Positions 1 to 64,000 of a DNA stretch of 64,000 nt are shown here, in pieces. The first letter of the stretch is position 1, and each line of letters begins with the position of its first letter. The DNA comes from Streptomyces sp. 549 (lineage in GTDB: Bacteria; Actinomycetota; Actinomycetes; Streptomycetales; Streptomycetaceae). The notes beneath the pieces were generated by a model. It ran no database searches and was not told the DNA's origin. It saw nothing but the letters and a program-made list of their open reading frames with translations. The translations under genes were made by a program, and so were the position numbers. The stretch lies in the NCBI RefSeq assembly GCF_030124175.1, contig NZ_JASKMT010000002.1, positions 124,001-188,000 of the forward strand. The letters run 5' to 3'.

Positions 1-2
1 CG

Positions 3-503
3 GCAGGTGAGCGCTACCGGACTTCGGTGAAGACGGGCAACATCTACACGGCGGGTGAATACGCCGAGATCCTTTCGGCTGAGATGGTGCCGGCGCCTGA
101 TCACGTGGCGACCGCGCTGGGGATCACCCCGGGTGACCACGTTGTTCGGCGGCACCGGGTCACGTACGAGGGTCAGACGCCGACTGCGACGTCATGCAGT
201 TGGTTCACGCAGGAGACCGTGGACGCGGCGCCGCGCCTGCTGCAGCGGGAGCGCGTGCGTGAGGGCACTACGAGGTATGTGGAAATGCAGACCGGGCGTC
301 GCCCGCACAGCGGTCGCGACTGGTGGACTGCTCGCCTGGCCACGGACGAGGAGCTTGAACTGCTGCGACTTGCCGGGCCGCAGGCGGTTGCGGAGTCCCG
401 GCATGTGGCGTTCTGCGAGGAGGGCCGCCCGCTCGCCTACGAGGTGGGTATTTCGCCCGCCGGGCGATGGTCGCGCACGGAAGAGTACTCGATGGTCGAC
501 TGA
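3..503 (+). CDS. GntR-family regulator, C-terminal UTRA part (5' truncated by window)
   Basis: The reading frame is open to the window edge, so only the C-terminal ligand-binding part is present; the GTG at 27 is probably internal. The segment has the look of a UTRA (chorismate-lyase fold) effector domain of HutC-type GntR regulators: a mixed alpha/beta stretch with the motif GDHVVRRHRVTYEG near its start and RPLAYEVGISPAGRW near its end. The winged-helix domain would lie upstream. It is followed by a strong terminator and then by a run of tiny ORFs, a layout seen in actinomycete integrative elements where a GntR (KorSA-like) protein represses transfer genes; that role here is inference. Ligand unknown. 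Confidence 0.75.
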   Translation, partial: AGERYRTSVKTGNIYTAGEYAEILSAEMVPAPDHVATALGITPGDHVVRRHRVTYEGQTPTATSCSWFTQETVDAAPRLLQRERVREGTTRYVEMQTGRRPHSGRDWWTARLATDEELELLRLAGPQAVAESRHVAFCEEGRPLAYEVGISPAGRWSRTEEYSMVD

Positions 504-524
504 GTGGTCGTCAATCTCCTTTGA

Positions 525-551
525 AGCCCCTGCCCTTGGCGGGGGCTTTTT
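525..551 (+). terminator. Rho-independent terminator after the GntR gene
   Basis: A 10-pair stem (AGCCCCTGCC with GGCGGGGGCT, one T-G pair), a 3-base loop and a run of five T. It starts 21 bases after the stop codon, so it ends the GntR transcript and isolates it from the small ORFs that follow. Confidence 0.9.
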
Positions 552-793
552 CGTGACCAGCCCTTGACCTGACTAGTCCCCGGTGGGCCATGCGTGTGAC
601 GGACTGCTTGCGAGCGACTACAGCCCGGTCGGAACTGTTGTGCTCTGGGCGGCTGGAGACCACCACTGCGCCATCTCGGCAGGTACCGGCTTCACTGTCG
701 CTTCGGGCCGTTCTGCCTGGCGAACATCACGCCAAAGACCCCGGCAGGTGGGCGAACACCTCCGGGGCGTGGCCAATCCTCTAGGAGATCGAC

Positions 794-1123
794 ATGCCCG
801 AGTTTATCCGCGAACTGCTTGCAGCGGTGGGGTACCGCCCCGACCGCCCGAGGGCGGTCCGCCGTGGCCGGGCGGTGAGCGGCGCCGCGAGTACACCCGC
901 AGGGATCGGCACGATGCCGCGTGCGGCGTCCCGGGCGCCGCTCCGCCCGCCCGCCCCGCGCTCCCCGTACAGCGTGCGGGAGGAGGCGCCCTACTACGTC
1001 GACCACGCGCCCCTCGTGCGGCTCTACGTCGTCCTGCACGAGTTGCGCGGGCGTCACCAGGTCCGGATCACCGACACCTGCGGCATCGACGTGGACGGCT
1101 GCGGGCACGAGGGATCGGCGTGA
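794..1123 (+). CDS. Small hypothetical protein, first gene of a three-gene overlapping unit
   Basis: 109 aa, ATG start with a good ribosome binding site (AGGAG at 783-787). The N-terminal half is Arg/Pro/Ala-rich and looks disordered; the C-terminal third (YYVDHAPLVRLYVVLHELRGRHQV followed by DTCGIDVDGCGHEG, read from about residue 66) looks folded and ends in a Cys/His-containing tail. No family recognised. Its stop overlaps the GTG of the next ORF by the GTGA arrangement, so the two are translationally coupled. Genes of this size and coupling are typical accessory cargo next to GntR repressors in streptomycete integrative elements, but no integrase, replication or transfer gene lies inside the window. 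Confidence 0.6.
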   Translation: MPEFIRELLAAVGYRPDRPRAVRRGRAVSGAASTPAGIGTMPRAASRAPLRPPAPRSPYSVREEAPYYVDHAPLVRLYVVLHELRGRHQVRITDTCGIDVDGCGHEGSA

Positions 1124-1347
1124 GCGGGGAGCAGACGCCGTGCGGGCGGCGTGCTCCCGGCCCCGAGCGTTCCGGCTGCGTGCTGCCCGCCGGGCACAGG
1201 GACGTGTGCTGCCGTGAAGCGTCCGGGTTCCGGTGGATCGACCGGAACGCCGCACTGGCCACCGCACTGGCCACCGCACTGGCCTGGGACCTGGCGGCGG
1301 AGCGGGTCCGGCACGCCTTCACCGAACCGCCGGAGGGGCAGACGTGA
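1120..1347 (+). CDS. Tiny Cys-containing hypothetical protein
   Basis: 75 aa starting with GTG inside the stop of the preceding ORF. Contains four Cys (CGRR, GCVLP, VCC) and a short repeated helix ALATALATALA at residues 45-55, encoded by a tandem GCACTGGCCACC-type repeat at about 1252-1284. No family recognised. A much longer version starting at 583 is open but overlaps the preceding gene and lacks a ribosome binding site, so the short start coupled by GTGA was chosen. Confidence 0.5.
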   Translation: MSGEQTPCGRRAPGPERSGCVLPAGHRDVCCREASGFRWIDRNAALATALATALAWDLAAERVRHAFTEPPEGQT

Positions 1348-1532
1348 CCGTCGCCGCGCGGGAGGCACAGCCGCCACCCGCCAACCGGGACGTCCCGTAC
1401 GCGTCCTACGACTGCCGTCTGGGTTCCCACGCAGCCTGCGCGGAGGCCGCTCCGCGTCCGGCCCGGGCCCCGGGCGTCACGTACCAGGTGTGCCGTTGCG
1501 CGTGCCACGGCGAGAGGTCACCCGTCGCCTGA
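1344..1532 (+). CDS. Tiny Cys-rich hypothetical protein
   Basis: 62 aa, GTG start again overlapping the previous stop (GTGA). The C-terminus carries CRLGSHAAC and VCRCACHGE, so Cys/His residues are arranged as C-x7-C and CxCxCH, compatible with a small zinc-binding knuckle. Such proteins are common as the third member of small overlapping cassettes in Streptomyces integrative elements (general knowledge; the family is unnamed to me). Function unknown. Confidence 0.5.
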   Translation: MTVAAREAQPPPANRDVPYASYDCRLGSHAACAEAAPRPARAPGVTYQVCRCACHGERSPVA

Positions 1533-1624
1533 GGCGACTCCCGGCCCCAATCGGCCCGCCTCGCTCCGCGCCCACGGTTCGCACCGCAGCGCGCCGGCCC
1601 CTGCTCGCTGCCGCCGCCCGCAAG

Positions 1625-1664
1625 AAGTCCGATTAGCGGGTTCCAAGTCCGATTAGCGTGTTCC
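1625..1664. repeat. Two tandem 20-bp repeats upstream of the tetR gene
   Basis: AAGTCCGATTAGCGGGTTCC at 1625-1644 is followed immediately by AAGTCCGATTAGCGTGTTCC, one mismatch. The pair ends 56 bases before the TetR start and lies just upstream of TTGACC hexamers at 1670 and 1683. Twenty bases equals about two helix turns, so the repeat could present two operator copies on one DNA face; alternatively it is a relic of an element end. Confidence 0.85.
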
Positions 1665-1719
1665 GCCCCTTGACCGCCGTGTTTGACCGGAGGAGGATCT
1701 AACTGGATTAGGAGAACCG

Positions 1720-2304
1720 ATGCGCGATAGGCAAGCCGAACGGCGTTCGGAAAGCAAGATCGAGATCCTGCAGGCGGCGTGGGAGGTCGCCGGGGCCGAG
1801 GGGCTCGGCGGCATGACGCTCAGGGATGTGGCGCGCAAGGTGGGGATGCAGCCGCCGTCCCTGTACTCGTACTACGACTCCAAGTCCGCCCTGTACGACG
1901 CGATGTTCGAGCAGGGGTGCCGGGAGTTCATGGCTGCTCGCGGGCAGGTGCCCCTGACCGGGGAGCCGCTGGCCGACCTCAAGGCCGTCATCCGGTTCTT
2001 CATCGACTTCTGCACCGAGAACCCGACTCGCTACCAGCTGCTCTACCAGCGTCCGATCCCGGGTTTCGAACCGTCGCCCGAGTCCTACGCGATCGCTGTC
2101 GAGGGGCTGGCGGCGCTGCGCGCCCAGCTGGCCGACGTCGGCATCTCCGACCCCGGGGCCCTCGATCTTCTGACGGCCCTCTCCACCGGACTCGCGGATC
2201 AGCAGATCTCCAACGACCCTGGAGGCGATCGCTGGACCCGCCTGGCCGACGAGGCCGTGGAGATGTTCTACGCGCACCAGACACGTTCGCGGAAAGGTGA
2301 GTGA
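1720..2304 (+). CDS. TetR/AcrR-family transcriptional regulator
   Basis: 194 aa, ATG preceded by AGGAG at 1710-1714. The N-terminal helix-turn-helix is clear at about residues 15-62 (TLRDVARKVGMQPPSLYSYY then SKSALYDAMF). The rest is an all-helical ligand-binding domain with FFIDFCTENPTRYQLLYQRP, reminiscent of the WHG-type TetR C-terminal domain. It is the first gene of a compact operon with the mycothiol-dependent enzyme (GTGA overlap at 2301) and an MBL hydrolase 40 bases further on, so it most likely controls this operon in response to a substrate of those enzymes. The two 20-bp repeats just upstream are candidate operators. Confidence 0.9.
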   Translation: MRDRQAERRSESKIEILQAAWEVAGAEGLGGMTLRDVARKVGMQPPSLYSYYDSKSALYDAMFEQGCREFMAARGQVPLTGEPLADLKAVIRFFIDFCTENPTRYQLLYQRPIPGFEPSPESYAIAVEGLAALRAQLADVGISDPGALDLLTALSTGLADQQISNDPGGDRWTRLADEAVEMFYAHQTRSRKGE

Positions 2305-3071
2305 ACGTCGTGACCAGTACCGACCGGAAGGCCGCCGGCCCGCCGGCGCTACGGCACAGGGAAGCCGCGGTGCTCGCCGCGGAGGAGTTGCGGCGGGTCG
2401 TCGACCTGGCACGTTCCCTGGAGCCGGACGACTGGGCGCAGCCCACGGACTGCCCCGCCTGGGACGTCCGGGCGCTGCTGGGCCATGTCCTCGGCATGAT
2501 GGAGTTCAGCTCCTCGTTCCGCGAGTTCGTCCACGTGTTCCGGGCCGGGCAGAAGGCGGCTGCCGGGCGGCCCGTCATCGACGGGATCACCGAGGTCCAG
2601 GTGGCTTACCGGGCCGGACTCAGTCGGCAGCAGCTCCTCGACCGGCTCACCGCCGCGGCCCCCCGGGCTGCCCGGGCCCGCCGCCGTCTGCCCGCACCTC
2701 TGCGGGCGATCCCCATGAAGCAGGAGACGCCGGACGGCACCGAGTTCTGGCGGCTCGGCTACCTCTTCGACGTGATCCTCACTCGCGATCCGTGGATGCA
2801 CCGGGTCGACATCTGCCGTGCCATCGGCCGCGAGCCGGTACTCACCGCTGAGCACGACGGGCGGCTGGTGGCCGACGTCGTCGCCGAGTGGGCCCGGCGC
2901 CACGGCCGGCCGTTCCACCTCACCCTCACGGGTCCCGCCGGAGGAACCTTCGACGTCAGCCGGGGGGCCGCCCCGGTCGGGGAGATCACCGAGGACGCCG
3001 TCGAGTTCTGCCGCATCCTCTCCGGCCGCTCTGCAGGAAGCGGGCTGCTCAGCCAGCCCGTGCCGTTCTGA
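2301..3071 (+). CDS. Maleylpyruvate-isomerase-type mycothiol-dependent enzyme (DinB/MDMPI fold)
   Basis: 256 aa. The N-terminal four-helix bundle starts with LEPDDWAQPTDCPAWDVRAL then GHVLGMM, giving a metal-ligand His at residue 62; the second half of the site is DPWMHRVDICRAIG with His167 and Asp163. This matches the actinobacterial maleylpyruvate isomerase family, which uses mycothiol where other bacteria use glutathione, with a C-terminal SCP2-like alpha/beta domain (LTLTGPAGGTFDVSRG). The actual substrate is not predictable: many paralogues exist in streptomycetes. Translationally coupled to the TetR gene (GTGA). Mycothiol biosynthesis genes mshD and mshA are in the same window. Confidence 0.8.
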   Translation: MNVVTSTDRKAAGPPALRHREAAVLAAEELRRVVDLARSLEPDDWAQPTDCPAWDVRALLGHVLGMMEFSSSFREFVHVFRAGQKAAAGRPVIDGITEVQVAYRAGLSRQQLLDRLTAAAPRAARARRRLPAPLRAIPMKQETPDGTEFWRLGYLFDVILTRDPWMHRVDICRAIGREPVLTAEHDGRLVADVVAEWARRHGRPFHLTLTGPAGGTFDVSRGAAPVGEITEDAVEFCRILSGRSAGSGLLSQPVPF

Positions 3072-3111
3072 GCCCCGCTACGAGGCTCCGGAGACAAACC
3101 AAGGAACGATC

Positions 3112-3927
3112 ATGGAAGTACACCGTGTCGGGCGGGACATCAGCGTTCTGAGCGATCAACTTCCGGTGCCGGGCATCGGATTCCTCGCGGTGAACGCGTT
3201 CGTCCTGCACGCCGCCGAACCAGTGGTCGTCGACACCGGCCTGAGCCTGCCCGACCGCGGCTTCATGGACGCCCTGGGGTCGGTCGTGGACCCCGAGGAC
3301 GTCCGGTGGATCTGGCTCACCCACCCGGACCGGGACCACACCGGCGCGCTCTTCGACATCCTGGCAGCCGCACCGCGGGCACGGGTGGTGACCACCTTCC
3401 TCGGCATGGGCATCATGTCCACCGTCCGCCCGCTGCCCCTCGACCGGGTTCGCCTGGTCAACCCCGGTCAGACACTCGACGTGGGGGACCGCACACTTCA
3501 CGCCTTCCGCCCGCCGCTGTACGACAGCCCGGCAACCGTGGGCTTCCACGACGACCGGTCCCAGGCGGTGTTCAGCTCCGACTGCTTCGGTGCCCCCCTT
3601 CCCAGCGCCGAGCTGGCCGGCAGCGACAACGCCGACGACATCCCGGTTGAAGTGCTCCGCGCAGGCCAGCTGCTGTGGGCGACCGTGGACAGCCCGTGGG
3701 TGCACCTCGTCAACGAGCAGTCCTACCGTGCCACCTTCGAGCCGCTGCGGGCGGCGGCACCGAAGACCGTGCTCAGCACCCATCTGCCGCCCGCCGTCGG
3801 GCGCACCGCCGACTTCCTCGACATGCTGCACACGGCACCGACGGCGGAGCCCTTCGTGGGGCCGGACCAGCAGGCGCTGGAGGAACTGCTCGCCGGCTTC
3901 GAACCGTCTGCGTCTCCCGCCGCCTGA
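3112..3927 (+). CDS. Metallo-beta-lactamase-fold hydrolase with altered metal motif
   Basis: 271 aa; ATG with AAGGAA upstream chosen over longer in-frame starts that run into the preceding gene. The MBL signature reads THPDRDHTG (residues 70-78), that is H71-x-D73-x-D75-H76: Asp replaces the middle His of HxHxDH, somewhat like the HxExDH of diiron flavodiiron proteins. FSSDCFG supplies D157 and STHLPP H224, but the region that normally holds the third His reads PLYDSPAT, with no His. So metal binding is probably diiron-like or impaired. Third gene of the TetR operon. Substrate unknown. Confidence 0.85.
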   Translation: MEVHRVGRDISVLSDQLPVPGIGFLAVNAFVLHAAEPVVVDTGLSLPDRGFMDALGSVVDPEDVRWIWLTHPDRDHTGALFDILAAAPRARVVTTFLGMGIMSTVRPLPLDRVRLVNPGQTLDVGDRTLHAFRPPLYDSPATVGFHDDRSQAVFSSDCFGAPLPSAELAGSDNADDIPVEVLRAGQLLWATVDSPWVHLVNEQSYRATFEPLRAAAPKTVLSTHLPPAVGRTADFLDMLHTAPTAEPFVGPDQQALEELLAGFEPSASPAA

Positions 3928-4055
3928 AGGCGCGGTGACTACCGCCGGGACCTCTGCTGAGACCAGGGCGTTCACAAGCCCCCGCGAGCAGCGGAGGGCG
4001 AGCCTCCGGGCGCGTTGATCGGTCAATCCGGGCGTTTTGGCCGTAAAGTCACACT

Positions 4056-4811
4056 ATGCCCACGCCACACGGATCCCGAGGCGGTATGGCCTTCAGCGCG
4101 GAGGAGCTGCGCGTGCTCCGAAGCGCTCTCGCCACCGTGCTCCAGCCCGCCCCCGTACCGGACCACGAGATCAGGCGGTGCCTGCGGCTCGCCCAGGCCG
4201 TGGACGAAGCGCTCGACGAGTCGCGCCGCAGACGGGCGTTCCTCGCCGCGGACCTGGCCCGCTACCGGGCGGCCCTGCCGGGCTCGGCCAGCGGCTACCT
4301 GGGTCAGCTGCGGGAAGCGCTCGCGGCCGGTTACCAGCCGCTCGCGGCCGACCTGCTGGCGCTGCGCGACCTGTGCGCCGAGCACACCGGCCACCGCGAG
4401 TCGGCCCGGCGCACCGCCCTGCTCGTCCGGGCCGCGCTGCCGGGTGCCCGTAGTCCGCTGCGGACCCTGCCCGACGGGTTCGGAGCCGGGATCGCCGGTG
4501 TCGGTGCGGCCGGCGACGGGGAGGGCGAGCCCGCCCCGAAGCCGAGCCCCGACCGTCCCCCGAGCCCTGACCGTTCCCCGAGCCCCGACCGGTCCCCGTC
4601 GCCCGACGAGCCGGCGCCGCGCCCCTCGCGGCCGGTGCCGACGCCCGGCGAGGTGTTCCCGCCCCGGCGCCGGCCGCAGCAGCCCTCCGGCTCCCGCGGC
4701 ACACGCCGGGCCACCGGCCCGCTGGACGCCACCCGGCTGCGCCGGGTGGCCGCCCGCGCGGAGCCGGCGGCCGCCGTGCACCGTGTCCGCGCGCTGAGCG
4801 CCGTCGGCTGA
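4056..4811 (+). CDS. Hypothetical protein with Pro-rich repeat linker
   Basis: 251 aa. The start ATG is 6 bases after a TAAAGT hexamer (4044-4049), so the mRNA is probably leaderless; a second ATG at 4086 is possible. Residues about 10-140 are helical (repeated Leu/Ala heptads), then comes an SPDRSPSPDR-type tandem linker at about residues 165-190, and a short basic tail with TRLRRVAARAEPAAAVHRVRAL. No signal peptide or membrane segment. Conserved-hypothetical look; function unknown. Converges on the SRPBCC gene with a hairpin between. Confidence 0.75.
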   Translation: MPTPHGSRGGMAFSAEELRVLRSALATVLQPAPVPDHEIRRCLRLAQAVDEALDESRRRRAFLAADLARYRAALPGSASGYLGQLREALAAGYQPLAADLLALRDLCAEHTGHRESARRTALLVRAALPGARSPLRTLPDGFGAGIAGVGAAGDGEGEPAPKPSPDRPPSPDRSPSPDRSPSPDEPAPRPSRPVPTPGEVFPPRRRPQQPSGSRGTRRATGPLDATRLRRVAARAEPAAAVHRVRALSAVG

Positions 4812-4815
4812 GAGT

Positions 4816-4859
4816 CGTCCCGCAGCCCCTGGCGGGGCCCCGTCGGGGACGGCGGGACG
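4816..4859. terminator. Convergent hairpin terminator
   Basis: CGTCCCGC (4816-4823) pairs with GCGGGACG (4852-4859), with further C/G-block pairing inside. It fills the 51-base gap between two convergent genes and has no long T run; probable bidirectional terminator. Confidence 0.6.
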
Positions 4860-4862
4860 GAC

Positions 4863-5330
4863 CTAGTTCTCTAGGTTCTCGCGGTCCTTCCACGCCTGCT
4901 CCAGCGTCTGCCTGACCTGCCGGAGATCCTTGCGCTCGGTGCGCTTGACCACGGCAGCGATCAGTGGACGCAGGAGGCGGTCGCTCCCGGTCAGGGTCAC
5001 CTGCTTGACGATGTCCACCCGGCACGAGTCCGCGCCGGTCGCAGTCACCGAGCGACTGCCCTGGGCGATCGCGCCCTCGGTGACCCGCCACGCGAAGGAG
5101 TGCCCCTCACGCACGTCCGAGACCTCGATCAGGCTCTCCACGACCCTGCCGAGCACACGGAGGGTCTCCTCCACCCGGGCGCCGTCCCGCACGGGGCCGG
5201 GCGGGCTCTGGGTCATCTTCTCCAGGCCGGACCGCCATATCAGGTCGTTGTCGTAGACGCGGAGGAAATCCCACACGAACCCCGCAGGGGCGAGTACGGC
5301 GGCCGAGGAGCGCACGGCGATGGGCTTCAT
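4863..5330 (-). CDS. SRPBCC-family (START/polyketide cyclase-like) protein
   Basis: 155 aa; ATG with AAGG upstream on the minus strand. The opening strand and helix (AVLAPAGFVWDFLRVYDN) and the later GHSFAWRVTEGAIAQGSRSVTAT followed by a long C-terminal helix fit the SRPBCC helix-grip fold, a hydrophobic-ligand-binding domain. It is divergent from a MarR regulator with only 69 bases between starts, a classic arrangement in which MarR represses both genes until a phenolic or hydrophobic ligand is present. Ligand unknown. Confidence 0.8.
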   Translation of the reverse strand: MKPIAVRSSAAVLAPAGFVWDFLRVYDNDLIWRSGLEKMTQSPPGPVRDGARVEETLRVLGRVVESLIEVSDVREGHSFAWRVTEGAIAQGSRSVTATGADSCRVDIVKQVTLTGSDRLLRPLIAAVVKRTERKDLRQVRQTLEQAWKDRENLEN

Positions 5331-5350
5331 CAGAGCACCTTCCTAATTTA

Positions 5351-5393
5351 GTTAACCGGTTGACTATATACCGGATACTTGTTGCAGTACACT
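5351..5393. promoter_or_regulatory. Divergent promoter with MarR-type palindrome
   Basis: GTTAACCGGTTGAC (5351-5364) is a 14-bp near-perfect palindrome (core AACCGGTT). It overlaps TTGACT (5360-5365) and is followed by TACACT at 5388-5393, six bases before the MarR ATG. Its position between divergent starts makes it the best candidate operator for the MarR protein. Confidence 0.6.
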
Positions 5394-5399
5394 CACCGC

Positions 5400-5927
5400 A
5401 TGGTCGACAGGTCCGAGATCCGCCCCGACTTCGCCGACGTCGCCGTCGCCCACTGGCAGCGGGAGCGACCGGACCTCGACTTCGCCGCGATGGGCACGCT
5501 GGCGCGCTTCGCCCGCCTCCACATCGCAGGCAGCCGCCACGTGGAGGCGGTCTTCGCCGCCTACCACCTCGACCGTGGGGAGTTCGACGTGCTGGCCAGC
5601 CTTCGCCGCACGGGGGCGCCGCACGAGCTGCCGCCCTCGCAGCTCGCGGACATCCTCCTCATCACCCGTGCGGGGATGACCAAGCGCGTCGATCGTCTGG
5701 AGGCACGCGGCCTCGTCACCAGGCGCGCCGCCCCGGAGGACCGCCGCAGTCTCCGGATCGGCCTGACGCCCGAGGGGCTCGCGCTCATCGATGCCGCCGT
5801 CGCCGACCACGCCGCGAACGAGAACCGCCTCCTCGAGCTGCTCACCGAGCACGAGGTGCAGGCGTTCGACGCGATCCTGCGAAAGCTGCTGGCCGCCCTG
5901 GAGGAGCAGCCGCCGAAGCCGACATGA
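5400..5927 (+). CDS. MarR-family transcriptional regulator
   Basis: 175 aa. Winged-helix features are clear: YHLDRGEFDVLASLRR, then the recognition region LADILLITRAGMTKRVDRLEARGLV and the wing DRRSLRIGLTPEG. The ATG at 5400 was preferred to one at 5379 because a TACACT hexamer lies six bases upstream, predicting a leaderless transcript. Divergent from the SRPBCC gene, with a palindrome between; autorepression and control of that gene are likely. Confidence 0.9.
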   Translation: MVDRSEIRPDFADVAVAHWQRERPDLDFAAMGTLARFARLHIAGSRHVEAVFAAYHLDRGEFDVLASLRRTGAPHELPPSQLADILLITRAGMTKRVDRLEARGLVTRRAAPEDRRSLRIGLTPEGLALIDAAVADHAANENRLLELLTEHEVQAFDAILRKLLAALEEQPPKPT

Positions 5928-5995
5928 CCGCCCGACGCGGAGCCCGGGCGGTCGCTGGCCTACTCTGGAAGCCCGAACACTAGGAGGCAGGGCCG

Positions 5996-6184
5996 ATGGA
6001 GTACGTCGCCGCACTCACCCCCTCCGCGGTGATGGCTGTCGCCTTCACCGCGCTCATCGTGACGATCGTCAAGAGCCAGGGCGGTGCCAGGAAGAACAAG
6101 GAAGACGCCGCCGTGGACGCCGCACTCGCCCGGAGCGAGGCGGCGGCCGGCCGTACGGTCACCGAGGGCGACGCCCGCGCCTGA
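5996..6184 (+). CDS. Small single-pass membrane protein
   Basis: 62 aa with an ideal Shine-Dalgarno (AGGAGG at 5982-5987). One hydrophobic helix at residues 5-26 (ALTPSAVMAVAFTALIVTIV) followed by a Lys/Arg then acidic/Ala-rich cytoplasmic tail. No homology I can name. Lies between the MarR gene and a large inverted repeat; function unknown. Confidence 0.65.
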   Translation: MEYVAALTPSAVMAVAFTALIVTIVKSQGGARKNKEDAAVDAALARSEAAAGRTVTEGDARA

Positions 6185-6191
6185 CTTCTCC

Positions 6192-6236
6192 GAGGGCATA
6201 TGGCACGAGGGATATCCACCCGTGCCATATGCCCTC
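6192..6236. repeat. 45-bp inverted repeat with 16-bp perfect arms
   Basis: GAGGGCATATGGCACG (6192-6207) and its exact reverse complement (6221-6236) flank a 13-base centre that itself contains GGATATCC. There is no T run on either strand. It lies after the small membrane ORF and 64 bases before the BlaI-type gene, so it may be an operator for that repressor or a transcript-end structure. The arm contains the NdeI-like CATATG, unusually AT-rich for this genome. Confidence 0.9.
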
Positions 6237-6299
6237 TGTGCATACAAAACGACCTGCGGCGGTCACGTCAATCGCGACATCTCGCTCTATTATTCTTCT

Positions 6300-6692
6300 G
6301 TGCCGCGACCATTGGGAGAGCTCGAAGACGCCGTCATGTCCCGGGTATGGCAGTGGAACCGCCCGGTCACCGTCCGAGAAGTCCTGGAGGACCTCCAGGA
6401 AGAACGGCAGATCGCCTACACCACCGTCATGACCGTATTGGACAACCTGCACCAGAAGGGCTGGGTCCGCCGGGAGCAGGACGGTCGCGCCTATCGATAT
6501 GAAGCGATCTCCACCCGTGCTGCCTACTCGGCGGCACTCATGAACGAGGCGTGGTCGTCCAGTGACAACGAAGCGGCCGCTCTCGTGGCGTTCTTCGGCA
6601 TGATGTCGCCGGAACAGCTCGAAGCCCTGCGAGATGCCCTGCGCGTCCTGCAACTCAATGGGGTGCGGCTCGACGACGCGGGGGAGCGATAG
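6300..6692 (+). CDS. BlaI/MecI/CopY-family transcriptional repressor, leaderless
   Basis: 130 aa, GTG start. TATTAT at 6288-6293 is six bases before the GTG and there is no Shine-Dalgarno, so a leaderless mRNA is predicted. The winged helix is typical: LGELEDAVMSRVWQW, VTVREVLEDLQEE, AYTTVMTVLDNLHQKGWVRR, then a C-terminal dimerisation helix pair. No BlaR1-type sensor protease gene lies nearby, so the induction route is unknown. The 16-bp-arm inverted repeat upstream is a candidate binding site. Confidence 0.88.
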   Translation: MPRPLGELEDAVMSRVWQWNRPVTVREVLEDLQEERQIAYTTVMTVLDNLHQKGWVRREQDGRAYRYEAISTRAAYSAALMNEAWSSSDNEAAALVAFFGMMSPEQLEALRDALRVLQLNGVRLDDAGER

Positions 6693-6701
6693 CGTTCGGT
6701 C

Positions 6702-7307
6702 ATGCCAGAAGCGATAAGTCCGGCCGACAACACCCGCCCCGACGGCGACCGACCCGGCGGCGGTGGCCGCCGTACCGGCGACGCGCGCCCGATCGGGGCG
6801 CGCGGCGAGGTGGCCGTCCGGCGGGCGCGAACCGGTGACGTTCCCGCGGTGCGGCGCCTCATCGACTTCTACTCGGCCGACCGCATCCTGCTCGACAAGG
6901 CAACCGTGACGCTTTACGAGGACATCCAGGAGTTCTGGGTCGCCGAAGAGGCCGCCAGCGGCCAGGTGGTCGGCTGCGGCGCGCTGCACGTGATGTGGGA
7001 GGACCTCGCGGAGGTCCGCACCCTGGCCGTCGATCCGGCCCTGACCGGGGCCGGGGTGGGCCACCGGGTGCTGGAGAAGCTGCTGGAGACGGCCCGCCGG
7101 CTCGGGGTCCAACGGATTTTCTGCCTCACCTTCGAGGTGGAGTTCTTCACCAAGCACGGCTTCGTCGAGATCGGTGAGACCCCGGTGGACGGCGACGTGT
7201 ACAGCGAGCTGCTGCGCTCCTTTGACGAGGGCGTCGCGGAGTTCCTCGGGCTCGAACGGGTGAAGCCCAACACCCTGGGCAACAGCCGCATGCTGCTTCA
7301 CCTATGA
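6702..7307 (+). CDS. argA: Amino-acid N-acetyltransferase (ArgA-type GNAT)
   Basis: 201 aa. After a 35-residue disordered Gly/Arg-rich head comes a GNAT domain: VRRARTGDVPAVRRLI, ILLDKATVTLYEDIQEFWV, the acetyl-CoA loop DPALTGAGVGHRVLEKLL, and FCLTFEVEFFTKHGF. This pattern matches the short actinobacterial N-acetylglutamate synthase class (like the M. tuberculosis enzyme), which makes N-acetylglutamate for arginine biosynthesis, rather than the large E. coli ArgA. A TAGCGT hexamer six bases before ATG predicts a leaderless transcript starting in the end of the BlaI gene. Upstream of lsr2, as in other streptomycetes. Confidence 0.8.
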   Translation: MPEAISPADNTRPDGDRPGGGGRRTGDARPIGARGEVAVRRARTGDVPAVRRLIDFYSADRILLDKATVTLYEDIQEFWVAEEAASGQVVGCGALHVMWEDLAEVRTLAVDPALTGAGVGHRVLEKLLETARRLGVQRIFCLTFEVEFFTKHGFVEIGETPVDGDVYSELLRSFDEGVAEFLGLERVKPNTLGNSRMLLHL

Positions 7308-7467
7308 GTGCGCCGAACACCGGCCGCGGGCATCGTGAGTAGAGGTTCACTATGTCCGAAAGATCCCCTCAGTGTCCCCCGTTCCGCCGGGCAAACTTCC
7401 CGGAGGGTTTGTGTTTTGCGGAGAAAAGCGGTTTGCTGTCGTCGTCAATATCAGTATTCCGTTATCT

Positions 7468-7490
7468 CGCCCTGTTCGCGGAACAGGGCG
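7468..7490 (+). promoter_or_regulatory. Perfect hairpin in the lsr2 leader
   Basis: CGCCCTGTTC pairs exactly with GAACAGGGCG across a 3-base loop, ending 13 bases before the lsr2 ribosome binding site (GGGAG). It follows a comparatively AT-rich stretch (about 7411-7466) with TTGCTG at 7433 and TATTCC at 7455 as promoter candidates. It may be an operator or an mRNA leader structure. Confidence 0.6.
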
Positions 7491-7513
7491 GCAGCAGTGA
7501 ATGGGAGTAGCCG

Positions 7514-7855
7514 GTGGCTCAGAAGGTTCAGGTCCTTCTTGTGGACGACCTCGACGGCGGCGAAGCCGACGAGACGGTGACGTTCGCACTGGACGGCAAG
7601 TCCTACGAGATCGACCTCACTACTGCCAATGCCGAGAAGCTTCGCGGCCTGCTCGCCGACTTCGTGAAGGCCGGTCGCCGTACCGGTCGTTCCTCCGGTA
7701 CGCGCGGCAAGGCCCGCGCAGCCGGGAGCACCGGGTCCGGCAGCCAGGACACCGCCAAGATCCGGGCGTGGGCCAAGGAGCAGGGTTACGACGTCAACGA
7801 CCGCGGCCGCGTCCCGGCCACGGTGCGTGAGGCCTACGAGAAGGAGAACGGCTGA
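7514..7855 (+). CDS. lsr2: Lsr2 nucleoid-associated protein
   Basis: 113 aa, GTG start with GGGAG upstream. The N-terminal dimerisation domain (AQKVQVLLVDDLDGGEADET, VTFALDGKSYEIDLT) and the C-terminal DNA-binding domain with IRAWAKEQGYDVNDRGRVPATVREAY, containing the minor-groove RGR motif, are complete; a flexible Gly/Ser/Arg linker joins them. Lsr2 is the actinobacterial H-NS analogue that coats and silences AT-rich, often foreign, DNA. The relatively AT-rich region just upstream is a plausible autoregulatory site. The position before clpC is conserved in streptomycetes. Confidence 0.97.
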   Translation: MAQKVQVLLVDDLDGGEADETVTFALDGKSYEIDLTTANAEKLRGLLADFVKAGRRTGRSSGTRGKARAAGSTGSGSQDTAKIRAWAKEQGYDVNDRGRVPATVREAYEKENG

Positions 7856-8463
7856 GTTCTCGGGGCCCCCGGCGTCACCGCCGGTGCCCCCGGCGCTCCG
7901 GACGCCTCGGACCTCCTGAGCGCTCCGGACGCGGTCCGAGTCCCGGCGTCCCGCCGGAGCCTGGCGCGATGGCACTCCGTGGCCGCCGCGCTGACCAGCC
8001 GAACGAAGTCCGTGCCGTGGACGAGGTCCACGCCACCACCCGGTACGGGGTGTCGTGACACGACTCCCCCGGAGCGGGACCCGGCAGCGACCGGATCCGC
8101 CGCGCACCCCCCACACCGCGGCCCCCGCCGGGCGGTGAGTTCCAGCGTGACGCCTCCCCACTCCAGCCACTCCAGCAGGGAGGGCAGCTCCTCGGCGCTG
8201 CCCTCGGGCACCCGCAGCCGCACGCTGCGTGCCGCCGCGTCGTGTTCCACCGGCCCGGTCGGCACGCCCCGCGCCAGCAGCGCCCAGCCCGCGTCAACCG
8301 GCATCTCCAGGTAGTCGAACCCCCCGAAGCCGCAGCTCCCGCAACGGCAGTTGCGGGACGGGCGGGACGTGCCGGAGGTGCCGGACGGGCGACGCGGCGG
8401 GCGGTCGGCCGCGGGGCCGCCGTCCGCGGCCTCTTCTCGCTGACCCGGGAAGCGCGATTCCAT
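7834..8463 (-). CDS. Hypothetical protein between lsr2 and clpC
   Basis: 209 aa on the minus strand, overlapping the 3' end of lsr2 by 22 bases. The central part looks real: CRCGSCGFGGFDYLEMPVDAG (two CxxC-like pairs), then GPVEHDAAARSVRLRVPEGS, SLLEWLEWGGVTLELTARR and later VDLVHGTDFVRLVSAA. The tail is Ala/Pro-rich. A hypothetical gene occupies this position in S. coelicolor as well (from memory). No Shine-Dalgarno is visible at the chosen ATG; the true start may differ. Function unknown; the Cys pairs could bind a metal. Confidence 0.6.
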   Translation of the reverse strand: MESRFPGQREEAADGGPAADRPPRRPSGTSGTSRPSRNCRCGSCGFGGFDYLEMPVDAGWALLARGVPTGPVEHDAAARSVRLRVPEGSAEELPSLLEWLEWGGVTLELTARRGPRCGGCAADPVAAGSRSGGVVSRHPVPGGGVDLVHGTDFVRLVSAAATECHRARLRRDAGTRTASGALRRSEASGAPGAPAVTPGAPRTQPFSFS

Positions 8464-8756
8464 GCCCGGTGCAACTGCCGGACACGTCCGGGGTTACGCA
8501 GCGTGCCGGAACCGGCGCGTGCGGTGCGTTCCGTCCGGGTCCGGCGCCGGGTTCGCCGGCCTGCGCGGCGCCGGGCTGTTCGCCCGTAGCGGATGCCACC
8601 CCCGCTTCCCGCATGGACCCGCCCCCGGCGGGGGTAGGTAACGCACAGTGGAGAGGGACGGGGCCGGTCCGGGCGGGTCCCGGGCGTCCCCCGGCGGGCG
8701 CCGGGAGGCTTCTCCCGGCCTGTGCGGGGGGTACTGGGCGTGTCGAGGGGGTGCGC

Positions 8757-8773
8757 GTTCGCCATCGGCGTAC
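8757..8773 (+). promoter_or_regulatory. Predicted ClgR activator box upstream of clpC
   Basis: GTTCGCCATCGGCGTAC fits the ClgR operator GTTCGC-N5-GCG known from Streptomyces and Corynebacterium clp/lon promoters. It lies 29 bases upstream of the SigR-type -35 element, the usual side for activation. Confidence 0.75.
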
Positions 8774-8801
8774 TGAATGCGGGTGGATACGCCTGGCCTG
8801 C

Positions 8802-8829
8802 GGGAACATCGTCTCGCACCATCGGGTTG
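8802..8829 (+). promoter_or_regulatory. SigR-type (thiol stress) promoter of clpC
   Basis: GGGAAC at 8802-8807 and GTTG at 8826-8829 are separated by exactly 18 bases, matching the SigR consensus GGGAAT-N18-GTTG. SigR is the disulfide-stress sigma factor, and clpC and clgR are described SigR-regulon members in S. coelicolor. Transcription would start near 8836. Confidence 0.75.
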
Positions 8830-8975
8830 GAACTGTTGCCGGCCGTTCGGGGCAGCGAGCCGGGGACGGGTGTCGGCAGTTGGAATGAGCGGTCCCCCGT
8901 TGCGGGACTAAGCTGCGGAAGGACAGGGAGGGGACCTACCCCTAACTGACTGACCGCTCTGAGGAGCGATTAACG

Positions 8976-11498
<2,523 letters not shown>

Positions 11499-11537
11499 GG
11501 CGGAAGCCGAAGGCACCGCCTGAGAGGCGGCACCGCC

Positions 11538-11597
11538 TGACATGACGCCGGCCCTGGAACCGTTCACACCGACGGTTCCGGGGCCGGCGTCATGTCA
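11538..11597. terminator. Very long bidirectional hairpin after clpC
   Basis: A 17-bp perfect arm (11538-11554 with 11581-11597) plus, after one T-G pair, 7 more pairs (GGAACCG with CGGTTCC), with a 10-base loop. It separates clpC from the convergent acetyltransferase gene and includes that gene's stop codon. Confidence 0.9.
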
Positions 11598-12122
11598 TGG
11601 CGCGGGCGGGAGGCGGCGTTCGTAGCGCACGCCGGGCCGGCCCGCCAGCAGCGTCTCGCCGACGCGCCGGAAGCCGGTGCGGACCAGCACGGCCGTCGAA
11701 CCCGGGTTCGCCACCGCGGCGGCGGCCCGCAGGCTGCTCAGCCCGTAGTGCGCGGCGGCCAGCTCGCACAACCGGGTGACGCCCCACGTGGCGAGGCCGC
11801 GTCCGGCGGCGTGCTCGGCGATGCGGAACCCCAGCTCGGCCGAACCGTCCGCCACGTCGACCAGGTTGATTCGGCCCAGCACCCGGCCCGGCGTCTCGTC
11901 CGCCGCCTCACCCGGCGTCTCGCCCTCGCTGCCGACGAGCAGGTGGAAGTGGTGCAGTCCCGCGGCCTGCTCGGCGAGCAGCTCGGCGTGGCGGGCGTCG
12001 AAGTGTGCGAAGTAGTCGTCACCCCGGTCCGGGACCGAGGCGGCGAAGTACGCGCGGTTCTCCCGCTCGAACGCGAGCAGCGCGGGGGCGTGGTCGGGGC
12101 GCAGGCGTTCCAGGGTCGGCAT
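11595..12122 (-). CDS. RimJ/RimL-type GNAT N-acetyltransferase
   Basis: 175 aa. GNAT features: LERLRPDHAPALLAFERENR, VLGRINLVDVADGSAELGFRI, the acetyl-CoA loop AEHAAGRGLATWGVTRLCELA and NPGSTAVLVRTGFRRVGE. This is the RimJ/RimL alanine-acetyltransferase-like group, whose members acetylate ribosomal protein N-termini or small amines; substrate not predictable. AGCGTA on the plus strand (a TACGCT hexamer on the coding strand) is six bases before the ATG, so a leaderless mRNA is likely. Confidence 0.85.
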   Translation of the reverse strand: MPTLERLRPDHAPALLAFERENRAYFAASVPDRGDDYFAHFDARHAELLAEQAAGLHHFHLLVGSEGETPGEAADETPGRVLGRINLVDVADGSAELGFRIAEHAAGRGLATWGVTRLCELAAAHYGLSSLRAAAAVANPGSTAVLVRTGFRRVGETLLAGRPGVRYERRLPPAP

Positions 12123-12456
12123 GGCGGCAGCGTACGCAGCCGCGGACGTGTCGCGCCCCCGGCTTTTCCGGCGTTCTCCGCCGCGCCCGGGCCCGGGCCC
12201 GTGTCAGGCCTGGGGCTCCTGCGGCTTCACCTCGACCTCGCGCAGGTTCTGGTCCCGCCGTTCGGAGCGTGCCTCCGTTCGGAGCACGGTGATAGCCCTG
12301 GCCCTGGTGCATGACCCGGACGAGGGACCGGGCGCTTCGTGCCCTCGGGGCACCGATGGCGAGACCGGGCCCCGTCTGCCAACCTGGGGAGGGGACGGCA
12401 AAGAGGTGAGGGAGACCCGATAGCCAGGTCAATCGCGGGGGGTGTTGGAGGCCCAC
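12123..12456. other. 334-base gap with a possible gene remnant
   Basis: No complete gene. On the minus strand, about 12204-12300 reads as a plausible protein C-terminus (TEARSERRDQNLREVEVKPQ) ending in a stop at 12204, but it has no convincing upstream body; it may be the tail of a decayed gene. A CCGTTCGGAGC direct repeat occurs at about 12259 and 12275. Confidence 0.4.
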
Positions 12457-13146
12457 ATGCGCATCGCCTTGGCACCGCTCACCGGTCTGCTGGCCGTGGT
12501 CTTCACGGTCGTCGGCTTCTTGCTGCTCGGCGGCACTCCTGGCGCCGACGCCTCCGGTGGCGAAGTCAGATCGTTCTACGCCGGCCACGAGAGTCAAGGG
12601 GCGGTCAGCCTGTACCTGCTGGTCCTGGCCGGAGCGTTGTTCGCGTTCTTCGCCGCCCGTCTGGCTCGCGACCTGCACGGTCCCACCTCGTCTTCGGGCA
12701 GCTGGCTGCATCACGTCGTCTTCGGGGCCGGCCTGCTCATCGCCGTGAGCTTCTGGACGGGGGCGAGCATGATTCTTGCCCTGCTGGACCTGTCGGGCGA
12801 GCCAGGGGTGAGCGACGGCACGCTCCAGAGCCTCAACGCTCTCAACGAGACCTTCTTCGTCCCCTTCCTCGGTGGAATGGGGATGCTGCTCGTGGCCGCG
12901 GGGCTCGTCCTGGTTCGTCGCACCCCCGCCGATGCGCTGCCTCGCTGGCTGGGCTGGGTCGCTCTCGTCGTGGGTGTGCTGCTCTTCGTTCCCTGGGTCG
13001 GGTTCTTCGCGTTCCTCCTTGCGGGGCTCTGGGTGGTCACGACGAGCGTGCTGCTGGCGCTCCGCTCCGGTGGCGCCGCGTCGGTGGACGCCCAGATGAA
13101 CGAGTCCGGTGTCTCCAGCGGTCACAGGCGATCAGAGATCGATTGA
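12457..13146 (+). CDS. Multi-pass membrane protein, function unknown
   Basis: 229 aa. ATG at 12457 was chosen because GGAGG sits five bases upstream; a GTG at 12442 is in frame. About six hydrophobic helices: the N-terminal LAPLTGLLAVVFTVVGFLLL, then pairs around residues 50-70, 85-105, 135-155 and 165-205. The loop after helix 1 (GGEVRSFYAGHES) is polar and probably external. Similar DUF4386-like proteins are common in actinobacteria, but I do not assign the family firmly. Starts the block between clpC and the sigE operon. Confidence 0.75.
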   Translation: MRIALAPLTGLLAVVFTVVGFLLLGGTPGADASGGEVRSFYAGHESQGAVSLYLLVLAGALFAFFAARLARDLHGPTSSSGSWLHHVVFGAGLLIAVSFWTGASMILALLDLSGEPGVSDGTLQSLNALNETFFVPFLGGMGMLLVAAGLVLVRRTPADALPRWLGWVALVVGVLLFVPWVGFFAFLLAGLWVVTTSVLLALRSGGAASVDAQMNESGVSSGHRRSEID

Positions 13147-13210
13147 CCGGGGCAATGGCGGTGCAGTTGTGCCGGAGGGCGGGGGCCAGGGCGAGAAGTC
13201 GTTGGGCGCC

Positions 13211-15874
13211 CTACTGCTCCTCACCCGTCTCATCGTCACCACCAGCGCCCCCGTCGCCCCCGCCCCTGCCGCCGTTGCGGGAGGGGCGCAGGGGGCCGTG
13301 GGGCTGGACGACGGTGATGCCCGTCGGCAGGGTCGCGGCCTCGGCCGTTCCCGGCTGGTCCGGCACCAGCAGCACCTCCAGCTGCGGGAAGTCGGTCAGC
13401 CACGGCTCACCCCCGGCGGAACGGTAGCCGTCCCGCAGCCACAGGTGGGTCAGCCGCTCCGGCGCCAGCAGGGGCCGCACCTCGGCCGGGTCGTAGTCCC
13501 AGGCGAGCTGGACGCGGGCCCGGCCGCCCAGCGCCTGCAGGGCCTTCAGGTGGCCGAGGTGGTGGGCGGTGACGTACAGGCCGGTGTCGTCCAGTCCGGC
13601 GATGACCTCGGCCGCGTAGCGGTCGGTGTCGAAGTAGCGCCACGCCCAGGCGAGCTGGCGGCGGACGGACAGCGCCGGATGCTCGCGGAAGCGGGCCAGG
13701 AGGTCCACGGCGGCGTCCGTGCCCAGCCGGGACGCGGCCACCACCACGTGGGTGGCCTCCCGGTCGGTGAGGCACTCGGGGCCGGGCAGCAGATCGAGCA
13801 GCAGCGGCCCGCCGAAGTCGCCGAGCTGGCGGGCCGTGAGCGCGTCGGGCGGCGGCAGCAGGCGGTGGGTGAGGGCGACCACGCGGGCCCGCACCCGCGG
13901 GTCCAGCTCGGTGGCGTGCTCCAGGCAGGCGCCGGCCAGCACGATCCGCCGGAACGTGGGCCAGGCGTCGGTGGCGTCCTCCGGGCGGGAGAGCCGCCGC
14001 ATCAGCCCGCCCACGTCGTCGGGTTCCGCTTCCGCGATGAGCCCGGTGAGGATACGGGCCCGTTCCGCCGGACGGGCGTGGGCCACGGCCAACCGGAACA
14101 CGTCCTCCCACTGCGACCGGTGCGCGTTGCCCAGCAGCAGTGGGAAGTCGCCCTCCTCCACCAGGGCCTTCGCGCCCAGGTGGTCCTGGAAGGTGCGGTG
14201 CACGAACGCCACGCAGCCGGGCGCGGGCTCGCGCAGCATGCCGGAACGGGTCAGCAGGTGCCCGAGCACCTGCTCGGCGGAGGCCGTGACGTGCGCCATG
14301 TGGGTAAGGCCCCGGTCGAGCTGGCCGACCGCGTCGACCCGGTCGAGTTCGGTGCGGTCGTTGCGGATCATCCAGTGCGCGAGTTTCTGCAGCAGCTGCA
14401 CCTGCGTCTCCCGCGACAGCCGCAGCTCCGGCTCGACGTGCACCGCGCGCTCGCTGTCGCGCCGTTCCAGCAGCATGCTCAGCACCGCGTCGTAGAGGTC
14501 CCGGCGGCTGTGCGGCAGGAAGCCGCGGTGCTCGCGGTGCAGCGCGCACAGCAGCCCGCACATCAGCGGGCTGGCGGCGAGGCGGCCCAGGTCGCCGTGG
14601 GCGCGCAGGGTCCGCAGCAGCGACTCGGCCAGGTCCTGGCCGGCGTCGGCGGCGGTGTGCCAGCGGCGGACGAAGCCCGCAACGTCCGAGCGGTCCATCG
14701 GGGCGAGCGCCAGCTCGGTGAACCCGTCGCCGGTCAACCAGTCGTCGCGGACCGCGGAGGGCCGCGAGGTGACCAGCCACAGGTTGCCCGGGTGGTCGCC
14801 GAGCAGGTCCCGCAGCCAGCGGCGGGTCTGCTCGCGCTCCCGCTCGGGTATCTCGTCGATGCCGTCGACCAGCAGCAGCGCCCGCCCCGCGGCCAGCACC
14901 CGGTCCGCCCAGCCCGGCGGCTGGGCGGCGGCCAGGCTGCTGCGGACGGCGTGCAGGAAGCGGTCAGGGGTGGGCGGCAGGCCCTCGTGCAGGATGCGTC
15001 GCAGCGGCAGCACGAACGGCACCCGCCCGATCAGGTGGCCCAGCTTCGGGCGGTAGCGCTGCCGGGCGCAGGTGACGGCGAGCCATTGCACCAGTGTCGT
15101 CTTGCCGGACCCGGCGCCGCCGCGCAGCAGCACCCGGTCGTGGTCGCGCAGCGCCTGCTCGGCCGGTAACGCGGTCGAGCCGGACTCCGCCTCCAGGGAG
15201 ACGTACGCGGCGTCCAGCGGCCATTCCCTGGTGTGCCGCAGGTCCAGCCCGTAGAGGGTGAGTTCGCCGTGCCGGCGGGCCATGTGCTCGGCGTAGCGCT
15301 GCTCGAACCGGGCGTCCTCGGCGGTCTGCGCGGGGATGCGTTCCAGCAGCAGGTCCGTCTTGCGGACCAGGCGGTCCAGGCTGGTGGTCTGCTCGACCAG
15401 GGTGCGGGCGACGAAGGTGGAGCGCTGGGTGAAGAAGTTCAGGATGTGCAGGCACACCGCGCGCAGCAGCGACTGGAAGAAGACGTCGGCGTCGGCGGAC
15501 ATCCCGCCGGGGTGGCCGACGCGCAGGGCCAGGTTCTCCGGGCCGAGCCGGACGGCCTGCACGTCGTCCATGTCGAGGTCGCCGAGCCGGTGCAGCGACA
15601 CCCGCAGCGCGTCGGCGACCTCCCGCTGGACCTCCGGGGACGGCGCCTCGCCGCCACCGGACCGGGCCGCCCGGGACACGACCTCGGCCACGAGGCGGTC
15701 CAGTTCCGCCTCGCCCAGGCTGCGCCTCTCGCCGCGGAACGACAGCCAGCCCGACAGGCGCAGCGGCGCCGACACCAGCCCGGCGCCCGGCTGTTCCGTC
15801 ACCAGCAGCCGCTTGAGCAGCGGCGCGACGGCGCCGGACGCCAGCCGTACGCCGATGAGCGACGGATCCACCAT
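13211..15874 (-). CDS. Large NACHT-domain NTPase (bacterial NLR-like), candidate anti-phage protein
   Basis: 887 aa from the ATG at 15874, preceded by a GGGGG-type ribosome site; an upstream GTG-rich extension to 15991 is less likely. Residues 1-230 are helical and begin SLIGVRLASGAVAPLLKRLL, the look of the NNH1-type N-terminal domain of actinobacterial NACHT proteins. NACHT NTPase: Walker A GGAGSGKTT (about 252-260), Walker B ALLLVDGIDEIPE (about 332-343), sensor region VTSRPSAVRD. A helical/HEAT-like region follows, with short LRR-like strands (LTHLWLRDGYR, FPQLEVLLVPDQ) near 800-850 and a Gly-rich tail. Bacterial NACHT proteins are known phage-defence effectors or sensors; the role here is inferred. 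Stands alone, with no partner nuclease. Confidence 0.88.
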   Translation of the reverse strand: MVDPSLIGVRLASGAVAPLLKRLLVTEQPGAGLVSAPLRLSGWLSFRGERRSLGEAELDRLVAEVVSRAARSGGGEAPSPEVQREVADALRVSLHRLGDLDMDDVQAVRLGPENLALRVGHPGGMSADADVFFQSLLRAVCLHILNFFTQRSTFVARTLVEQTTSLDRLVRKTDLLLERIPAQTAEDARFEQRYAEHMARRHGELTLYGLDLRHTREWPLDAAYVSLEAESGSTALPAEQALRDHDRVLLRGGAGSGKTTLVQWLAVTCARQRYRPKLGHLIGRVPFVLPLRRILHEGLPPTPDRFLHAVRSSLAAAQPPGWADRVLAAGRALLLVDGIDEIPEREREQTRRWLRDLLGDHPGNLWLVTSRPSAVRDDWLTGDGFTELALAPMDRSDVAGFVRRWHTAADAGQDLAESLLRTLRAHGDLGRLAASPLMCGLLCALHREHRGFLPHSRRDLYDAVLSMLLERRDSERAVHVEPELRLSRETQVQLLQKLAHWMIRNDRTELDRVDAVGQLDRGLTHMAHVTASAEQVLGHLLTRSGMLREPAPGCVAFVHRTFQDHLGAKALVEEGDFPLLLGNAHRSQWEDVFRLAVAHARPAERARILTGLIAEAEPDDVGGLMRRLSRPEDATDAWPTFRRIVLAGACLEHATELDPRVRARVVALTHRLLPPPDALTARQLGDFGGPLLLDLLPGPECLTDREATHVVVAASRLGTDAAVDLLARFREHPALSVRRQLAWAWRYFDTDRYAAEVIAGLDDTGLYVTAHHLGHLKALQALGGRARVQLAWDYDPAEVRPLLAPERLTHLWLRDGYRSAGGEPWLTDFPQLEVLLVPDQPGTAEAATLPTGITVVQPHGPLRPSRNGGRGGGDGGAGGDDETGEEQ

Positions 15875-16097
15875 GCCCCCTGGATAGATGTGCGGCCGTG
15901 CGGCCCCAGGGTAGGCCGTCACGTGATCATCAGTCACCGGCCGCGGCGGAATCGCTTCCGGCGGGGCCGCGGGACAACCGGCCGCCGTCACCGGCCGGTT
16001 GTCCTGCGACCCGGAGGTGGACGCGTGCGACGATCGTGGGGTGGCAAGTCCTGATCCTTCCTCCCTCTTGTCGAGCGATCGGCGTGTCCGCGCCTGA

Positions 16098-16118
16098 ATA
16101 TATCGGCGGCCGAGATAT
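16098..16118. promoter_or_regulatory. PadR-type operator palindrome
   Basis: ATATATCGGCGGCCGAGATAT is a 21-bp imperfect palindrome (ATAT-TCGGC arms), the AT-flanked kind bound by PadR regulators. It overlaps the TATCAT -10 hexamer (16116-16121) of the padR gene, so autorepression by promoter occlusion is likely. Confidence 0.75.
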
Positions 16119-16127
16119 CATGACCGC

Positions 16128-16523
16128 ATGGCATCGAGGAACATGACACAGGCGGCGTTCTTCGTCCTGACCGCCCTGGCCGACCAGCCGAGGCACGGGT
16201 ACGGGATCCTCCGAGAGGTCGAGGAACTGTCCGACGGCGAGGTGCAGATGCGCGTCGGCACCCTGTACGGCGTGCTCGACCGGCTCACCGCGGACGGACT
16301 GATCGTCCTGGACCGCGAGGAGGTCCATCAGGGCAGGCTCAGGCGCTATTACCGCCTCACCGACGACGGCGTCCGGGCCCTCGCCGCCGAGGCGGACCGG
16401 ATGGCTGCCGGCGCCGGCGCGGCCAAGAAGCGGATCGCCGAGGGACGCCGCGCCCCCGCACCGACCGGCGTCACACCCGCACGGCCCGCGACGGGCCCGG
16501 GACTCGCTGGAGGTCTCGCATGA
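16128..16523 (+). CDS. PadR-family transcriptional regulator
   Basis: 131 aa. Winged helix: MTQAAFFVLTALADQPRHGY then GILREVEELSDGEVQMRVGT, LYGVLDRLTADGLIVL and RLRRYYRLTDDGVRAL, the standard PadR pattern. The last 35 residues are Ala/Pro-rich. TATCAT is six bases before the ATG and no Shine-Dalgarno is visible, so the transcript is probably leaderless. Overlaps the next gene by ATGA; the pair is typical of PadR plus HAAS-type membrane protein modules that react to envelope-active compounds. Confidence 0.92.
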   Translation: MASRNMTQAAFFVLTALADQPRHGYGILREVEELSDGEVQMRVGTLYGVLDRLTADGLIVLDREEVHQGRLRRYYRLTDDGVRALAAEADRMAAGAGAAKKRIAEGRRAPAPTGVTPARPATGPGLAGGLA

Positions 16524-17575
16524 CGACGACACTGCTCGAAGACCGCTACCGCACCGTGCTGCGGCTGCTCCCCGCCTACTACCGCCGCGAGCGGGAGGAG
16601 GAGATGGTCGAGACGTACCTGTGGGACATCGACCCGGACACCCAGGACCAGAGCCGGCCCTCGCTGGGCGAGGTGGTGAGCGTCGCCGCCCTCGCGCTGC
16701 GCACCCGTCTCGCGACCCCCGGCGCGCCCCGGCCGTACGCCCTCTTCGGCACCGCCGTGCGGCAGTTCGCCCTGTTCGCGGTGCTGCTCCAGGCTGCCAC
16801 CGCCGTTGTCGAGGGGATCCTGGAGCTGACCTGGGCGTCGACCGGCAGGGCACAGTGGGAGATGTTCGCCTCCGGATTCACCGGCCGCGGACTGGGCTCC
16901 GGCATCATCGAGGCCGCCCTGTGGACACTGCCCCTGCTGTGGACGGTCGGCTACTTCGCCCTGCTGCACGACCGGCGCCGCCTCGCGCACGTGTCCGTGC
17001 TGCTGGCCGCCGTACCCACGCTCTGGCCGCTGCTGGAACCGCTGCTGGACGCGTCGGTCCCGCCCCAACCGGCCTACGCCACCGCCACCGTGCTGCTGGC
17101 CTGGCTGACCGCCCTCGCCCTGTGCGCGTCCCACCACCGCGACGCGCCCCCGGCGTCCCTGCCCGCGGGCTCGCCCGGAATGGTGTTCACCGCCTGCTGC
17201 GTGGTGATGGGCGGCTCCCTCGTCCTGCTGCCCGGGGCAGCCGACTCGGTGTGGGCGCCGGCCACGGGCTTCCTGGCCGGCTCGCTCGGCTGGCTGCTGT
17301 GGCGCACCAGGCGCACGGACCGAAGCGCCGAGCAGGGCACCGGCCCGAGCGCCGACCAGAGCACCGCGTGCGGCGCGCTCGCCCTCGCGGCGCTCGGCCT
17401 GCTGATCCTGGCGGTACGCGTGACCGCGCTGGAGCCGTGGCTCGACGTGCCCGTCCCGGCCGTGCTCCTCGGCAGCGCCCTCGGGCAGGCGGCCGCGCTC
17501 GCCCTGCTGACCGCGGTCCTCGCGTTCGTGGGCCGGCGCGGCCTGCTCGCGCGCCGGGTCAGGGGGAGAAGGTGA
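16520..17575 (+). CDS. Membrane protein paired with PadR (HAAS-like N-terminus)
   Basis: 351 aa, ATGA overlap with padR. The cytosolic N-terminus (LEDRYRTVLRLLPAYYRRER, EEEMVETYLWDIDP) resembles the small HAAS-type helical domain that accompanies PadR regulators. It is followed by about eight hydrophobic segments (around residues 75-95, 115-135, 150-170, 180-195, 215-230, 235-250, 280-300, 310-340). No transporter motif is visible. The operon logic suggests a membrane output or sensor controlled by PadR; biochemical role unknown. Confidence 0.8.
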   Translation: MTTTLLEDRYRTVLRLLPAYYRREREEEMVETYLWDIDPDTQDQSRPSLGEVVSVAALALRTRLATPGAPRPYALFGTAVRQFALFAVLLQAATAVVEGILELTWASTGRAQWEMFASGFTGRGLGSGIIEAALWTLPLLWTVGYFALLHDRRRLAHVSVLLAAVPTLWPLLEPLLDASVPPQPAYATATVLLAWLTALALCASHHRDAPPASLPAGSPGMVFTACCVVMGGSLVLLPGAADSVWAPATGFLAGSLGWLLWRTRRTDRSAEQGTGPSADQSTACGALALAALGLLILAVRVTALEPWLDVPVPAVLLGSALGQAAALALLTAVLAFVGRRGLLARRVRGRR

Positions 17576-17770
17576 CGTACCCGCTCCACACCCCGGCTGT
17601 GGGGATCGATATCGACCACCGTCCAGTGGACGACACTCCCCGACGGCGTGTCGACGTCCTCGTGCAGCAGCACCTGGTGCTGCTCCGCGTTAGGCGTCGG
17701 CTGGTCGAGTCGCTGTCCGTGCTGGCGGCCGACCCCCCCGTGCCAGAGGGCCTGGCCGGCCGGTCACGCG

Positions 17771-18052
17771 GTGTCGACGGACGAGATCGCCCTGGACTTC
17801 GACGACGCCTTCCGCACGGCCGATTCCCTGGCCGCGGAGAAGCACCTCTCCGGTGGAGCCATGGCTGATCTGCGGGAGATCGACGCGGCCCTCGCTGGGA
17901 TGGGTGGCGAGGAGAACGCTGTCCGCTGGACACCCGATGCCCTGTCGGGTGATGAGGGGTGGGCAGCAATTCGGCAGTTGGCCCGACGGGTCCTCGCTCA
18001 GGAAGTTGGCGACTGGCGGCAGTCTCTGCCGGACATCACGGTGGTCCGATGA
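17771..18052 (+). CDS. Small acidic conserved-hypothetical protein
   Basis: 93 aa from the GTG at 17771. The protein begins STDEIALDFDDAFRTADSLA and continues SGGAMADLREIDAALAGMGG and DALSGDEGWAAIRQLARRVL, ending LPDITVVR; it is acidic, helical and has natural codon use, and similar small proteins are familiar from streptomycetes (not a named family). No clear ribosome site. The 190 bases before it (17576-17770) are open in several frames but contain no convincing start, so the gene may have lost a 5' part. Confidence 0.6.
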   Translation: MSTDEIALDFDDAFRTADSLAAEKHLSGGAMADLREIDAALAGMGGEENAVRWTPDALSGDEGWAAIRQLARRVLAQEVGDWRQSLPDITVVR

Positions 18053-18157
18053 CGGCTCGTCCACTCTTGCCGGCCGGGCCGCCTGAGGGCTGCCCGACAC
18101 CGGCGAGGCGACTGCGAGTCGGCTTCGTCGGCCGCGCCCCCCGGGGGCAGTGGAGGG

Positions 18158-18925
18158 TCAGGGCAGGGTGAGGATGCGGGGGCCGCTGTCGGTGACGGCG
18201 ACGGTGTGCTCGATGTGCGCTGCCCGGCTGCCGTCGGCCGTGCGCAGGGTCCAGCCGTCGGGGTCGGTGCGGTAGGCGTCCCGCCCGCCGGCCATGAGCA
18301 TGGGCTCGATGGCGAGGACCAGGCCGTGGCGGAGGGGGAAGCCGCGGCCTGGGCGTCCGCGGTTGGGGACGGGTGGCTCCTCGTGCATCCGGCGGCCGAT
18401 GCCGTGGCCGCCGAAGTCGGTCGGCATGCCGCAGCGGGCCGACCGTGCGATCGCGCCGACGGCGTGGGAGATGTCGCCGACCCGGTTGCCGGGGACGGCG
18501 GCGGCGATGCCGGCGTCGAGTGCCTGGCGGGTCGCCTCGATCAGGGCCGTGTCGGCCGGGCGGGCGGTGCCGACGGTGAAGCTGACGGCGGCGTCGCCGG
18601 TCCAGCCGTCGAGTTCCGCGCCGCAGTCGACGCTGACCAGGTCGCCGTCGCGCAGGCGGTATCCGGTGGGGACGCCGTGCACGAGGGCGTCGTTGACCGA
18701 GGTGCAGATCACCGCGGGGAAGGGGGTGGGGGCGAAGGAGGGCCGGTAGCCGAGGAAGGGCGAGCGGGCGCCGGCCTTCGCCAGGACCGCGCGGGCTGCT
18801 TCGTCGAGGTCGAGCAGGGACGCTCCGACCTTCGCCGCCTCCTTGGCGGCGGCGAGGGCGTGCGCCACGACACGCCCGGCTTCCCGCATGGCGTCCAGTG
18901 CCGTGTCGGTCTTGATCTCCACCAT
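18158..18925 (-). CDS. map: Type I methionine aminopeptidase
   Basis: 255 aa. ATG at 18925 has GGGAG upstream and was chosen over one at 18958. The pita-bread fold signature residues are present: CTSVNDALVHGVP, SVDCGAELDGWTGDAAVSF (two metal Asp), DFGGHGIGRRMHEEP (His), LRHGLVLAIEPM (Glu) and AHIEHTVAV (Glu). It removes N-terminal Met from nascent proteins. Streptomycetes keep a housekeeping copy in the ribosomal-protein region, so this one, divergent from an XRE regulator, is probably an additional regulated copy. Confidence 0.9.
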   Translation of the reverse strand: MVEIKTDTALDAMREAGRVVAHALAAAKEAAKVGASLLDLDEAARAVLAKAGARSPFLGYRPSFAPTPFPAVICTSVNDALVHGVPTGYRLRDGDLVSVDCGAELDGWTGDAAVSFTVGTARPADTALIEATRQALDAGIAAAVPGNRVGDISHAVGAIARSARCGMPTDFGGHGIGRRMHEEPPVPNRGRPGRGFPLRHGLVLAIEPMLMAGGRDAYRTDPDGWTLRTADGSRAAHIEHTVAVTDSGPRILTLP

Positions 18926-18961
18926 GTTCCGCAACTCCCTGCCCCGCCTGGTTCCCAATTC

Positions 18962-18979
18962 TTATACCGGTATTAGTAT
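18962..18979. promoter_or_regulatory. Divergent promoter with ATACCGGTAT palindrome
   Basis: ATACCGGTAT (18964-18973) is a perfect 10-bp palindrome, near-symmetric to 14 bp, midway between map and the XRE gene. It touches the TAGTAT -10 hexamer (18974-18979) of the XRE gene. Likely operator of the XRE protein. Confidence 0.65.
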
Positions 18980-18986
18980 CACGGGC

Positions 18987-19265
18987 ATGGTGAGAACTCC
19001 TTTGACCCCGTGGGAACGGCAGCGGGGAGAGCACTTCGGCGCGCTGCTCCGGCGGGCGCGCGGTGAGCGCAGCATGGTGGACGTCGCCGCGGCGGCGGGG
19101 GTGTCGGCGGAGACCCTGCGCAAGATCGAGACCGGACGGGCGCCGACTCCGGCCTTCTTCACCGTGGCGGCCCTGGCTGCCGCGCTGGAGGTGTCGATGG
19201 ACGAACTGGCCGCCGCCTGCGCGCAGGACACCGGCTGGGAGGAGGCCTCCGCACTCTCGGCCTGA
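18987..19265 (+). CDS. XRE-family helix-turn-helix regulator, leaderless
   Basis: 92 aa. ATG is seven bases after TAGTAT, predicting a leaderless mRNA; longer in-frame starts would overlap map. A single Cro/C1-type domain covers residues 12-80 (FGALLRRARGERSMVDVAAA, SAETLRKIETGRAPTPAFFT, LEVSMDELAAAC). Divergent from map, with a shared palindromic promoter, so it probably controls map and itself. Confidence 0.88.
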   Translation: MVRTPLTPWERQRGEHFGALLRRARGERSMVDVAAAAGVSAETLRKIETGRAPTPAFFTVAALAAALEVSMDELAAACAQDTGWEEASALSA

Positions 19266-19313
19266 GGCACGCACCCCTCGGCCGGTGGCGCCTCAGCGCC
19301 CTCGATACGGCCC

Positions 19314-20687
19314 TCAGCCGTCCTCGGGCCCCGGCTCGCCTTCCGTACCGCGCCGCTCCCCGCGGGCGGGGCCGGAGTGGGAGTGGGAGTGCGGGGGGCC
19401 GGAGTGGGAGTGGCGCGGGGGGCAGGGGTGGTCGGCGGGGGCGGTCTCGGGCAGGCGCAGGATCGCCACCGCGCCCGGCGTGGTGTTGCGGAACGTCAGG
19501 CGGGCGCCCAGCACCCGGGCCTGACCGGCGGCGATCGTCAGCCCCAGCCCGTGGCCGCGGCCCGCGCGGTCGGTGCTGCCGGTGCGGAAGCGGCTCGGGC
19601 CCTCGGCGAGCAGGGTCGCCGGGAAGCCGGGGCCGTGGTCGCGGACCCGCAGCAGCCGGTTGTCCACGGTGACCTCGACGGGCGGCTCGCCGTGCCGGGC
19701 GGCGTTGGCGAGCAGGTTGCCGAGGACCCGTTCCAGCCGCCGCGGATCGGTGGTGACCACGGCGTCCTGCTCGACGTGCACCTCGATGCCCGGGTCGAGG
19801 TCGCGCACCCGCCGGGTCACGAACTCGCCCAGCGCCACGTCCTGGAGTTCGGCCCGCTCGGCGGGCCCGTCCAGCCGGGCCACCTCCAGGATGTCCTCGA
19901 CGAGCACGCGCAGCACCTGCGCCCGGTCCCTGACCATCTCCGAGGGCCGCCCCTCCGGCAGCAGCTCGGCGGCGGTCAGGAGGCCGGTCACCGGGGTGCG
20001 CAGCTCGTGGGCGATGTCGGCGGTGACCCGGCGCTCCGCCTCCAGCCGGGCCTGGAGCGCGTCGGCCATGGCGTCGATGGCGCGTGCCAGCTCGTCGGCC
20101 TCGTCCTGGGCCCGGCCGCCGATCGCCTCCCGCACCCGCACCTCCGCGTCGCCCTCGGCCACCCGCCCGGCCGCCGTCGCGGCCTTGCGCAGCCGCCGGG
20201 AGAGCCGGCCGCCGATCAGCACACCCAGCGCGGTGCTGCCCAGGACCACGGTGACCGAGCCGATGACCAGCGTGCGGTCCAGATCGGCCAGGACCGAGTA
20301 GCGGTCGGTGAAGCGGGTGCGCAGCGACAGCACCCCGCCGTCGGGCAGCGGCGTCGCGGCCCACACCTCGGGGGTCGCCGCGCCGTCCTCGCTGACGTAG
20401 GTGGCGCGTTCGCCTCTGTTGACGGCGGCCAGCAGCGGTTCCGGCAGGCTCGGGTCGTCCAGCACCGCACCGAACGCCAGCCGTTCGTTGGACTCGTAGA
20501 TGCGCTGGGCGGACTGGATGCGCTCGTCCTGCACGTCGCGGCTGTTGCTGATCATCGACACCCGGGCGGCGTTGTGCACGATCAGGCTGAGCACCAGCGC
20601 CACCAGGGCGCTGACCGCGGCGATGGCGGCGCTCAGCTTCCAGCGCAGCCCCACCCGCCGGGGGATCGGGAGCCGGGGAACGGCCAC
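19314..20687 (-). CDS. cseC: Sensor histidine kinase CseC
   Basis: 457 aa, GTG start one base after the cseB stop. Two membrane helices (about residues 17-42 and 140-162) flank an extracytoplasmic sensor region; then a HAMP linker, H-box TADIAHELRTPVTGLL, N-box ERVLGNLLANAARHG and G-boxes DHGPGFP and GRGHGLGLTIA. The C-terminal 50 residues are a His/Ser/Gly-rich tail. In S. coelicolor CseC senses cell-envelope stress (for example vancomycin or lysozyme) and activates CseB, which drives sigE. Gene order here is the same four-gene operon. Confidence 0.93.
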   Translation of the reverse strand: MAVPRLPIPRRVGLRWKLSAAIAAVSALVALVLSLIVHNAARVSMISNSRDVQDERIQSAQRIYESNERLAFGAVLDDPSLPEPLLAAVNRGERATYVSEDGAATPEVWAATPLPDGGVLSLRTRFTDRYSVLADLDRTLVIGSVTVVLGSTALGVLIGGRLSRRLRKAATAAGRVAEGDAEVRVREAIGGRAQDEADELARAIDAMADALQARLEAERRVTADIAHELRTPVTGLLTAAELLPEGRPSEMVRDRAQVLRVLVEDILEVARLDGPAERAELQDVALGEFVTRRVRDLDPGIEVHVEQDAVVTTDPRRLERVLGNLLANAARHGEPPVEVTVDNRLLRVRDHGPGFPATLLAEGPSRFRTGSTDRAGRGHGLGLTIAAGQARVLGARLTFRNTTPGAVAILRLPETAPADHPCPPRHSHSGPPHSHSHSGPARGERRGTEGEPGPEDG

Positions 20688-20688
20688 G

Positions 20689-21399
20689 TCAGCCCTTCAG
20701 TTTGTAGCCGAAACCGCGGACCGTCTCGATGCGGTTCTGCCCGATCTTCGCCCGCAGCCGCTGCACGTGCACGTCCACGACGCGGGTGTCGCCGCCCCAG
20801 CCGTAGTCCCACACCCGCTCCAGCAGCCGGTCCCGGGACAGCACCGCGCCGGGCGCGGCCGAGAACTCCAGCAGCAGCCGCATCTCGGTCGGGGTCAGCG
20901 GCACCGGTTCGCCGTCGCGCCGCACCTCCATGCCCTCGGTGTCGACCTCCAGGTCGCCGAAGGACAGCACCGCGTCGGACGGCTCCGCCGCCGCGGTGCC
21001 GGGGCCGCCGTGCTCACCGGCCGCGCGGGAGTGGGTGAAGCGCCGCAGCACCGCCCGGATGCGGGCCACCAGCACCGCGCCGTCGAAGGGCTTCGTCACG
21101 TAGTCGTCCGCACCGGCCTCCAGGCCGAGCACCACGTCGATGCTGTCGGCGCGCGCCGACAGCATGATGACGGGCACCGTCGACTCGTCCCTGATGCGGC
21201 GGCACAGGCTGACGCCGTCCAGGCCGGGAACCATGACGTCCAGCAGCGCCACGTCGGGCCGGTCGGCGCGGAACGACTCCAGTCCGGCCAGCCCGTCGGC
21301 GACCGCCGTCACCCGGAAGCCGTCCCGCTCCAGCGTGAGCTGCAGCGCCTCCCGGATGACGTCGTCGTCCTCCACGAAGAGCACGTGCGTGTCAGCCAC
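20689..21399 (-). CDS. cseB: Response regulator CseB (OmpR/PhoB type)
   Basis: 236 aa, GTG start. Receiver domain with acidic pair EDDD, phospho-acceptor in ALLDVMVPGLDG and KPFD; winged-helix output with LTPTEMRLLLEFSA, RDRLLERVWDYGW and VDVHVQRLRAKIG. Activates transcription of sigE in the known pathway. Third gene of the sigE operon. Confidence 0.94.
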   Translation of the reverse strand: MADTHVLFVEDDDVIREALQLTLERDGFRVTAVADGLAGLESFRADRPDVALLDVMVPGLDGVSLCRRIRDESTVPVIMLSARADSIDVVLGLEAGADDYVTKPFDGAVLVARIRAVLRRFTHSRAAGEHGGPGTAAAEPSDAVLSFGDLEVDTEGMEVRRDGEPVPLTPTEMRLLLEFSAAPGAVLSRDRLLERVWDYGWGGDTRVVDVHVQRLRAKIGQNRIETVRGFGYKLKG

Positions 21400-21470
21400 C
21401 GTGCCCCCCAGACCTCTGCGCCGGCGCCCCGGCTCTCTGCGCCGTCACTCCGGCCGTCTCCGCCGCCACC

Positions 21471-22244
21471 TCAGCCCTCTCTGCTGTCGCTGCCGTCACC
21501 CGGCGCCGTCTCGGACGGCTGCGGGTACTCCTGATAGGTGCGGTCCAGTTCCGCGAAGCCGCCGTCCCGCCACACGTACGTCACCACGTCCTCGCCCGAC
21601 GGGCAGCACGCCGGGTCGTCCTTGAGGAAGATCTCCTGGTAGACGCGCAGCGCGCCCTTGTCGATCTCCGCGTAGACGGCCGGCTCCTCGTCGGCGAACA
21701 CGTTGACGTACGTGCCGCGGGCGTTCTGCCGGAACACGTAGCTGCCGACGCCTCTGCCGTCCGCGCAGGTGTAGACGTTGACCACCAGGTCCGCGGCGCG
21801 GCCGCCGGTGAGCCGGCCGTAGGCGACGTCCACCGGCCACGACTCGGCGTCGCACGGCCGCAGGTCCTCGCGGACCATGCCGCCCACGGCCCGGGTGGAT
21901 CGCAGCAGCGCGACGACGTCCAGCGCCTCGCGGGCACCCGGCGGCGACACCGGCGCCCCGGCCGTGGGCAGCCGGCCCGCGTCCGACAGCTCCGGCTCGG
22001 CCGTGCCGTCCGCGGCGCCGGGACCGTCGGACGGGCCTTCCGTCGCGCCGCCGGAGCGGCCGGTGACGTCCGGTTCGGGGGACGGCAGCGGGTCGGCGGG
22101 CAGCGGGGACGGACGGGACTGCGGCGGGTCGCTCGCCGCCGCGGGGGTCTCCACCCGGATGCCCGCGCCGCTGCCGCACGCGGTCAGCGCCGCGACCGGA
22201 AGCAGCACCAGGACCACGGCGGCGGCGGCCGTCAGGCCGCGCAC
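21471..22244 (-). CDS. cseA: Lipoprotein CseA
   Basis: 257 aa. GTG at 22244 overlaps the end of sigE by 13 bases. Signal peptide RGLTAAAAVVLVLLPVAAL ends in a lipobox LTAC (Cys23), then a Ser/Pro/Gly-rich linker to about residue 100 and a folded domain (DVVALLRSTRAVGGMVREDL, LVVNVYTCADGRGVGSYVF, DPACCPSGEDVVTYVWRDGG). CseA is the extracellular lipoprotein that damps signalling of the SigE/CseBC system in S. coelicolor; sequence is less conserved than its partners, so the call rests mainly on position and lipobox. Confidence 0.85.
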   Translation of the reverse strand: MRGLTAAAAVVLVLLPVAALTACGSGAGIRVETPAAASDPPQSRPSPLPADPLPSPEPDVTGRSGGATEGPSDGPGAADGTAEPELSDAGRLPTAGAPVSPPGAREALDVVALLRSTRAVGGMVREDLRPCDAESWPVDVAYGRLTGGRAADLVVNVYTCADGRGVGSYVFRQNARGTYVNVFADEEPAVYAEIDKGALRVYQEIFLKDDPACCPSGEDVVTYVWRDGGFAELDRTYQEYPQPSETAPGDGSDSREG

Positions 22245-22777
22245 GCGGCGCGGTCCCGCTCCTGCACCAGTTCCTGCGCCCACCGCAGCTCCCTGCTCTC
22301 CAGCTCCTCCCGGAGCCGGGCCAGCGCACGGTGCAGTGTGCTCTTCACCGTGCCGGCCGACATCCCGAGGGCCTCGGCGGTCTCCTCGGTGCTCATCTGC
22401 TCCCAGTGGCGCAGCACCACGACACAGCGCTGCTTGGGGGCGAGTACCCCCAGTATGTCGACCAGCAGGGCCCGGTCGGCGTGCTGCGCCGAGCCGTCGT
22501 CGACACCCACCACGTCCGGCAGCACGTCGGTGGGGACCTCCGTCAGTCGGCGGGCCCGCCACCACTCGGTCCGGGTGTTGATCATGACGCGGCGCAGGTA
22601 GGCGTCGGCGAGCGCCTTGTCGGCGATGGTCTCCCACTTCGGGTAGGTGCGGGCCAGCGCGGTCTGCAGCAGGTCCTGCGCGTCGACCGGGTCGGGGACC
22701 AGGCGCCTGGCGCTGCGCAGCAGGGCGTCCTGGCGCGACCGTACGTACTCCTCGAAGTCCAGCACCTGCGCCGTCAT
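22232..22777 (-). CDS. sigE: ECF RNA polymerase sigma factor SigE
   Basis: 181 aa; ATG with GGAGG seven bases upstream. Sequence matches Streptomyces SigE closely as I remember it: region 2 FEEYVRSRQDALLRSARRLV, DAQDLLQTALARTYPKWE, INTRTEWWRAR; region 4 LAPKQRCVVVLRHWEQMSTE and GMSAGTVKSTLHRALARL. It directs genes for cell-wall and membrane maintenance under envelope stress, and is transcribed from a CseB-dependent promoter with no anti-sigma factor. First gene of sigE-cseA-cseB-cseC. An unusual nested inverted repeat covers its ribosome binding site. Confidence 0.95.
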   Translation of the reverse strand: MTAQVLDFEEYVRSRQDALLRSARRLVPDPVDAQDLLQTALARTYPKWETIADKALADAYLRRVMINTRTEWWRARRLTEVPTDVLPDVVGVDDGSAQHADRALLVDILGVLAPKQRCVVVLRHWEQMSTEETAEALGMSAGTVKSTLHRALARLREELESRELRWAQELVQERDRAACAA

Positions 22778-22781
22778 CGCC

Positions 22782-22849
22782 CCGCCTCCGTAGCTCCCCG
22801 CCGTACCGGCCGGCGTTCGGCCGGTACGGAAGGGAAACTACGGAGGCGG
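22782..22849 (-). promoter_or_regulatory. Nested double inverted repeat over the sigE ribosome binding site
   Basis: Outer arms: CCGCCTCCGTAG (22782-22793) and its exact complement at 22838-22849. Inner arms: CCGTACCGGCCG (22801-22812) and complement at 22818-22829, loop of 5. Together 24 paired bases. On the minus strand the start-proximal outer arm contains the GGAGG of sigE, so the folded RNA would hide the ribosome site; as DNA it could instead be a CseB or other operator. Confidence 0.8.
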
Positions 22850-22946
22850 TGTTGCGGCGCGGCCCGCTGTCGGCGCACGGCGAGCGCACGACCACCCGTC
22901 GATCGTGTAACAGCGCGCCCGGCGCGGTCCGCACCGCCCGGTGCGG

Positions 22947-23858
22947 TCAGCCCTGCGGCAGCCGGTAGACGCCACCGGTCAGCGGCTCGACCAGCCCGTC
23001 CGCGACGAGCCCGTCCAGGGCCCTGGCCCGCTGCACCGGCTCGTCCCAGACCCGGTCCAGCACCTGCTGCGGGACGGGGTCGACGGCCTCCCGCAGCACC
23101 GCCAGCAGCCTGCCGCGGACCTGGCGGTCCGTGCCGGCGTACGTCTGGGTGCGGCGCGGCGGGCCGTCGTGCGCGGGGGAGCCCGCCAGCCGCCACGCGC
23201 ACTGCGCGGCGATCGGGCAGCGGGCGCACTCCGGGCTGCGCGCGGTGCACAGCAGGGCGCCAAGCTCCATGGTCGCCGCCGCCCAGCGGGCCGCGGTGGC
23301 CTCGTCGTCGGGCAGCGCGGACCGCGCCAGGCGGCGTTCGGCCGCGGTGGTCGCGTTCGGCGGGTACTGGCGGCCGGCGATCGCCCGGGAGAAGACCCGC
23401 CGCACGTTGGTGTCCAGCACCGGATGGCGCTGGCCGTAGGCGAACGAGGCCACCGCGGCGGCGGTGTACTCGCCGACCCCGGGAAGGGCGAGCAGCTGGG
23501 CGTGCTCGGCCGGCACGTCACCGCCGTGCCGCTCCGCTATCGCGCTCGCCGCGCCGTGCAGGCGCAGGGCGCGACGCGGATAACCCAGCCGGCCCCAGGC
23601 GCGGACGGCCTCGCCCGGCGGGTCGCCGGCGAGGTCGGCCGGGCGGGGCCACCGGGCCATCCACTGCTCGTACACCGGCAGTACCCGGCTCACCGGGGTC
23701 TGCTGGAGCATGAACTCACTGACCATCACACCCCAGGCGCCGGCTTCGGGCCGGCGCCAGGGCAGGTCGCGGGCGTGTGCTTCGAACCAGTCGATGACCG
23801 GAGCGTGCAGACCGGTCGCGCTGTCCTCATGTGTGTTGTGCTCAGTCATGGCAGTCAT
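22947..23858 (-). CDS. mutY: A/G-specific adenine DNA glycosylase MutY
   Basis: 303 aa. Helix-hairpin-helix and catalytic region: FMLQQTPVSRVLPVYEQW, LPGVGEYTAAAVASFAYG, HPVLDTNVRRVFSR with the catalytic Asp, and the [4Fe-4S] ligands C-x6-C-x2-C-x5-C in CTARSPECARCPIAAQC. Removes adenine opposite 8-oxoguanine. It lacks the C-terminal MutT-like 8-oxoG-recognition domain of longer MutY proteins, which is usual for actinobacteria. A nearby ATG at 23849 is an alternative start. Confidence 0.93.
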   Translation of the reverse strand: MTAMTEHNTHEDSATGLHAPVIDWFEAHARDLPWRRPEAGAWGVMVSEFMLQQTPVSRVLPVYEQWMARWPRPADLAGDPPGEAVRAWGRLGYPRRALRLHGAASAIAERHGGDVPAEHAQLLALPGVGEYTAAAVASFAYGQRHPVLDTNVRRVFSRAIAGRQYPPNATTAAERRLARSALPDDEATAARWAAATMELGALLCTARSPECARCPIAAQCAWRLAGSPAHDGPPRRTQTYAGTDRQVRGRLLAVLREAVDPVPQQVLDRVWDEPVQRARALDGLVADGLVEPLTGGVYRLPQG

Positions 23859-24032
23859 GGCGCTTCCGATCCTGGCACGGGCCGTGTCCGTGGCGAAAAC
23901 GCCCGCGCCGGGCGGTCGGGTGGCCTGTCGGACGCTCCGGGCCGCCGCTGATTGCCGCTGATACGAAAAGTTGTCATGTTCTGCGGCGGGTACGGCGCGG
24001 TGTGACGCCTGATGTCTCGTAAGGTTTCCGGC

Positions 24033-24899
24033 GTGGGATCACTGCGCAATCCGGTCGGGCCGCTTCCCTCCTCCATCTACTGGCGACGGAGGGCAGTCGC
24101 GCTGTCCGTGATCGCCCTCCTCGCCCTGCTGGTCGCCTGGGTGGTCGGCACCGGCGGCGACAACGGCAACGGCAACCGGGCCGACGGCGGCCGGGACGAC
24201 CGCGGCAACGGCGCTGCCAGTTCCATCACCCCGGGCCCGACCAGTTCGGCGCCCGTCGACGGCGACCGGCCCGGTGGCCGCGAGGAGTCCGAGGACGAGG
24301 GCGGCAGCGACGGCGCGGACTCCGGCGGCAGCGGCGGGCCCGGCTCCGGCGACGCCGGCACCGGCGGCGCGAGCGGCGGCACCGGCTCGGACGACCGGGG
24401 CTCCGGCGGCGCGGGCGGGTCCGGCGGCGGTGACGGTGACGCGCAGGCCGGAGGCGGCGAGGGCGCCGGGGCCGGCGACGCGGCGGCGATCGCGAAGCTC
24501 CCGGCCTGCCGTTCGGGCGGCGCGAAGCTGTCGCTGGTCAGCGCCAAGAACACCTACGCGCCCGGGGAGCGCCCGGAGCTGCGGCTGACGGTCGAGAACA
24601 CCTCAGGCGGCGCCTGCCGGGTCGACGTCGGCGGCAAGCAGGCCGTGATCACCCTGTCCGACGCGGACGACACCACGGTGTGGGCCTCCGACCACTGCCC
24701 GACCGGCAGCGGCTCGCGCCTGCTGCGGGTGCCGGCGCGCGGCGAGACGGTGCACCGCGTGGAGTGGGACCGCAAGCCCAGCGCCGAGAAGTGCGCCACG
24801 CCCAAGGCGAAGGCGGCCAGGGCCGGCACCTACCTGGCGGAGATCCAGGTCCCGGGGCTGGGCACCGCGCAGACCTCGTTCGTGCTCACCAAGAGCTGA
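24033..24899 (+). CDS. Membrane-anchored protein with long Gly/Ser/Asp linker
   Basis: 288 aa from GTG 24033, which lies seven bases after TAAGGT (predicted leaderless start); an ATG at 24012 is upstream of that hexamer and unlikely. One membrane helix at about residues 20-42 (AVALSVIALLALLVAWVV), then about 115 residues of Gly/Ser/Asp-rich disorder, and a C-terminal beta domain (LSLVSAKNTYAPGERPEL, LTVENTSGGACRVDVGG, GTYLAEIQVPG) resembling an immunoglobulin-like fold. Located outside the membrane. Function unknown; conserved next to disA in streptomycetes (memory). Confidence 0.8.
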   Translation: MGSLRNPVGPLPSSIYWRRRAVALSVIALLALLVAWVVGTGGDNGNGNRADGGRDDRGNGAASSITPGPTSSAPVDGDRPGGREESEDEGGSDGADSGGSGGPGSGDAGTGGASGGTGSDDRGSGGAGGSGGGDGDAQAGGGEGAGAGDAAAIAKLPACRSGGAKLSLVSAKNTYAPGERPELRLTVENTSGGACRVDVGGKQAVITLSDADDTTVWASDHCPTGSGSRLLRVPARGETVHRVEWDRKPSAEKCATPKAKAARAGTYLAEIQVPGLGTAQTSFVLTKS

Positions 24900-24944
24900 C
24901 CGCCCCCGGCGCACGGGCCCGCGTACGGGATGGCCGGCGGCCGT

Positions 24945-24970
24945 GCCGCCCCGGCCCTTGCCGGGGCGGC
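24945..24970. terminator. Convergent hairpin terminator before disA
   Basis: GCCGCCCCGGC (24945-24955), loop CCTT, GCCGGGGCGGC (24960-24970): 11 perfect pairs in the gap between two convergent genes. Confidence 0.8.
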
Positions 24971-24981
24971 GGAACGGTCCG

Positions 24982-26079
24982 TCAGACGTAGCGTTCCAGG
25001 ATCGAGGACTCGGCCAGCCGGGACAGGCCCTCGCGCACCGAGCGGGCCCGCGCCTCGCCGACGCCGTCCACCGCCTGGAGATCGTCGACGCTGGCCGCCA
25101 GCAGCTTCTGCAGGCCGCCGAAGTGCTCGACGAGGCGCTCGATGACGGTGTTGGGCAGCCGCGGCACCTTCGCCAGCAGCCGGAACCCGCGCGGCGACAC
25201 CGCCGAGTCCAGCGTCTCCGGCGCGCCGCTGTAGCCCAGGGCCCTTGCCACGGTGGCCAGTTCGAGCAGCTCGGTGTGGGTGAGGTGGTCCAGGTCGGTC
25301 AGCGCGGTGCCGACCGTGCGGGTCCGCTTGCCGGCCGGCTCGGGCACGTAGTCGCGGGCGACCAGTTCGCGCTCCGGTTCGACCCCGGCGATCAGCTCGT
25401 CCAGCTGGAGCGAGAGCAGACGCCCGTCGGTGCCCAACTCGACGACGTACTCGGCGATCTCGGTGGCGATCCGGCGCACCATCTCCAGGCGCTGGGCCAC
25501 CGCGGAGACGTCCCGGACGGTGACCAGGTCCTCGATCTCCAGCGCGGACAGCGTGCCGGCGACCTCGTCGAGCCGCAGCTTGTAGCGCTCCAGCGTCGCC
25601 AGCGCCTGGTTGGCGCGGGACAGGATCGCCGCGGAGTCCTCCAGGACCCGCCGCTGCCCGCCCACGTACAGGGCGATGAGCCGCATCGACTGGCTGACCG
25701 ACACCACCGGGTGCCGCGTCTGGATCGAGACGCGCTGCGCGGTGCGGTGCCGGGTGCCCGTCTCCTCCGTCTCGATGGACGCGTCCGGTACGAGCTGCAC
25801 CCCGGCGCGGACGATCTTGGTGATGTCCTTGTCGAGGATCAGCGCGCCGTCGAGCTTGCACAGCTCGCGCAGCCGGGTGGCGGAGAACTCGACGTCGAGC
25901 ACGAACCCGCCGCTGCACAGCGACTCGACGGTGCGGTCCATGCCCAGCACGATGAGACCACCGGTGTTGCCGCGCAGGACGCGTTCCAGACCGTCGCGCA
26001 GAGCGGTTCCGGGGGCGACGGCGCTGAGTGAGGCGCGCATCAGCCCTTCACCGGCACCTGCCCGTTCGTTGGCTGCCAC
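24982..26079 (-). CDS. disA: DNA-integrity scanning diadenylate cyclase DisA
   Basis: 365 aa, full length. N-terminal DAC domain with the catalytic DGALILD and GTRHRTA motifs; central helical spine; C-terminal HhH DNA-binding domain with RLPNTVIERLVEHFGGLQKL and AVDGVGEARARSVREGLSRL. It makes c-di-AMP from two ATP while scanning for branched DNA. Lies 43 bases after radA on the same strand, the widely conserved radA-disA operon; RadA is known to modulate DisA in Bacillus. Confidence 0.97.
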   Translation of the reverse strand: MAANERAGAGEGLMRASLSAVAPGTALRDGLERVLRGNTGGLIVLGMDRTVESLCSGGFVLDVEFSATRLRELCKLDGALILDKDITKIVRAGVQLVPDASIETEETGTRHRTAQRVSIQTRHPVVSVSQSMRLIALYVGGQRRVLEDSAAILSRANQALATLERYKLRLDEVAGTLSALEIEDLVTVRDVSAVAQRLEMVRRIATEIAEYVVELGTDGRLLSLQLDELIAGVEPERELVARDYVPEPAGKRTRTVGTALTDLDHLTHTELLELATVARALGYSGAPETLDSAVSPRGFRLLAKVPRLPNTVIERLVEHFGGLQKLLAASVDDLQAVDGVGEARARSVREGLSRLAESSILERYV

Positions 26080-26122
26080 GGCTCTCCTTCGGTCGTGCGT
26101 ACGGGCGAGACCGGGGCAAAGT

Positions 26123-27529
26123 CTACCGGCGGCTGTCGGTGTCCGGCCCGGGACTCCGCGCGGGCAGCACCCCGAGCGCCTCCGAGATGTCCGCGACCTC
26201 CTTCACCCGCATACCGGAAGGCACCCTTCCGGGGTCGCCCGGAACCAGGGCGTGGGTGAAGCCCAGCCGGAACGCCTCGGCCAGCCGCTGCTGCACCCCG
26301 GTGACCCGGCGGACCTCCCCGGCCAGCCCCACCTCACCGATCGCCACCAGGTTCTTCGGCAGGGGCGTGTCGCTGGCCGCGCTCGCCAGCGCGAGCGCCA
26401 TCGCGAGGTCGGCGGCGGGCTCGGAGAGCTTCACGCCGCCGACCGTGGCGGTGTAGATGTCCCGCTTGCCCAGGGCGCTGATCCGGCCGCGCTGCTCCAG
26501 CACGGCCAGCATCATCGACACCCGGGACGTCTCCAGCCCGGACGTCGTACGGCGCGGTGAGGGGATCTGCGAGTCGACCGTCAGCGACTGGACCTCAGCG
26601 ACGAGGGGGCGCCTTCCCTCCAGCGTGACGGTCAGACAGGTGCCGGGCACGGGGGCGTCGCGGCGGGTGAGGAACAGGCCGGAGGGGTCGGTCAGGCCCG
26701 TGATGCCCTCGTCGTGCAGCTCGAAGCAGCCGACCTCGTCCGTCGCGCCGTAGCGGTTCTTCACGCCGCGGACCAGCCGCAGCCGGGCGTGCCGGTCGCC
26801 CTCGAAGCTCAGCACCACGTCCACCAGGTGCTCCAGCAGCCGGGGCCCGGCGATGGTGCCGTCCTTGGTGACGTGGCCCACCAGCAGGGTGGACATGCCG
26901 CGTTCCTTGGAGGCGCGGATCAGCGCCCCGGCCACCTCGCGGACCTGGGCGACACCGCCGGGCGCACCGTCGATCTCGGGCGAGGCGACGGTCTGCACGG
27001 AGTCCAGCACCAGCAGCGACGGCTTCACCTCGTCGAGGTGGCCGAGCACCGCGGAGAGGTCCGTCTCGGCGGCGAGGTAGAGGTGGTCGCTGAGCGCGTG
27101 GATGCGGTCCGCCCGCATCCTGACCTGGCTCGCCGACTCCTCACCCGTGACGTAGAGGGTGCGCCGGTCCGGCCCTGAGGCCTTGGCGGCGACGTCGAGC
27201 AGCAGGGTGGACTTGCCGACGCCGGGTTCACCGGCCAGCAGCACCACGGCGCCGGGCACCAGCCCGCCGCCCAGCACCCGGTCCAGCTCCGGCACGCTGG
27301 TGGAGCGGGCGGCGGCCTGGGCGCCGCTCACCTCCGCGATCGGCAGGGCGGGCGCCGACACCCGGCCGGGCGCGGTGGTGCGGATTCCGGACCCGCCGCC
27401 GGCCTCCTCGACGGTGCCCCACGCCTGGCACTCGGGGCAGCGGCCGAGCCACTTCGCGGTGCTGTAGCCGCACTCGGAGCAGCGGTAGGAGGGGCGGTCC
27501 TTGGCGGACGACTTGCGGGCAGCGGCCAT
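26123..27529 (-). CDS. radA: DNA repair protein RadA
   Basis: 468 aa from the ATG at 27529; the upstream in-frame extension to 27652 lacks signals. Zinc finger CSECGYSTAKWLGRCPEC at residues 16-33, RecA-like ATPase with Walker A GEPGVGKST, SLLVLDSVQTV (Walker B), the RadA KNRYG motif, and a C-terminal Lon-protease-like domain (TVGGVKLSEPAADLAMALAL). Drives branch migration in recombination. The coding-strand hexamer TACGGT is seven bases before ATG, so the transcript is predicted leaderless. Operon with disA. Confidence 0.96.
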   Translation of the reverse strand: MAAARKSSAKDRPSYRCSECGYSTAKWLGRCPECQAWGTVEEAGGGSGIRTTAPGRVSAPALPIAEVSGAQAAARSTSVPELDRVLGGGLVPGAVVLLAGEPGVGKSTLLLDVAAKASGPDRRTLYVTGEESASQVRMRADRIHALSDHLYLAAETDLSAVLGHLDEVKPSLLVLDSVQTVASPEIDGAPGGVAQVREVAGALIRASKERGMSTLLVGHVTKDGTIAGPRLLEHLVDVVLSFEGDRHARLRLVRGVKNRYGATDEVGCFELHDEGITGLTDPSGLFLTRRDAPVPGTCLTVTLEGRRPLVAEVQSLTVDSQIPSPRRTTSGLETSRVSMMLAVLEQRGRISALGKRDIYTATVGGVKLSEPAADLAMALALASAASDTPLPKNLVAIGEVGLAGEVRRVTGVQQRLAEAFRLGFTHALVPGDPGRVPSGMRVKEVADISEALGVLPARSPGPDTDSRR

Positions 27530-27898
27530 GCGCCACACCGTAGCGGCGGGGTCTGACACCGCCGACACCGCGGCCCTCGGGCGGGGTTCTGCGGTAGTGC
27601 GGGTGCCGCCGCCAGGCCGGGCAGTGACCTCGCGGCTGTGCGGCGCGTTCACCGGGTGGGCGGGCGCGGGCGCGGGAGCGGGGCGCGGGGAGTGGGACGG
27701 CGGGGCGTGCGGCGCGTCCGACGGCGGGGCGGCGGCGTGCCGAGGGGCACGGTGGCGGCAGCCGGTACCGGGCCGTCAGTCCGTCGTGTCACCCGAAGGA
27801 CCGATTCCTGTCCCCTTTCGAGCGAGATTGTCACCCGTAAGGATTAAACCCGGGCGAGCAGGCCCAGGAGGCCGCAGCACTGCCCCTACGGTCTCGGG
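27530..27898. other. 369-base divergent region between radA and the BACON gene
   Basis: Contains the radA -10 hexamer at 27537-27542 and that of the divergent gene at 27887-27892. In 27787-27850 two related segments, GTCACCCGAAGGA and GTCACCCGTAAGGATT, form a direct repeat about 44 bases apart in a more AT-rich stretch. The portion 27640-27740 is G-rich low-complexity sequence. Confidence 0.5.
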
Positions 27899-29515
27899 GT
27901 GATGAGCAGTAGGCGCGAGGACGACACGAACACCACCAGCGCACACCTGGCGCGCCGTGGCGCGCTGTCCACGGCTGAACGACCGCCGGTGCACTTCTAC
28001 GACACCTCACTGGACGGCCTGTTCACGTACTGCCTCTCCGTCATGTGCGAGCACGACGCGGCCGTCGCCGCGCTGGGGGAGGCGCTGGCCGTCGCCGAGC
28101 GCCAGCGCGCCCGGGACCGCGCGCCGGCCGACACCGCGCTGCACCGGCCCTGGCTCTACGCCCTCGCCCGCTGGTCCTGCCTGCGCCGGCTCTCCGCGAC
28201 CACCGGGCGCCCGGAGCCGCCCCGGCTGACCGGCCCCGAAGCGACCCGCCGCCGCGGCGAACTCGCCTCGCTGGCCTGGCCGGAGGCGGCCGGCACCACT
28301 CCCGAGCAGCGTGAGGCGCTGGAACTCGCCGTGCGCCACCAGCTGCCCGTGCACGAGGTGGCCGCGGTGCTCAACCTCAGCTCGGAGACCGCCCGCACCC
28401 AGCTCTCCAGCGCCGCCTGCGAGGTGGAGCGCACCCGCGCGGCGCTCGCCGTCGTGGACGCCGGAGGCTGCCCCGCCGTGGCCGGGCTGGCCCGGGACCA
28501 CGAGGTGCTGCTCGGCACCGCGCTGCGCCGCGAACTGGTCCGGCACGTCGACGAGTGCACCGTCTGCCGTCTCGCCGCCGAACGCGCCATGGCCTCCCAG
28601 CCCTGGCCGGGCACGGCCACCCTGGGCACCGGCACGCTCGCCGTGGTGGAGGCACCGCGCCCGGAGGTCAACGCCGCGATGTCCGTCGCGCTGCGCGCCC
28701 GGATGCTGCACACCCCGCGCTTCAACCGGCGCGGTTTCCCGGTGGAGCTGAAGGACCGCCAGGCCCGCCGCGAGCGCATCCGCAGCCGGGCCGTCACCAC
28801 CACCGTGGTCGCCACCGTCGTCGCCGCGCCGGTGCTGGCGCTGTGGGCGGCGTACCGGGGTGTGCCGCTGCCCGGCGACAACCGGGACGGCCCGGTGTCC
28901 GCGGCGGAGGCCGAGGACCGCGAACTGCACACCCACCCGTACGAGAACGCCGGCCGCGCCGGCCGCACCGCCGTACCCGGCGGCGGCCCGCGCGACGGTG
29001 GCGGCCCGGGGACCGAGGTGAGCGTCGAGGCAAAGGAGCGGGCGGACGAGGAGAAGTCCGCGGACGGCAGGCCCTCGCCGTCGCCGTCCGCCGGCGGGCA
29101 GCACGAGCGGCCCGGTGGTCACACCGGCGGCTCGACCAGCCCGGGGCCGGGCCGGATCACCGTCTCCGCCCAGCCGACCGGCGACGCCACGCTCATCACG
29201 CTCACCGCCTCCGGCGGCTCGGCCGTCGACTGGTCGGCACACGCGGACGCGGGCTGGCTGCGCCTCAGCCGGCACTCCGGCACGCTGCACCCCGGCGAGT
29301 CGGTGACGATCCGGGTCACCGTCGACCGCCACCGGGAGCCCCCAGGCGACTGGTCGGCGCGCATCCACATCGCCCCCGCGCAGGCCGTGATCACGGTGCA
29401 GGGCCGCGGCCGGGAGCCCGACCCCGGCCCGTCCGACCCCGGCCCGTCCGACCCTGACCCCTCACCCTCCGACCCGGCCCCCGGCCCGTCCGACCCGGAC
29501 CCCGGCGGCGCCTGA
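27899..29515 (+). CDS. Membrane protein: sigma-like region, zinc-finger, TM helix and BACON domain
   Basis: 538 aa, GTG start six bases after TACGGT (leaderless). Residues about 30-190 look like a degenerate sigma-70-type helical region (ALELAVRHQLPVHEVAAVLN, SSETARTQLSSAACEVE); residues 205-235 carry HVDECTVCRLAAERAM, an anti-sigma-type HxxxCxxC; a membrane helix follows at about 300-320 (AVTTTVVATVVAAPVLALWA); then a long disordered linker and an extracellular BACON-type beta domain (ITVSAQPTGDATLITLTASG, VDWSAHADAGWLRLSRHSG). The C-terminus is PGPSDP repeats. Plausibly a transmembrane signalling protein; function unproven. Confidence 0.8.
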   Translation: MMSSRREDDTNTTSAHLARRGALSTAERPPVHFYDTSLDGLFTYCLSVMCEHDAAVAALGEALAVAERQRARDRAPADTALHRPWLYALARWSCLRRLSATTGRPEPPRLTGPEATRRRGELASLAWPEAAGTTPEQREALELAVRHQLPVHEVAAVLNLSSETARTQLSSAACEVERTRAALAVVDAGGCPAVAGLARDHEVLLGTALRRELVRHVDECTVCRLAAERAMASQPWPGTATLGTGTLAVVEAPRPEVNAAMSVALRARMLHTPRFNRRGFPVELKDRQARRERIRSRAVTTTVVATVVAAPVLALWAAYRGVPLPGDNRDGPVSAAEAEDRELHTHPYENAGRAGRTAVPGGGPRDGGGPGTEVSVEAKERADEEKSADGRPSPSPSAGGQHERPGGHTGGSTSPGPGRITVSAQPTGDATLITLTASGGSAVDWSAHADAGWLRLSRHSGTLHPGESVTIRVTVDRHREPPGDWSARIHIAPAQAVITVQGRGREPDPGPSDPGPSDPDPSPSDPAPGPSDPDPGGA

Positions 29516-29531
29516 CCCGAGCGGCACCCGG

Positions 29532-29568
29532 GACCCGGGCCGCACCCGACCCTGGCGGCCCCCGGGTC
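29532..29568. terminator. Convergent hairpin with 2-base bulge
   Basis: GACCCGGGCCGC (29532-29543) pairs with GCGGCCCCCGGGTC (29555-29568) with two bulged bases. Lies between convergent genes. Confidence 0.6.
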
Positions 29569-29637
29569 ATCGAGGGGCGCCCGGGGTCCGGGACGGCGTC
29601 AGAGGGACGGCGCGTCAGCGGGCCGGCGGGACGGGCG

Positions 29638-30456
29638 TCAGCAGGGCGGGTCCGCGGGGTGCGGGGCCAGCAGCGGCAGCTGGGAGGCGAGCCGCTGCTC
29701 ACACAGCTCGACCAGCCGGTCGTACCCCGCCTTCCCCATCAGCTCCAGCAGTTCCGCACGGTAGGAGACGTACACCGGCTCACCCGCGCCGTGCGCCGAG
29801 GGCGCACCGGTGCACCACCAGTGCAGGTCGTGGCCGCCCGAACCCCAGCCGCGCCGGTCGTACTCGCCGATCGTCACCTGGAGCCGCTGCTCGCCGTCGC
29901 CCAGCTCCACCCAGTCGAAGGTGCGTCGCACGGGCAGCTGCCAGCACACGTCTGGCTTGGTCTCCAGCGGCTCGCGGCCCTCCTGGAGCGCCAGCAGGTG
30001 CAGCGCGCACCCGGCGCCCCCGGCGAAGCCCGGCCGGTTGTTGAAGATGCACGCGCCCTGGTGGCGGCGGGTCTTGCGTTCGCCGTCGCCGTCCGTCTCC
30101 GTCCAGCCGCCGGCCGCCGCCACGTCGTGGAACTGCCAGTTCAGCGGGGTCAGCCGGGCGACGTGGCCGGCGACGCGCAGCTCGTCCTCGTCCTCGGAGA
30201 AGTGCGCGCCCAGCGTGCAGCAGCCGTCGTCGGCCCGTCCGGCCTGGATGCCCTGGCAGCCGCGGCCGAAGACGCACGACCACCGCGAGGTGAGCCAGGT
30301 CAGGTCGCAGCGGAACACCTGCTCCTCGTCCGCCGGGTCCGGGAACTCGACCCAGGCACGTGCGTGGTCGAGCGGGACCTCCTCGCCCGCCGCCCTCCTG
30401 CGCACGCCGCCCACGTTCGGGCTTTTGCCCGCCTTCGCCTTTTTCGTCTTCGCCAC
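29638..30456 (-). CDS. Conserved Cys-rich hypothetical protein
   Basis: 272 aa. Starts with a Lys/Ala-rich head, then a folded region with [33 protein letters not shown] and [31 protein letters not shown] and [12 protein letters not shown]: a series of conserved-looking Cys that suggests a zinc or iron site of the YkgJ-like CxxxC type. No signal peptide. Function unknown; adjacent and divergent to the Ppx/GppA gene. Confidence 0.75.
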
Positions 30457-30515
30457 CTGACCAGGGTACGGGCCGGGGAGACCGCGACCCGTGCGGCGCA
30501 GTAGCGTGCTCTCCT

Positions 30516-31448
30516 ATGAGACTCGGTGTCCTCGATGTGGGTTCGAATACCGTTCACCTGCTGGTGGTGGACGCGCACCCGGGCGCGCGCCCGCTTCCCG
30601 CCTACTCGCACAAGGCGGAGCTGCGCCTCGCCGAGCTGATCGACGAGCACGGCGCGATCAGCGCCGAGGGCGTGGACCGGCTGGCCGGCACGGTCAAGGT
30701 CGCGCTGGAGATCGCCGAGGACAAGGGCGTCGAGGACCTGCTGCCGTTCGCCACCTCCGCGGTGCGCGAGGCCACCAACCACGACCACGTGCTGGCCCGG
30801 GTGGCCGCCGACACCGGCGTCGACCTGCGGGTGCTGTCCGGGCCCGACGAGGCCCGGCTCACCTTCCTGGCCGCCCGCCGCTGGTTCGGCTGGTCGGCGG
30901 GCCGCCTGCTGGTCCTCGACATCGGCGGCGGCTCGCTGGAGATCGCCTACGGCCTGGACGAGGAGCCGGACGCGGCGGTGTCGCTGCCGCTGGGCGCCGG
31001 CCGCCTGACCGGTTCCCGGCTGCCGGGCGACCCGCCGGACCCGGCCGAGGTGCGGGCGCTGCGGCGGCACGTGCGGGCGGAGATCGCGCGGGTCGTCGGC
31101 GAGTTCACCCGGCTGGGCACCCCGGACCACGTGGTGGCCACGTCCAAGACCTTCAAGCAGCTGGCCCGGCTGACCGGCGCGGCCCGGTCCGCGGACGGCC
31201 TCTACGTGCAGCGCGAGCTGAGCCGCCGCGACCTGGAGGAGTGGGTTCCGAAGCTGGCCGGCATGTCCGCCGAGCAGCGGGCCGCGCTGCCCGGCGTCTC
31301 CGAGGGCCGGGCCCGGCAGCTGCTCGCCGGGGCACTCGTCGCCGAGGCCACGATGGACCTGTTCGGGGTGGCGTCGGCGGAGGTCTGCCCGTGGGCGCTG
31401 CGCGAGGGCGTCATCCTGCGGCGGCTGGACCGCCTGCGGAGCGCGTAG
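30516..31448 (+). CDS. Ppx/GppA-family phosphatase (exopolyphosphatase-like)
   Basis: 310 aa from ATG 30516, eight bases after TAGCGT (leaderless); longer starts overlap the divergent gene. The actin-like ATPase fold is evident: [19 protein letters not shown] (phosphate-1), [27 protein letters not shown] (phosphate-2) and [13 protein letters not shown]. Short actinobacterial members of this family hydrolyse short-chain polyphosphate or pppGpp. The window also has ppk, so both synthesis and breakdown of polyphosphate are represented. Confidence 0.92.
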
Positions 31449-31470
31449 CGGTTCACCGTAGGCTGGGCCC

Positions 31471-32304
31471 GTGGCTCCTGACGTACATGACGCGCCGCGT
31501 TTCCCGGCTGCGAAAGTCGCCCTGTCCACGGCGTCGGTGTACCCGGAGTCCACCGCGACCGCGTTCGAGATCGCCGCGCGGCTGGGCTACGACGGGGTCG
31601 AGGTCATGGTGTGGACCGATCCGGTCAGCCAGGACGTCGACGCCCTGCGCCGGCTGTCCGACCAGCACGGTGTGCCGGTGCTGGCCGTGCACGCGCCCTG
31701 CCTGCTCATCACCCAGCGTGTCTGGTCGACCGACCCGTGGACGAAGCTCCAGCGCGCCCGCAGCGCCGCCGAGCGGCTCGGCGCGTCCGCGGTCGTGGTG
31801 CACCCGCCGTTCCGCTGGCAGCGCAACTACGCGCGGGACTTCGTGCGCGGCGTGTGGCGCATGGCCGACGAGACGGACGTGCGGTTCGCGGTGGAGAACA
31901 TGTACCCGTGGCGCTACCGGGACCGCGAGATGCAGGCCTACGCGCCAGGCTGGGACCCCACCGAGGAGGACTACCGGCACTTCACGCTGGACCTCTCGCA
32001 CACCGCCACGTCCAGGACCGACACGGTGGCGATGCTGGACCGGATGGGCGACCGGCTCGGACACCTGCACATCGCCGACGGCAACGGCTCCGCCAAGGAC
32101 GAGCACCTGGTGCCGGGCCGCGGCAAGCAGCCCTGCGCCGAGGTCCTGCAGCACCTCGCCGCGACGGGTTTCAGCGGGCACGTCGTGGTGGAGGTGAACA
32201 CCCGGCGCGCGATGTCCCCCGCCGAACGGGAGGCCGACCTGGCGGAGGCGCTGGCGTTCACCCGCCTGCACCTGGCCACCGCGCCCCGGACGGCCGGGCC
32301 GTGA
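31471..32304 (+). CDS. Sugar phosphate isomerase/epimerase-type TIM-barrel protein
   Basis: 277 aa, GTG start six bases after TAGGCT (31459-31464), leaderless. AP-endonuclease-2/xylose-isomerase-like barrel: [96 protein letters not shown]. His, Glu and Asp metal ligands are at the usual strand ends. Substrate unknown. Its stop overlaps the start of the decayed TetR gene. Confidence 0.85.
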
Positions 32305-32818
32305 CCGGGCGGGGTGCCGGCACCCCGCAGGCCGCGGACGGCGACACGCCCGCAGCAGGCCCGGTACCCACCGGGGACGGCCCGCGCAGGCGCGGCTGAC
32401 GGGACCGGCGCCCGCGCCCGCATCCTCGCCTCGGCCGGCGCCCAGTCCGCGGCCCGCGGCTACGACCGGGCCTCCATCCCCGGCATCCCCGGCATCCCCG
32501 GCATCCCCGGCATCGCCCGCGGCGCCGGGGTCGACCCGGCGCTGGTGCACCACCACTTCGGCAGCAAGGAGCAGGTGCTCGCCGCCGCCCTGGAGACGGC
32601 GTCCGCCCCGTCCGCAGCGGCCTGGAGCCGCTGCCCGAGGTCGGTTCGGACGCGCTGGGCGAGCAGCCGGTCCGTCCCCCTTCGGCGTCCGGGAGGACCC
32701 GGAAACCCGCGAGCCGGTGCTCGCCCTGGTGCGGTCGGCGGTGAGCAACGAGACGGCCGCCGGGCTGCTCCGCGGCACGGTCGCCGGGGCGGCACCGCCG
32801 CTGCTCACCGGCGGCTGA
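32301..32818 (+). pseudogene. Decayed TetR-family regulator (three frameshifts, repeat expansion)
   Basis: Homology to TetR regulators is spread over three frames. GTG 32301 opens a frame that ends at a stop near 32398; the helix-turn-helix (RILASAGAQSAARGYDRAS, GVDPALVHHHFGSKEQVLAA) is one frame over; LEPLPEVGSDALGEQPVR is in another; and FGVREDPETREPVLALVRSA with VSNETAAGLLRGTVAG in the third, ending at 32818. Helix 2 is interrupted by four IPG units from a 9-bp repeat. The normal C-terminal 50-60 residues are missing. It begins in a four-base overlap with the isomerase gene, as an intact coupled regulator would. Confidence 0.8.
32476..32511 (+). repeat. Four tandem copies of ATCCCCGGC
   Basis: Perfect 9-bp unit repeated four times, followed by ATCGCCCGC. 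In frame it encodes IPG x4 within the helix-turn-helix of the TetR pseudogene, where intact relatives have a single I-x-G. Slippage expansion is the simplest explanation. Confidence 0.95.
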
Positions 32819-32989
32819 CCGGCGCCGCCCGACCGCCCGCGGAGGCGTCCCGCGCTGGGGCGGGAGCCGAGCGGCGCCCGTCCGGACTCCGGTACGGGTG
32901 TCTCACCATCTGGCAGGCCCGTCCGGATCACGGATGAAGCGGCGTACGCTCGTGGCACTGTCACCCACGCGTCAGGGAAGTGGAGCATC

Positions 32990-34828
32990 ATGCCCGAGCT
33001 GAGGTCCCGTACCGTCACCCACGGCCGCAACATGGCGGGTGCCCGAGCCCTGCTCCGCGCCGCTGGCGTAGCGCGCGAGGACTTCGGCAAGCCGATCATC
33101 GCGGTGGCCAACAGCTTCACCGAGTTCGTGCCGGGGCACACCCACCTCCAGCCCGTGGGCCGCATCGTCTCCGCGGCGATCCACGCGGCGGGCGGCGTGC
33201 CGCGCGAGTTCAACACCATCGCGGTCGACGACGGCATCGCCATGGGCCACGGCGGCATGCTCTACTCGCTGCCGTCCCGCGACCTGATCGCGGACTCCGT
33301 GGAGTACATGACCGAGGCGCACTGCGCCGACGCGCTGATCTGCATCTCCAACTGCGACAAGATCACCCCCGGCATGCTGATGGCCGCGCTGCGCCTCAAC
33401 ATCCCGACGGTGTTCGTCTCCGGCGGGCCGATGGAGTCCGGCACGGCGACGCTGGTGGACGGCACGGTCCGCAAGCTGGACCTGATCTCCGCGATCGCCG
33501 ACTCCGCGAACGAGTCCGTCTCCGACGAGGACATGGCACTCATCGAGGAGAACGCCTGCCCCACCTGCGGGTCGTGTTCGGGCATGTTCACCGCCAACTC
33601 GATGAACTGCCTGACCGAGGCGATCGGCCTGTCGCTGCCCGGCAACGGCTCGGTGCTGGCCACCCACACCGCCCGCAAGGAGCTGTACGAGGCGGCCGGC
33701 CGCACGGTGGTCGACGTCACCAAGCGCTGGTACGAGCAGGACGACGCGACCGTCCTGCCGCGCAACGTCGCCTCCCGCGCCGCGTTCGAGAACGCCGTCG
33801 CGCTGGACATCGCCATGGGCGGCTCCACCAACACCATCCTGCACCTGCTGGCCGCCGCGCAGGAGGCCGAGCTGGACTTCCAGATGAAGGACATCGACGC
33901 GCTGTCCCGGCGGCTGCCCTGCCTGTCGAAGGTCGCGCCGAACGGCTCGTACTACATGGAGGACGTGCACCGCGCGGGCGGCATCCCCGCCATCCTCGGC
34001 GAGCTGTACCGGGCCGGGCTGCTCAACGAGGACGTGCACACCGTGCACAGCTCCTCGCTCGCCGACTGGCTGAAGCAGTGGGACATCCGCGGCGGCTCCC
34101 CGTCGCCGGAGGCCGTCGAGATGTTCCACGCCGCGCCCGGCTGCGTGCGCTCGGCCACCGCGTTCTCCCAGTCCGAGCGCTGGGACACCCTCGACACCGA
34201 CGCGGCCGGAGGCTGCATCCGCGACGTCGAGCACGCCTACAGCACCGAGGGCGGCCTGTCGGTGCTCTACGGCAACCTGGCCGAGGACGGCTGCGTGGTG
34301 AAGACCGCCGGCGTCGACGAGTCCATCTGGACGTTCGAGGGGCCGGCCGTCGTCTGCGAGTCGCAGGAGGAGGCCGTCGAGGCGATCCTCGCCAAGCGCG
34401 TCAAGGAGGGCGACGTGGTGGTCATCCGCTACGAGGGCCCCAAGGGCGGGCCCGGCATGCAGGAGATGCTCTACCCGACGTCCTTCCTCAAGGGCCGCGG
34501 CCTGGGCGCCAAGTGCGCGCTGATCACCGACGGGCGTTTCTCCGGCGGGACCTCGGGCCTGTCGATCGGCCACGCCTCCCCGGAGGCGGCGGCCGGCGGC
34601 ACCATCGCCCTGGTCGAGGACGGCGACCTGATCTCCATCAGCATCCCGGAGCGCCGTCTGGAACTGAAGGTCGGCCAGGACGAGTTGGACGCCCGCCGGG
34701 AGGCGCTCGGCGGCCGTTACGCGCCGAAGGCGCGGGAGCGCAAGGTCTCGCAGGCGCTGCGCGCCTACGCGGCGATGGCCACATCCGCCGACAAGGGCGC
34801 GGTCCGCGACGTCAGCAAGTTGTACTGA
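32990..34828 (+). CDS. ilvD: Dihydroxy-acid dehydratase IlvD
   Basis: 612 aa, ATG with GTGGAG upstream. Iron-sulfur Cys motifs [12 protein letters not shown] and [18 protein letters not shown], plus the N-terminal [13 protein letters not shown] and the C-terminal [20 protein letters not shown]. Converts dihydroxy-isovalerate and dihydroxy-methylvalerate to the keto acids of valine and isoleucine. The N-terminal motif has no extra Cys, as in the E. coli-length enzymes. Followed by a strong 20-bp hairpin. Confidence 0.98.
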
Positions 34829-34852
34829 CGCACCGCTCACGACGACCGCTCA

Positions 34853-34898
34853 CGACGCCGGCCCCGGCACCGCTTCCACGGTGCCGGGGCCGGCGTCG
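34853..34898. terminator. 20-bp perfect hairpin after ilvD
   Basis: Arms 34853-34872 and 34879-34898 pair perfectly with a 6-base loop (CTTCCA). It is centred between ilvD and the convergent hypothetical gene. Confidence 0.9.
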
Positions 34899-34966
34899 CG
34901 TCGGCGGCGGCCGGCGCGCGAGCGGGTGCAGCCATCCCGCCCGTGCCGAGGCGTCCAGGTGCTTGG

Positions 34967-35395
34967 CTATGCCGCTTCCGGCACGATCTCGAAGAACTCG
35001 ATGTCCAGGGCCTCCCCGGGACGGCCGACGGCCTCCGCCAGCGAGGCACGCACCGTCTGCTCCGCGTTCGCGTAGCTCGGGGACGGCAGGACGGACAAGC
35101 CGGTGGAAAGATCGTGCTGGGCGGGGAACTGGGTGTGCCAGACCTCGCCGTCGAACACGGCGGCGCCCGCGTAGACGGGCTCCTCGCCGCCCTCGCTCCC
35201 GAAGAGGTACACCTCGATCCCGCTCGTGTCACAGCCGAGGACGCGGCCGAGTTCCTGGTCGACCGCCCCGACCAGTGCGCCCTCCGACGCGCAGGTCACC
35301 GTGACGGCCGGACGGTCGGGCAGTTCGACCCTGGCGCTGAACTCACCGTGCTCACGGGACACGATGCCGAAGTAGACGTGTCGGAACATGCTCAT
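34967..35395 (-). CDS. Hypothetical protein
   Basis: 142 aa. Reads as a compact soluble alpha/beta protein: FRHVYFGIVSREHGEFSARV, VTVTCASEGALVGAVDQELG, GIEVYLFGSEGGEEPVYAG, and a C-terminal SLAEAVGRPGEALDIEFFEI. No signal peptide, Cys motif or known family. ATG region has an AGGA-type site upstream on the minus strand. Single gene in a spacer between core blocks; could be strain-specific. Confidence 0.7.
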   Translation of the reverse strand: MSMFRHVYFGIVSREHGEFSARVELPDRPAVTVTCASEGALVGAVDQELGRVLGCDTSGIEVYLFGSEGGEEPVYAGAAVFDGEVWHTQFPAQHDLSTGLSVLPSPSYANAEQTVRASLAEAVGRPGEALDIEFFEIVPEAA

Positions 35396-35624
35396 GCGGT
35401 CCTGCTTCCTCAGGAGTCACGGCGGAGCGGTTGCTCCCTTCTCCCCGCCGTGCGGGAAGAAGCCAGCCTGTGACGGGCTCCCGGGGCGTGTCGAGTGGGT
35501 TTCCGCCGCGACTCCCCTGAGTCAGGTCGCCACGGGGCCCGGTCGCGGGTGTGGCTGCTGCCGGGCGCCAACGGCGCCTCGCCCCGCCCTGCTTGGGGAA
35601 GCCGCCCTCCTTGGGGAAGCCGCC

Positions 35625-36188
35625 CTACTTGAAGAAGGCGATGCCGTCGTCGGGCAGGTCGCCGAGGTCCTTGGCCCACTCGCTGGGGTCGACGACCTTC
35701 TTCAGGTGCGCCGACATGTAGGGGCGCAGCGGCACCTGCGGGGTGGACTTCTCGCCGACCCACATCAGGTCGCCCTTGACGTAGCCGTACAGCCGCTTGC
35801 CGCCGCTGTACTCCTCGGCCGCCGCGAGCCGGGCCACCGCGTCGGTGGCCAGGTCGATCTGCGGCTTGCTGTCGGCCAGCTGGCCGTACCAGATCTCGAC
35901 GACGCCCTGGTCGCGGACCATCACGACCTCGATCTTGCGCTCGCTGTCGACCCGCCAGTAGCCGGACTCCGACTCCAGCGGGGCGACCTTGTTGCCCTCG
36001 CCGTCCAGCTGCCAGCTCCGGGAGGTGTACTCCAGGAACGCGCGGCCGTCATGGCTGAAGGTGACCTCCTGGCCGAAGTTGCACTTCTCCGCACCGGGGA
36101 AGTCCGCTACCCCCGCACCGGCCCAGTCGCCGAGCAGGAAGGCCAGCGGTACGAGGTCGGGGTGCAGGTCGGACGGGATCTCGATCAT
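35625..36188 (-). CDS. Nitrobindin-like heme/FABP-type protein
   Basis: 187 aa. The lipocalin-like barrel signature LAFLLGDWAGAGVADFPG is followed by FGQEVTFSHDGRAFLEYTSR, ESGYWRVDSERKIEVVMV, QGVVEIWYGQL and the C-terminal PLRPYMSAHLKKV, the pattern of actinobacterial nitrobindins (DUF1794/THAP4-like). Family members bind heme with a C-terminal-region His and isomerise peroxynitrite to nitrate; a candidate His is in SAHLKKV. Followed upstream by a 33-residue membrane protein. Confidence 0.9.
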   Translation of the reverse strand: MIEIPSDLHPDLVPLAFLLGDWAGAGVADFPGAEKCNFGQEVTFSHDGRAFLEYTSRSWQLDGEGNKVAPLESESGYWRVDSERKIEVVMVRDQGVVEIWYGQLADSKPQIDLATDAVARLAAAEEYSGGKRLYGYVKGDLMWVGEKSTPQVPLRPYMSAHLKKVVDPSEWAKDLGDLPDDGIAFFK

Positions 36189-36240
36189 GGATGGCTCAGG
36201 CGATCTGTAGCAGGGACGGCAGGCGGGGCGAATGTCGCGG

Positions 36241-36267
36241 GACCGGTGGGACCGGTGGGACCGGTGG
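36241..36267. repeat. Three tandem copies of GACCGGTGG
   Basis: Perfect 9-bp unit x3 in the short gap between the nitrobindin gene and the 33-aa membrane ORF. Each unit holds CCGG in an ACCGGT palindrome. Probably slippage-prone spacer. Confidence 0.9.
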
Positions 36268-36273
36268 GAGGGG

Positions 36274-36375
36274 TCAGCGCTGGCCCTGGAAGAGCTTCTT
36301 CACGGTCAGCCCGGCGAACGCGGTGGTGCCGATGCAGACCAGGATCATCAAGGTGATGAAGAAAATCTCAAGCAC
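36274..36375 (-). CDS. 33-residue membrane protein
   Basis: GTG start with AAAGGAG seven bases upstream. The product is one hydrophobic helix (LEIFFITLMILVCIGTTAFA) followed by GLTVKKLFQGQR, a positively charged cytoplasmic tail. Small proteins of this kind are kept at this locus in streptomycetes (memory). Too short for routine ORF calling; the ideal ribosome site and membrane character support it. Function unknown. Confidence 0.75.
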   Translation of the reverse strand: MLEIFFITLMILVCIGTTAFAGLTVKKLFQGQR

Positions 36376-36513
36376 GGTCGCTCCTTTGAGCGGGTTCTCG
36401 GTACGTACGGACCGGCACCGAGTCTAGTCGGCCCGACGGCCCCCGACGCTGCGAGGTCCGCCACCCGGCGCCGCGCGCATCGCGCACCCGGGCCCGCGCA
36501 TAGGGTGACACCC

Positions 36514-36885
36514 ATGGCAGCTACCCAGAAGAAGCTCGTGATCAAGGTGACGGCGGGGGCGGACGCCCCGGAGCGGTGCTCGCAGGCGTTCACGGTCGCC
36601 GCGGTGGCCGTGGCCAGCGGAGTGGAGGTGTCGCTGTGGCTGACCGGCGAGTCCGCCTGGTTCGGGCTGCCGGGCCGGGCCGCCGAGTTCGAGCTGCCGC
36701 ACTCCGCGCCGCTGGACGAGCTGATCGCCGGTGTGCTGGCGGGCGGGCGGGTCACGGTGTGCACCCAGTGCGCGGCGCGGCGGGAGATCGAGGAGAAGGA
36801 CCTGCTGGAGGGGGTGCGCATCGCGGGTGCCCAGGTGTTCGTCGGCGAGGCGATGGCGGACGGCACCCAGGCCCTCGTCTACTGA
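36514..36885 (+). CDS. DsrE/DsrF-like family protein
   Basis: 123 aa. ATG is seven bases after TAGGGT (leaderless). Fold features: LVIKVTAGADAPERCSQAFT, VAAVAVASGVEVSLWLTGES, LIAGVLAGGRVTVCTQCAAR, LEGVRIAGAQVFVGEAM. The CTQC pair at about residues 83-86 is at the site where DsrE-type sulfur carriers have their reactive Cys. Near a sulfurtransferase and a MoaD-like gene, so sulfur handling is plausible. Confidence 0.85.
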   Translation: MAATQKKLVIKVTAGADAPERCSQAFTVAAVAVASGVEVSLWLTGESAWFGLPGRAAEFELPHSAPLDELIAGVLAGGRVTVCTQCAARREIEEKDLLEGVRIAGAQVFVGEAMADGTQALVY

Positions 36886-37056
36886 CCCGCCCCGAGCCGC
36901 ACGACTGCCCTCCCGCTCCCGTCGCCGGCTCCCGGTGCCGCTCCGCCGAACGGGGGACGTGGGGCGCGCAGACGGGTGAGGGAGGACTCCCGGCCGACTG
37001 AGTGGCGGCCCCGGTGGTACCGGCAGCTCATCAGCTGATGTCGGACGGGGAGTTCC

Positions 37057-37854
37057 ATGCAGAATTCGCAGGTAGTGCTGGCGATCGACTTCCAGCAGGG
37101 CCTCTCGGAGGCGTGGACCTCGGTCGCCACGTTCGTGCCGAGGTTCATCTCGTTCCTGATCATCCTGCTCGTCGGCTGGCTCATCGCGAAGGCGCTGGCC
37201 AAGGCGGTGGGAGTGATCCTCCGCAAGGTCGGCTTCGAACGGGTCATCGACCGCAGCGGCCTGGACCGGTTCCTGGAGAACTCGTCCCTGAACGCGATCG
37301 ACGTCATCTCCAAGCTCGTCTACTACGCCGTGCTGCTGATCGCGCTGCAGGTCGCGTTCTCGGTCTTCGGACCCAACCCGATCAGCGACCTGCTGCGCGG
37401 AGTGGTGGCGTGGATCCCGCGGGCCGTCGTCGCCATCATCATCGTCGTGCTGGCCGCGGCCATCGCCAACGCCGCCAAGAGCGTGATCAGCAGTGTGCTG
37501 GGCGGACTGTCCTACGGCAAGCTGCTGGCGAACATCGCCGCCGTGTTCATCATCGGCCTCGGTGTGATCGCGGCCCTCAACCAGATCGGCGTCGCGGTCG
37601 CCGTGACCACGCCGGTGCTCATCACGGTGCTCGCCACCATCGGCGGCATCCTGGTGGTCGGTGTGGGCGGTGGCCTCGTCAAGCCGATGCAGCAGCGCTG
37701 GGAGCGCTGGCTGGTCAGCGCCGAGCAGGAGACCAGCCGGGTCCGCGAGCACGTCTCCAGCCGCGGCAGCGGCGGTAGCGGTTCCGAGGCGTCGGGCACC
37801 CCCGGCACGCCGCCCGGCGGCACCCTGCCCGGCGGTCCGCCGCCCGGCGTCTGA
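37057..37854 (+). CDS. Mechanosensitive-channel-like membrane protein
   Basis: 265 aa. The N-terminal segment VPRFISFLIILLVGWLIAKA followed by VGVILRKVGFERVIDRSGLD is the conserved TM-helix repeat found in MscS-related small channels, and it recurs with LVYYAVLLIALQVAFSVFG, IPRAVVAIIIVVLAAAIANA, LANIAAVFIIGLGVIAALNQ and TPVLITVLATIGGILVVGVG (five membrane helices). The tail is Gly/Ser/Pro-rich. A complete MscS beta domain is absent, so ion-channel function is uncertain. Ends in a strong hairpin. Confidence 0.8.
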   Translation: MQNSQVVLAIDFQQGLSEAWTSVATFVPRFISFLIILLVGWLIAKALAKAVGVILRKVGFERVIDRSGLDRFLENSSLNAIDVISKLVYYAVLLIALQVAFSVFGPNPISDLLRGVVAWIPRAVVAIIIVVLAAAIANAAKSVISSVLGGLSYGKLLANIAAVFIIGLGVIAALNQIGVAVAVTTPVLITVLATIGGILVVGVGGGLVKPMQQRWERWLVSAEQETSRVREHVSSRGSGGSGSEASGTPGTPPGGTLPGGPPPGV

Positions 37855-37893
37855 GCCCCGGGCGTCTCGGGTCCCACCCAGCGGCGGCCCCAC

Positions 37894-37946
37894 ACAGCGG
37901 CAGGGCCGCACCTCCCGGTAACCCGGTGGTGCGGCCCTGCCGCTGT
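37894..37946. terminator. 19-bp perfect hairpin between convergent genes
   Basis: Arms 37894-37912 and 37928-37946 (ACAGCGGCAGGGCCGCACC and complement) with a 15-base loop. Serves the channel-like gene and the convergent DUF1416 gene. Confidence 0.88.
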
Positions 37947-37960
37947 CGGTGGTGCCCGCC

Positions 37961-38248
37961 TCAGACGGCGATGGCGACCTCTGCCAGCCCGCCCTGCTGG
38001 GCGACCACGGTGCGGTCCGCGGTGCCGCCGGGCACCAGCGCACGCACGGTCCAGGTGCCCTCGGCCGCGTAGAACCGGAACTGGCCGGTCGCGGACGTCG
38101 GGACCTCGGCGGTGAACTCGCCGGTCGAGTCCAGCAGCCGGACGTAGCCGGTCACCGGCTCGCCGTCACGGGTGACGCTGCCCTGGATGGTGGTCTCGCC
38201 GGGCTTGATGGTGGAGGCGTCCGGGCCGCCGGCCTTCGCTCCGCACAT
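37961..38248 (-). CDS. DUF1416-family protein
   Basis: 95 aa from ATG 38248 with GGGGAG upstream. Starts MCGAKAGGPDASTIKPGE and continues as an all-beta domain (TTIQGSVTRDGEPVTGYVRL, GEFTAEVPTSATGQFRFYAA, GTWTVRALVPGG), like a small carboxypeptidase-regulatory/Ig-like fold. In actinobacteria this gene sits directly downstream of the thiosulfate sulfurtransferase, as here, which suggests a shared sulfur-related role. Mechanism unknown. Confidence 0.9.
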   Translation of the reverse strand: MCGAKAGGPDASTIKPGETTIQGSVTRDGEPVTGYVRLLDSTGEFTAEVPTSATGQFRFYAAEGTWTVRALVPGGTADRTVVAQQGGLAEVAIAV

Positions 38249-38304
38249 GGGTGCTCCCCTGTCTGTCCTCAGGACGGTTTCCGGTGGGTACCGGTTCGTG
38301 GAGG

Positions 38305-38330
38305 GTCCGCGGGCCGAGCGGCCCGCGGAC
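38305..38330 (-). terminator. Hairpin after the sulfurtransferase gene
   Basis: GTCCGCGGGCC, loop GAGC, GGCCCGCGGAC: 11 perfect pairs immediately after the stop of the upstream gene. May reduce read-through into the DUF1416 gene. Confidence 0.75.
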
Positions 38331-38336
38331 GGGTGG

Positions 38337-39173
38337 TCAGTTGGAGCCGAGCTCGATCGGCACGCCGACCAGCGAGCCGTACTCGGTCCAGGAGCCGTCG
38401 TAGTTCTTGACGTTCTCCTGGCCCAGCAGCTCGTGCAGCACGAACCAGCTGTGAGCGGAGCGCTCACCGATGCGGCAGTAGGCGATGGTGTCCTTCGCGA
38501 GGTCCACGCCCTCCTGCTCGTACAGCTCCTTCAGCTCGTCGTCGGACTTGAAGGTGCCGTCGTCGTTGGCCGACTTCGACCAGGGGATGTTGCGCGCGGT
38601 CGGCACGTGGCCGGGACGCTGCGACTGCTCCTGCGGCAGGTGCGCGGGGGCGAGCAGCTTGCCGCTGAACTCGTCGGGGGAGCGCACGTCGACGAGGTTC
38701 TGCTCGCCGATGGCCTTGACCACGTCGTCCCGGAAGGCGCGGATGGCGAGGTTCTGCGGCTTCGCCTGGTAGGTGGTCTCGGCCCGCTCGGGCACCTCGG
38801 CCACCAGGTCGCGGGAGTCCAGCTCCCACTTCTTGCGCCCGCCGTCGAGGAGCTTGACGTCCTCGTGGCCGTAGAGCTTGAAGTACCAGTACGCGTAGGA
38901 GGCGAACCAGTTGTTGTTGCCGCCGTAGAGCACGACGGTGTCGTCGTTGGAGATGCCCTTCGCGGACAGCAGCTTCTCGAACCCGGCCTGGTCGACGAAG
39001 TCGCGGCGCACCGGGTCCTGGAGGTCCTTCTGCCAGTCGATCCGGATGGCGCTCTTGATGTGGTTCTTCTCGTAGGCCGAGGTGTCCTCGTCCACCTCGA
39101 CGATGACCACCTTCGGGTCGTCGATACGGGCCTGGACCCAGTCGGCGTCCACCAGGACGTCACTGCGGCTCAT
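38337..39173 (-). CDS. Thiosulfate/3-mercaptopyruvate sulfurtransferase (rhodanese)
   Basis: 278 aa, ATG with AAGGAG upstream. Two rhodanese domains: the inactive N-terminal one (VLVDADWVQARIDDPKVVIV, DTVVLYGGNNNWFASYAYWY) and the catalytic C-terminal one with NLVDVRSPDEFSG and the active-site loop AYCRIGERSAHSWF (Cys accepts the sulfane sulfur). Matches the actinobacterial CysA/SseA-type enzymes. Expression is probably linked to the short leader peptide encoded 180 bases upstream. Confidence 0.95.
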   Translation of the reverse strand: MSRSDVLVDADWVQARIDDPKVVIVEVDEDTSAYEKNHIKSAIRIDWQKDLQDPVRRDFVDQAGFEKLLSAKGISNDDTVVLYGGNNNWFASYAYWYFKLYGHEDVKLLDGGRKKWELDSRDLVAEVPERAETTYQAKPQNLAIRAFRDDVVKAIGEQNLVDVRSPDEFSGKLLAPAHLPQEQSQRPGHVPTARNIPWSKSANDDGTFKSDDELKELYEQEGVDLAKDTIAYCRIGERSAHSWFVLHELLGQENVKNYDGSWTEYGSLVGVPIELGSN

Positions 39174-39352
39174 GGATTCTCCTTCGGAGCTGATGCGGAT
39201 GGGTGCGCGCGCACAGAGCAGGAGGGCACGCGCTGCGCTCGTGTGTGCGCGGCGGCGGGCTGTCGAGGGATGGTCCGGACCGGCCGGCGACGGCCGGTCG
39301 GCACGCATCGGCGCCTTGAGGGCCGGGTCCCCCGTCGACGGCTGCGATGCCG

Positions 39353-39436
39353 TCAGACGACGGTGCGACAGAGCATGGCGGCGACGCGGCACAGGTCCAC
39401 TGCCCGTCGCTTCGTGAGATCCGCCTGTCGCTTCAT
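39353..39436 (-). CDS. 27-residue leader peptide upstream of the sulfurtransferase
   Basis: MKRQADLTKRRAVDLCRVAA with a second Cys in MLCRTVV. The ATG is seven bases after TACGAT and a GTGACA -35 lies 17 bases further, so a leaderless leader-peptide mRNA is predicted. Streptomycetes encode similar small peptides (RRxVDLxRVAxxLC pattern) before sulfur and cysteine genes, annotated as putative leader peptides. The two Cys codons could report cysteinyl-tRNA supply and attenuate the downstream gene across the 180-base spacer; this is inference. Confidence 0.8.
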   Translation of the reverse strand: MKRQADLTKRRAVDLCRVAAMLCRTVV

Positions 39437-39443
39437 GGGGTCG

Positions 39444-39472
39444 ATCGTAAGGACGGGCGCGCCGCATGTCAC
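39444..39472 (-). promoter_or_regulatory. Promoter of the leader peptide / sulfurtransferase unit
   Basis: On the minus strand: GTGACA (39467-39472), 17-base spacer, TACGAT (39444-39449), then 7 bases to the ATG. One of the best-matched vegetative-type promoters in the window. Confidence 0.8.
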
Positions 39473-39616
39473 CGGCGGTCCACATGGTGATACGAGATCG
39501 TCTGCGATGTGGGATGGGAAGTGATTGGGCCCCGCCCCCGGGCGCCCCCGGACCGGCGCCGGTGCGCGGAGGTGGACCACGCACCGGCGCCCACGGACGC
39601 GCCGGTCTCAGATGCC

Positions 39617-39664
39617 GGACGCGGCAGGGGTGATGGACGCGGCAGGGGTGATGGACGCGGCAGT
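39617..39664. repeat. 18-bp tandem repeat, about 2.7 copies
   Basis: GGACGCGGCAGGGGTGAT at 39617-39634 and 39635-39652, then a partial copy. Lies downstream of the LmeA-like gene (minus strand). Purely spacer as far as can be seen. Confidence 0.9.
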
Positions 39665-39702
39665 GCTGGTGGGGACCGGCGTCCGCCCCGGATCGTCGCG
39701 CC

Positions 39703-40410
39703 TCAGCCGGTCACGTTGACGTCGGAGCCGGAGAAGTGCACGGTGACGCCGCGCTGGTTGGCCTCGATCTTCTCCAGCCGCACCCCGTCCGGCAGTCCGT
39801 CGATGGTGCGTGTGTAGTCGATGCGCTGCCGGATCAGGTCCTCGATGCCGGGGATGTCCGAGCCGGGGATGGCGTCGGCCCGCAGCCGGACCGTGTCGCC
39901 GTTCTCCACGCTCACGGTGCTGGTGGTGGAGCGCTCCAGCGGCTTGTCCAGCACCGGCACGTTCACGCTGCCGGTGACCTTCACCTTCGCCTCCCCGGCC
40001 TGCGCGGGGCCGCCGTACTCCACCCGCACGCCCTCCTGGGCCGCCGCCGTCAGGTCCTCGTAGGTCAGCAGGGCGCTGCCGTCCGCCCGGTCGGCGACGC
40101 CGCCGGAGTAGTCGTCCGACAGCCGGATGTCCCGGGCCTCGACGTCGAACTCGCTGACGCGCAGGGAGCCTTCGGCGATGTCCTGGGTCACGCCGCTCAA
40201 CCGTATGTCCACCGACTCCAGTTCCTTGGCGAGCACCTGCGTGAGGAACGGGAAACCGTTGACGGAGACGTCCACCGAGTTGGCGTCCCGCGCGCTTCTG
40301 ACCTCGTCGGTGATCCGGTCCTCGACCAGCTTGACCGCCAACCGGTCCGCGCCGACGAACAGGCCGCCGAGCACGAACACGATGATCAGTGTGATCCGCA
40401 ACGCACGCAT
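39703..40410 (-). CDS. LmeA-like (DUF2993) phospholipid-binding protein
   Basis: 235 aa. N-terminal membrane anchor/signal (LRITLIIVFVLGGLFVGADR) followed by the DUF2993 pattern: VEDRITDEVRSARDANSVDV, VNGFPFLTQVLAKELESVDI, LSGVTQDIAEGSLRVSEFDV and the C-terminal GVTVHFSGSDVNVTG. The mycobacterial relative LmeA is a periplasmic phosphatidylinositol-binding protein involved in lipomannan maturation. In Streptomyces the precise role is unknown. Confidence 0.85.
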   Translation of the reverse strand: MRALRITLIIVFVLGGLFVGADRLAVKLVEDRITDEVRSARDANSVDVSVNGFPFLTQVLAKELESVDIRLSGVTQDIAEGSLRVSEFDVEARDIRLSDDYSGGVADRADGSALLTYEDLTAAAQEGVRVEYGGPAQAGEAKVKVTGSVNVPVLDKPLERSTTSTVSVENGDTVRLRADAIPGSDIPGIEDLIRQRIDYTRTIDGLPDGVRLEKIEANQRGVTVHFSGSDVNVTG

Positions 40411-40474
40411 GATGTCCGGTGCTCCCTCAGTCGAATGGGCGTTCCTGCCCGGTGGTGCACTCCAGCATGCCCGG

Positions 40475-41524
40475 TCAGGCCACGACGCGGCCCAGCAGAT
40501 ACACCGCGGGGGCGGCCAGCGACAGCGGCAGTGCGACCCCGGCCGTCATGTGCACGAAGCGGGACGGCCAGTCGTAGCTCGCCACCCGCAGGCCGACCAG
40601 CGCGCACACCCCGGCGCCCGCGCCCAGCACCGCGCCGCCCGTGCCCAGTTCACCCCAACTGCCCGCGGCGATACCGGCACCGGCCGCCGCCAGCAGCGCG
40701 ACCGGCACCGACACGACCGCCGGCAGCGGCAGCGCCCTGGCGACCACCGCCGCCGCCACCGCGGCGGCCCCGGCCGTCACCACGCCCGGGTCGACGCCCT
40801 CGGCGGCGAGCAGCCCGGCGGCCAGCACCGTCAGCACGGTGGAGCCGGTGCCCGCGGTCAGCGCGTACAGCCGCTCGTCGGGTGTGCTGCGGTTGCGCAG
40901 GTGCAGGACGAAGAGGAGCACCACCCACACGCCCAGCGACCCGACGATCGCCACGGCGGCGTTCTGCCGGCCCGCGGCGAGCAGCGCAACGTCCGCGGTG
41001 AGGCCGGCGGCGAACGCCAGGGCGATGCCCTGCCTGGCGGGCCACATGCCGTTCAGCCGGTACCAGCCGGCGGCGGTCAGTGCCTGGAGCAGCACCACGG
41101 CCACCGCGAGGGCCGGGCGGCCCGCCTGGGCGGAGACGGCGAGCAGGGCCGCCAGCACCGCGGTGAGTGCGGCGGGCCGCAGCCCGGGCTCGATGATCGG
41201 GCTGCCGGTGCGCACGCCAGGCCCCGCCGGAGCGGCGGGACGGGACGGCCCGTCGGCTGGGCCTGCCGGGGACGGGACCGTGTGCGTGGCGGAGGCGGAC
41301 GGGGCCGACGGCTGCGCCGGGGACGGCTTGCGGCGTCGCCCGGTGCCGGCGCCCGGCTCGGCGGGCGTCGCCCGGTGGCCCTGGTGCGGCAGCCGGGCAC
41401 CCTCGCCGCCGTCGGCCACCTGCCACGGCTGCGGCTGCCGGTGGCCGTAAGGATCGCCCGCGGGGTTGCCCGCCGGGTCGCCGGGAAGGGGGTACGGGTC
41501 GTGTCCGCCGGGGGGCGTGCTCAT
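40475..41524 (-). CDS. Polytopic membrane protein with Pro-rich cytoplasmic head
   Basis: 349 aa. Residues 1-110 are Pro/Gly/Ala-rich and disordered (HDPYPLPGDPAGNPAGDPYG). From about 112 onward there are about nine closely spaced hydrophobic helices (LRPAALTAVLAALLAVSAQA, VAIVGSLGVWVVLLFVLHLR, YLLGRVVA end). ATGA overlap with the MoaD-like gene upstream indicates co-translation. No transport motif recognised. Confidence 0.75.
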   Translation of the reverse strand: MSTPPGGHDPYPLPGDPAGNPAGDPYGHRQPQPWQVADGGEGARLPHQGHRATPAEPGAGTGRRRKPSPAQPSAPSASATHTVPSPAGPADGPSRPAAPAGPGVRTGSPIIEPGLRPAALTAVLAALLAVSAQAGRPALAVAVVLLQALTAAGWYRLNGMWPARQGIALAFAAGLTADVALLAAGRQNAAVAIVGSLGVWVVLLFVLHLRNRSTPDERLYALTAGTGSTVLTVLAAGLLAAEGVDPGVVTAGAAAVAAAVVARALPLPAVVSVPVALLAAAGAGIAAGSWGELGTGGAVLGAGAGVCALVGLRVASYDWPSRFVHMTAGVALPLSLAAPAVYLLGRVVA

Positions 41525-41790
41525 CGTGCACCTCCGGCGAACGGCGGGAGGACCTCGACGGTGCCGCCCTCGGTGAGGGAGACGGCACCGTGGGAGCGGG
41601 TGCCGACCGGGTTGCCGTCCACCAGGAACGAGCAGCGCTGCAGCACCCGGGCGAACTCGGGCCGCGCGTCGTGCCGGTCCCGTGCCTCCCGCAGCGCCTC
41701 TTCGAGGGTGCCGGCCTCGTAGGTCTCCTCCGCCACCCCGGCGGCGGCTTTGGCCGCCGCCCAGTAGCGGATCGTCCCGTGTACGGGCAT
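41521..41790 (-). CDS. MoaD/ThiS-family sulfur-carrier protein with two-residue tail
   Basis: 89 aa from ATG 41790 with GGGAG upstream. Beta-grasp ubiquitin-like fold: VHGTIRYWAAAKAAAGVAEE, CSFLVDGNPVGTRSHGAVSL, GTVEVLPPFAGGAR. Active carriers end in Gly-Gly, but here the chain continues two residues (AR), so it would need trimming before adenylylation, as known for QbsE-type carriers. Overlaps the membrane protein gene (ATGA). Whether it serves molybdopterin or another thio-transfer is open. Confidence 0.85.
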   Translation of the reverse strand: MPVHGTIRYWAAAKAAAGVAEETYEAGTLEEALREARDRHDARPEFARVLQRCSFLVDGNPVGTRSHGAVSLTEGGTVEVLPPFAGGAR

Positions 41791-41959
41791 TGATGTCTCC
41801 CAGACGTGTGAAGTGCCGTCACCCATCATGGACCGTCCGCATGTCGAGATGTGCGCCAGTGCGCCCCCTCTGCGGAAAACACCAGGTCATGGCCATGATG
41901 ATCAGGCGATGTGACGTAGAAGCACGCTGACTCCCCCTGGCGGAAACCTCTCGGTGGGC

Positions 41960-42009
41960 TATTGTTCTCGCAATGAAGGATCCGGGCAGCGCCGCCCCCG
42001 GGTCCTTTT
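41960..42009 (+). promoter_or_regulatory. glnR leader: -10 element, mini-ORF and terminator-like hairpin
   Basis: TATTGT (41960-41965) is followed eight bases later by an ATG (41974) opening a 24-codon ORF. Inside it AAGGATCCGGG (41976-41986) pairs with CCCGGGTCCTT (41997-42007, one T-G pair) and runs into TTTT, a textbook terminator. It lies 75 bases before glnR on the same strand, where no upstream gene needs it, so an attenuator is possible. A 12-bp palindrome TCATGGCCATGA is at 41887-41898. Confidence 0.6.
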
Positions 42010-42081
42010 GCGCTTTCAGGCAGCGTCCAGAAGCAGTGCCGCCATGAGTCCTCGATGGGACCGAGGAAGGAACTCGCCGTC

Positions 42082-42903
42082 ATGAGCTCGCTACTCCTCC
42101 TGACCAACGCACTTCAGCCGTCCACCGAAGTCCTTCCAGCTCTCGGGCTGCTCCTGCACAACGTTCGGGTCGCCCCGGCCGAGGGCCCGGCGCTGGTGAA
42201 CACACCGGGTGCGGACGTCATCCTCGTCGACGGCCGCCGTGACCTGCCACAGGTCCGCTCGCTGTGCCAGCTGCTGCGCTCCACCGGCCCCGGCTGCCCG
42301 CTGATGCTGATCGTCACCGAGGGCGGCCTGGCGGCCGTCACCGCGGACTGGGGGGTGGACGACGTCCTCCTCGACACCGCGGGACCCGCCGAGGTGGAGG
42401 CCCGCCTGCGGCTGGCCACCGGCAGGCAGCAGCTGTCCGTCGACGACAGCCCCATGGAGATCCGCAACGGCGACCTCTCCGTGGACGAGGCCACCTACAG
42501 CGCCAAGCTCAAGGGCCGGGTCCTCGACCTGACCTTCAAGGAGTTCGAGCTGCTGAAGTACCTGGCGCAGCACCCGGGCCGGGTCTTCACGCGCGCCCAG
42601 CTGCTCCAGGAGGTGTGGGGCTACGACTACTTCGGCGGCACCCGCACGGTGGACGTGCACGTGCGACGGCTGCGCGCCAAGCTCGGCCCCGAGCACGAGT
42701 CGCTGATCGGCACCGTGCGCAACGTCGGCTACCGCTTCGTCAGCCCGGAGAAGCCCGAGAAGACCGCCGAGGAGAAGAGCGCCTCGGCCCAGGCGAAGGC
42801 CGTCACCGACGCCGCGGCGGACGTGGCGCGGGCCGCGGCCGAGGGCTCCCCGGACGCCGCTGCCGCCGCTGCTGCCGCCGCCTCCCGGCGCCTGCACGGC
42901 TGA
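42082..42903 (+). CDS. glnR: Global nitrogen regulator GlnR (orphan OmpR-type)
   Basis: 273 aa. Matches Streptomyces GlnR as remembered: [100 protein letters not shown]. The receiver domain keeps the Asp of VILVDGR but lacks the usual acidic pair and partner kinase, as expected for this phosphorylation-independent regulator of glnA, amtB and nir genes. The tail is Ala-rich. ATG 42082 with GAAGGAA upstream chosen; 42055 is an in-frame alternative. Confidence 0.95.
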
Positions 42904-42910
42904 CCCCTCG

Positions 42911-42971
42911 CGCCGGACCGCACGTGCGACCGTCAGGGTGTGACTGTCGGATCAACGGGTGCGGTCCGGCG
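42911..42971. repeat. 13-bp inverted repeat spanning the glnR-lacI gap
   Basis: CGCCGGACCGCAC (42911-42923) and its exact complement (42959-42971) with a 35-base loop. The right arm ends 12 bases before the TAGACT -10 hexamer of the LacI gene. Could terminate glnR transcripts or be a regulator site. Confidence 0.7.
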
Positions 42972-42995
42972 GGTCACCCCGCGTAGACTGCCTCC

Positions 42996-44018
42996 GTGGC
43001 CAAGGTGACGCGGGACGATGTGGCAAGGCTGGCGGGTACGTCGACCGCGGTGGTCAGCTATGTGATCAACAACGGACCGCGCCCCGTCGCCCCGGCGACC
43101 CGGGAACGGGTGCTCGCGGCGATCAAGGAGCTGGGCTACCGCCCGGACCGGGTCGCCCAGGCGATGGCCTCCCGGCGCACCGACCTCATAGGCATGATCA
43201 TCCCCGACGCCCGGCAGCCCTTCTTCGGCGAGATGGCCCACGCCGTCGAGCAGGCCGCGGCCGAGCGCGGGAAGATGGTCCTGGTCGGCAACTCCGACTA
43301 CCTCGACGAGCGCGAGGTCCACTACCTGCGGGCCTTCCTCGGCATGCGGGTCGCCGGTCTGATCCTGGTCAGCCAGGGCCCCAGCGAGCACGCCGCCGCC
43401 GAGATCGAGGCCTGGGACGCCCGGGTGGTGCTGCTGCACCGGCGGCCCGACGCGATCGACGACGTCGCGGTGGTCACCGACGACGTGGGCGGCGCCCAGC
43501 TCGCCACCCGCCACCTGCTGGAACACGGCCACCCCTATGTGGCCTGCCTGGGCGGGGTGGAGTCCACGCCGGTGATCGGCGACCCGGTCACCGACCACGT
43601 GCGGGGCTGGCGGCGGGCCATGAAGGAGGCCGGGCGGCCCACCGAGGGCCGGCTCTTCCAGGCCCCCTACAACCGCTACGACGCCTACCAGGTGGCGCTG
43701 GGGCTGCTGGCCGGCCCCGACCGCCCGCCCGCGATCATCTGCGCCACCGACGACCAGGCCATCGGCGTGCTGCGTGCCGCCCGCGAGCTGCGCGTCGACG
43801 TGCCCGGCGAACTCGCGGTGGCCGGGTTCGACGACGTCAAGGAGGCGGCGCTGACCGATCCGCCGCTGACCACGGTCTCCTCCGACCGCCCGGCGATGGC
43901 CCGCGCCGCCGTGGACCTGGTGCTCGACGACGGTCTGCGCCTCGCCGGGAGCCGCCGCGAGCGGCTCAAGCAGTTCCCGTCGGCGCTGGTCGTGCGCCGC
44001 TCCTGCGGCTGCGGCTGA
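42996..44018 (+). CDS. LacI-family transcriptional regulator
   Basis: 340 aa, GTG start six bases after TAGACT (leaderless). LacI helix-turn-helix [20 protein letters not shown] and hinge region ([20 protein letters not shown]), then a periplasmic-binding-protein-like sensor with [40 protein letters not shown] and [20 protein letters not shown]. Effector is presumably a sugar; no transporter genes adjoin, so it may act elsewhere. Confidence 0.93.
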
Positions 44019-44138
44019 CGCCCCGCGCGGCGGCGCGCCCACCGCACGCCGCCCGCCACCTTCGCGGCCCGGTTTTTTGCGGTGTTGCTCTCAGCGGGCA
44101 CTCAGGAAGTTCTCATCCGCGGTGGCGACAGTGCCGTC

Positions 44139-45236
44139 ATGAACGAGAACACCTCCTCCCCGATCCCGCCCGTTCCCGGCCCCGGCCCCGTGCCGCCGAG
44201 TCCGCAGCACGCACCCGGCGCGCACCCGTACGACACGACCGCGCACACCGCACAGCTGCCGTACGGCTCCTACGCCGCCTTCCCGCAGGGCCCGCAGGCC
44301 GCCTTCCCGCAGGCCGCCTTCCCGCAGGACCCGCAGCCGCCGCAGGCCGGTGACGCGCACGCCGCGGCCGGTCACCCGGGCGGTGCGCACCGGCGGCGGG
44401 CCCGGCGGCCGGTGGCGGTGCTGGCCGCGGTGGCGCTGGCGGCCGGTGCGATCGGCGGCGGCACCGGGGCACTGCTGGGCACCGCCTGGGGCGGCGGCAG
44501 CGCGCCCACCGCGCTGTCGGCGGGCACCAACGGCACCAACGTCAGCACCGGTGGCACGGTCGCCTCGGTCGCCAAGAACGTCAGCCCCAGCGTCGTCGAG
44601 ATCAGCACCGGCAGCTCGACCGGTTCCGGGGTGGTCATCTCCGCCGACGGCGAGATCCTGACCAACAACCACGTCGTCTCCGGGGCGGACCGCGTCCAGG
44701 TGCGCTTCAGTGACGGCAGCACCGCCGACGCCACCGTGGTCGGCACCGACGCCGACCTCGACATGGCGCTCATCAAGGCCGAAGGCGTCAGCGGTCTGAC
44801 GCCCGCGAAGCTCGGCGACTCCGACAAGGTGCAGGTCGGCGACCAGGTCGTGGCGATCGGCTCGCCCGAGGGACTGACCGGGTCGGTCACCAGCGGCATC
44901 ATCTCCGCGAAGGACCGCGACGTCACCGTCCGCAAGGAGAGCACGCCGCAGCAGGGGCAGGAGCAGCACTGGCCGTTCCGGTTCGGCGACGGCGAGTACA
45001 ACGGCGAGGTGGGCTCGCAGACGACCACCTACAAGGCCCTGCAGACCGACGCCTCGCTCAACCCGGGCAACTCCGGCGGCGCGCTGCTCAACATGAACGG
45101 CGAGGTCGTCGGCATCAACTCGGCCATGCACAGCGCCGCGTCGAACCAGTCGGAGGCGGGCAGCATCGGGCTGGGCTTCGCGGTCCCGATCAACGACGTG
45201 AAGCAGATCCTGGATGACCTGCGCGCCGGAGACTGA
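44139..45236 (+). CDS. HtrA-like trypsin-fold serine protease, PDZ-less
   Basis: 365 aa from ATG 44139. A Pro/Gln-rich cytoplasmic head with AAFPQ repeats (residues 1-90), one membrane anchor ([20 protein letters not shown]), then a trypsin-like domain with catalytic His in [11 protein letters not shown], Asp in [11 protein letters not shown] and Ser in [11 protein letters not shown]. No PDZ domain follows, unlike DegP/HtrA proper. An extracellular quality-control protease is likely. Followed by a two-component pair, as in other streptomycetes. Confidence 0.9.
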
Positions 45237-45258
45237 CCCGGGTGGCACACTCGCCCCC

Positions 45259-45951
45259 ATGAGTGTGCTGATCGTCGACGACGAACCGGCGGTGCGCGCG
45301 GCGCTGCGGCGCAGTCTCGCCTTCGAGGGCTACGAGACCGAGGAGGCCGTGGACGGCCTCGACGCGCTGGCCCGGGTCGAGGCCCGGCCGCCGGAACTGA
45401 TCGTGCTCGACGTGCAGATGCCCCGGATGGACGGCCTCACCGCCGCCCGGCGGCTGCGGGCGCGGGGCGTGACGCTGCCCATCCTGATGCTGACCGCGCG
45501 CGACACCGTCGGGGACCGCGTCACCGGTCTGGACGCGGGCGCCGACGACTACCTGGTGAAGCCGTTCGAGCTGGACGAGCTGCTGGCCCGGGTCCGCGCC
45601 CTGCTGCGCCGCAGCTCCTACGCCCGGCCCGCCGAGGAGGACGAGGGGCAGGTGCTGGCCTTCGCGGACCTGCGGATGGACCCGGTCACCCGCGAGGTGA
45701 CCCGCGGCAGCCGCCGGGTGGAACTCACCCGCACCGAGTACACGCTGCTGGAGCTGCTGCTCCAGCACCCCCGGCAGGTGCTGACCCGCGAGCAGATCCT
45801 CCAGGCGGTGTGGGGCTTCGACTTCGAGCCGTCGTCGAACTCACTGGACGTGTACGTGATGTACCTGCGGCGCAAGACGGAGACGGGCGGCGAGCCGCGT
45901 CTGGTGCAGACGGTGCGCGGCGTGGGGTACGTGCTGCGGGAGCACGGGTGA
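45259..45951 (+). CDS. Response regulator, OmpR/PhoB type
   Basis: 230 aa. Receiver: [34 protein letters not shown] with phospho-Asp, KPFE. Output: [50 protein letters not shown] overlap with the histidine kinase gene. Lies 22 bases after the HtrA-type protease gene, suggesting envelope stress control like MprA/PepD arrangements of mycobacteria. Confidence 0.93.
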
Positions 45952-47591
45952 ACCCCGGCGGTCCGCAGCCCCGCACGTCCGCTCAGCCGGGAGAGGCCGC
46001 CCGGCCGCGTCCGGCCGGCCCGGCGCGGCTGCCGCTGCGGGCGCGGTTGGCGCTGCTGACGGCGGTGGCGGTGGCCGTGGCGGTGGCGGCCTGCGCGTCG
46101 GCGGCCTGGTTCCTGGTGCGCGGCCAGTTGCTGGACTCGCTCGACGAGGCGCTGCGCACCAACCGGGTGCCGGCCTCCCTCGTCGTGCAGCAGATCAACG
46201 CCGGCCAGTGCACGGCGGTGCCCTCGGAGCAGCGTGAGGCGACGCCGAACCCGTTCGACTCCACCGTGCAGATCGTCGACCGCAACGGCACCAGCTGCAT
46301 CGTGTTCGGGCAGCAGCCGCTGGCGGTCGGCACGCAGGACGTGGCGGTGGCCCGCGGCCTGGAGCAGGAGTCGATCCGCCGGGTGCGGGCGGCCGACGGC
46401 ACGGAGTACCGGGCGCTGACCCGGCCGTTGGAGGGCACCGACGCCGCGGTCACGGTGGCGCGTCCGCTGGACGAGGTCAACGACGCGCTGGACACGCTGG
46501 CGCTCGTGCTGGGCCTGGTCGCGGCGGCGGGGGTGCTGGGCGCGGCGGGCGCCGGGGTGGCGCTGGCCCGCGCCGGTCTGCGGCCGGTGGACCGGCTCGC
46601 GCAGGCCGTGGAGCACGTGGCGCGGACCGAGGACCTGGCGGTGCGCATCCCGGTCTCCGGGGACGACGAGATCGCGCGGCTGTCCCGGTCGTTCAACATG
46701 ATGACCGAGGCGCTGGCGGCCTCCCGCGAGGTGCAGCAGCAGCTGATCGCGGACGCGGGCCACGAGTTGCGGACGCCGTTGACGTCGATGCGCATGAACA
46801 TCGACCTGCTGGTGCGCAGCGAGGAGAGCGGCCGGGCGCTGCCGCCCGGCGAGCGGGCCGAGCTGCTGGCCTCGGTGCGCTCGCAGATGGCCGAACTCGG
46901 CGCGCTCATCGGGGATCTGCAGGAGCTGTCCCGTCCCGACCAGGTGCCGGGGCAGGGGCAGTGGGACATCGTGCCGCTGCACGAGGTGACCGAGCGGGCC
47001 GTCGCCCGTGCGCGGCTGCGCGGCACCGGCATCACCGTCGAGGCGGACCTGTCGTCCTGGTACGTGCGCGCGGAACCGGCCGCGCTCGAACGCGCGGTGG
47101 TCAACCTGCTGGACAACGCGGTGAAGTTCAGCCCGTCGGGCGGCACGGTCGAGGTGGCGCTGGACGGCGGTGAGCTGCGGGTGCGGGATCGCGGGCCTGG
47201 CATCGCGGAGGAGGAACTGCCCCGCGTCTTCGATCGGTTCTGGCGGTCGCCGGCCGCCCGCAGCCTGCCCGGGTCCGGGCTGGGGCTGGCGATCGTGGCC
47301 CGGACGGTGGCACGGGCGGGCGGGGAGGTGGAGCTGCGTCCGGCGGACGGCGGCGGCACGCTGGCCGTGGTCCGGCTGCCCGGAGCCGCGGTGCCGCCCC
47401 CGGCCCAGCCGGCTCCGGAAGGGCCGGTGCTTGAAGGGCCGGTGCTGGAAGGGCCGGTGCTGGAAGGGCCGGCGCCCGGTCAGCCGGCGGCGGACTCCAG
47501 GCGGGGCGGCCCGGCAGGGGCGGACTCCGCAGGAACGGGGCCGACGGGTTCTGCGGGTGCGACGGACGGCGAGCCGCCTGCGCGCACGTAA
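45948..47591 (+). CDS. HAMP-domain sensor histidine kinase
   Basis: 547 aa, GTG start overlapping the regulator stop. Two membrane helices (about 33-55 and 185-210) around an extracytoplasmic sensor, HAMP linker ([17 protein letters not shown]), H-box [20 protein letters not shown]-box [15 protein letters not shown]-boxes [12 protein letters not shown] and [14 protein letters not shown]. The C-terminus carries EGPVL tandem repeats and a Gly/Ala tail. The pair resembles MprAB of mycobacteria by layout next to an HtrA-type protease. Confidence 0.92.
47418..47477 (+). repeat. 15-bp tandem repeat in the kinase tail
   Basis: GAAGGGCCGGTGCTT/G repeated from 47418 in 15-base steps, three good copies and one diverged, encoding EGPVL units. 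In-frame, so it only alters the length of the disordered tail. Confidence 0.95.
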
Positions 47592-48099
47592 GGAGAGCAC
47601 CGCCGGGTTGGCGATGGCCGGCAGCAGGTGCTGCCACAGCTCGGTGACCCGCTCGGGCAGGTCGGGGCGCCGGGCCACCCGGACGGCCTTTCGCGGCGCG
47701 ATCCGCACCCACTTCTGCCCGCACGCGGCCGGCTCCGTGCGGCAGGCGGGATCACTGGCGGATATGTTGGCGAGAACCTGACGCCACTTGGCAGAAACGT
47801 GTGAATTCCGCTCCTTTTGCTGGGTGCATTTCCGTGCCAAAGGTGCGCACTCATGCGAATGTGCGCCGGGTGGAATCGTCATGGACCTCGTGTGTGTCCA
47901 CTCGTATCTCGGTTTCACCTGCTGGAGTCATTCCGCCCGGCGGTTCCGGTTCCGGGATGGCCGCGGCACGGTCGGGGCGTGCGCAGGGGGTGGAGATCAG
48001 GCCCGGTGACACCGTGTTCGTGACCGGTGACGCCGGCGGCACCGGCTCTCTGGCCGGGCAGTTCGCCGGTTGGGCGGCGCCCGGTCCGCTCACACGGCG
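47592..48099. pseudogene. Decayed region: oxidoreductase remnant and a truncated minus-strand ORF
   Basis: Two relics. (a) About 47980-48070 on the plus strand reads VEIRPGDTVFVTGDAGGTGS followed by LAGQFAG, the NADPH-binding motif of zinc-type quinone oxidoreductases (normally RPGDTVLVTGAAGGVGSLA), with no body on either side. (b) On the minus strand, about 47830 down to 47590 encodes a protein-like stretch (AKWRQVLANISASDPACRTE, LPERVTELWQHLLPAIANPA) with good codon bias but no clear start, and reading into antisense of the kinase. Its 5' region (47770-47900) is unusually AT-rich. Confidence 0.55.
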
Positions 48100-48130
48100 T
48101 TGACTTCAACTCTGGTTGAAGTTCTAGCGT
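48100..48130 (+). promoter_or_regulatory. SoxR/MerR-type promoter of the MFS gene
   Basis: ACTTCAACTCTGGTTGAAGT (48103-48122) has perfect 8-bp arms. It sits between TTGACT (48100-48105) and TAGCGT (48125-48130), a 19-base spacer, exactly the over-long spacing that MerR-family activators such as SoxR correct. Confidence 0.8.
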
Positions 48131-48189
48131 GACGCGCATCAGCCTCCGGTCCGCCCCGAGCCGGGCCCTGCGCATCAGGAGATGAGCGG

Positions 48190-49587
48190 ATGACGAAGCA
48201 CCACCCCACCCCGAAGGCCCGTTCGACGGGCGGCAGCCCTGCGGTCCTCGCCGTCTTGCTGCTCGCCTCCACCCTGACCGTCATGGCCGGCGCGATCATC
48301 GCGCCGGTGCTGGAGGTGATCCGGGGCGACCTGGGTCTCAGCGGCACCGCGGCCGGATTCATCATCACCACCCACGGCCTCACCATCGCGCTCGCCAGCC
48401 CGCTGGTGGGACGGCTCATCGACCGGGTCGGGGTCCGCACCCCGCTCGTGGCCGGCCTGGTGCTCTACGGGGTGGCGGGCGCCTCCGGCGCCTTCATCGA
48501 CTCCTACGCCGGACTGCTGCTCAGCCGGATGGCCTTCGGGCTCGCCGCCGCCGCCGTGTTCGCCGGCACCACCGTGGCCATGCTGGCGCTCTACCGGGGC
48601 GCGCAGCGCGACCGGTTGATGGGCTGGCGCTCCACTGCGATGAGCATGGGCGGCATCGTCTGGCCGCTGCTCGGCGGCGTGGTCGGCGGCCTGTCCTGGC
48701 ACGCGCCGTTCCTCATCTACGCGGTCGGCATCCCGTTGGGCCTCGCCGCCTGGTTGATCCTGCCCCGCACCGACGCCGCCGCCGCGTCTGAAGCACCGGC
48801 TGAGGCACCCGCCGAAGCCACTGCCGGCGACGCGGCGGACTCCGGCCGTGCCGAGCCTGCCGACCGCGCCGGCAGCGGCAGCATCCTCGGGCTGCTGCGC
48901 CGCAGCCCCGCGCTGCTCGGCCACTACGCCCTGCTGGTCATCTCCTCCGTGCTGCTGTACGCGCTCGCCATCTTCATGCCCATCCGGCTCGGCGAGGTCG
49001 GCGTCAATGAGCCCTTCCTGGTGGCGCTGGTCAGCATGGCCAGCACGATCGCCATGAGCCTCATCGGCCTCCTCTACGGCCGGGTGCGCTCCCACCTCGG
49101 TTACGCGGCCCTGCTGCGCACCTCGGCGGCGCTGTGGCTGGGCGCCTTCCTCATCCTGGGCTTCACCGACAGCGCGGTGGTGATGGCGGCGGCCATGGGG
49201 CTGTTCGGACTCGGCCTGGGCATCCTGATGCCCGCCGTCACCGTGCTCATCTCCGACAGCGCGCCCGCCGACCAGCAGGGCCGGGCGGTCGCCCTCTCCG
49301 GCACGGCCAGCTTCGCCGGCCAGTTCGCCTCACCACTGCTGCTGGGCCCGGTCGTCGACGCGACCTCCACCAAGACCGGGTATCTGGGAGCTGCGGGACT
49401 GGCCGCCGCCGTCCTGCTCGTGCTGCTGCTCGTCCGCGTCACCACGCCGGTCGAGGAGCACGAGGAGAACGGGCGCGGGGAGCACGAGGAGAACGGGCGC
49501 GGGGAGCATGAGGAGAACGGGCCGGGCGAGCAGGGCGGGCAGGACCCGGACGGCGCCCGGTCCCGTTCCGCAGCCGAGCGGTCCTGA
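48190..49587 (+). CDS. MFS-family transporter (probable drug/redox-compound exporter)
   Basis: 465 aa, AGGAG upstream of ATG. Twelve membrane helices; motif A-like GRLIDRVGVRTPL between helices 2 and 3, and a charged Ala/Glu loop between the two halves (SEAPAEAPAEATAGDAADSG). The C-terminus has three EHEENGRG repeats from a 24-bp tandem (49456-49527). Driven by a MerR-type promoter matching the adjacent soxR gene, so export of redox-cycling antibiotics is the likely role. Confidence 0.88.
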   Translation: MTKHHPTPKARSTGGSPAVLAVLLLASTLTVMAGAIIAPVLEVIRGDLGLSGTAAGFIITTHGLTIALASPLVGRLIDRVGVRTPLVAGLVLYGVAGASGAFIDSYAGLLLSRMAFGLAAAAVFAGTTVAMLALYRGAQRDRLMGWRSTAMSMGGIVWPLLGGVVGGLSWHAPFLIYAVGIPLGLAAWLILPRTDAAAASEAPAEAPAEATAGDAADSGRAEPADRAGSGSILGLLRRSPALLGHYALLVISSVLLYALAIFMPIRLGEVGVNEPFLVALVSMASTIAMSLIGLLYGRVRSHLGYAALLRTSAALWLGAFLILGFTDSAVVMAAAMGLFGLGLGILMPAVTVLISDSAPADQQGRAVALSGTASFAGQFASPLLLGPVVDATSTKTGYLGAAGLAAAVLLVLLLVRVTTPVEEHEENGRGEHEENGRGEHEENGPGEQGGQDPDGARSRSAAERS

Positions 49588-49649
49588 CGTCCCGTCCGGC
49601 ACCGCCCCACCGGCCGCGACCGCGCCGTCCGCCGCTGTTCCTCCGGGTC

Positions 49650-50105
49650 TCAGTGGCCGGTCAGGTGGCGGGGGCCGGGGCCCTCCTCGGCGACGACGTC
49701 CTTGGGGTTGGCCAGGGCGCAGCGGTCCAGCGACAGGCAGCCGCAGCCTATGCAGCCGGTGAGGTTGTCCCGCAGCTCCTGGAGCTGGGTGATGCGGGTG
49801 TTGAGGTCGTTCTGCCAGCACTCCGAGACCCGCGCCCAGTCCTCACGGTTGGGGGTGCGGCTCTCCGGTAGGAGTTCCAGGACGGCGCGGATCTTCTCCA
49901 GCGAGATGCCGACCCGCTGCGACGCCCGGATGAACGCCACCCGGCGCAGCGTGTCGCGGCTGTAGCGGCGCTGGTTGCCGGTGGTGCGGCGGCTCTGGAT
50001 CAGGCCGTTGCGTTCGTAGAAGCGGAGCGCCGAGGTGCTGACGCCGCTGCGTTCGGCGGTCTCGCCGACGGTGAGTTCACGAGTCTTCCAGGACACGGGA
50101 GTCAT
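49650..50105 (-). CDS. soxR: Redox-sensitive transcriptional activator SoxR
   Basis: 151 aa. MerR-type winged helix (LTVGETAERSGVSTSALRFY, YSRDTLRRVAFIRASQRVGI) and the diagnostic [2Fe-2S] ligand cluster GCIGCGCLSLDRCALANP, identical in spacing to SoxR (C-x2-C-x-C-x5-C). Oxidation of the cluster by redox-active compounds makes it an activator. No SoxS is expected in actinobacteria; SoxR directly controls exporters and oxidoreductases, and here it is flanked by both kinds, each with a similar promoter site. Confidence 0.95.
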   Translation of the reverse strand: MTPVSWKTRELTVGETAERSGVSTSALRFYERNGLIQSRRTTGNQRRYSRDTLRRVAFIRASQRVGISLEKIRAVLELLPESRTPNREDWARVSECWQNDLNTRITQLQELRDNLTGCIGCGCLSLDRCALANPKDVVAEEGPGPRHLTGH

Positions 50106-50122
50106 GTTCCCAGACCAACCGG

Positions 50123-50142
50123 ACCTGAAGTTTTGTTTAAGT
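50123..50142. promoter_or_regulatory. Degenerate SoxR-like site upstream of soxR
   Basis: ACCTGAAGTTTTGTTTAAGT resembles the MFS-promoter site best in its right half (GTTTAAGT against GTTGAAGT). Eighteen bases upstream of the soxR ATG, so weak autoregulation is possible. Confidence 0.45.
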
Positions 50143-50269
50143 GACTCCGCGGCGCCCGGTGGGAAGTCCGTCCGTGGGGATTCACGGTGGGAAGTCCGCA
50201 TTCGTGAACACGAAGGGTTCAGGCCATCCAGGGGCTGTGCCCGGCAGGGCTTCTCCCTCCAGGCACCCC

Positions 50270-50440
50270 CCGTGTACGGAAGGCTCGCCATCTCCGCTGT
50301 TCTCTGCGAGGACCTGGAGGCGCGGCGCCCACCGCTCCCTCGTCGACCTGGGCCCCGGCGAGATCGTGCCGCAGGACGACGGGCACGGCTTCCACGTCCT
50401 CGACCCCGAGGGCAACTCGGTCCACCTCGTGGACCACTGA
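50270..50440 (+). pseudogene. VOC/glyoxalase-family gene remnant
   Basis: GPGEIVPQDDGHGFHVLDPE then GNSVHLVDH (about 50350-50440) is a complete C-terminal half-motif of a glyoxalase/bleomycin-resistance (VOC) protein, ending in a stop. A plausible N-terminal part (RLAISAVLCEDLEA) is in a different frame just upstream, so a frameshift separates them and the N-terminal module is mostly missing. Confidence 0.65.
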
Positions 50441-50518
50441 ACCGGCACTCCGAACCGGCCTCCCCGACCGGCGCCTTGCCGGCGTCCGAGCCCACGGCCG
50501 TACCTCCGGCGTGACCGC

Positions 50519-50546
50519 TTGACTTCAACCCAGGTTCAACTAGCAG
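50519..50546 (+). promoter_or_regulatory. SoxR-like promoter of the FMN reductase gene
   Basis: TTGACT (50519-50524) overlaps ACTTCAACCCAGGTTCAACT (50522-50541), which shares ACTTCAACYCWGGTT with the MFS-promoter site and has two changes in the right arm. TAGCAG follows at 50541. Confidence 0.7.
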
Positions 50547-50603
50547 CCTGGTCCCACCAGCCCGGGGAACCCCTCCCCACCCGTTGCGACAAGGAGTTCC
50601 GCC

Positions 50604-51197
50604 ATGACTGACAGCCCGCTGCGTCTCGCCGTGATCATCGGAAGTGTCCGGGACGGCCGTTTCGGGCCGACCGTGGCCCACTGGTTCGCCCAGCAGGCCC
50701 GTGAGTACGGCCGGTTCGAGGTGGACGTGATCGACCTCGTGGACCTGCCGCTGCCGCTGGTGATGCCGAGCTGGGGAGGCGACACCGACCCGGCCGCGGC
50801 CCGCGTGGAGAAGGAACTGTCCCAACGCCTGGGCGCCGCCGACGCGTTCGCGGTCGTGACGCCGGAGTACAACCACAGTTTCCCCGCCGCGCTGAAGAAC
50901 ACCATCGACTGGTTCCGGGAGGAGTGGCAGGCCAAGCCGGTGGGTCTGGTCTCCTACGGCGGCCAGGGCGGCGGTATCCGCGCCGCCGAGCAACTGCGGC
51001 AGGTCTTCCCCGAGATGCACGCGGTGACGGTCCGGGACGCGCTCAGCTTCCACAGTGCGTGGGACGTCTTCGGCGAGGACGGGCAGCCGGTGGACGCCGA
51101 GGGTGCGGCGGGCGCCGCCAAGGGCATGCTCGGCCAGATCGACTGGTGGGGCACCGTGCTGCGGCAGGGCCGCGCGCTGCGCCCCTACGGCAGCTGA
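50604..51197 (+). CDS. NADPH-dependent FMN reductase family protein
   Basis: 197 aa, AAGGAG upstream. Flavodoxin-like fold: LRLAVIIGSVRDGRFGPTVA (FMN phosphate loop), AFAVVTPEYNHSFPAALKNT, GLVSYGGQGGGIRAAEQLRQ. Enzymes of this kind (azoreductase, ChrR-like quinone reductases) reduce quinones or flavins; an FMN reductase of this family is among the known SoxR targets in S. coelicolor (memory). Ends in a strong terminator. Confidence 0.9.
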   Translation: MTDSPLRLAVIIGSVRDGRFGPTVAHWFAQQAREYGRFEVDVIDLVDLPLPLVMPSWGGDTDPAAARVEKELSQRLGAADAFAVVTPEYNHSFPAALKNTIDWFREEWQAKPVGLVSYGGQGGGIRAAEQLRQVFPEMHAVTVRDALSFHSAWDVFGEDGQPVDAEGAAGAAKGMLGQIDWWGTVLRQGRALRPYGS

Positions 51198-51267
51198 TCC
51201 GCTCGTCGGCGGCACCACTCCACAGGCCCGTACCGGGTGGCTGACGCCTCCGCCGCCCGGTACGCGG

Positions 51268-51312
51268 AACGGCCCGGTAGCCCCGTTCACGGGGCTACCG
51301 GGCCGTTCTTCT
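51268..51312 (+). terminator. 18-bp perfect terminator after the FMN reductase gene
   Basis: AACGGCCCGGTAGCCCCG, loop TTCA, perfect complement at 51290-51307, then TTCTTCT-type T-rich tail. Confidence 0.92.
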
Positions 51313-51367
51313 GCGTTGCGGCCGTGCCGCCGCACGGCCGTGCCGCTGTCGCTGCGTGCGCCCGGGG

Positions 51368-53176
51368 TCAGCGCACGACGGTGATGCGGTCCGCCGCCGG
51401 GGCCTTGAAGGGCTCCTGCGCCGAGGAGTTGGCCTTCAGGTAGGACTCAAGGGTCTCCCGGTCGACCGCGCCCACGTAGGGGTTGGTGCCCTGGGCGAAG
51501 GTCGGGAAGCCGTCCCCGCCGCTCGCCAGGAACGAGTTCATGGCGACCCGGTAGGTGCGGTCGGCGACCAGCGGCTCACCGTTCAGGCGGACGGAGTCGG
51601 CGACGATCCGGTCCGCACCCGAACGGGTGAGGTCGAGGGTGTAGGTGAAGCCGTCGGAGACCTGGAGGATCTTCGGGGTGGCCTCGTTCGGCCCGCTGAC
51701 CTGCTCGCGCAGGATCTGCAGCAGCTGCGCGCCGGTCAGGTCGGCGAAGTTGACCGTGTTGGAGAACGGCTGCACCGCGAAGCCCTCGGCGTAGGTGACC
51801 ACGCCGTCGCCCTCGTTGCCGGAGGCCTTGTACACCAGGTCGGTGCGGATGCCGCCGGGGTTCATCAGCGCCAGCTCCACAGAGCCGTCCGTCGCCTTGC
51901 CGTAGGCCAGTTGGGCGTCGGCGATCAGGTCGCCGAGCGGCGACTCCGGCACGGTGCGGTCGGCTTTGATGTCCTCCGCGATCCAGCCGATCGGGCGGGA
52001 CGCGACGGGTGCCGCCAGGTCCTGCCAGAAGCCCAGCAGCCGGGTGAGGTCCTTGGCCTTGGGGCGGTCGCGGTGCACGACGCGGTTGGCGCCCTCGACC
52101 GAGGTGCGCACGATGTCCTTGGTCTTGCGGTCGTACGCCATGGTCAGCTCGGTGAACAGCCGGCCGTTGGACGCCGCCGACGTCACCAGCCGGTCGTTGC
52201 CCTTCGGGTCGGGCACCGTGCACACGTACGCCTGGTGGGTGTGGCCGGTGACCAGCGCGTCCACGCCCGCGTCGGTACGCCGGGCGATGTCCACGATCGG
52301 GCCCGACAGGCCGCCGCCGGTGCTGCAGTCGTGGTTGTAGGCCTGCGAGGGCGGGTAGCCGCCCTCGTGGACCAGCGCCACGACGGCGTTCACGCCCTTC
52401 TTCTTCAGTTCCTTGGTGTACTTGTTCAGCGTCTCCGCCTCGTCGAGGAACGTCAGGCCCTCGATGCCGCCGGGGGAGACGATGTCCTTGGTGCCCTCCA
52501 GGGTCACGCCGACGAAGCCGACCTTGACGCCCTTGAGCTTCTTCACCGTGTACGGCGCGAGCAGCGGCTTCTTCGTCTTGGAGTCCACCACGTTGGCGGC
52601 CAGGATCGGGAAGTCGGCGCCCTTGAACTTGCGCTTGTCGGCGTAGCAGCCGTCCACCGGGTGGCAGCCGCCGCGCTGCTTGCGCAGCAGCTCCTTCGCG
52701 CCCTCGTCGAACTCGTGGTTGCCCACGCCGACCACGTCCATGCCGAGGGTGTTCAGCGCCTCGATGGTGGGCTCGTCGTGGAACAGGCCGGACAGCAGCG
52801 GGCTCGCGCCGACCATGTCGCCGGCCGCGACCGTCACCGAGCGCGACTCGCCCTTGCGGGCCTCGCGCAGTGCCGTCGCCAGGTACTCGACGCCGCCGGC
52901 GGTGATCTGCTCGGTGGTGCCGTCGTGGTGCTCGTGCGTCACCTGGCCACCGGAACCGGTGGGCGGTTCCAGGGCGCCGTGGAAGTCGTTGAGGGCCAGT
53001 ACCTGGAGGTCCACGGTCCGGCTGCTCTTGCTCTGGCCGGGGGACTTCTCCGGGGCGGCCTGCGCGGTCGGTACGGCCGCGGCGGCGAGTGCGGCGAACG
53101 TCGCGAGGCCGGCCGCGGCGGCGGTCAGCGCGCGTCCGGAACGGCGGCGCGCGGCCGGCTTCGGGGAGTCGTGCAT
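51368..53176 (-). CDS. Secreted 5'-nucleotidase / UshA-type bifunctional phosphoesterase
   Basis: 602 aa. Signal peptide with RR-containing n-region and AALAAAAVPTAQAA cleavage region. Metallophosphatase domain: LQVLALNDFHGALEP, VAAGDMVGASPLLS, VVGVGNHEFDEGAKEL, ALVHEGGYP, ALVTGHTHQAYVC. C-terminal nucleotidase domain: SPLGDLIADAQLAYG, ELALMNPGGIRTDLVY, YRVAMNSFLASGGDGF. Hydrolyses extracellular nucleotides for phosphate or purine salvage. GGGGA upstream of ATG. Next to mshD, as in S. coelicolor (memory). Confidence 0.95.
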   Translation of the reverse strand: MHDSPKPAARRRSGRALTAAAAGLATFAALAAAAVPTAQAAPEKSPGQSKSSRTVDLQVLALNDFHGALEPPTGSGGQVTHEHHDGTTEQITAGGVEYLATALREARKGESRSVTVAAGDMVGASPLLSGLFHDEPTIEALNTLGMDVVGVGNHEFDEGAKELLRKQRGGCHPVDGCYADKRKFKGADFPILAANVVDSKTKKPLLAPYTVKKLKGVKVGFVGVTLEGTKDIVSPGGIEGLTFLDEAETLNKYTKELKKKGVNAVVALVHEGGYPPSQAYNHDCSTGGGLSGPIVDIARRTDAGVDALVTGHTHQAYVCTVPDPKGNDRLVTSAASNGRLFTELTMAYDRKTKDIVRTSVEGANRVVHRDRPKAKDLTRLLGFWQDLAAPVASRPIGWIAEDIKADRTVPESPLGDLIADAQLAYGKATDGSVELALMNPGGIRTDLVYKASGNEGDGVVTYAEGFAVQPFSNTVNFADLTGAQLLQILREQVSGPNEATPKILQVSDGFTYTLDLTRSGADRIVADSVRLNGEPLVADRTYRVAMNSFLASGGDGFPTFAQGTNPYVGAVDRETLESYLKANSSAQEPFKAPAADRITVVR

Positions 53177-53402
53177 GTATGTCCCCTTTTATGAGGGTGA
53201 GTTGACAGGGGTCGGTCAGACGGCAGCCTAAGGTCAACGCGCGTAGCGTGTCAGGAGGGCTGCGGTAACCAACAGGTTTCGACTCGGGGCGGCACCGCTC
53301 TCCCGTCGCCTCCCGGGCCGTCCCACGCGGCGCGCGCCGCCCGCGCGGGACTGGCGTGCCCGCCCCACGCGTGGTGCGCACCGGCCGTCGTAGGCTCTGC
53401 GC

Positions 53403-54299
53403 ATGACTGACGTGGCAGTGGTGGACCAGGTGTCGGACGAGGCCGCGGGCGAGGTGCTGGCGCTCGTGGCGCGGGCGGCCCGCGCGGACGGGCAGTCCCC
53501 GGTGTCCGAGCAGGGACGGCTGCACCTGCGCGGCGGGAAGCGGGTGGGTGTCACCCACTTCCTGGTCAGGTCCGGCGGCACCCTCGTCGGCTACGGCCAA
53601 CTGGAGGACACCGACCCGGTCGAGGCGCCCGCCGCCGAACTGGTCGTCGACCCCGCGCAGCGCGGCCAGGGCCACGGCCGGGCGCTCGGCCAGGCGATGC
53701 TGGAGTCGTCCGGGCAGCGCCTGCGCGCCTGGGCACACGGCGGCCACGCCGCCGCCCGGCACCTGGCGCAGATGCTCGGCCTGACGCTGTTCCGCGAACT
53801 GCGCCAGATGCGCATGCCGCTGTCCGCCGACGCCCTGCCGGAGCCGGTGCTGCCGCCGGACGTCGCAGTGCGCACCTTCCGCCCCGGTGCGGACGACGAG
53901 GACTGGCTGGCCGCCAACGCGGCGGCCTTCGCCCACCACCCCGAGCAGGGCTCGCTGACCCTGGAGGACCTGCGGGCCCGCGTCGCCGAGCCGTGGTTCG
54001 ACCCGGCCGGCTTCTTCCTCGCGTTCCGCGACGGCCGCCTGGTCGGCTTCCACTGGACGAAGGTGCACGCCGAGGAAGGCCTGGGCGAGGTCTACGTGGT
54101 CGGCGTGGTGCCCGGCGCGCAGGGCGGCGGGCTGGGCCGGGCGCTCACCCTCACCGGCCTGCGCCACCTGGCCGCCGACCGGCGCACGCCGACCGCCATG
54201 CTCTACGTGGACGCCGACAACGCCCCGGCCGTCTCCGTGTACGAGCGCCTCGGCTTCCGCACCCACGAGGTCGACCTGATGTACCGCACCGAGGGCTGA
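53403..54299 (+). CDS. mshD: Mycothiol synthase MshD
   Basis: 298 aa, ATG six bases after TAGGCT (leaderless). Two tandem GNAT domains, N-terminal ([20 protein letters not shown]) and catalytic C-terminal ([40 protein letters not shown]). Acetylates Cys-GlcN-Ins, the last step of mycothiol biosynthesis. mshA, the first step, is 6.5 kb away. Confidence 0.95.
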
Positions 54300-54552
54300 T
54301 CCGAAGGCTGATCCGAGCCCGGCGTGCCGCGCCGGGCCCGCGCCGGGCGGCGGTCGCCCGGGTGGCGGGCGGCCATCCGGGGGAAGGGTGCGGCTCGCCT
54401 CCCGGACATGTCTGCGTAACCGCTCATTCAGACACGCTTGCGAGCATCGCGGAATGCAGCCCGCCGTGCCCGACCGCCCGTTCCACCTCGCCCCGGGGGC
54501 CGTGCCACCCGCCGACGGGCCCGGTGCGTCCGGTGCGCGGAACAATGGGTCC

Positions 54553-56803
<2,251 letters not shown>

Positions 56804-56820
<17 letters not shown>

Positions 56821-57910
56821 TGCGACGGTCGACTCCACCGGGTCCCCGCCGGGCGCGCAGCGCCCCCGGGTCCCACCGGCCGCCGCCCCCGGCTCGCAGC
56901 GCCTGACCGCCGGGGCCGCCGGTGACGCCGGGGCGGCCGAATGGGCCGTTGCCGGGGCCGTCTCGGGGGCCTCCGCCGGGGAGGTGCTCGCCGGCTACCT
57001 GCACACGCAGGCCGCGGAGCTGCTACGGGCCCTGCGGCAGCACCACGAGACCGCGGGCAGCGCCGACACCGCCGCCGAGGCCGCCGAAGCCGTGCGGCAG
57101 CTGCGCCGCTCGGCCCGCAGGATCAGCGGCTCCCTGTACACCTTCCAGCCGCTGCTGGACGCCGAGTGGGCCGACCGGCTCGGCGCCGAACTGGACTGGC
57201 TCTCCGGCGTCCTGGCTCTGGAGCACGCCTGCGCCGCCCGGCTGGAACGCCTGCTCGGCGCGTTGCGCCGCCTCTCCGCACCCGCCCCGCAGCCCGGCGC
57301 CCGCACCGAGGAGCGACCCGGCATCGGGGCCGCCCGGGCTGGCGCGCTGCTGGAACGCCGCCTCAACCTCTCCCGCACCCGCGCCCACTCGGCCGCCCTG
57401 CAGGCGCTCGGCTCGGCCCGCTTCCACGCGGTCGCCGACGCGGTGGCCGTACTCGCCTCGGAAGCCCCGCTCGACCCGGCCGTCACCGACCGGCCCGCAG
57501 TGCCGGTGCTGGGTCCCGCCGCCGAGCAGGCCCGCCACCGCCTGGCCGAGGCCGTCGAGGCACTGCCCTGCGACCCCGGCGCGCTCGACCACACACTGAC
57601 CTCGGGCGAGAGCCGCGACGACGCCGCCTGGCACCGGGTGCGCCGCCTCGCCCGCCTCGCCCGGTACGCGCAGGAGGTCCTGGGCGAGGACCCCTCGCGG
57701 CTGGCCGCCGCGGGCCACCATCTCGACCGGTACCGGGACGCCGCGGAGGCGGCAGCGGCGGCAGCCGCCGCCGGTCACACCCCGCGCATCGCGCCCGCCA
57801 CCGCCTACGCTCTGGGCGTGCTGCACGCCGACCAGCGGCATGCCGTCGACCTGGCCCGCCGCGCCTTCTGCCGCAGCTGGCACCCCCGCAGAGAGGCCCG
57901 CCATGACTGA
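56804..57910 (+). CDS. CHAD-domain protein (polyphosphate-binding)
   Basis: 368 aa. GTG start inside the ppk end (17-base overlap) with GGAGG seven bases upstream. CHAD alpha-helical domain: [56 protein letters not shown] end, rich in His and Arg on helices. CHAD domains bind polyphosphate chains, so coupling to ppk fits well. The second CHAD half is less regular. Overlaps the Nudix gene by 8 bases. Confidence 0.9.
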
Positions 57911-58529
57911 CCCCGCTCCTGCACCCGCCGCCGACCCGTCCCCGACGCCCGCCGCCGGCCCGTCCCCGGCACTGGCCGCCGACCCGTCAGTCGCCCCCGC
58001 CTCCGACCGTGCCGCCCGGCGCGGGCACGGCGGCGTGGTGCGCGCGGCCGGGTGCGTGCTGTGGCGGCGTGCGCCGCAGGCGGAGGTCCGTGCCACGGAG
58101 GGCGGCACGGAGGGCGGCACGGTGGGGGTCGATGCGGTGGGGGTGGAGGTCGACGGGGGCGAGGCGGTGGAGATCGGCGCGGTGGAGATCGCGCTGGTGC
58201 ACCGTCCGCGCTACGACGACTGGTCCCACCCCAAGGGCAAGCTGGAACGCGGTGAGTCCCCGGCGGACGCGGCGGTCCGCGAGGTGCTGGAGGAGACCGG
58301 CCTGCACTGCCGGCTCGGCGCCCCGCTGCCGGGCACGCGCTACCGGGTGGGCGGACGGCCCAAGGAGGTCAGTTACTGGGCGGCCGAAGCCGTCGGCGGG
58401 CGGTTCGAGCCCAACGACGAGGTGGACCGCCTGCTGTGGCTGCCGCCCGGGGCAGCCCGCGAACGCCTCTCCCACTCTCACGACCGCTCGCTCGTCGACG
58501 CCGCCCTGGACACGCTGCGTACCGTCTGA
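57903..58529 (+). CDS. Nudix hydrolase (MutT1-like, without phosphatase domain)
   Basis: 208 aa, ATG inside the CHAD gene end. A disordered Ala/Pro head of about 40 residues, then a Nudix domain with the box GKLERGESPADAAVREVLEE followed by TGL, preceded by RPRYDDWSHPK. In mycobacteria the gene beside ppk1 is mutT1, which carries an additional histidine-phosphatase domain; that domain is missing here. Substrate could be 8-oxo-dGTP, diadenosine polyphosphates or other nucleotides. Confidence 0.92.
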   Translation: MTDPAPAPAADPSPTPAAGPSPALAADPSVAPASDRAARRGHGGVVRAAGCVLWRRAPQAEVRATEGGTEGGTVGVDAVGVEVDGGEAVEIGAVEIALVHRPRYDDWSHPKGKLERGESPADAAVREVLEETGLHCRLGAPLPGTRYRVGGRPKEVSYWAAEAVGGRFEPNDEVDRLLWLPPGAARERLSHSHDRSLVDAALDTLRTV

Positions 58530-58546
58530 ACTGGCCTTTTCGTTGC

Positions 58547-58589
58547 CTTGAGCGGCTGCTTGTCAACTTTCCTCCCCGGGGTGTATATA
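58547..58589 (+). promoter_or_regulatory. hsp20 promoter with HAIR-like (HspR) element
   Basis: TTGTCA (58560-58565), 18-base spacer, TATATA (58584-58589): a strong vegetative-type promoter. Overlapping it, CTTGAGC-N7-TGTCAAC (58547-58567) resembles the HspR inverted repeat CTTGAGT-N7-ACTCAAG in 10 of 14 positions. Streptomyces hsp18 can also be controlled by RheA; which repressor acts is open. Confidence 0.55.
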
Positions 58590-58638
58590 AGAAGCAGAGG
58601 GCGTCACCGACACCGTCATACGAAAGGAGATGACCGTG

Positions 58639-59067
58639 ATGCTCATGCGCACCGACCCCTTCCGCGAGCTCGACCGGCTCACCCAGGAGTTCACCGGGAC
58701 CCGGTCCCGTCCGCTCGGCCTGCCGATGGACGCCTACCGCTCCGGCGACGAGTTCGTCATCCACCTGGACCTCCCGGGCGTAGACCCGGACACCGTCGAG
58801 CTCGACGTCGAGCGCAACGTGCTGACCGTGCACGCCGAACGCGTCTGGCCCGGCCCGCAGGACGCCGAGCGCATCGTCGCCGAGCGCCCCACCGGCCGCT
58901 TCAGCCGGCAGCTCTTCCTCGGCGACACCCTGGACACCGACCGGATCAGCGCCTCCTGCGAAGCCGGCGTGCTGACCCTGCGCGTCCCGGTCGCCGAACA
59001 GGCCAAGCCGCGCCGCATCTCCATCGACAGCGACGGCTCCGGCGGCGCCAGGCAGATCGCCGGCTGA
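58639..59067 (+). CDS. Hsp20/alpha-crystallin small heat-shock protein
   Basis: 142 aa. AAAGGAG (58623-58629) touches an ATG at 58630 with no spacing, so the start is more likely GTG 58636 or ATG 58639. Alpha-crystallin domain: DAYRSGDEFVIHLDLPGVDP, VELDVERNVLTVHAERVW, CEAGVLTLRVPVAEQAKPRR (GVLTLRVP signature). Holdase chaperone, often called Hsp18 in Streptomyces. Sharp TATATA promoter suggests heat induction by derepression. Confidence 0.93.
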   Translation: MLMRTDPFRELDRLTQEFTGTRSRPLGLPMDAYRSGDEFVIHLDLPGVDPDTVELDVERNVLTVHAERVWPGPQDAERIVAERPTGRFSRQLFLGDTLDTDRISASCEAGVLTLRVPVAEQAKPRRISIDSDGSGGARQIAG

Positions 59068-59384
59068 CTGCCCGTTCGCCGGTCCGTTCGCCCGCCTGGC
59101 CGCGTCCGCCCCGCCTCTCGACCGGGCAGGGCGGACGCGGGCTGCCGTCCGGAAGCGGCCGGGCGCCGGTGCCGGAAGAGTCCGTGATTCGACCCGCCCG
59201 TTGCGGGCACACGGCAGGAGGCACCGCGCCGGCCGACCTCCGGGCGGACGGCCCCGGGCCATCACCACTTCAGGGCGTTCCGCGCCCGCCACCACGCAGT
59301 ACCACCGCACCAGCCGGCGTCACGGGACGTCGGCCAGGCCACCCGCGGCCGACCGCCGGGGTGAGGAGAAGGGGACACCACGTC
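59068..59384. other. 317-base spacer
   Basis: No gene supported. Low-complexity GC-rich sequence with a GAGGAGAAGGGG purine tract at 59362-59373 before the next gene. No promoter with clear hexamers was identified. Confidence 0.5.
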
Positions 59385-59795
59385 ATGGTCTGGAGTGAAC
59401 TCGTCGACGGAGTACGCCGGCACGGCCGCTACGGCAGCGCCGCCGAGGCCGAGCAGGTCACCCGCACCGTGCTCGGCGCCCTGGGCGCCGCGCTCACCGC
59501 GGAGCAGCGGACCGGGCTGGCCGCGGGCCTGCCGCCGGAGGCAGCCGTGATGCTGACCGCAGGCCCCGCCGCGGGCCGCCCGCTCAAGGCCGCCGAGTTC
59601 GTCGCCGAGATCGCCTCCCGCGTCGCGGGCGCCACGCCCGCCACCGCCCGCTGGGACGCCGGTTCGGTCCTCGGCGTGCTCCCCGCGGCGCTCGCCGACG
59701 ACGCCGCCGACGACGAGCTGACCGACCTGCTCGCCGCGCTCCCCACCGGCTACGCACTGCTGTTCGGCCGCGCCGAACTCGTCCGCGCGGCCTGA
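59385..59795 (+). CDS. DUF2267-family protein
   Basis: 136 aa. Helical domain with VWSELVDGVRRHGRYGSAAE, AEQVTRTVLGALGAALTAEQ and LPPEAAVMLTAGPAAGRPL, then a second repeat-like half ending LPTGYALLFGR: the DUF2267 pattern. Members are common near Hsp20 and universal-stress genes in actinobacteria; function unknown, possibly stress-related. Confidence 0.85.
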   Translation: MVWSELVDGVRRHGRYGSAAEAEQVTRTVLGALGAALTAEQRTGLAAGLPPEAAVMLTAGPAAGRPLKAAEFVAEIASRVAGATPATARWDAGSVLGVLPAALADDAADDELTDLLAALPTGYALLFGRAELVRAA

Positions 59796-59874
59796 CCCTG
59801 CCTCGCGCGGGCTGACCCCGGCCGCTCGTTCTGAGCCCGCACGCCCGCACGCCCGCCCGCACGCACTCACCTGC

Positions 59875-59920
59875 ACGGCAGCCGGTCCGGACACCCCTCG
59901 GTGTCCGGACCGACTGCCGT
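59875..59920. terminator. Convergent hairpin terminator
   Basis: GGTCCGGACACC (59884-59895) with GGTGTCCGGACC (59900-59911), loop CCTC, extended by ACGGCAG/CTGCCGT beyond a 2x2 mismatch: 19 pairs. Confidence 0.88.
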
Positions 59921-59943
59921 CCGGGGCGCCGCCCTTCGGGCCG

Positions 59944-60744
59944 TCAGCCGTTGGGGGCGAGGGCGTGCCAGCGCACGGTGACCTCACCCTGGCGCCACCG
60001 CCGGGGCCCGTCCGCCAGCGGCCACTCGCCGCCCAGGGACCGCACCGCGCGGATCCAGCGCTGCCGGGCGCTCAGCGCGGACCACGGGGCCGCCGCCGCC
60101 CACGCCCGGTCGAAGTCCCGCAGGAACCGGTGCACCGGCTCGCCCGGCACGTTGCGGTGGATCAGGGCCTTCGGCAGCCGCTCGGCCAGGTCGGAGGGCT
60201 GGTTGAGGGAGGCCAGCCGGGTGGCGAAGGTGACCGTGCGCGGGCCCTCCGGGCCCAGCGCCACCCACACGTGGCGGCGCCCGATCTCGTCGCAGGTGCC
60301 CTCCACCAGCAGCCCGTCCGGTGCCAGCCGCCCGCACAACCGCTGCCACACCGGGCCGACCTCACGTTCGCCGTACTGGCGCAGCACGTTCGCCGCGCGC
60401 ACCAGCTGCGGAGCGCCCTCGACCGGCACCTCGAAGCCGCCGCGCCGGAACGTCAGCCCCGGCCGCTGCCACGCCAGGGCGGCGGCGACCCGCTCCGGGT
60501 CGATCTCGACGCCCACCACCCGCACGTCGGACCGCACCTGCCGCAGTCGCCCCAGCAGCTCCACGGCGGTCCAGGGCGCGGCGCCGTACCCCAGGTCCAC
60601 CGCGACCGGAGCCTCGGGGCTGCGGCGCAGGGCGGCGCCGTGCGTGGCGACGATCCAGCGGTCCATCCGCCGCAGCCGGTTCGGATTGGTCGTGCCCCTG
60701 GTGACGGTGCCCTCGGGCACTCCGGGGCGGGCGCGCGCGGACAT
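59944..60744 (-). CDS. SAM-dependent methyltransferase-like protein
   Basis: 266 aa from ATG 60744; the coding-strand hexamer TACGCT is seven bases upstream (leaderless), and a GTG at 60765 is in frame. Class I Rossmann pattern: PVAVDLGYGAAPWTAVELLG (SAM loop, VDLGYG), VRVVGVEIDPERVAAAL (acidic end of strand 2), LLVEGTCDEIGRRHVWVAL. Divergent from mshA, as often seen in streptomycetes. Substrate unknown. Confidence 0.85.
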   Translation of the reverse strand: MSARARPGVPEGTVTRGTTNPNRLRRMDRWIVATHGAALRRSPEAPVAVDLGYGAAPWTAVELLGRLRQVRSDVRVVGVEIDPERVAAALAWQRPGLTFRRGGFEVPVEGAPQLVRAANVLRQYGEREVGPVWQRLCGRLAPDGLLVEGTCDEIGRRHVWVALGPEGPRTVTFATRLASLNQPSDLAERLPKALIHRNVPGEPVHRFLRDFDRAWAAAAPWSALSARQRWIRAVRSLGGEWPLADGPRRWRQGEVTVRWHALAPNG

Positions 60745-60860
60745 GCACCGCAGCGTACGCGCCACCGCGCCGGGTCAAGAATGGGTAAAGTGGGAAGAGC
60801 GAGCAACCATTCCGGCGTTGACGCGGACGGAGACAGCCGTCGGTCAGAGGGAGAAGCCGC

Positions 60861-62180
60861 GTGAGCTCGTACGTGACGCGGATCGGTCGCAGGCTCGGAC
60901 TCCCTCCGAGGGCTCCGCGCAGAGTCGCGCTGCTCAGCGTGCACACCTCCCCGCTGCACCAGCCGGGGACGGGTGACGCGGGCGGCATGAACGTCTACAT
61001 CGTCGAGCTGTCCAAGCAGCTCGCCGCGCTCGGCACCGAGGTGGAGATCTTCACCCGGGCCACCACCGGCGCCCTGGCCCCGCGCGTGGAGCTGGCGCCC
61101 GGCGTGCTCGTCCGGCACGTCGACGCCGGGCCCTACGAGGGCCTGAACAAGGAGGACCTGCCGGCGCAGCTCTGCGCCTTCACGCACGGCGTGATGCAGG
61201 CCTGGGCGGGCCACCGGCCCGGCTACTACGACCTGGTCCACTCCCACTACTGGCTCTCCGGGCACGTCGGCTGGCTCGCCGCGCAGCGCTGGGGCGTGCC
61301 GCTGGTGCACGCCATGCACACCATGGCCAAGGTGAAGAACGCCGCGCTCGCCGCCGGTGACACTCCCGACCCGCCGGCCCGGGTCATCGGCGAGACGCAG
61401 ATCGTGCGGGCCGCCGACCGGCTGATAGCCAACACCGCCGAGGAGGCGGGCGAGCTGGTGCGGCACTACGACGCTGAGCCGCAGCGCACGGCCGTGGTGC
61501 ACCCGGGCGTCAACCTCGACGTGTTCCGCCCCGCCGACGGCCGGGCCGCCGCCCGCGCCCGCCTCGGCCTGCCGCCGGACGCGTTCATCCCGCTGTTCGC
61601 GGGCCGCATACAGCCGCTCAAGGCCCCCGACCTGGTGCTGCACGCCGTGCGCCGGCTGCTGGACGACGACCCGTCGCTGCGCGAGCGCCTGCTGGTGCCG
61701 GTGGTGGGCGGGCCCAGCGGATCGGGGCTGGCCAAGCCCGAGGGGCTGCAGAAGCTCGCCGCCCGGCTCGGCATAGCCGACCTGGTCTGCTTCCGCCCGC
61801 CGATCGGCCAGGAGGCGCTCGCCGACTGGTACCGGGCCGCCAGCGTGCTGGTGATGCCCTCCTACAGCGAGTCCTTCGGGCTGGTCGCCATCGAGGCCCA
61901 GGCGTGCGGCACCCCGGTCGTCGCCGCCGCCGTCGGCGGACTGCCGGTGGCGGTACGCGACGGCGTCAGCGGCTTCCTCGTCGACGGCCACGAACCCGCC
62001 CGCTACGCCGCCGCCCTGCGGCGCTTCGCCGACCACGACGGGCTCATCGCCCGCATGGGTGAGGCCGCCGCCCGGCACGCCCGCGGCTTCGGCTGGGCCG
62101 CCGCCGCCCACCGCACCGTCGACGTGTACGGCGAAGCGCTCGCCTCCCGGCCCGGTCGCCTACGATCACTGCATGGCTGA
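60861..62180 (+). CDS. mshA: D-inositol-3-phosphate glycosyltransferase MshA
   Basis: 439 aa, GTG with GGGAG upstream. GT4 fold: [20 protein letters not shown] (donor loop with [11 protein letters not shown]), [68 protein letters not shown], and the E-x7-E motif [10 protein letters not shown]. Transfers GlcNAc to inositol-3-phosphate, first committed step of mycothiol synthesis. Confidence 0.97.
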
Positions 62181-62664
62181 TGTGAGCGACGCGACCGCGG
62201 TGATCGAGCGCACTCTCACCGAAGCGGAACTGGAGTGGGAGTCCCCTGAGAAGGGCACCTACGTGGTGACTCTGCCCGGGACGAAGAAGCTGTCCACCAC
62301 CTGCTCGCTGGTGGTCGGCAAGCACTCCCTGTCGGTCAACGCCTTCGTCGTGCGCTGCCCCGACGAGAACCACGAGACCGTGCACCGCTGGCTCCTGGAG
62401 CGCAACACCCGCCTCTACGGCGTCAGCTACGCCATCGACCGGCTGGGTGACGTCTACCTCGTCGGCCGCTTCCCGCTGGCCGCCGTCACCCCGGACGAGC
62501 TGGACCGCATCCTGGGCACCGTGCTGGAGAACGCCGACGGCTCGTTCAACACCCTGCTGGAGATGGGCTTCGCCGAGGCCATCCGCAAGGAGTACGCCTG
62601 GCGCACCTCCCGCGGCGAGTCCACCCGCAACCTCGACGCCTTCAGCCACCTCACCCGCGACTGA
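62173..62664 (+). CDS. YbjN-domain protein
   Basis: 163 aa. ATG within the mshA end, six bases after TACGAT (62161-62166), so it can be made from its own leaderless transcript as well as the mshA message. YbjN/type III chaperone-like fold: [60 protein letters not shown]. Such proteins are kept after mshA in actinobacteria; function unknown. Confidence 0.9.
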
Positions 62665-62690
62665 CCCGCCCCGCCCGGGGCCCTCTCCCC

Positions 62691-62735
62691 GCGACCGACC
62701 TCCGCGCGACCGACCTCCGCGCGACCGCCCTCCGC
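62691..62735. repeat. 15-bp tandem repeat, three copies
   Basis: GCGACCGACCTCCGC at 62691-62705 and 62706-62720, then GCGACCGCCCTCCGC (one mismatch). Just after the YbjN gene and before the terminator hairpin. Confidence 0.9.
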
Positions 62736-62738
62736 GCC

Positions 62739-62777
62739 GCTGACCGACCCGCGGCCTTCTCGCCGCGGGAGGTCAGC
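62739..62777. terminator. Convergent hairpin terminator before the USP gene
   Basis: GCTGACC + CCCGCGGC pair with GCCGCGGG + GGTCAGC (62739-62755 with 62762-62777), with a small internal loop: 15 pairs. Confidence 0.85.
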
Positions 62778-62806
62778 CGCTCCGGGGGCGCGTCAGCGCC
62801 GCCCCC

Positions 62807-63694
62807 TCACCGCTGGGCGGCCGACTTGCGGACGACGGCGACCGGGCAGTGGGCGTGGTGCAGCACGGCCTGGCTGACCGAGCCGAGCAGCAGCCCGGCG
62901 AAGCCGCCCCGCCCGCGTGCGCCGACCACCAGCAGCTGCGCGTCCTCGCTCGCCTCGATCAGCGTCTGCCGGGGGCGGCCCTCCACCAGGCGGCGCCGCA
63001 CCGCCACGTCCGGGTACTCGTGCTTCAGCCCCGACAGCGCCTCGGCGAGGACCCGCTCCTCCTCGTCCTTGAGCATCGCCTCGTCGTAGACCAGCGGCAC
63101 CGGGTCGCCGGGACCGCTGGACACCGGGCCAGTCCAGTTGTTCCAGGTGTGCACCGCGACCAGGTCCGCGCCGCGCAGCGACGCCTCCGCGAAGGCGAAG
63201 CGGACCGCCGCCGCCCCCGCCGCCGAACCGTCCACGGCCAGCACCACGTCACCCGACGGCTGCGCCTTGCCGCGCACCACCAGCACCGGGCAGTGTGCGT
63301 GCGCTGACAGGTGCACGGCTGCCGACCCCAGCAGCAGTCCGCTGAACGAGCCCAGTCCGCGGCTGCCCACGACGACCAGCGCCGCGTTCCGCGACTCCGC
63401 CTCCAGCACCGTCAGCGGCTCGCCGGGCACCACCACGCCGCTGACCTCGACCTGCGGCACCACCTCGCGGGCGTGCCGGGCGGCCTCGGCGACGATCTTC
63501 TCGGCCTCGTGGCGAAGGCCGCCGTCCGCCGGCCCCAGTTCCGAGGGGCCCAGGGGAACCCGCATCAGCGGCCAGATGAAGGCGTGCACGATCCGCAGCG
63601 CGCAACCGCGCAGCTCCGCCTCCCGGGCCGCGGTGCCGACCGCCTCCAGGGCCGAGGGCGAGCCGTCGACGCCGACCAGGATGTGCGCGTTCAT
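62807..63694 (-). CDS. Tandem universal stress protein (UspA family)
   Basis: 295 aa from ATG 63694 with GGAGA upstream; the in-frame extension to 63928 is non-coding-like. Two Usp domains: ILVGVDGSPSALEAV...VVVGSRGLGSFSGLLLGSAA and VVLAVDGSAAGAAAV...LVVGARGRGGFAGLLLGSVS, both with the ATP-binding GxRGxGxFxGxxLGS loop, suggesting nucleotide binding. Actinobacterial homologues respond to hypoxia or stationary phase. Divergent from another USP gene. Confidence 0.95.
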   Translation of the reverse strand: MNAHILVGVDGSPSALEAVGTAAREAELRGCALRIVHAFIWPLMRVPLGPSELGPADGGLRHEAEKIVAEAARHAREVVPQVEVSGVVVPGEPLTVLEAESRNAALVVVGSRGLGSFSGLLLGSAAVHLSAHAHCPVLVVRGKAQPSGDVVLAVDGSAAGAAAVRFAFAEASLRGADLVAVHTWNNWTGPVSSGPGDPVPLVYDEAMLKDEEERVLAEALSGLKHEYPDVAVRRRLVEGRPRQTLIEASEDAQLLVVGARGRGGFAGLLLGSVSQAVLHHAHCPVAVVRKSAAQR

Positions 63695-63808
63695 GGGGGG
63701 TCTCCGATTTCGGGACGAGCGGTGGACCGTCCGTGCGACGACGTCCGGCAGGGCCGGCGGGATGCCGGCAGGACCCCATTGTGTTCGGCCGGACGTCCCC
63801 ACGAGTAG

Positions 63809-63844
63809 GGCCGGGTGGACTCCCGACGGGGACCACCCGGCCCT
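63809..63844. repeat. 11-bp inverted repeat between divergent USP genes
   Basis: GGGCCGGGTGG (63809-63819) and CCACCCGGCCC (63834-63844), 14-base loop. It is in the shared promoter region of two universal stress protein genes, so it may be an operator rather than a terminator. Confidence 0.7.
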
Positions 63845-63926
63845 CCTGCCGGGCGGCCGGTCCGGCCGACACTCGAAGTGGCACATCGCCGCAGCGGACC
63901 CGGTCCGCCGTCCCCCTGGAGGAATC

Positions 63927-64000
63927 ATGAGCAGGCCGATGAACGGGCCGATCGTCGTCGGGCTGGACGGCTCCCCGGAAAGCCGCGCCGCCGCTGACTG
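63927..64000 (+). CDS. Universal stress protein, N-terminus only (cut by window end)
   Basis: ATG with GGAGG five bases upstream. The 24 visible residues include GPIVVGLDGSPESRAAAD, the first strand and nucleotide loop of a Usp domain. The remainder is beyond the window. Divergent from the tandem USP gene. Confidence 0.85.
   Translation, partial: MSRPMNGPIVVGLDGSPESRAAAD

Follow-up and report, generated by a model that had tools for sequence, protein, structure and literature searches.

Introduction

Canestrari and co-workers are reported to have shown, in 2020, cysteine-responsive leaders in Mycobacterium smegmatis. A response of such mycobacterial leaders to cysteine is described in PMC9031893, PMC13236596 and PMC9094748. 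Cys leaders had been predicted in Mycobacterium, Propionibacterium acnes and Bifidobacterium longum (Seliverstov 2005; PMC1262725). Like the upstream open reading frame (uORF) described here, the leaders of PMC1262725 contain Cys, lie 5′ of cys operons and have no conserved terminator; they differ in having Cys runs near the stop codon, and passages of the Cys section of that paper name no Streptomyces case. The mycobacterial cysteine attenuators of the Ms5788A family (NF042933) share with our locus a uORF with a predicted leaderless start, the LTKRRAVDLCRVA core and a sulfurtransferase operon, but they carry a Cys run, whereas our uORF has two separate Cys codons. In the uORFC-8-2 motif of cysS in Rhodobacterales, the Cys codons of a uORF have likewise been proposed to sense Cys-tRNA (PMC8632094); however, as described there, that motif has tandem Cys codons (mostly UGC, in part UGU) as well as a run of U that would fit an intrinsic terminator, features that are not found at our locus. 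A classical terminator attenuator has an intrinsic terminator between uORF and gene; in contrast, a consensus scan of positions 39000–39800 found none here. From the leaders of NF042934 (NCBIfam cis_reg_atten, putative leader peptide) our uORF does not differ in kind, although that model describes amino acids, not a codon.

For Streptomyces, the leader peptides given in the S. lividans reannotation number eight, none of them for cysteine (PMC8079986). Oxidative stress in S. coelicolor brings a joint rise of cysA, cysM and sulfate genes, which PMC4991794, citing a study of NdgR, gives as not NdgR-dependent.

In this work we analyze a uORF in 64,000 nucleotides of DNA from Streptomyces sp. 549 (the window). 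Sequence comparison places the uORF, as a genuine and conserved member, in a known family of cysteine-sensing leaders. What is new is a near-invariant UGU at its second Cys, for which codon counting offers no explanation.

Organization of the locus

An earlier note on this DNA had described a leaderless, Cys-bearing leader peptide of 27 codons behind a near-consensus promoter, about 180 bases from a sulfurtransferase gene. The uORF, the promoter and the gene are all found on the minus strand (Table 1), and the interval that the note had assigned to the leader, 39353–39472, spans both promoter and uORF. The two Cys codons are seven codons apart, and the uORF occupies a sulfur-gene position, that is, 5′ of a rhodanese-type sulfurtransferase followed by a DUF1416 protein. 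The promoter (a 17-nt spacing between the boxes) matches the consensus at 9 of 12 positions and is the sole match in 39000–39800, where 50 shuffles gave a mean of 0.0. Because its −10 box ends so close to the ATG, the predicted transcription start is the ATG of the uORF, and the mRNA is therefore probably leaderless; this spacing is conserved in related leaders (see below). The gene for an LmeA-like phospholipid-binding protein (PF11209; 39703–40410, same strand) lies upstream of the uORF promoter. A search of 38300–40500 against Rfam gave five matches up to E 10, every one far under its gathering score.

Table 1. Features of the uORF–sulfurtransferase locus (window coordinates).
Feature	Position	Strand	Basis or remark
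uORF, 27 codons + stop TGA: MKRQADLTKRRAVDLCRVAAMLCRTVV	39353..39436	−	translation and family profiles
First Cys codon, TGC (codon 16)	39389..39391	−	not kept across the wider family
Second Cys codon, TGT (codon 23), proposed sensor codon	39368..39370	−	UGU in 268/269 leaders
Ala codon GCA (codon 12), rare codon in these genomes	39401..39403	−	
Predicted −35 box, GTGACA	39467..39472	−	promoter scan
Predicted −10 box, TACGAT, end 7 nt 5′ of the uORF ATG	39444..39449	−	promoter scan
Spacer from uORF to sulfurtransferase (start codon at 39173), 179 nt	39174..39352	−	
Shine-Dalgarno of sulfurtransferase, AAGGAG	39179..39184	−	sequence
Possible small hairpin CUCC-GAA-GGAG, enclosing the Shine-Dalgarno of the sulfurtransferase	39179–39189	−	sequence
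Sulfurtransferase, 278 aa, two rhodanese stretches, cysA / SCO4164 type by comparison	38337..39173	−	
DUF1416 protein, probably the operon's second gene	37961..38248	−	operon inferred from strand and spacing

Conservation of the leader and its promoter

The uORF scores 29.6 bits with NF042934 (28.3 bits in a six-frame search), over the curated cut-off of 27, and the match ends at the second Cys. With NF042933 (NCBIfam leader_Ms5788A) it scores 43.8 bits (E 1.5e-11), 1.2 bits under the curated cut-off of 45, which is passed in 21/199 Streptomyces genomes. With the NF042933 profile at E ≤ 1e-5, matches occur in 196/199 Streptomyces genomes and in 169/296 genomes of the class (0/14 control genomes). 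The earlier note had assigned the RRAVDLCRVAA pattern to a leader class of streptomycete sulfur genes; a known leader family before a sulfur gene is supported here. A looser search (E ≤ 10) matched 61/61 relatives, but it is not relied on because 8/14 controls also matched. The genome of the window contains three NF042934 matches over the cut-off, including the uORF, and a fourth, at an SDF symporter, under it. Among the best 80 of 587 named relatives of the sulfurtransferase, 74 are named Streptomyces, and the leader is present at 80/80 of these loci; the closest relative among the matches listed is from S. alkaliterrae (93% identity). The 80 loci were kept out of the leader counts that follow, and some of their species overlap with the genome set already counted.

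From 203 stretches we collected 171 distinct leaders, 102 of them from Streptomyces; the other 32 loci are two exact duplicates (L019, L087) and 30 leaders missed by the motif and later read by profile position. NF042934 matches that reach the last position of the profile (the second Cys) supplied sets of 31 and 40 more, chosen for a Cys at that position, not for its codon; matches that stop short of it, or that were listed without a sequence read, were left out. The combined set has 269 leaders (171 + 28 + 40 + 30, the 28 being the 31 minus three repeats of the 171). Many of the leaders are kin, with 96 distinct cores among the 171.

A TANNNT box ends 6–9 nt before the chosen start in 163/171 leaders, a favourable figure because the presence of a −10 box weighed in the choice of start codon, and exactly 7 nt before it in 135; a TANNNT box anywhere at 5–9 nt occurs in 3% of shuffled upstream sequence. 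In 96/102 Streptomyces leaders the GTGACA hexamer is one base further from the −10 box than in the window; in 5/102, the window included, the distance is 17 nt. The sulfurtransferase follows the leader by 109–235 nt in the 102 Streptomyces members. In several other families (L002, L004, L008, L026, L103–L110) the gap is about 600 nt (565–650 nt), with room for another gene, as compared with 179 nt in the window.

The second cysteine codon

The two Cys codons were given equal weight in the earlier note. Both are present and both are conserved within Streptomyces, but across the family only the second is kept, as UGU. At the first Cys site, 168 of the 171 leaders have TGC or TGT, but in the remaining sets the figures are 12/31, 8/40 and 21/30, and Val, Gly, Leu, Gln, Arg, Ala, Pro or Lys may take its place. 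In related leaders 5′ of genes other than the sulfurtransferase gene, Val, Gly, Arg, Gln or Leu is frequent at this site. The second Cys is UGU in 268/269 leaders after removal of repeats (by set, 171/171, 31/31, 39/40 and 30/30), in 96/96 when the 171 are collapsed to distinct cores, and in 80/80 of the loci of the best 80 of the 587 named sulfurtransferase relatives. Of 19 leaders that contain Cys runs or near-runs, 19/19 have TGT as the +7 codon, most of the remaining Cys positions in the run being variable. The lone TGC at the sensor site (L281) is in a leader under the cut-off that has a tandem duplication, RCMSAIC-RCMSAPC, the second copy of which ends with TGT.

The UGU was not picked by the search, because the profiles read amino acids only. 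The normal Cys codon is UGC: UGU accounts for 0/90 Cys codons of the downstream genes and for 12/150 in the 53 predicted genes of the window, the latter counted in ORFs filtered for third-position G+C, a bias toward TGC. The genome has 64 tRNA matches; in the 63 that lie in stretches read by ARAGORN there is one tRNA-Cys, with anticodon GCA, and the remaining match (85 nt) is unlike tRNA-Cys. With a single tRNA-Cys found, one tRNA seems to serve both UGU and UGC; decoding of UGU by tRNA-Cys(GCA), through wobble, is generally slower.

RNA structure was considered as the cause of the UGU and is unconvincing: in silico replacement of UGU by UGC in the 102 Streptomyces sequences cut the mean gain in Shine-Dalgarno exposure (see below) from 0.110 to 0.093, the gain being higher with UGU in 40 and lower in 24. 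Searches of an open-licence library, which lacks most subscription papers, turned up no mention of the UGU invariance.

Selection on the peptide and a rare alanine codon

In the 102 Streptomyces leaders the codons for RRAVDLC have no first- or second-base change, and the third base of the Val codon is free (GTA 49, GTC 28, GTG 21, GTT 4), a pattern of selection on the peptide. A like peptide pattern is retained in related leaders that lie 5′ of different genes.

At the Ala codon at position 12, GCA is nearly fixed at the nucleotide level: it occurs in 98/102 Streptomyces leaders vs 18/2336 Ala codons of the downstream genes. Pairing of the leader GGGCAGU with ACUGCCC 5′ of the Shine-Dalgarno is a suggestive but not sufficient cause. 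CTGCCC is found in 89/98 GCA leaders and 0/4 GCG leaders, and CCGCCC in 1/98 and 2/4, respectively; however, the two GCG cases share one stretch and are probably one event, nine GCA leaders (the window included) have no CTGCCC partner, and GCA also occurs in 30/69 leaders outside the genus. By eye, none of the non-genus leaders inspected has a CTGCCC-type partner 5′ of the Shine-Dalgarno. The two GCG cases (L090, L092) combine GCA to GCG in the leader with CUGCCC to CCGCCC, a possible compensatory change from A-U to G-C.

Folding with a masked ribosome

We folded each Streptomyces member from the start of the uORF into the gene while a 31-nt ribosome mask was walked along the uORF. At the codons common to all 102, exposure of the Shine-Dalgarno peaks when the mask stands at +4 to +7, and the largest mean gain, 0.114, is at the second Cys. 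In the 13–15 leaders whose N-termini are longer, some mask positions well before the first Cys gave mean gains up to 0.138 (medians ≤ 0.033), so the peak at the second Cys is not unique in these leaders.

As a recoding control, we used every second one of the 101 non-window Streptomyces sequences (51) plus the window. With the mask on the second Cys, the mean Shine-Dalgarno gain was +0.139 for native leaders vs +0.038 for synonymously recoded ones, the native gain being larger in 40/51 (p 1.8e-5); with the mask on the first Cys, the gain was +0.005, no larger than in recoded leaders. On the average of these 51 members of the genus, then, a ribosome paused at the second Cys, not at the first, is predicted to free the Shine-Dalgarno of the sulfurtransferase.

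The window itself departs from this average. Its Shine-Dalgarno exposure changes by −0.02 with the mask on the second Cys, that is, with no gain, and the fold of its region does not improve on that of shuffles (z 0.16). Two leader-complementary stretches are missing from it: CTGCCC, 5′ of the Shine-Dalgarno in 89/102 Streptomyces members, and AGC, before the start codon in 61/102. Because of the missing gain, the shuffle-like fold and these two missing stretches, the masking model rests on the kin of the window, not on this sequence.

Two other structures were considered. Sequestration of the AUG by the leader (CAUGCUC/GAGCAUG) is present on average as pairing (0.18–0.28 per pair), but it is ruled against by the masks: with the second Cys masked, AUG exposure does not differ between native and recoded leaders (+0.214 vs +0.217), and with the first Cys masked it is smaller in the native ones (0.052 vs 0.112). 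A hairpin right after the stop codon, with a stem of ≥6 Watson-Crick pairs, is found in 36/102 members vs 9% of shuffles and is weak and variable.

Genes downstream of related leaders

Ten proteins encoded 3′ of related leaders were compared with Pfam. Five are plainly sulfur-related (nitrite/sulfite reductase, a ThiS family member, sulfatase, PAPS reductase and cysteine dioxygenase) and for three more, namely two luciferase-like monooxygenases and an SDF symporter, a sulfur link is plausible. Of the other two, one is SCO4226-like and not obviously a sulfur gene, and one has no Pfam family. The ThiS-family gene is followed by a gene for a CysM-like synthase, as judged from sequence. It is a leader of the family (L221) that precedes the SCO4226-like protein, a nickel-responsive type without an evident sulfur connection.

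The leader 5′ of the cysteine dioxygenase gene (L232) belongs to the same family (VHMDLVRYAGCVC or near, with TGT at the sensor site); the same arrangement is assigned to L217 by sequence similarity and to L222–L224, L233 and L242 by leader sequence alone. A leader before a cysteine-degrading enzyme is a poor fit to a simple starvation switch, for which the opposite would be expected.

Discussion

Kinship supports a cysteine-responsive leader function for the uORF, and regulation by the supply of Cys-tRNA is the best reading by kinship. We consider it likely that the leaderless uORF senses cysteinyl-tRNA and controls the sulfurtransferase–DUF1416 operon in cis. Comparison provides the family membership, the spacing between promoter and start, the peptide and the UGU. 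Transcription would start at the ATG of the uORF, and a ribosome translating the leader would arrive at the UGU codon. When Cys-tRNA is short, the ribosome may pause there; this pause, the cysteine response and the direction of the effect we infer. By analogy with the mycobacterial case, the paused ribosome would cover leader RNA that otherwise pairs with the ribosome-binding region of the sulfurtransferase, and the freed region would allow more translation of the operon, an outcome to which folding speaks as an average of the genus, not for the window.

That the uORF is a chance ORF, or its conservation spurious and without function, is highly improbable: a match in 196/199 genomes, a coding-type third-base pattern, the near-invariant UGU and the promoter spacing all contradict it. 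The alternatives that retain a working leader concern what makes the ribosome pause and what the pause does. The nascent chain itself might contribute as an arrest peptide, the VDLxR-type stretch sensitizing the ribosome at UGU from within the exit tunnel, so that one codon suffices; tunnel geometry is part of what is generally known of arrest peptides. The constant distance from this stretch to the UGU, the RRAVDLC codons with no change at the first or second base and a free third base of Val, and the like pattern ahead of different genes point this way, but some members of the family have DF, DH, DN, DY or GL in place of D-L, and mycobacterial leaders use Cys runs, as codon counting predicts; we regard this reading as possible but doubtful. 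Somewhat less probable still, and in our judgment unlikely, is that the same sensor acts through Rho-dependent termination in the C-rich spacer, the paused ribosome altering the loading of Rho. Averaged over the 102 Streptomyces members, the spacer is rich in C and poor in G (C 0.46, G 0.28), the more so near its 3′ end (C 0.52, G 0.24); the values for the window are 0.44 and 0.31. These are uncontrolled values, however, and C-richness is expected in such genomes. No intrinsic terminator was found in 39000–39800, and Rho has already been proposed for mycobacterial cys leaders (PMC1262725). RNA of the S. coelicolor cysA, cysM and sulfate genes changes 3.4 to 18.5 fold in oxidative stress (cysA 8.3), as would suit an output at the level of RNA, but the paper that reports the change ascribes it to HbpS-SenS-SenR (PMC4991794).

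Sensing of cysteinyl-tRNA at the second Cys, our preferred reading, leaves the identity of the codon to be accounted for. We tentatively suggest, as an unlikely but specific proposal, that leaders throughout the class sense cysteine via one invariant UGU, set a fixed distance beyond a conserved peptide, and that UGU is not exchangeable for UGC because slower wobble decoding and the nascent chain in the tunnel together cause the pause. If this is true, the sensor would be defined by the choice of a synonymous codon plus an arrest peptide. The near-invariant UGU offers a sharp and inexpensive way to ask if the sensitivity of a ribosomal sensor can depend on a synonymous codon alone. For the organisms, the leader ties the streptomycete sulfurtransferase operon to the mycobacterial cysteine leaders, as well as to further sulfur operons in the same or related genomes, and the leader family is a candidate for the shared control of sulfur genes whose response to oxidative stress is reported not to depend on NdgR (PMC4991794).
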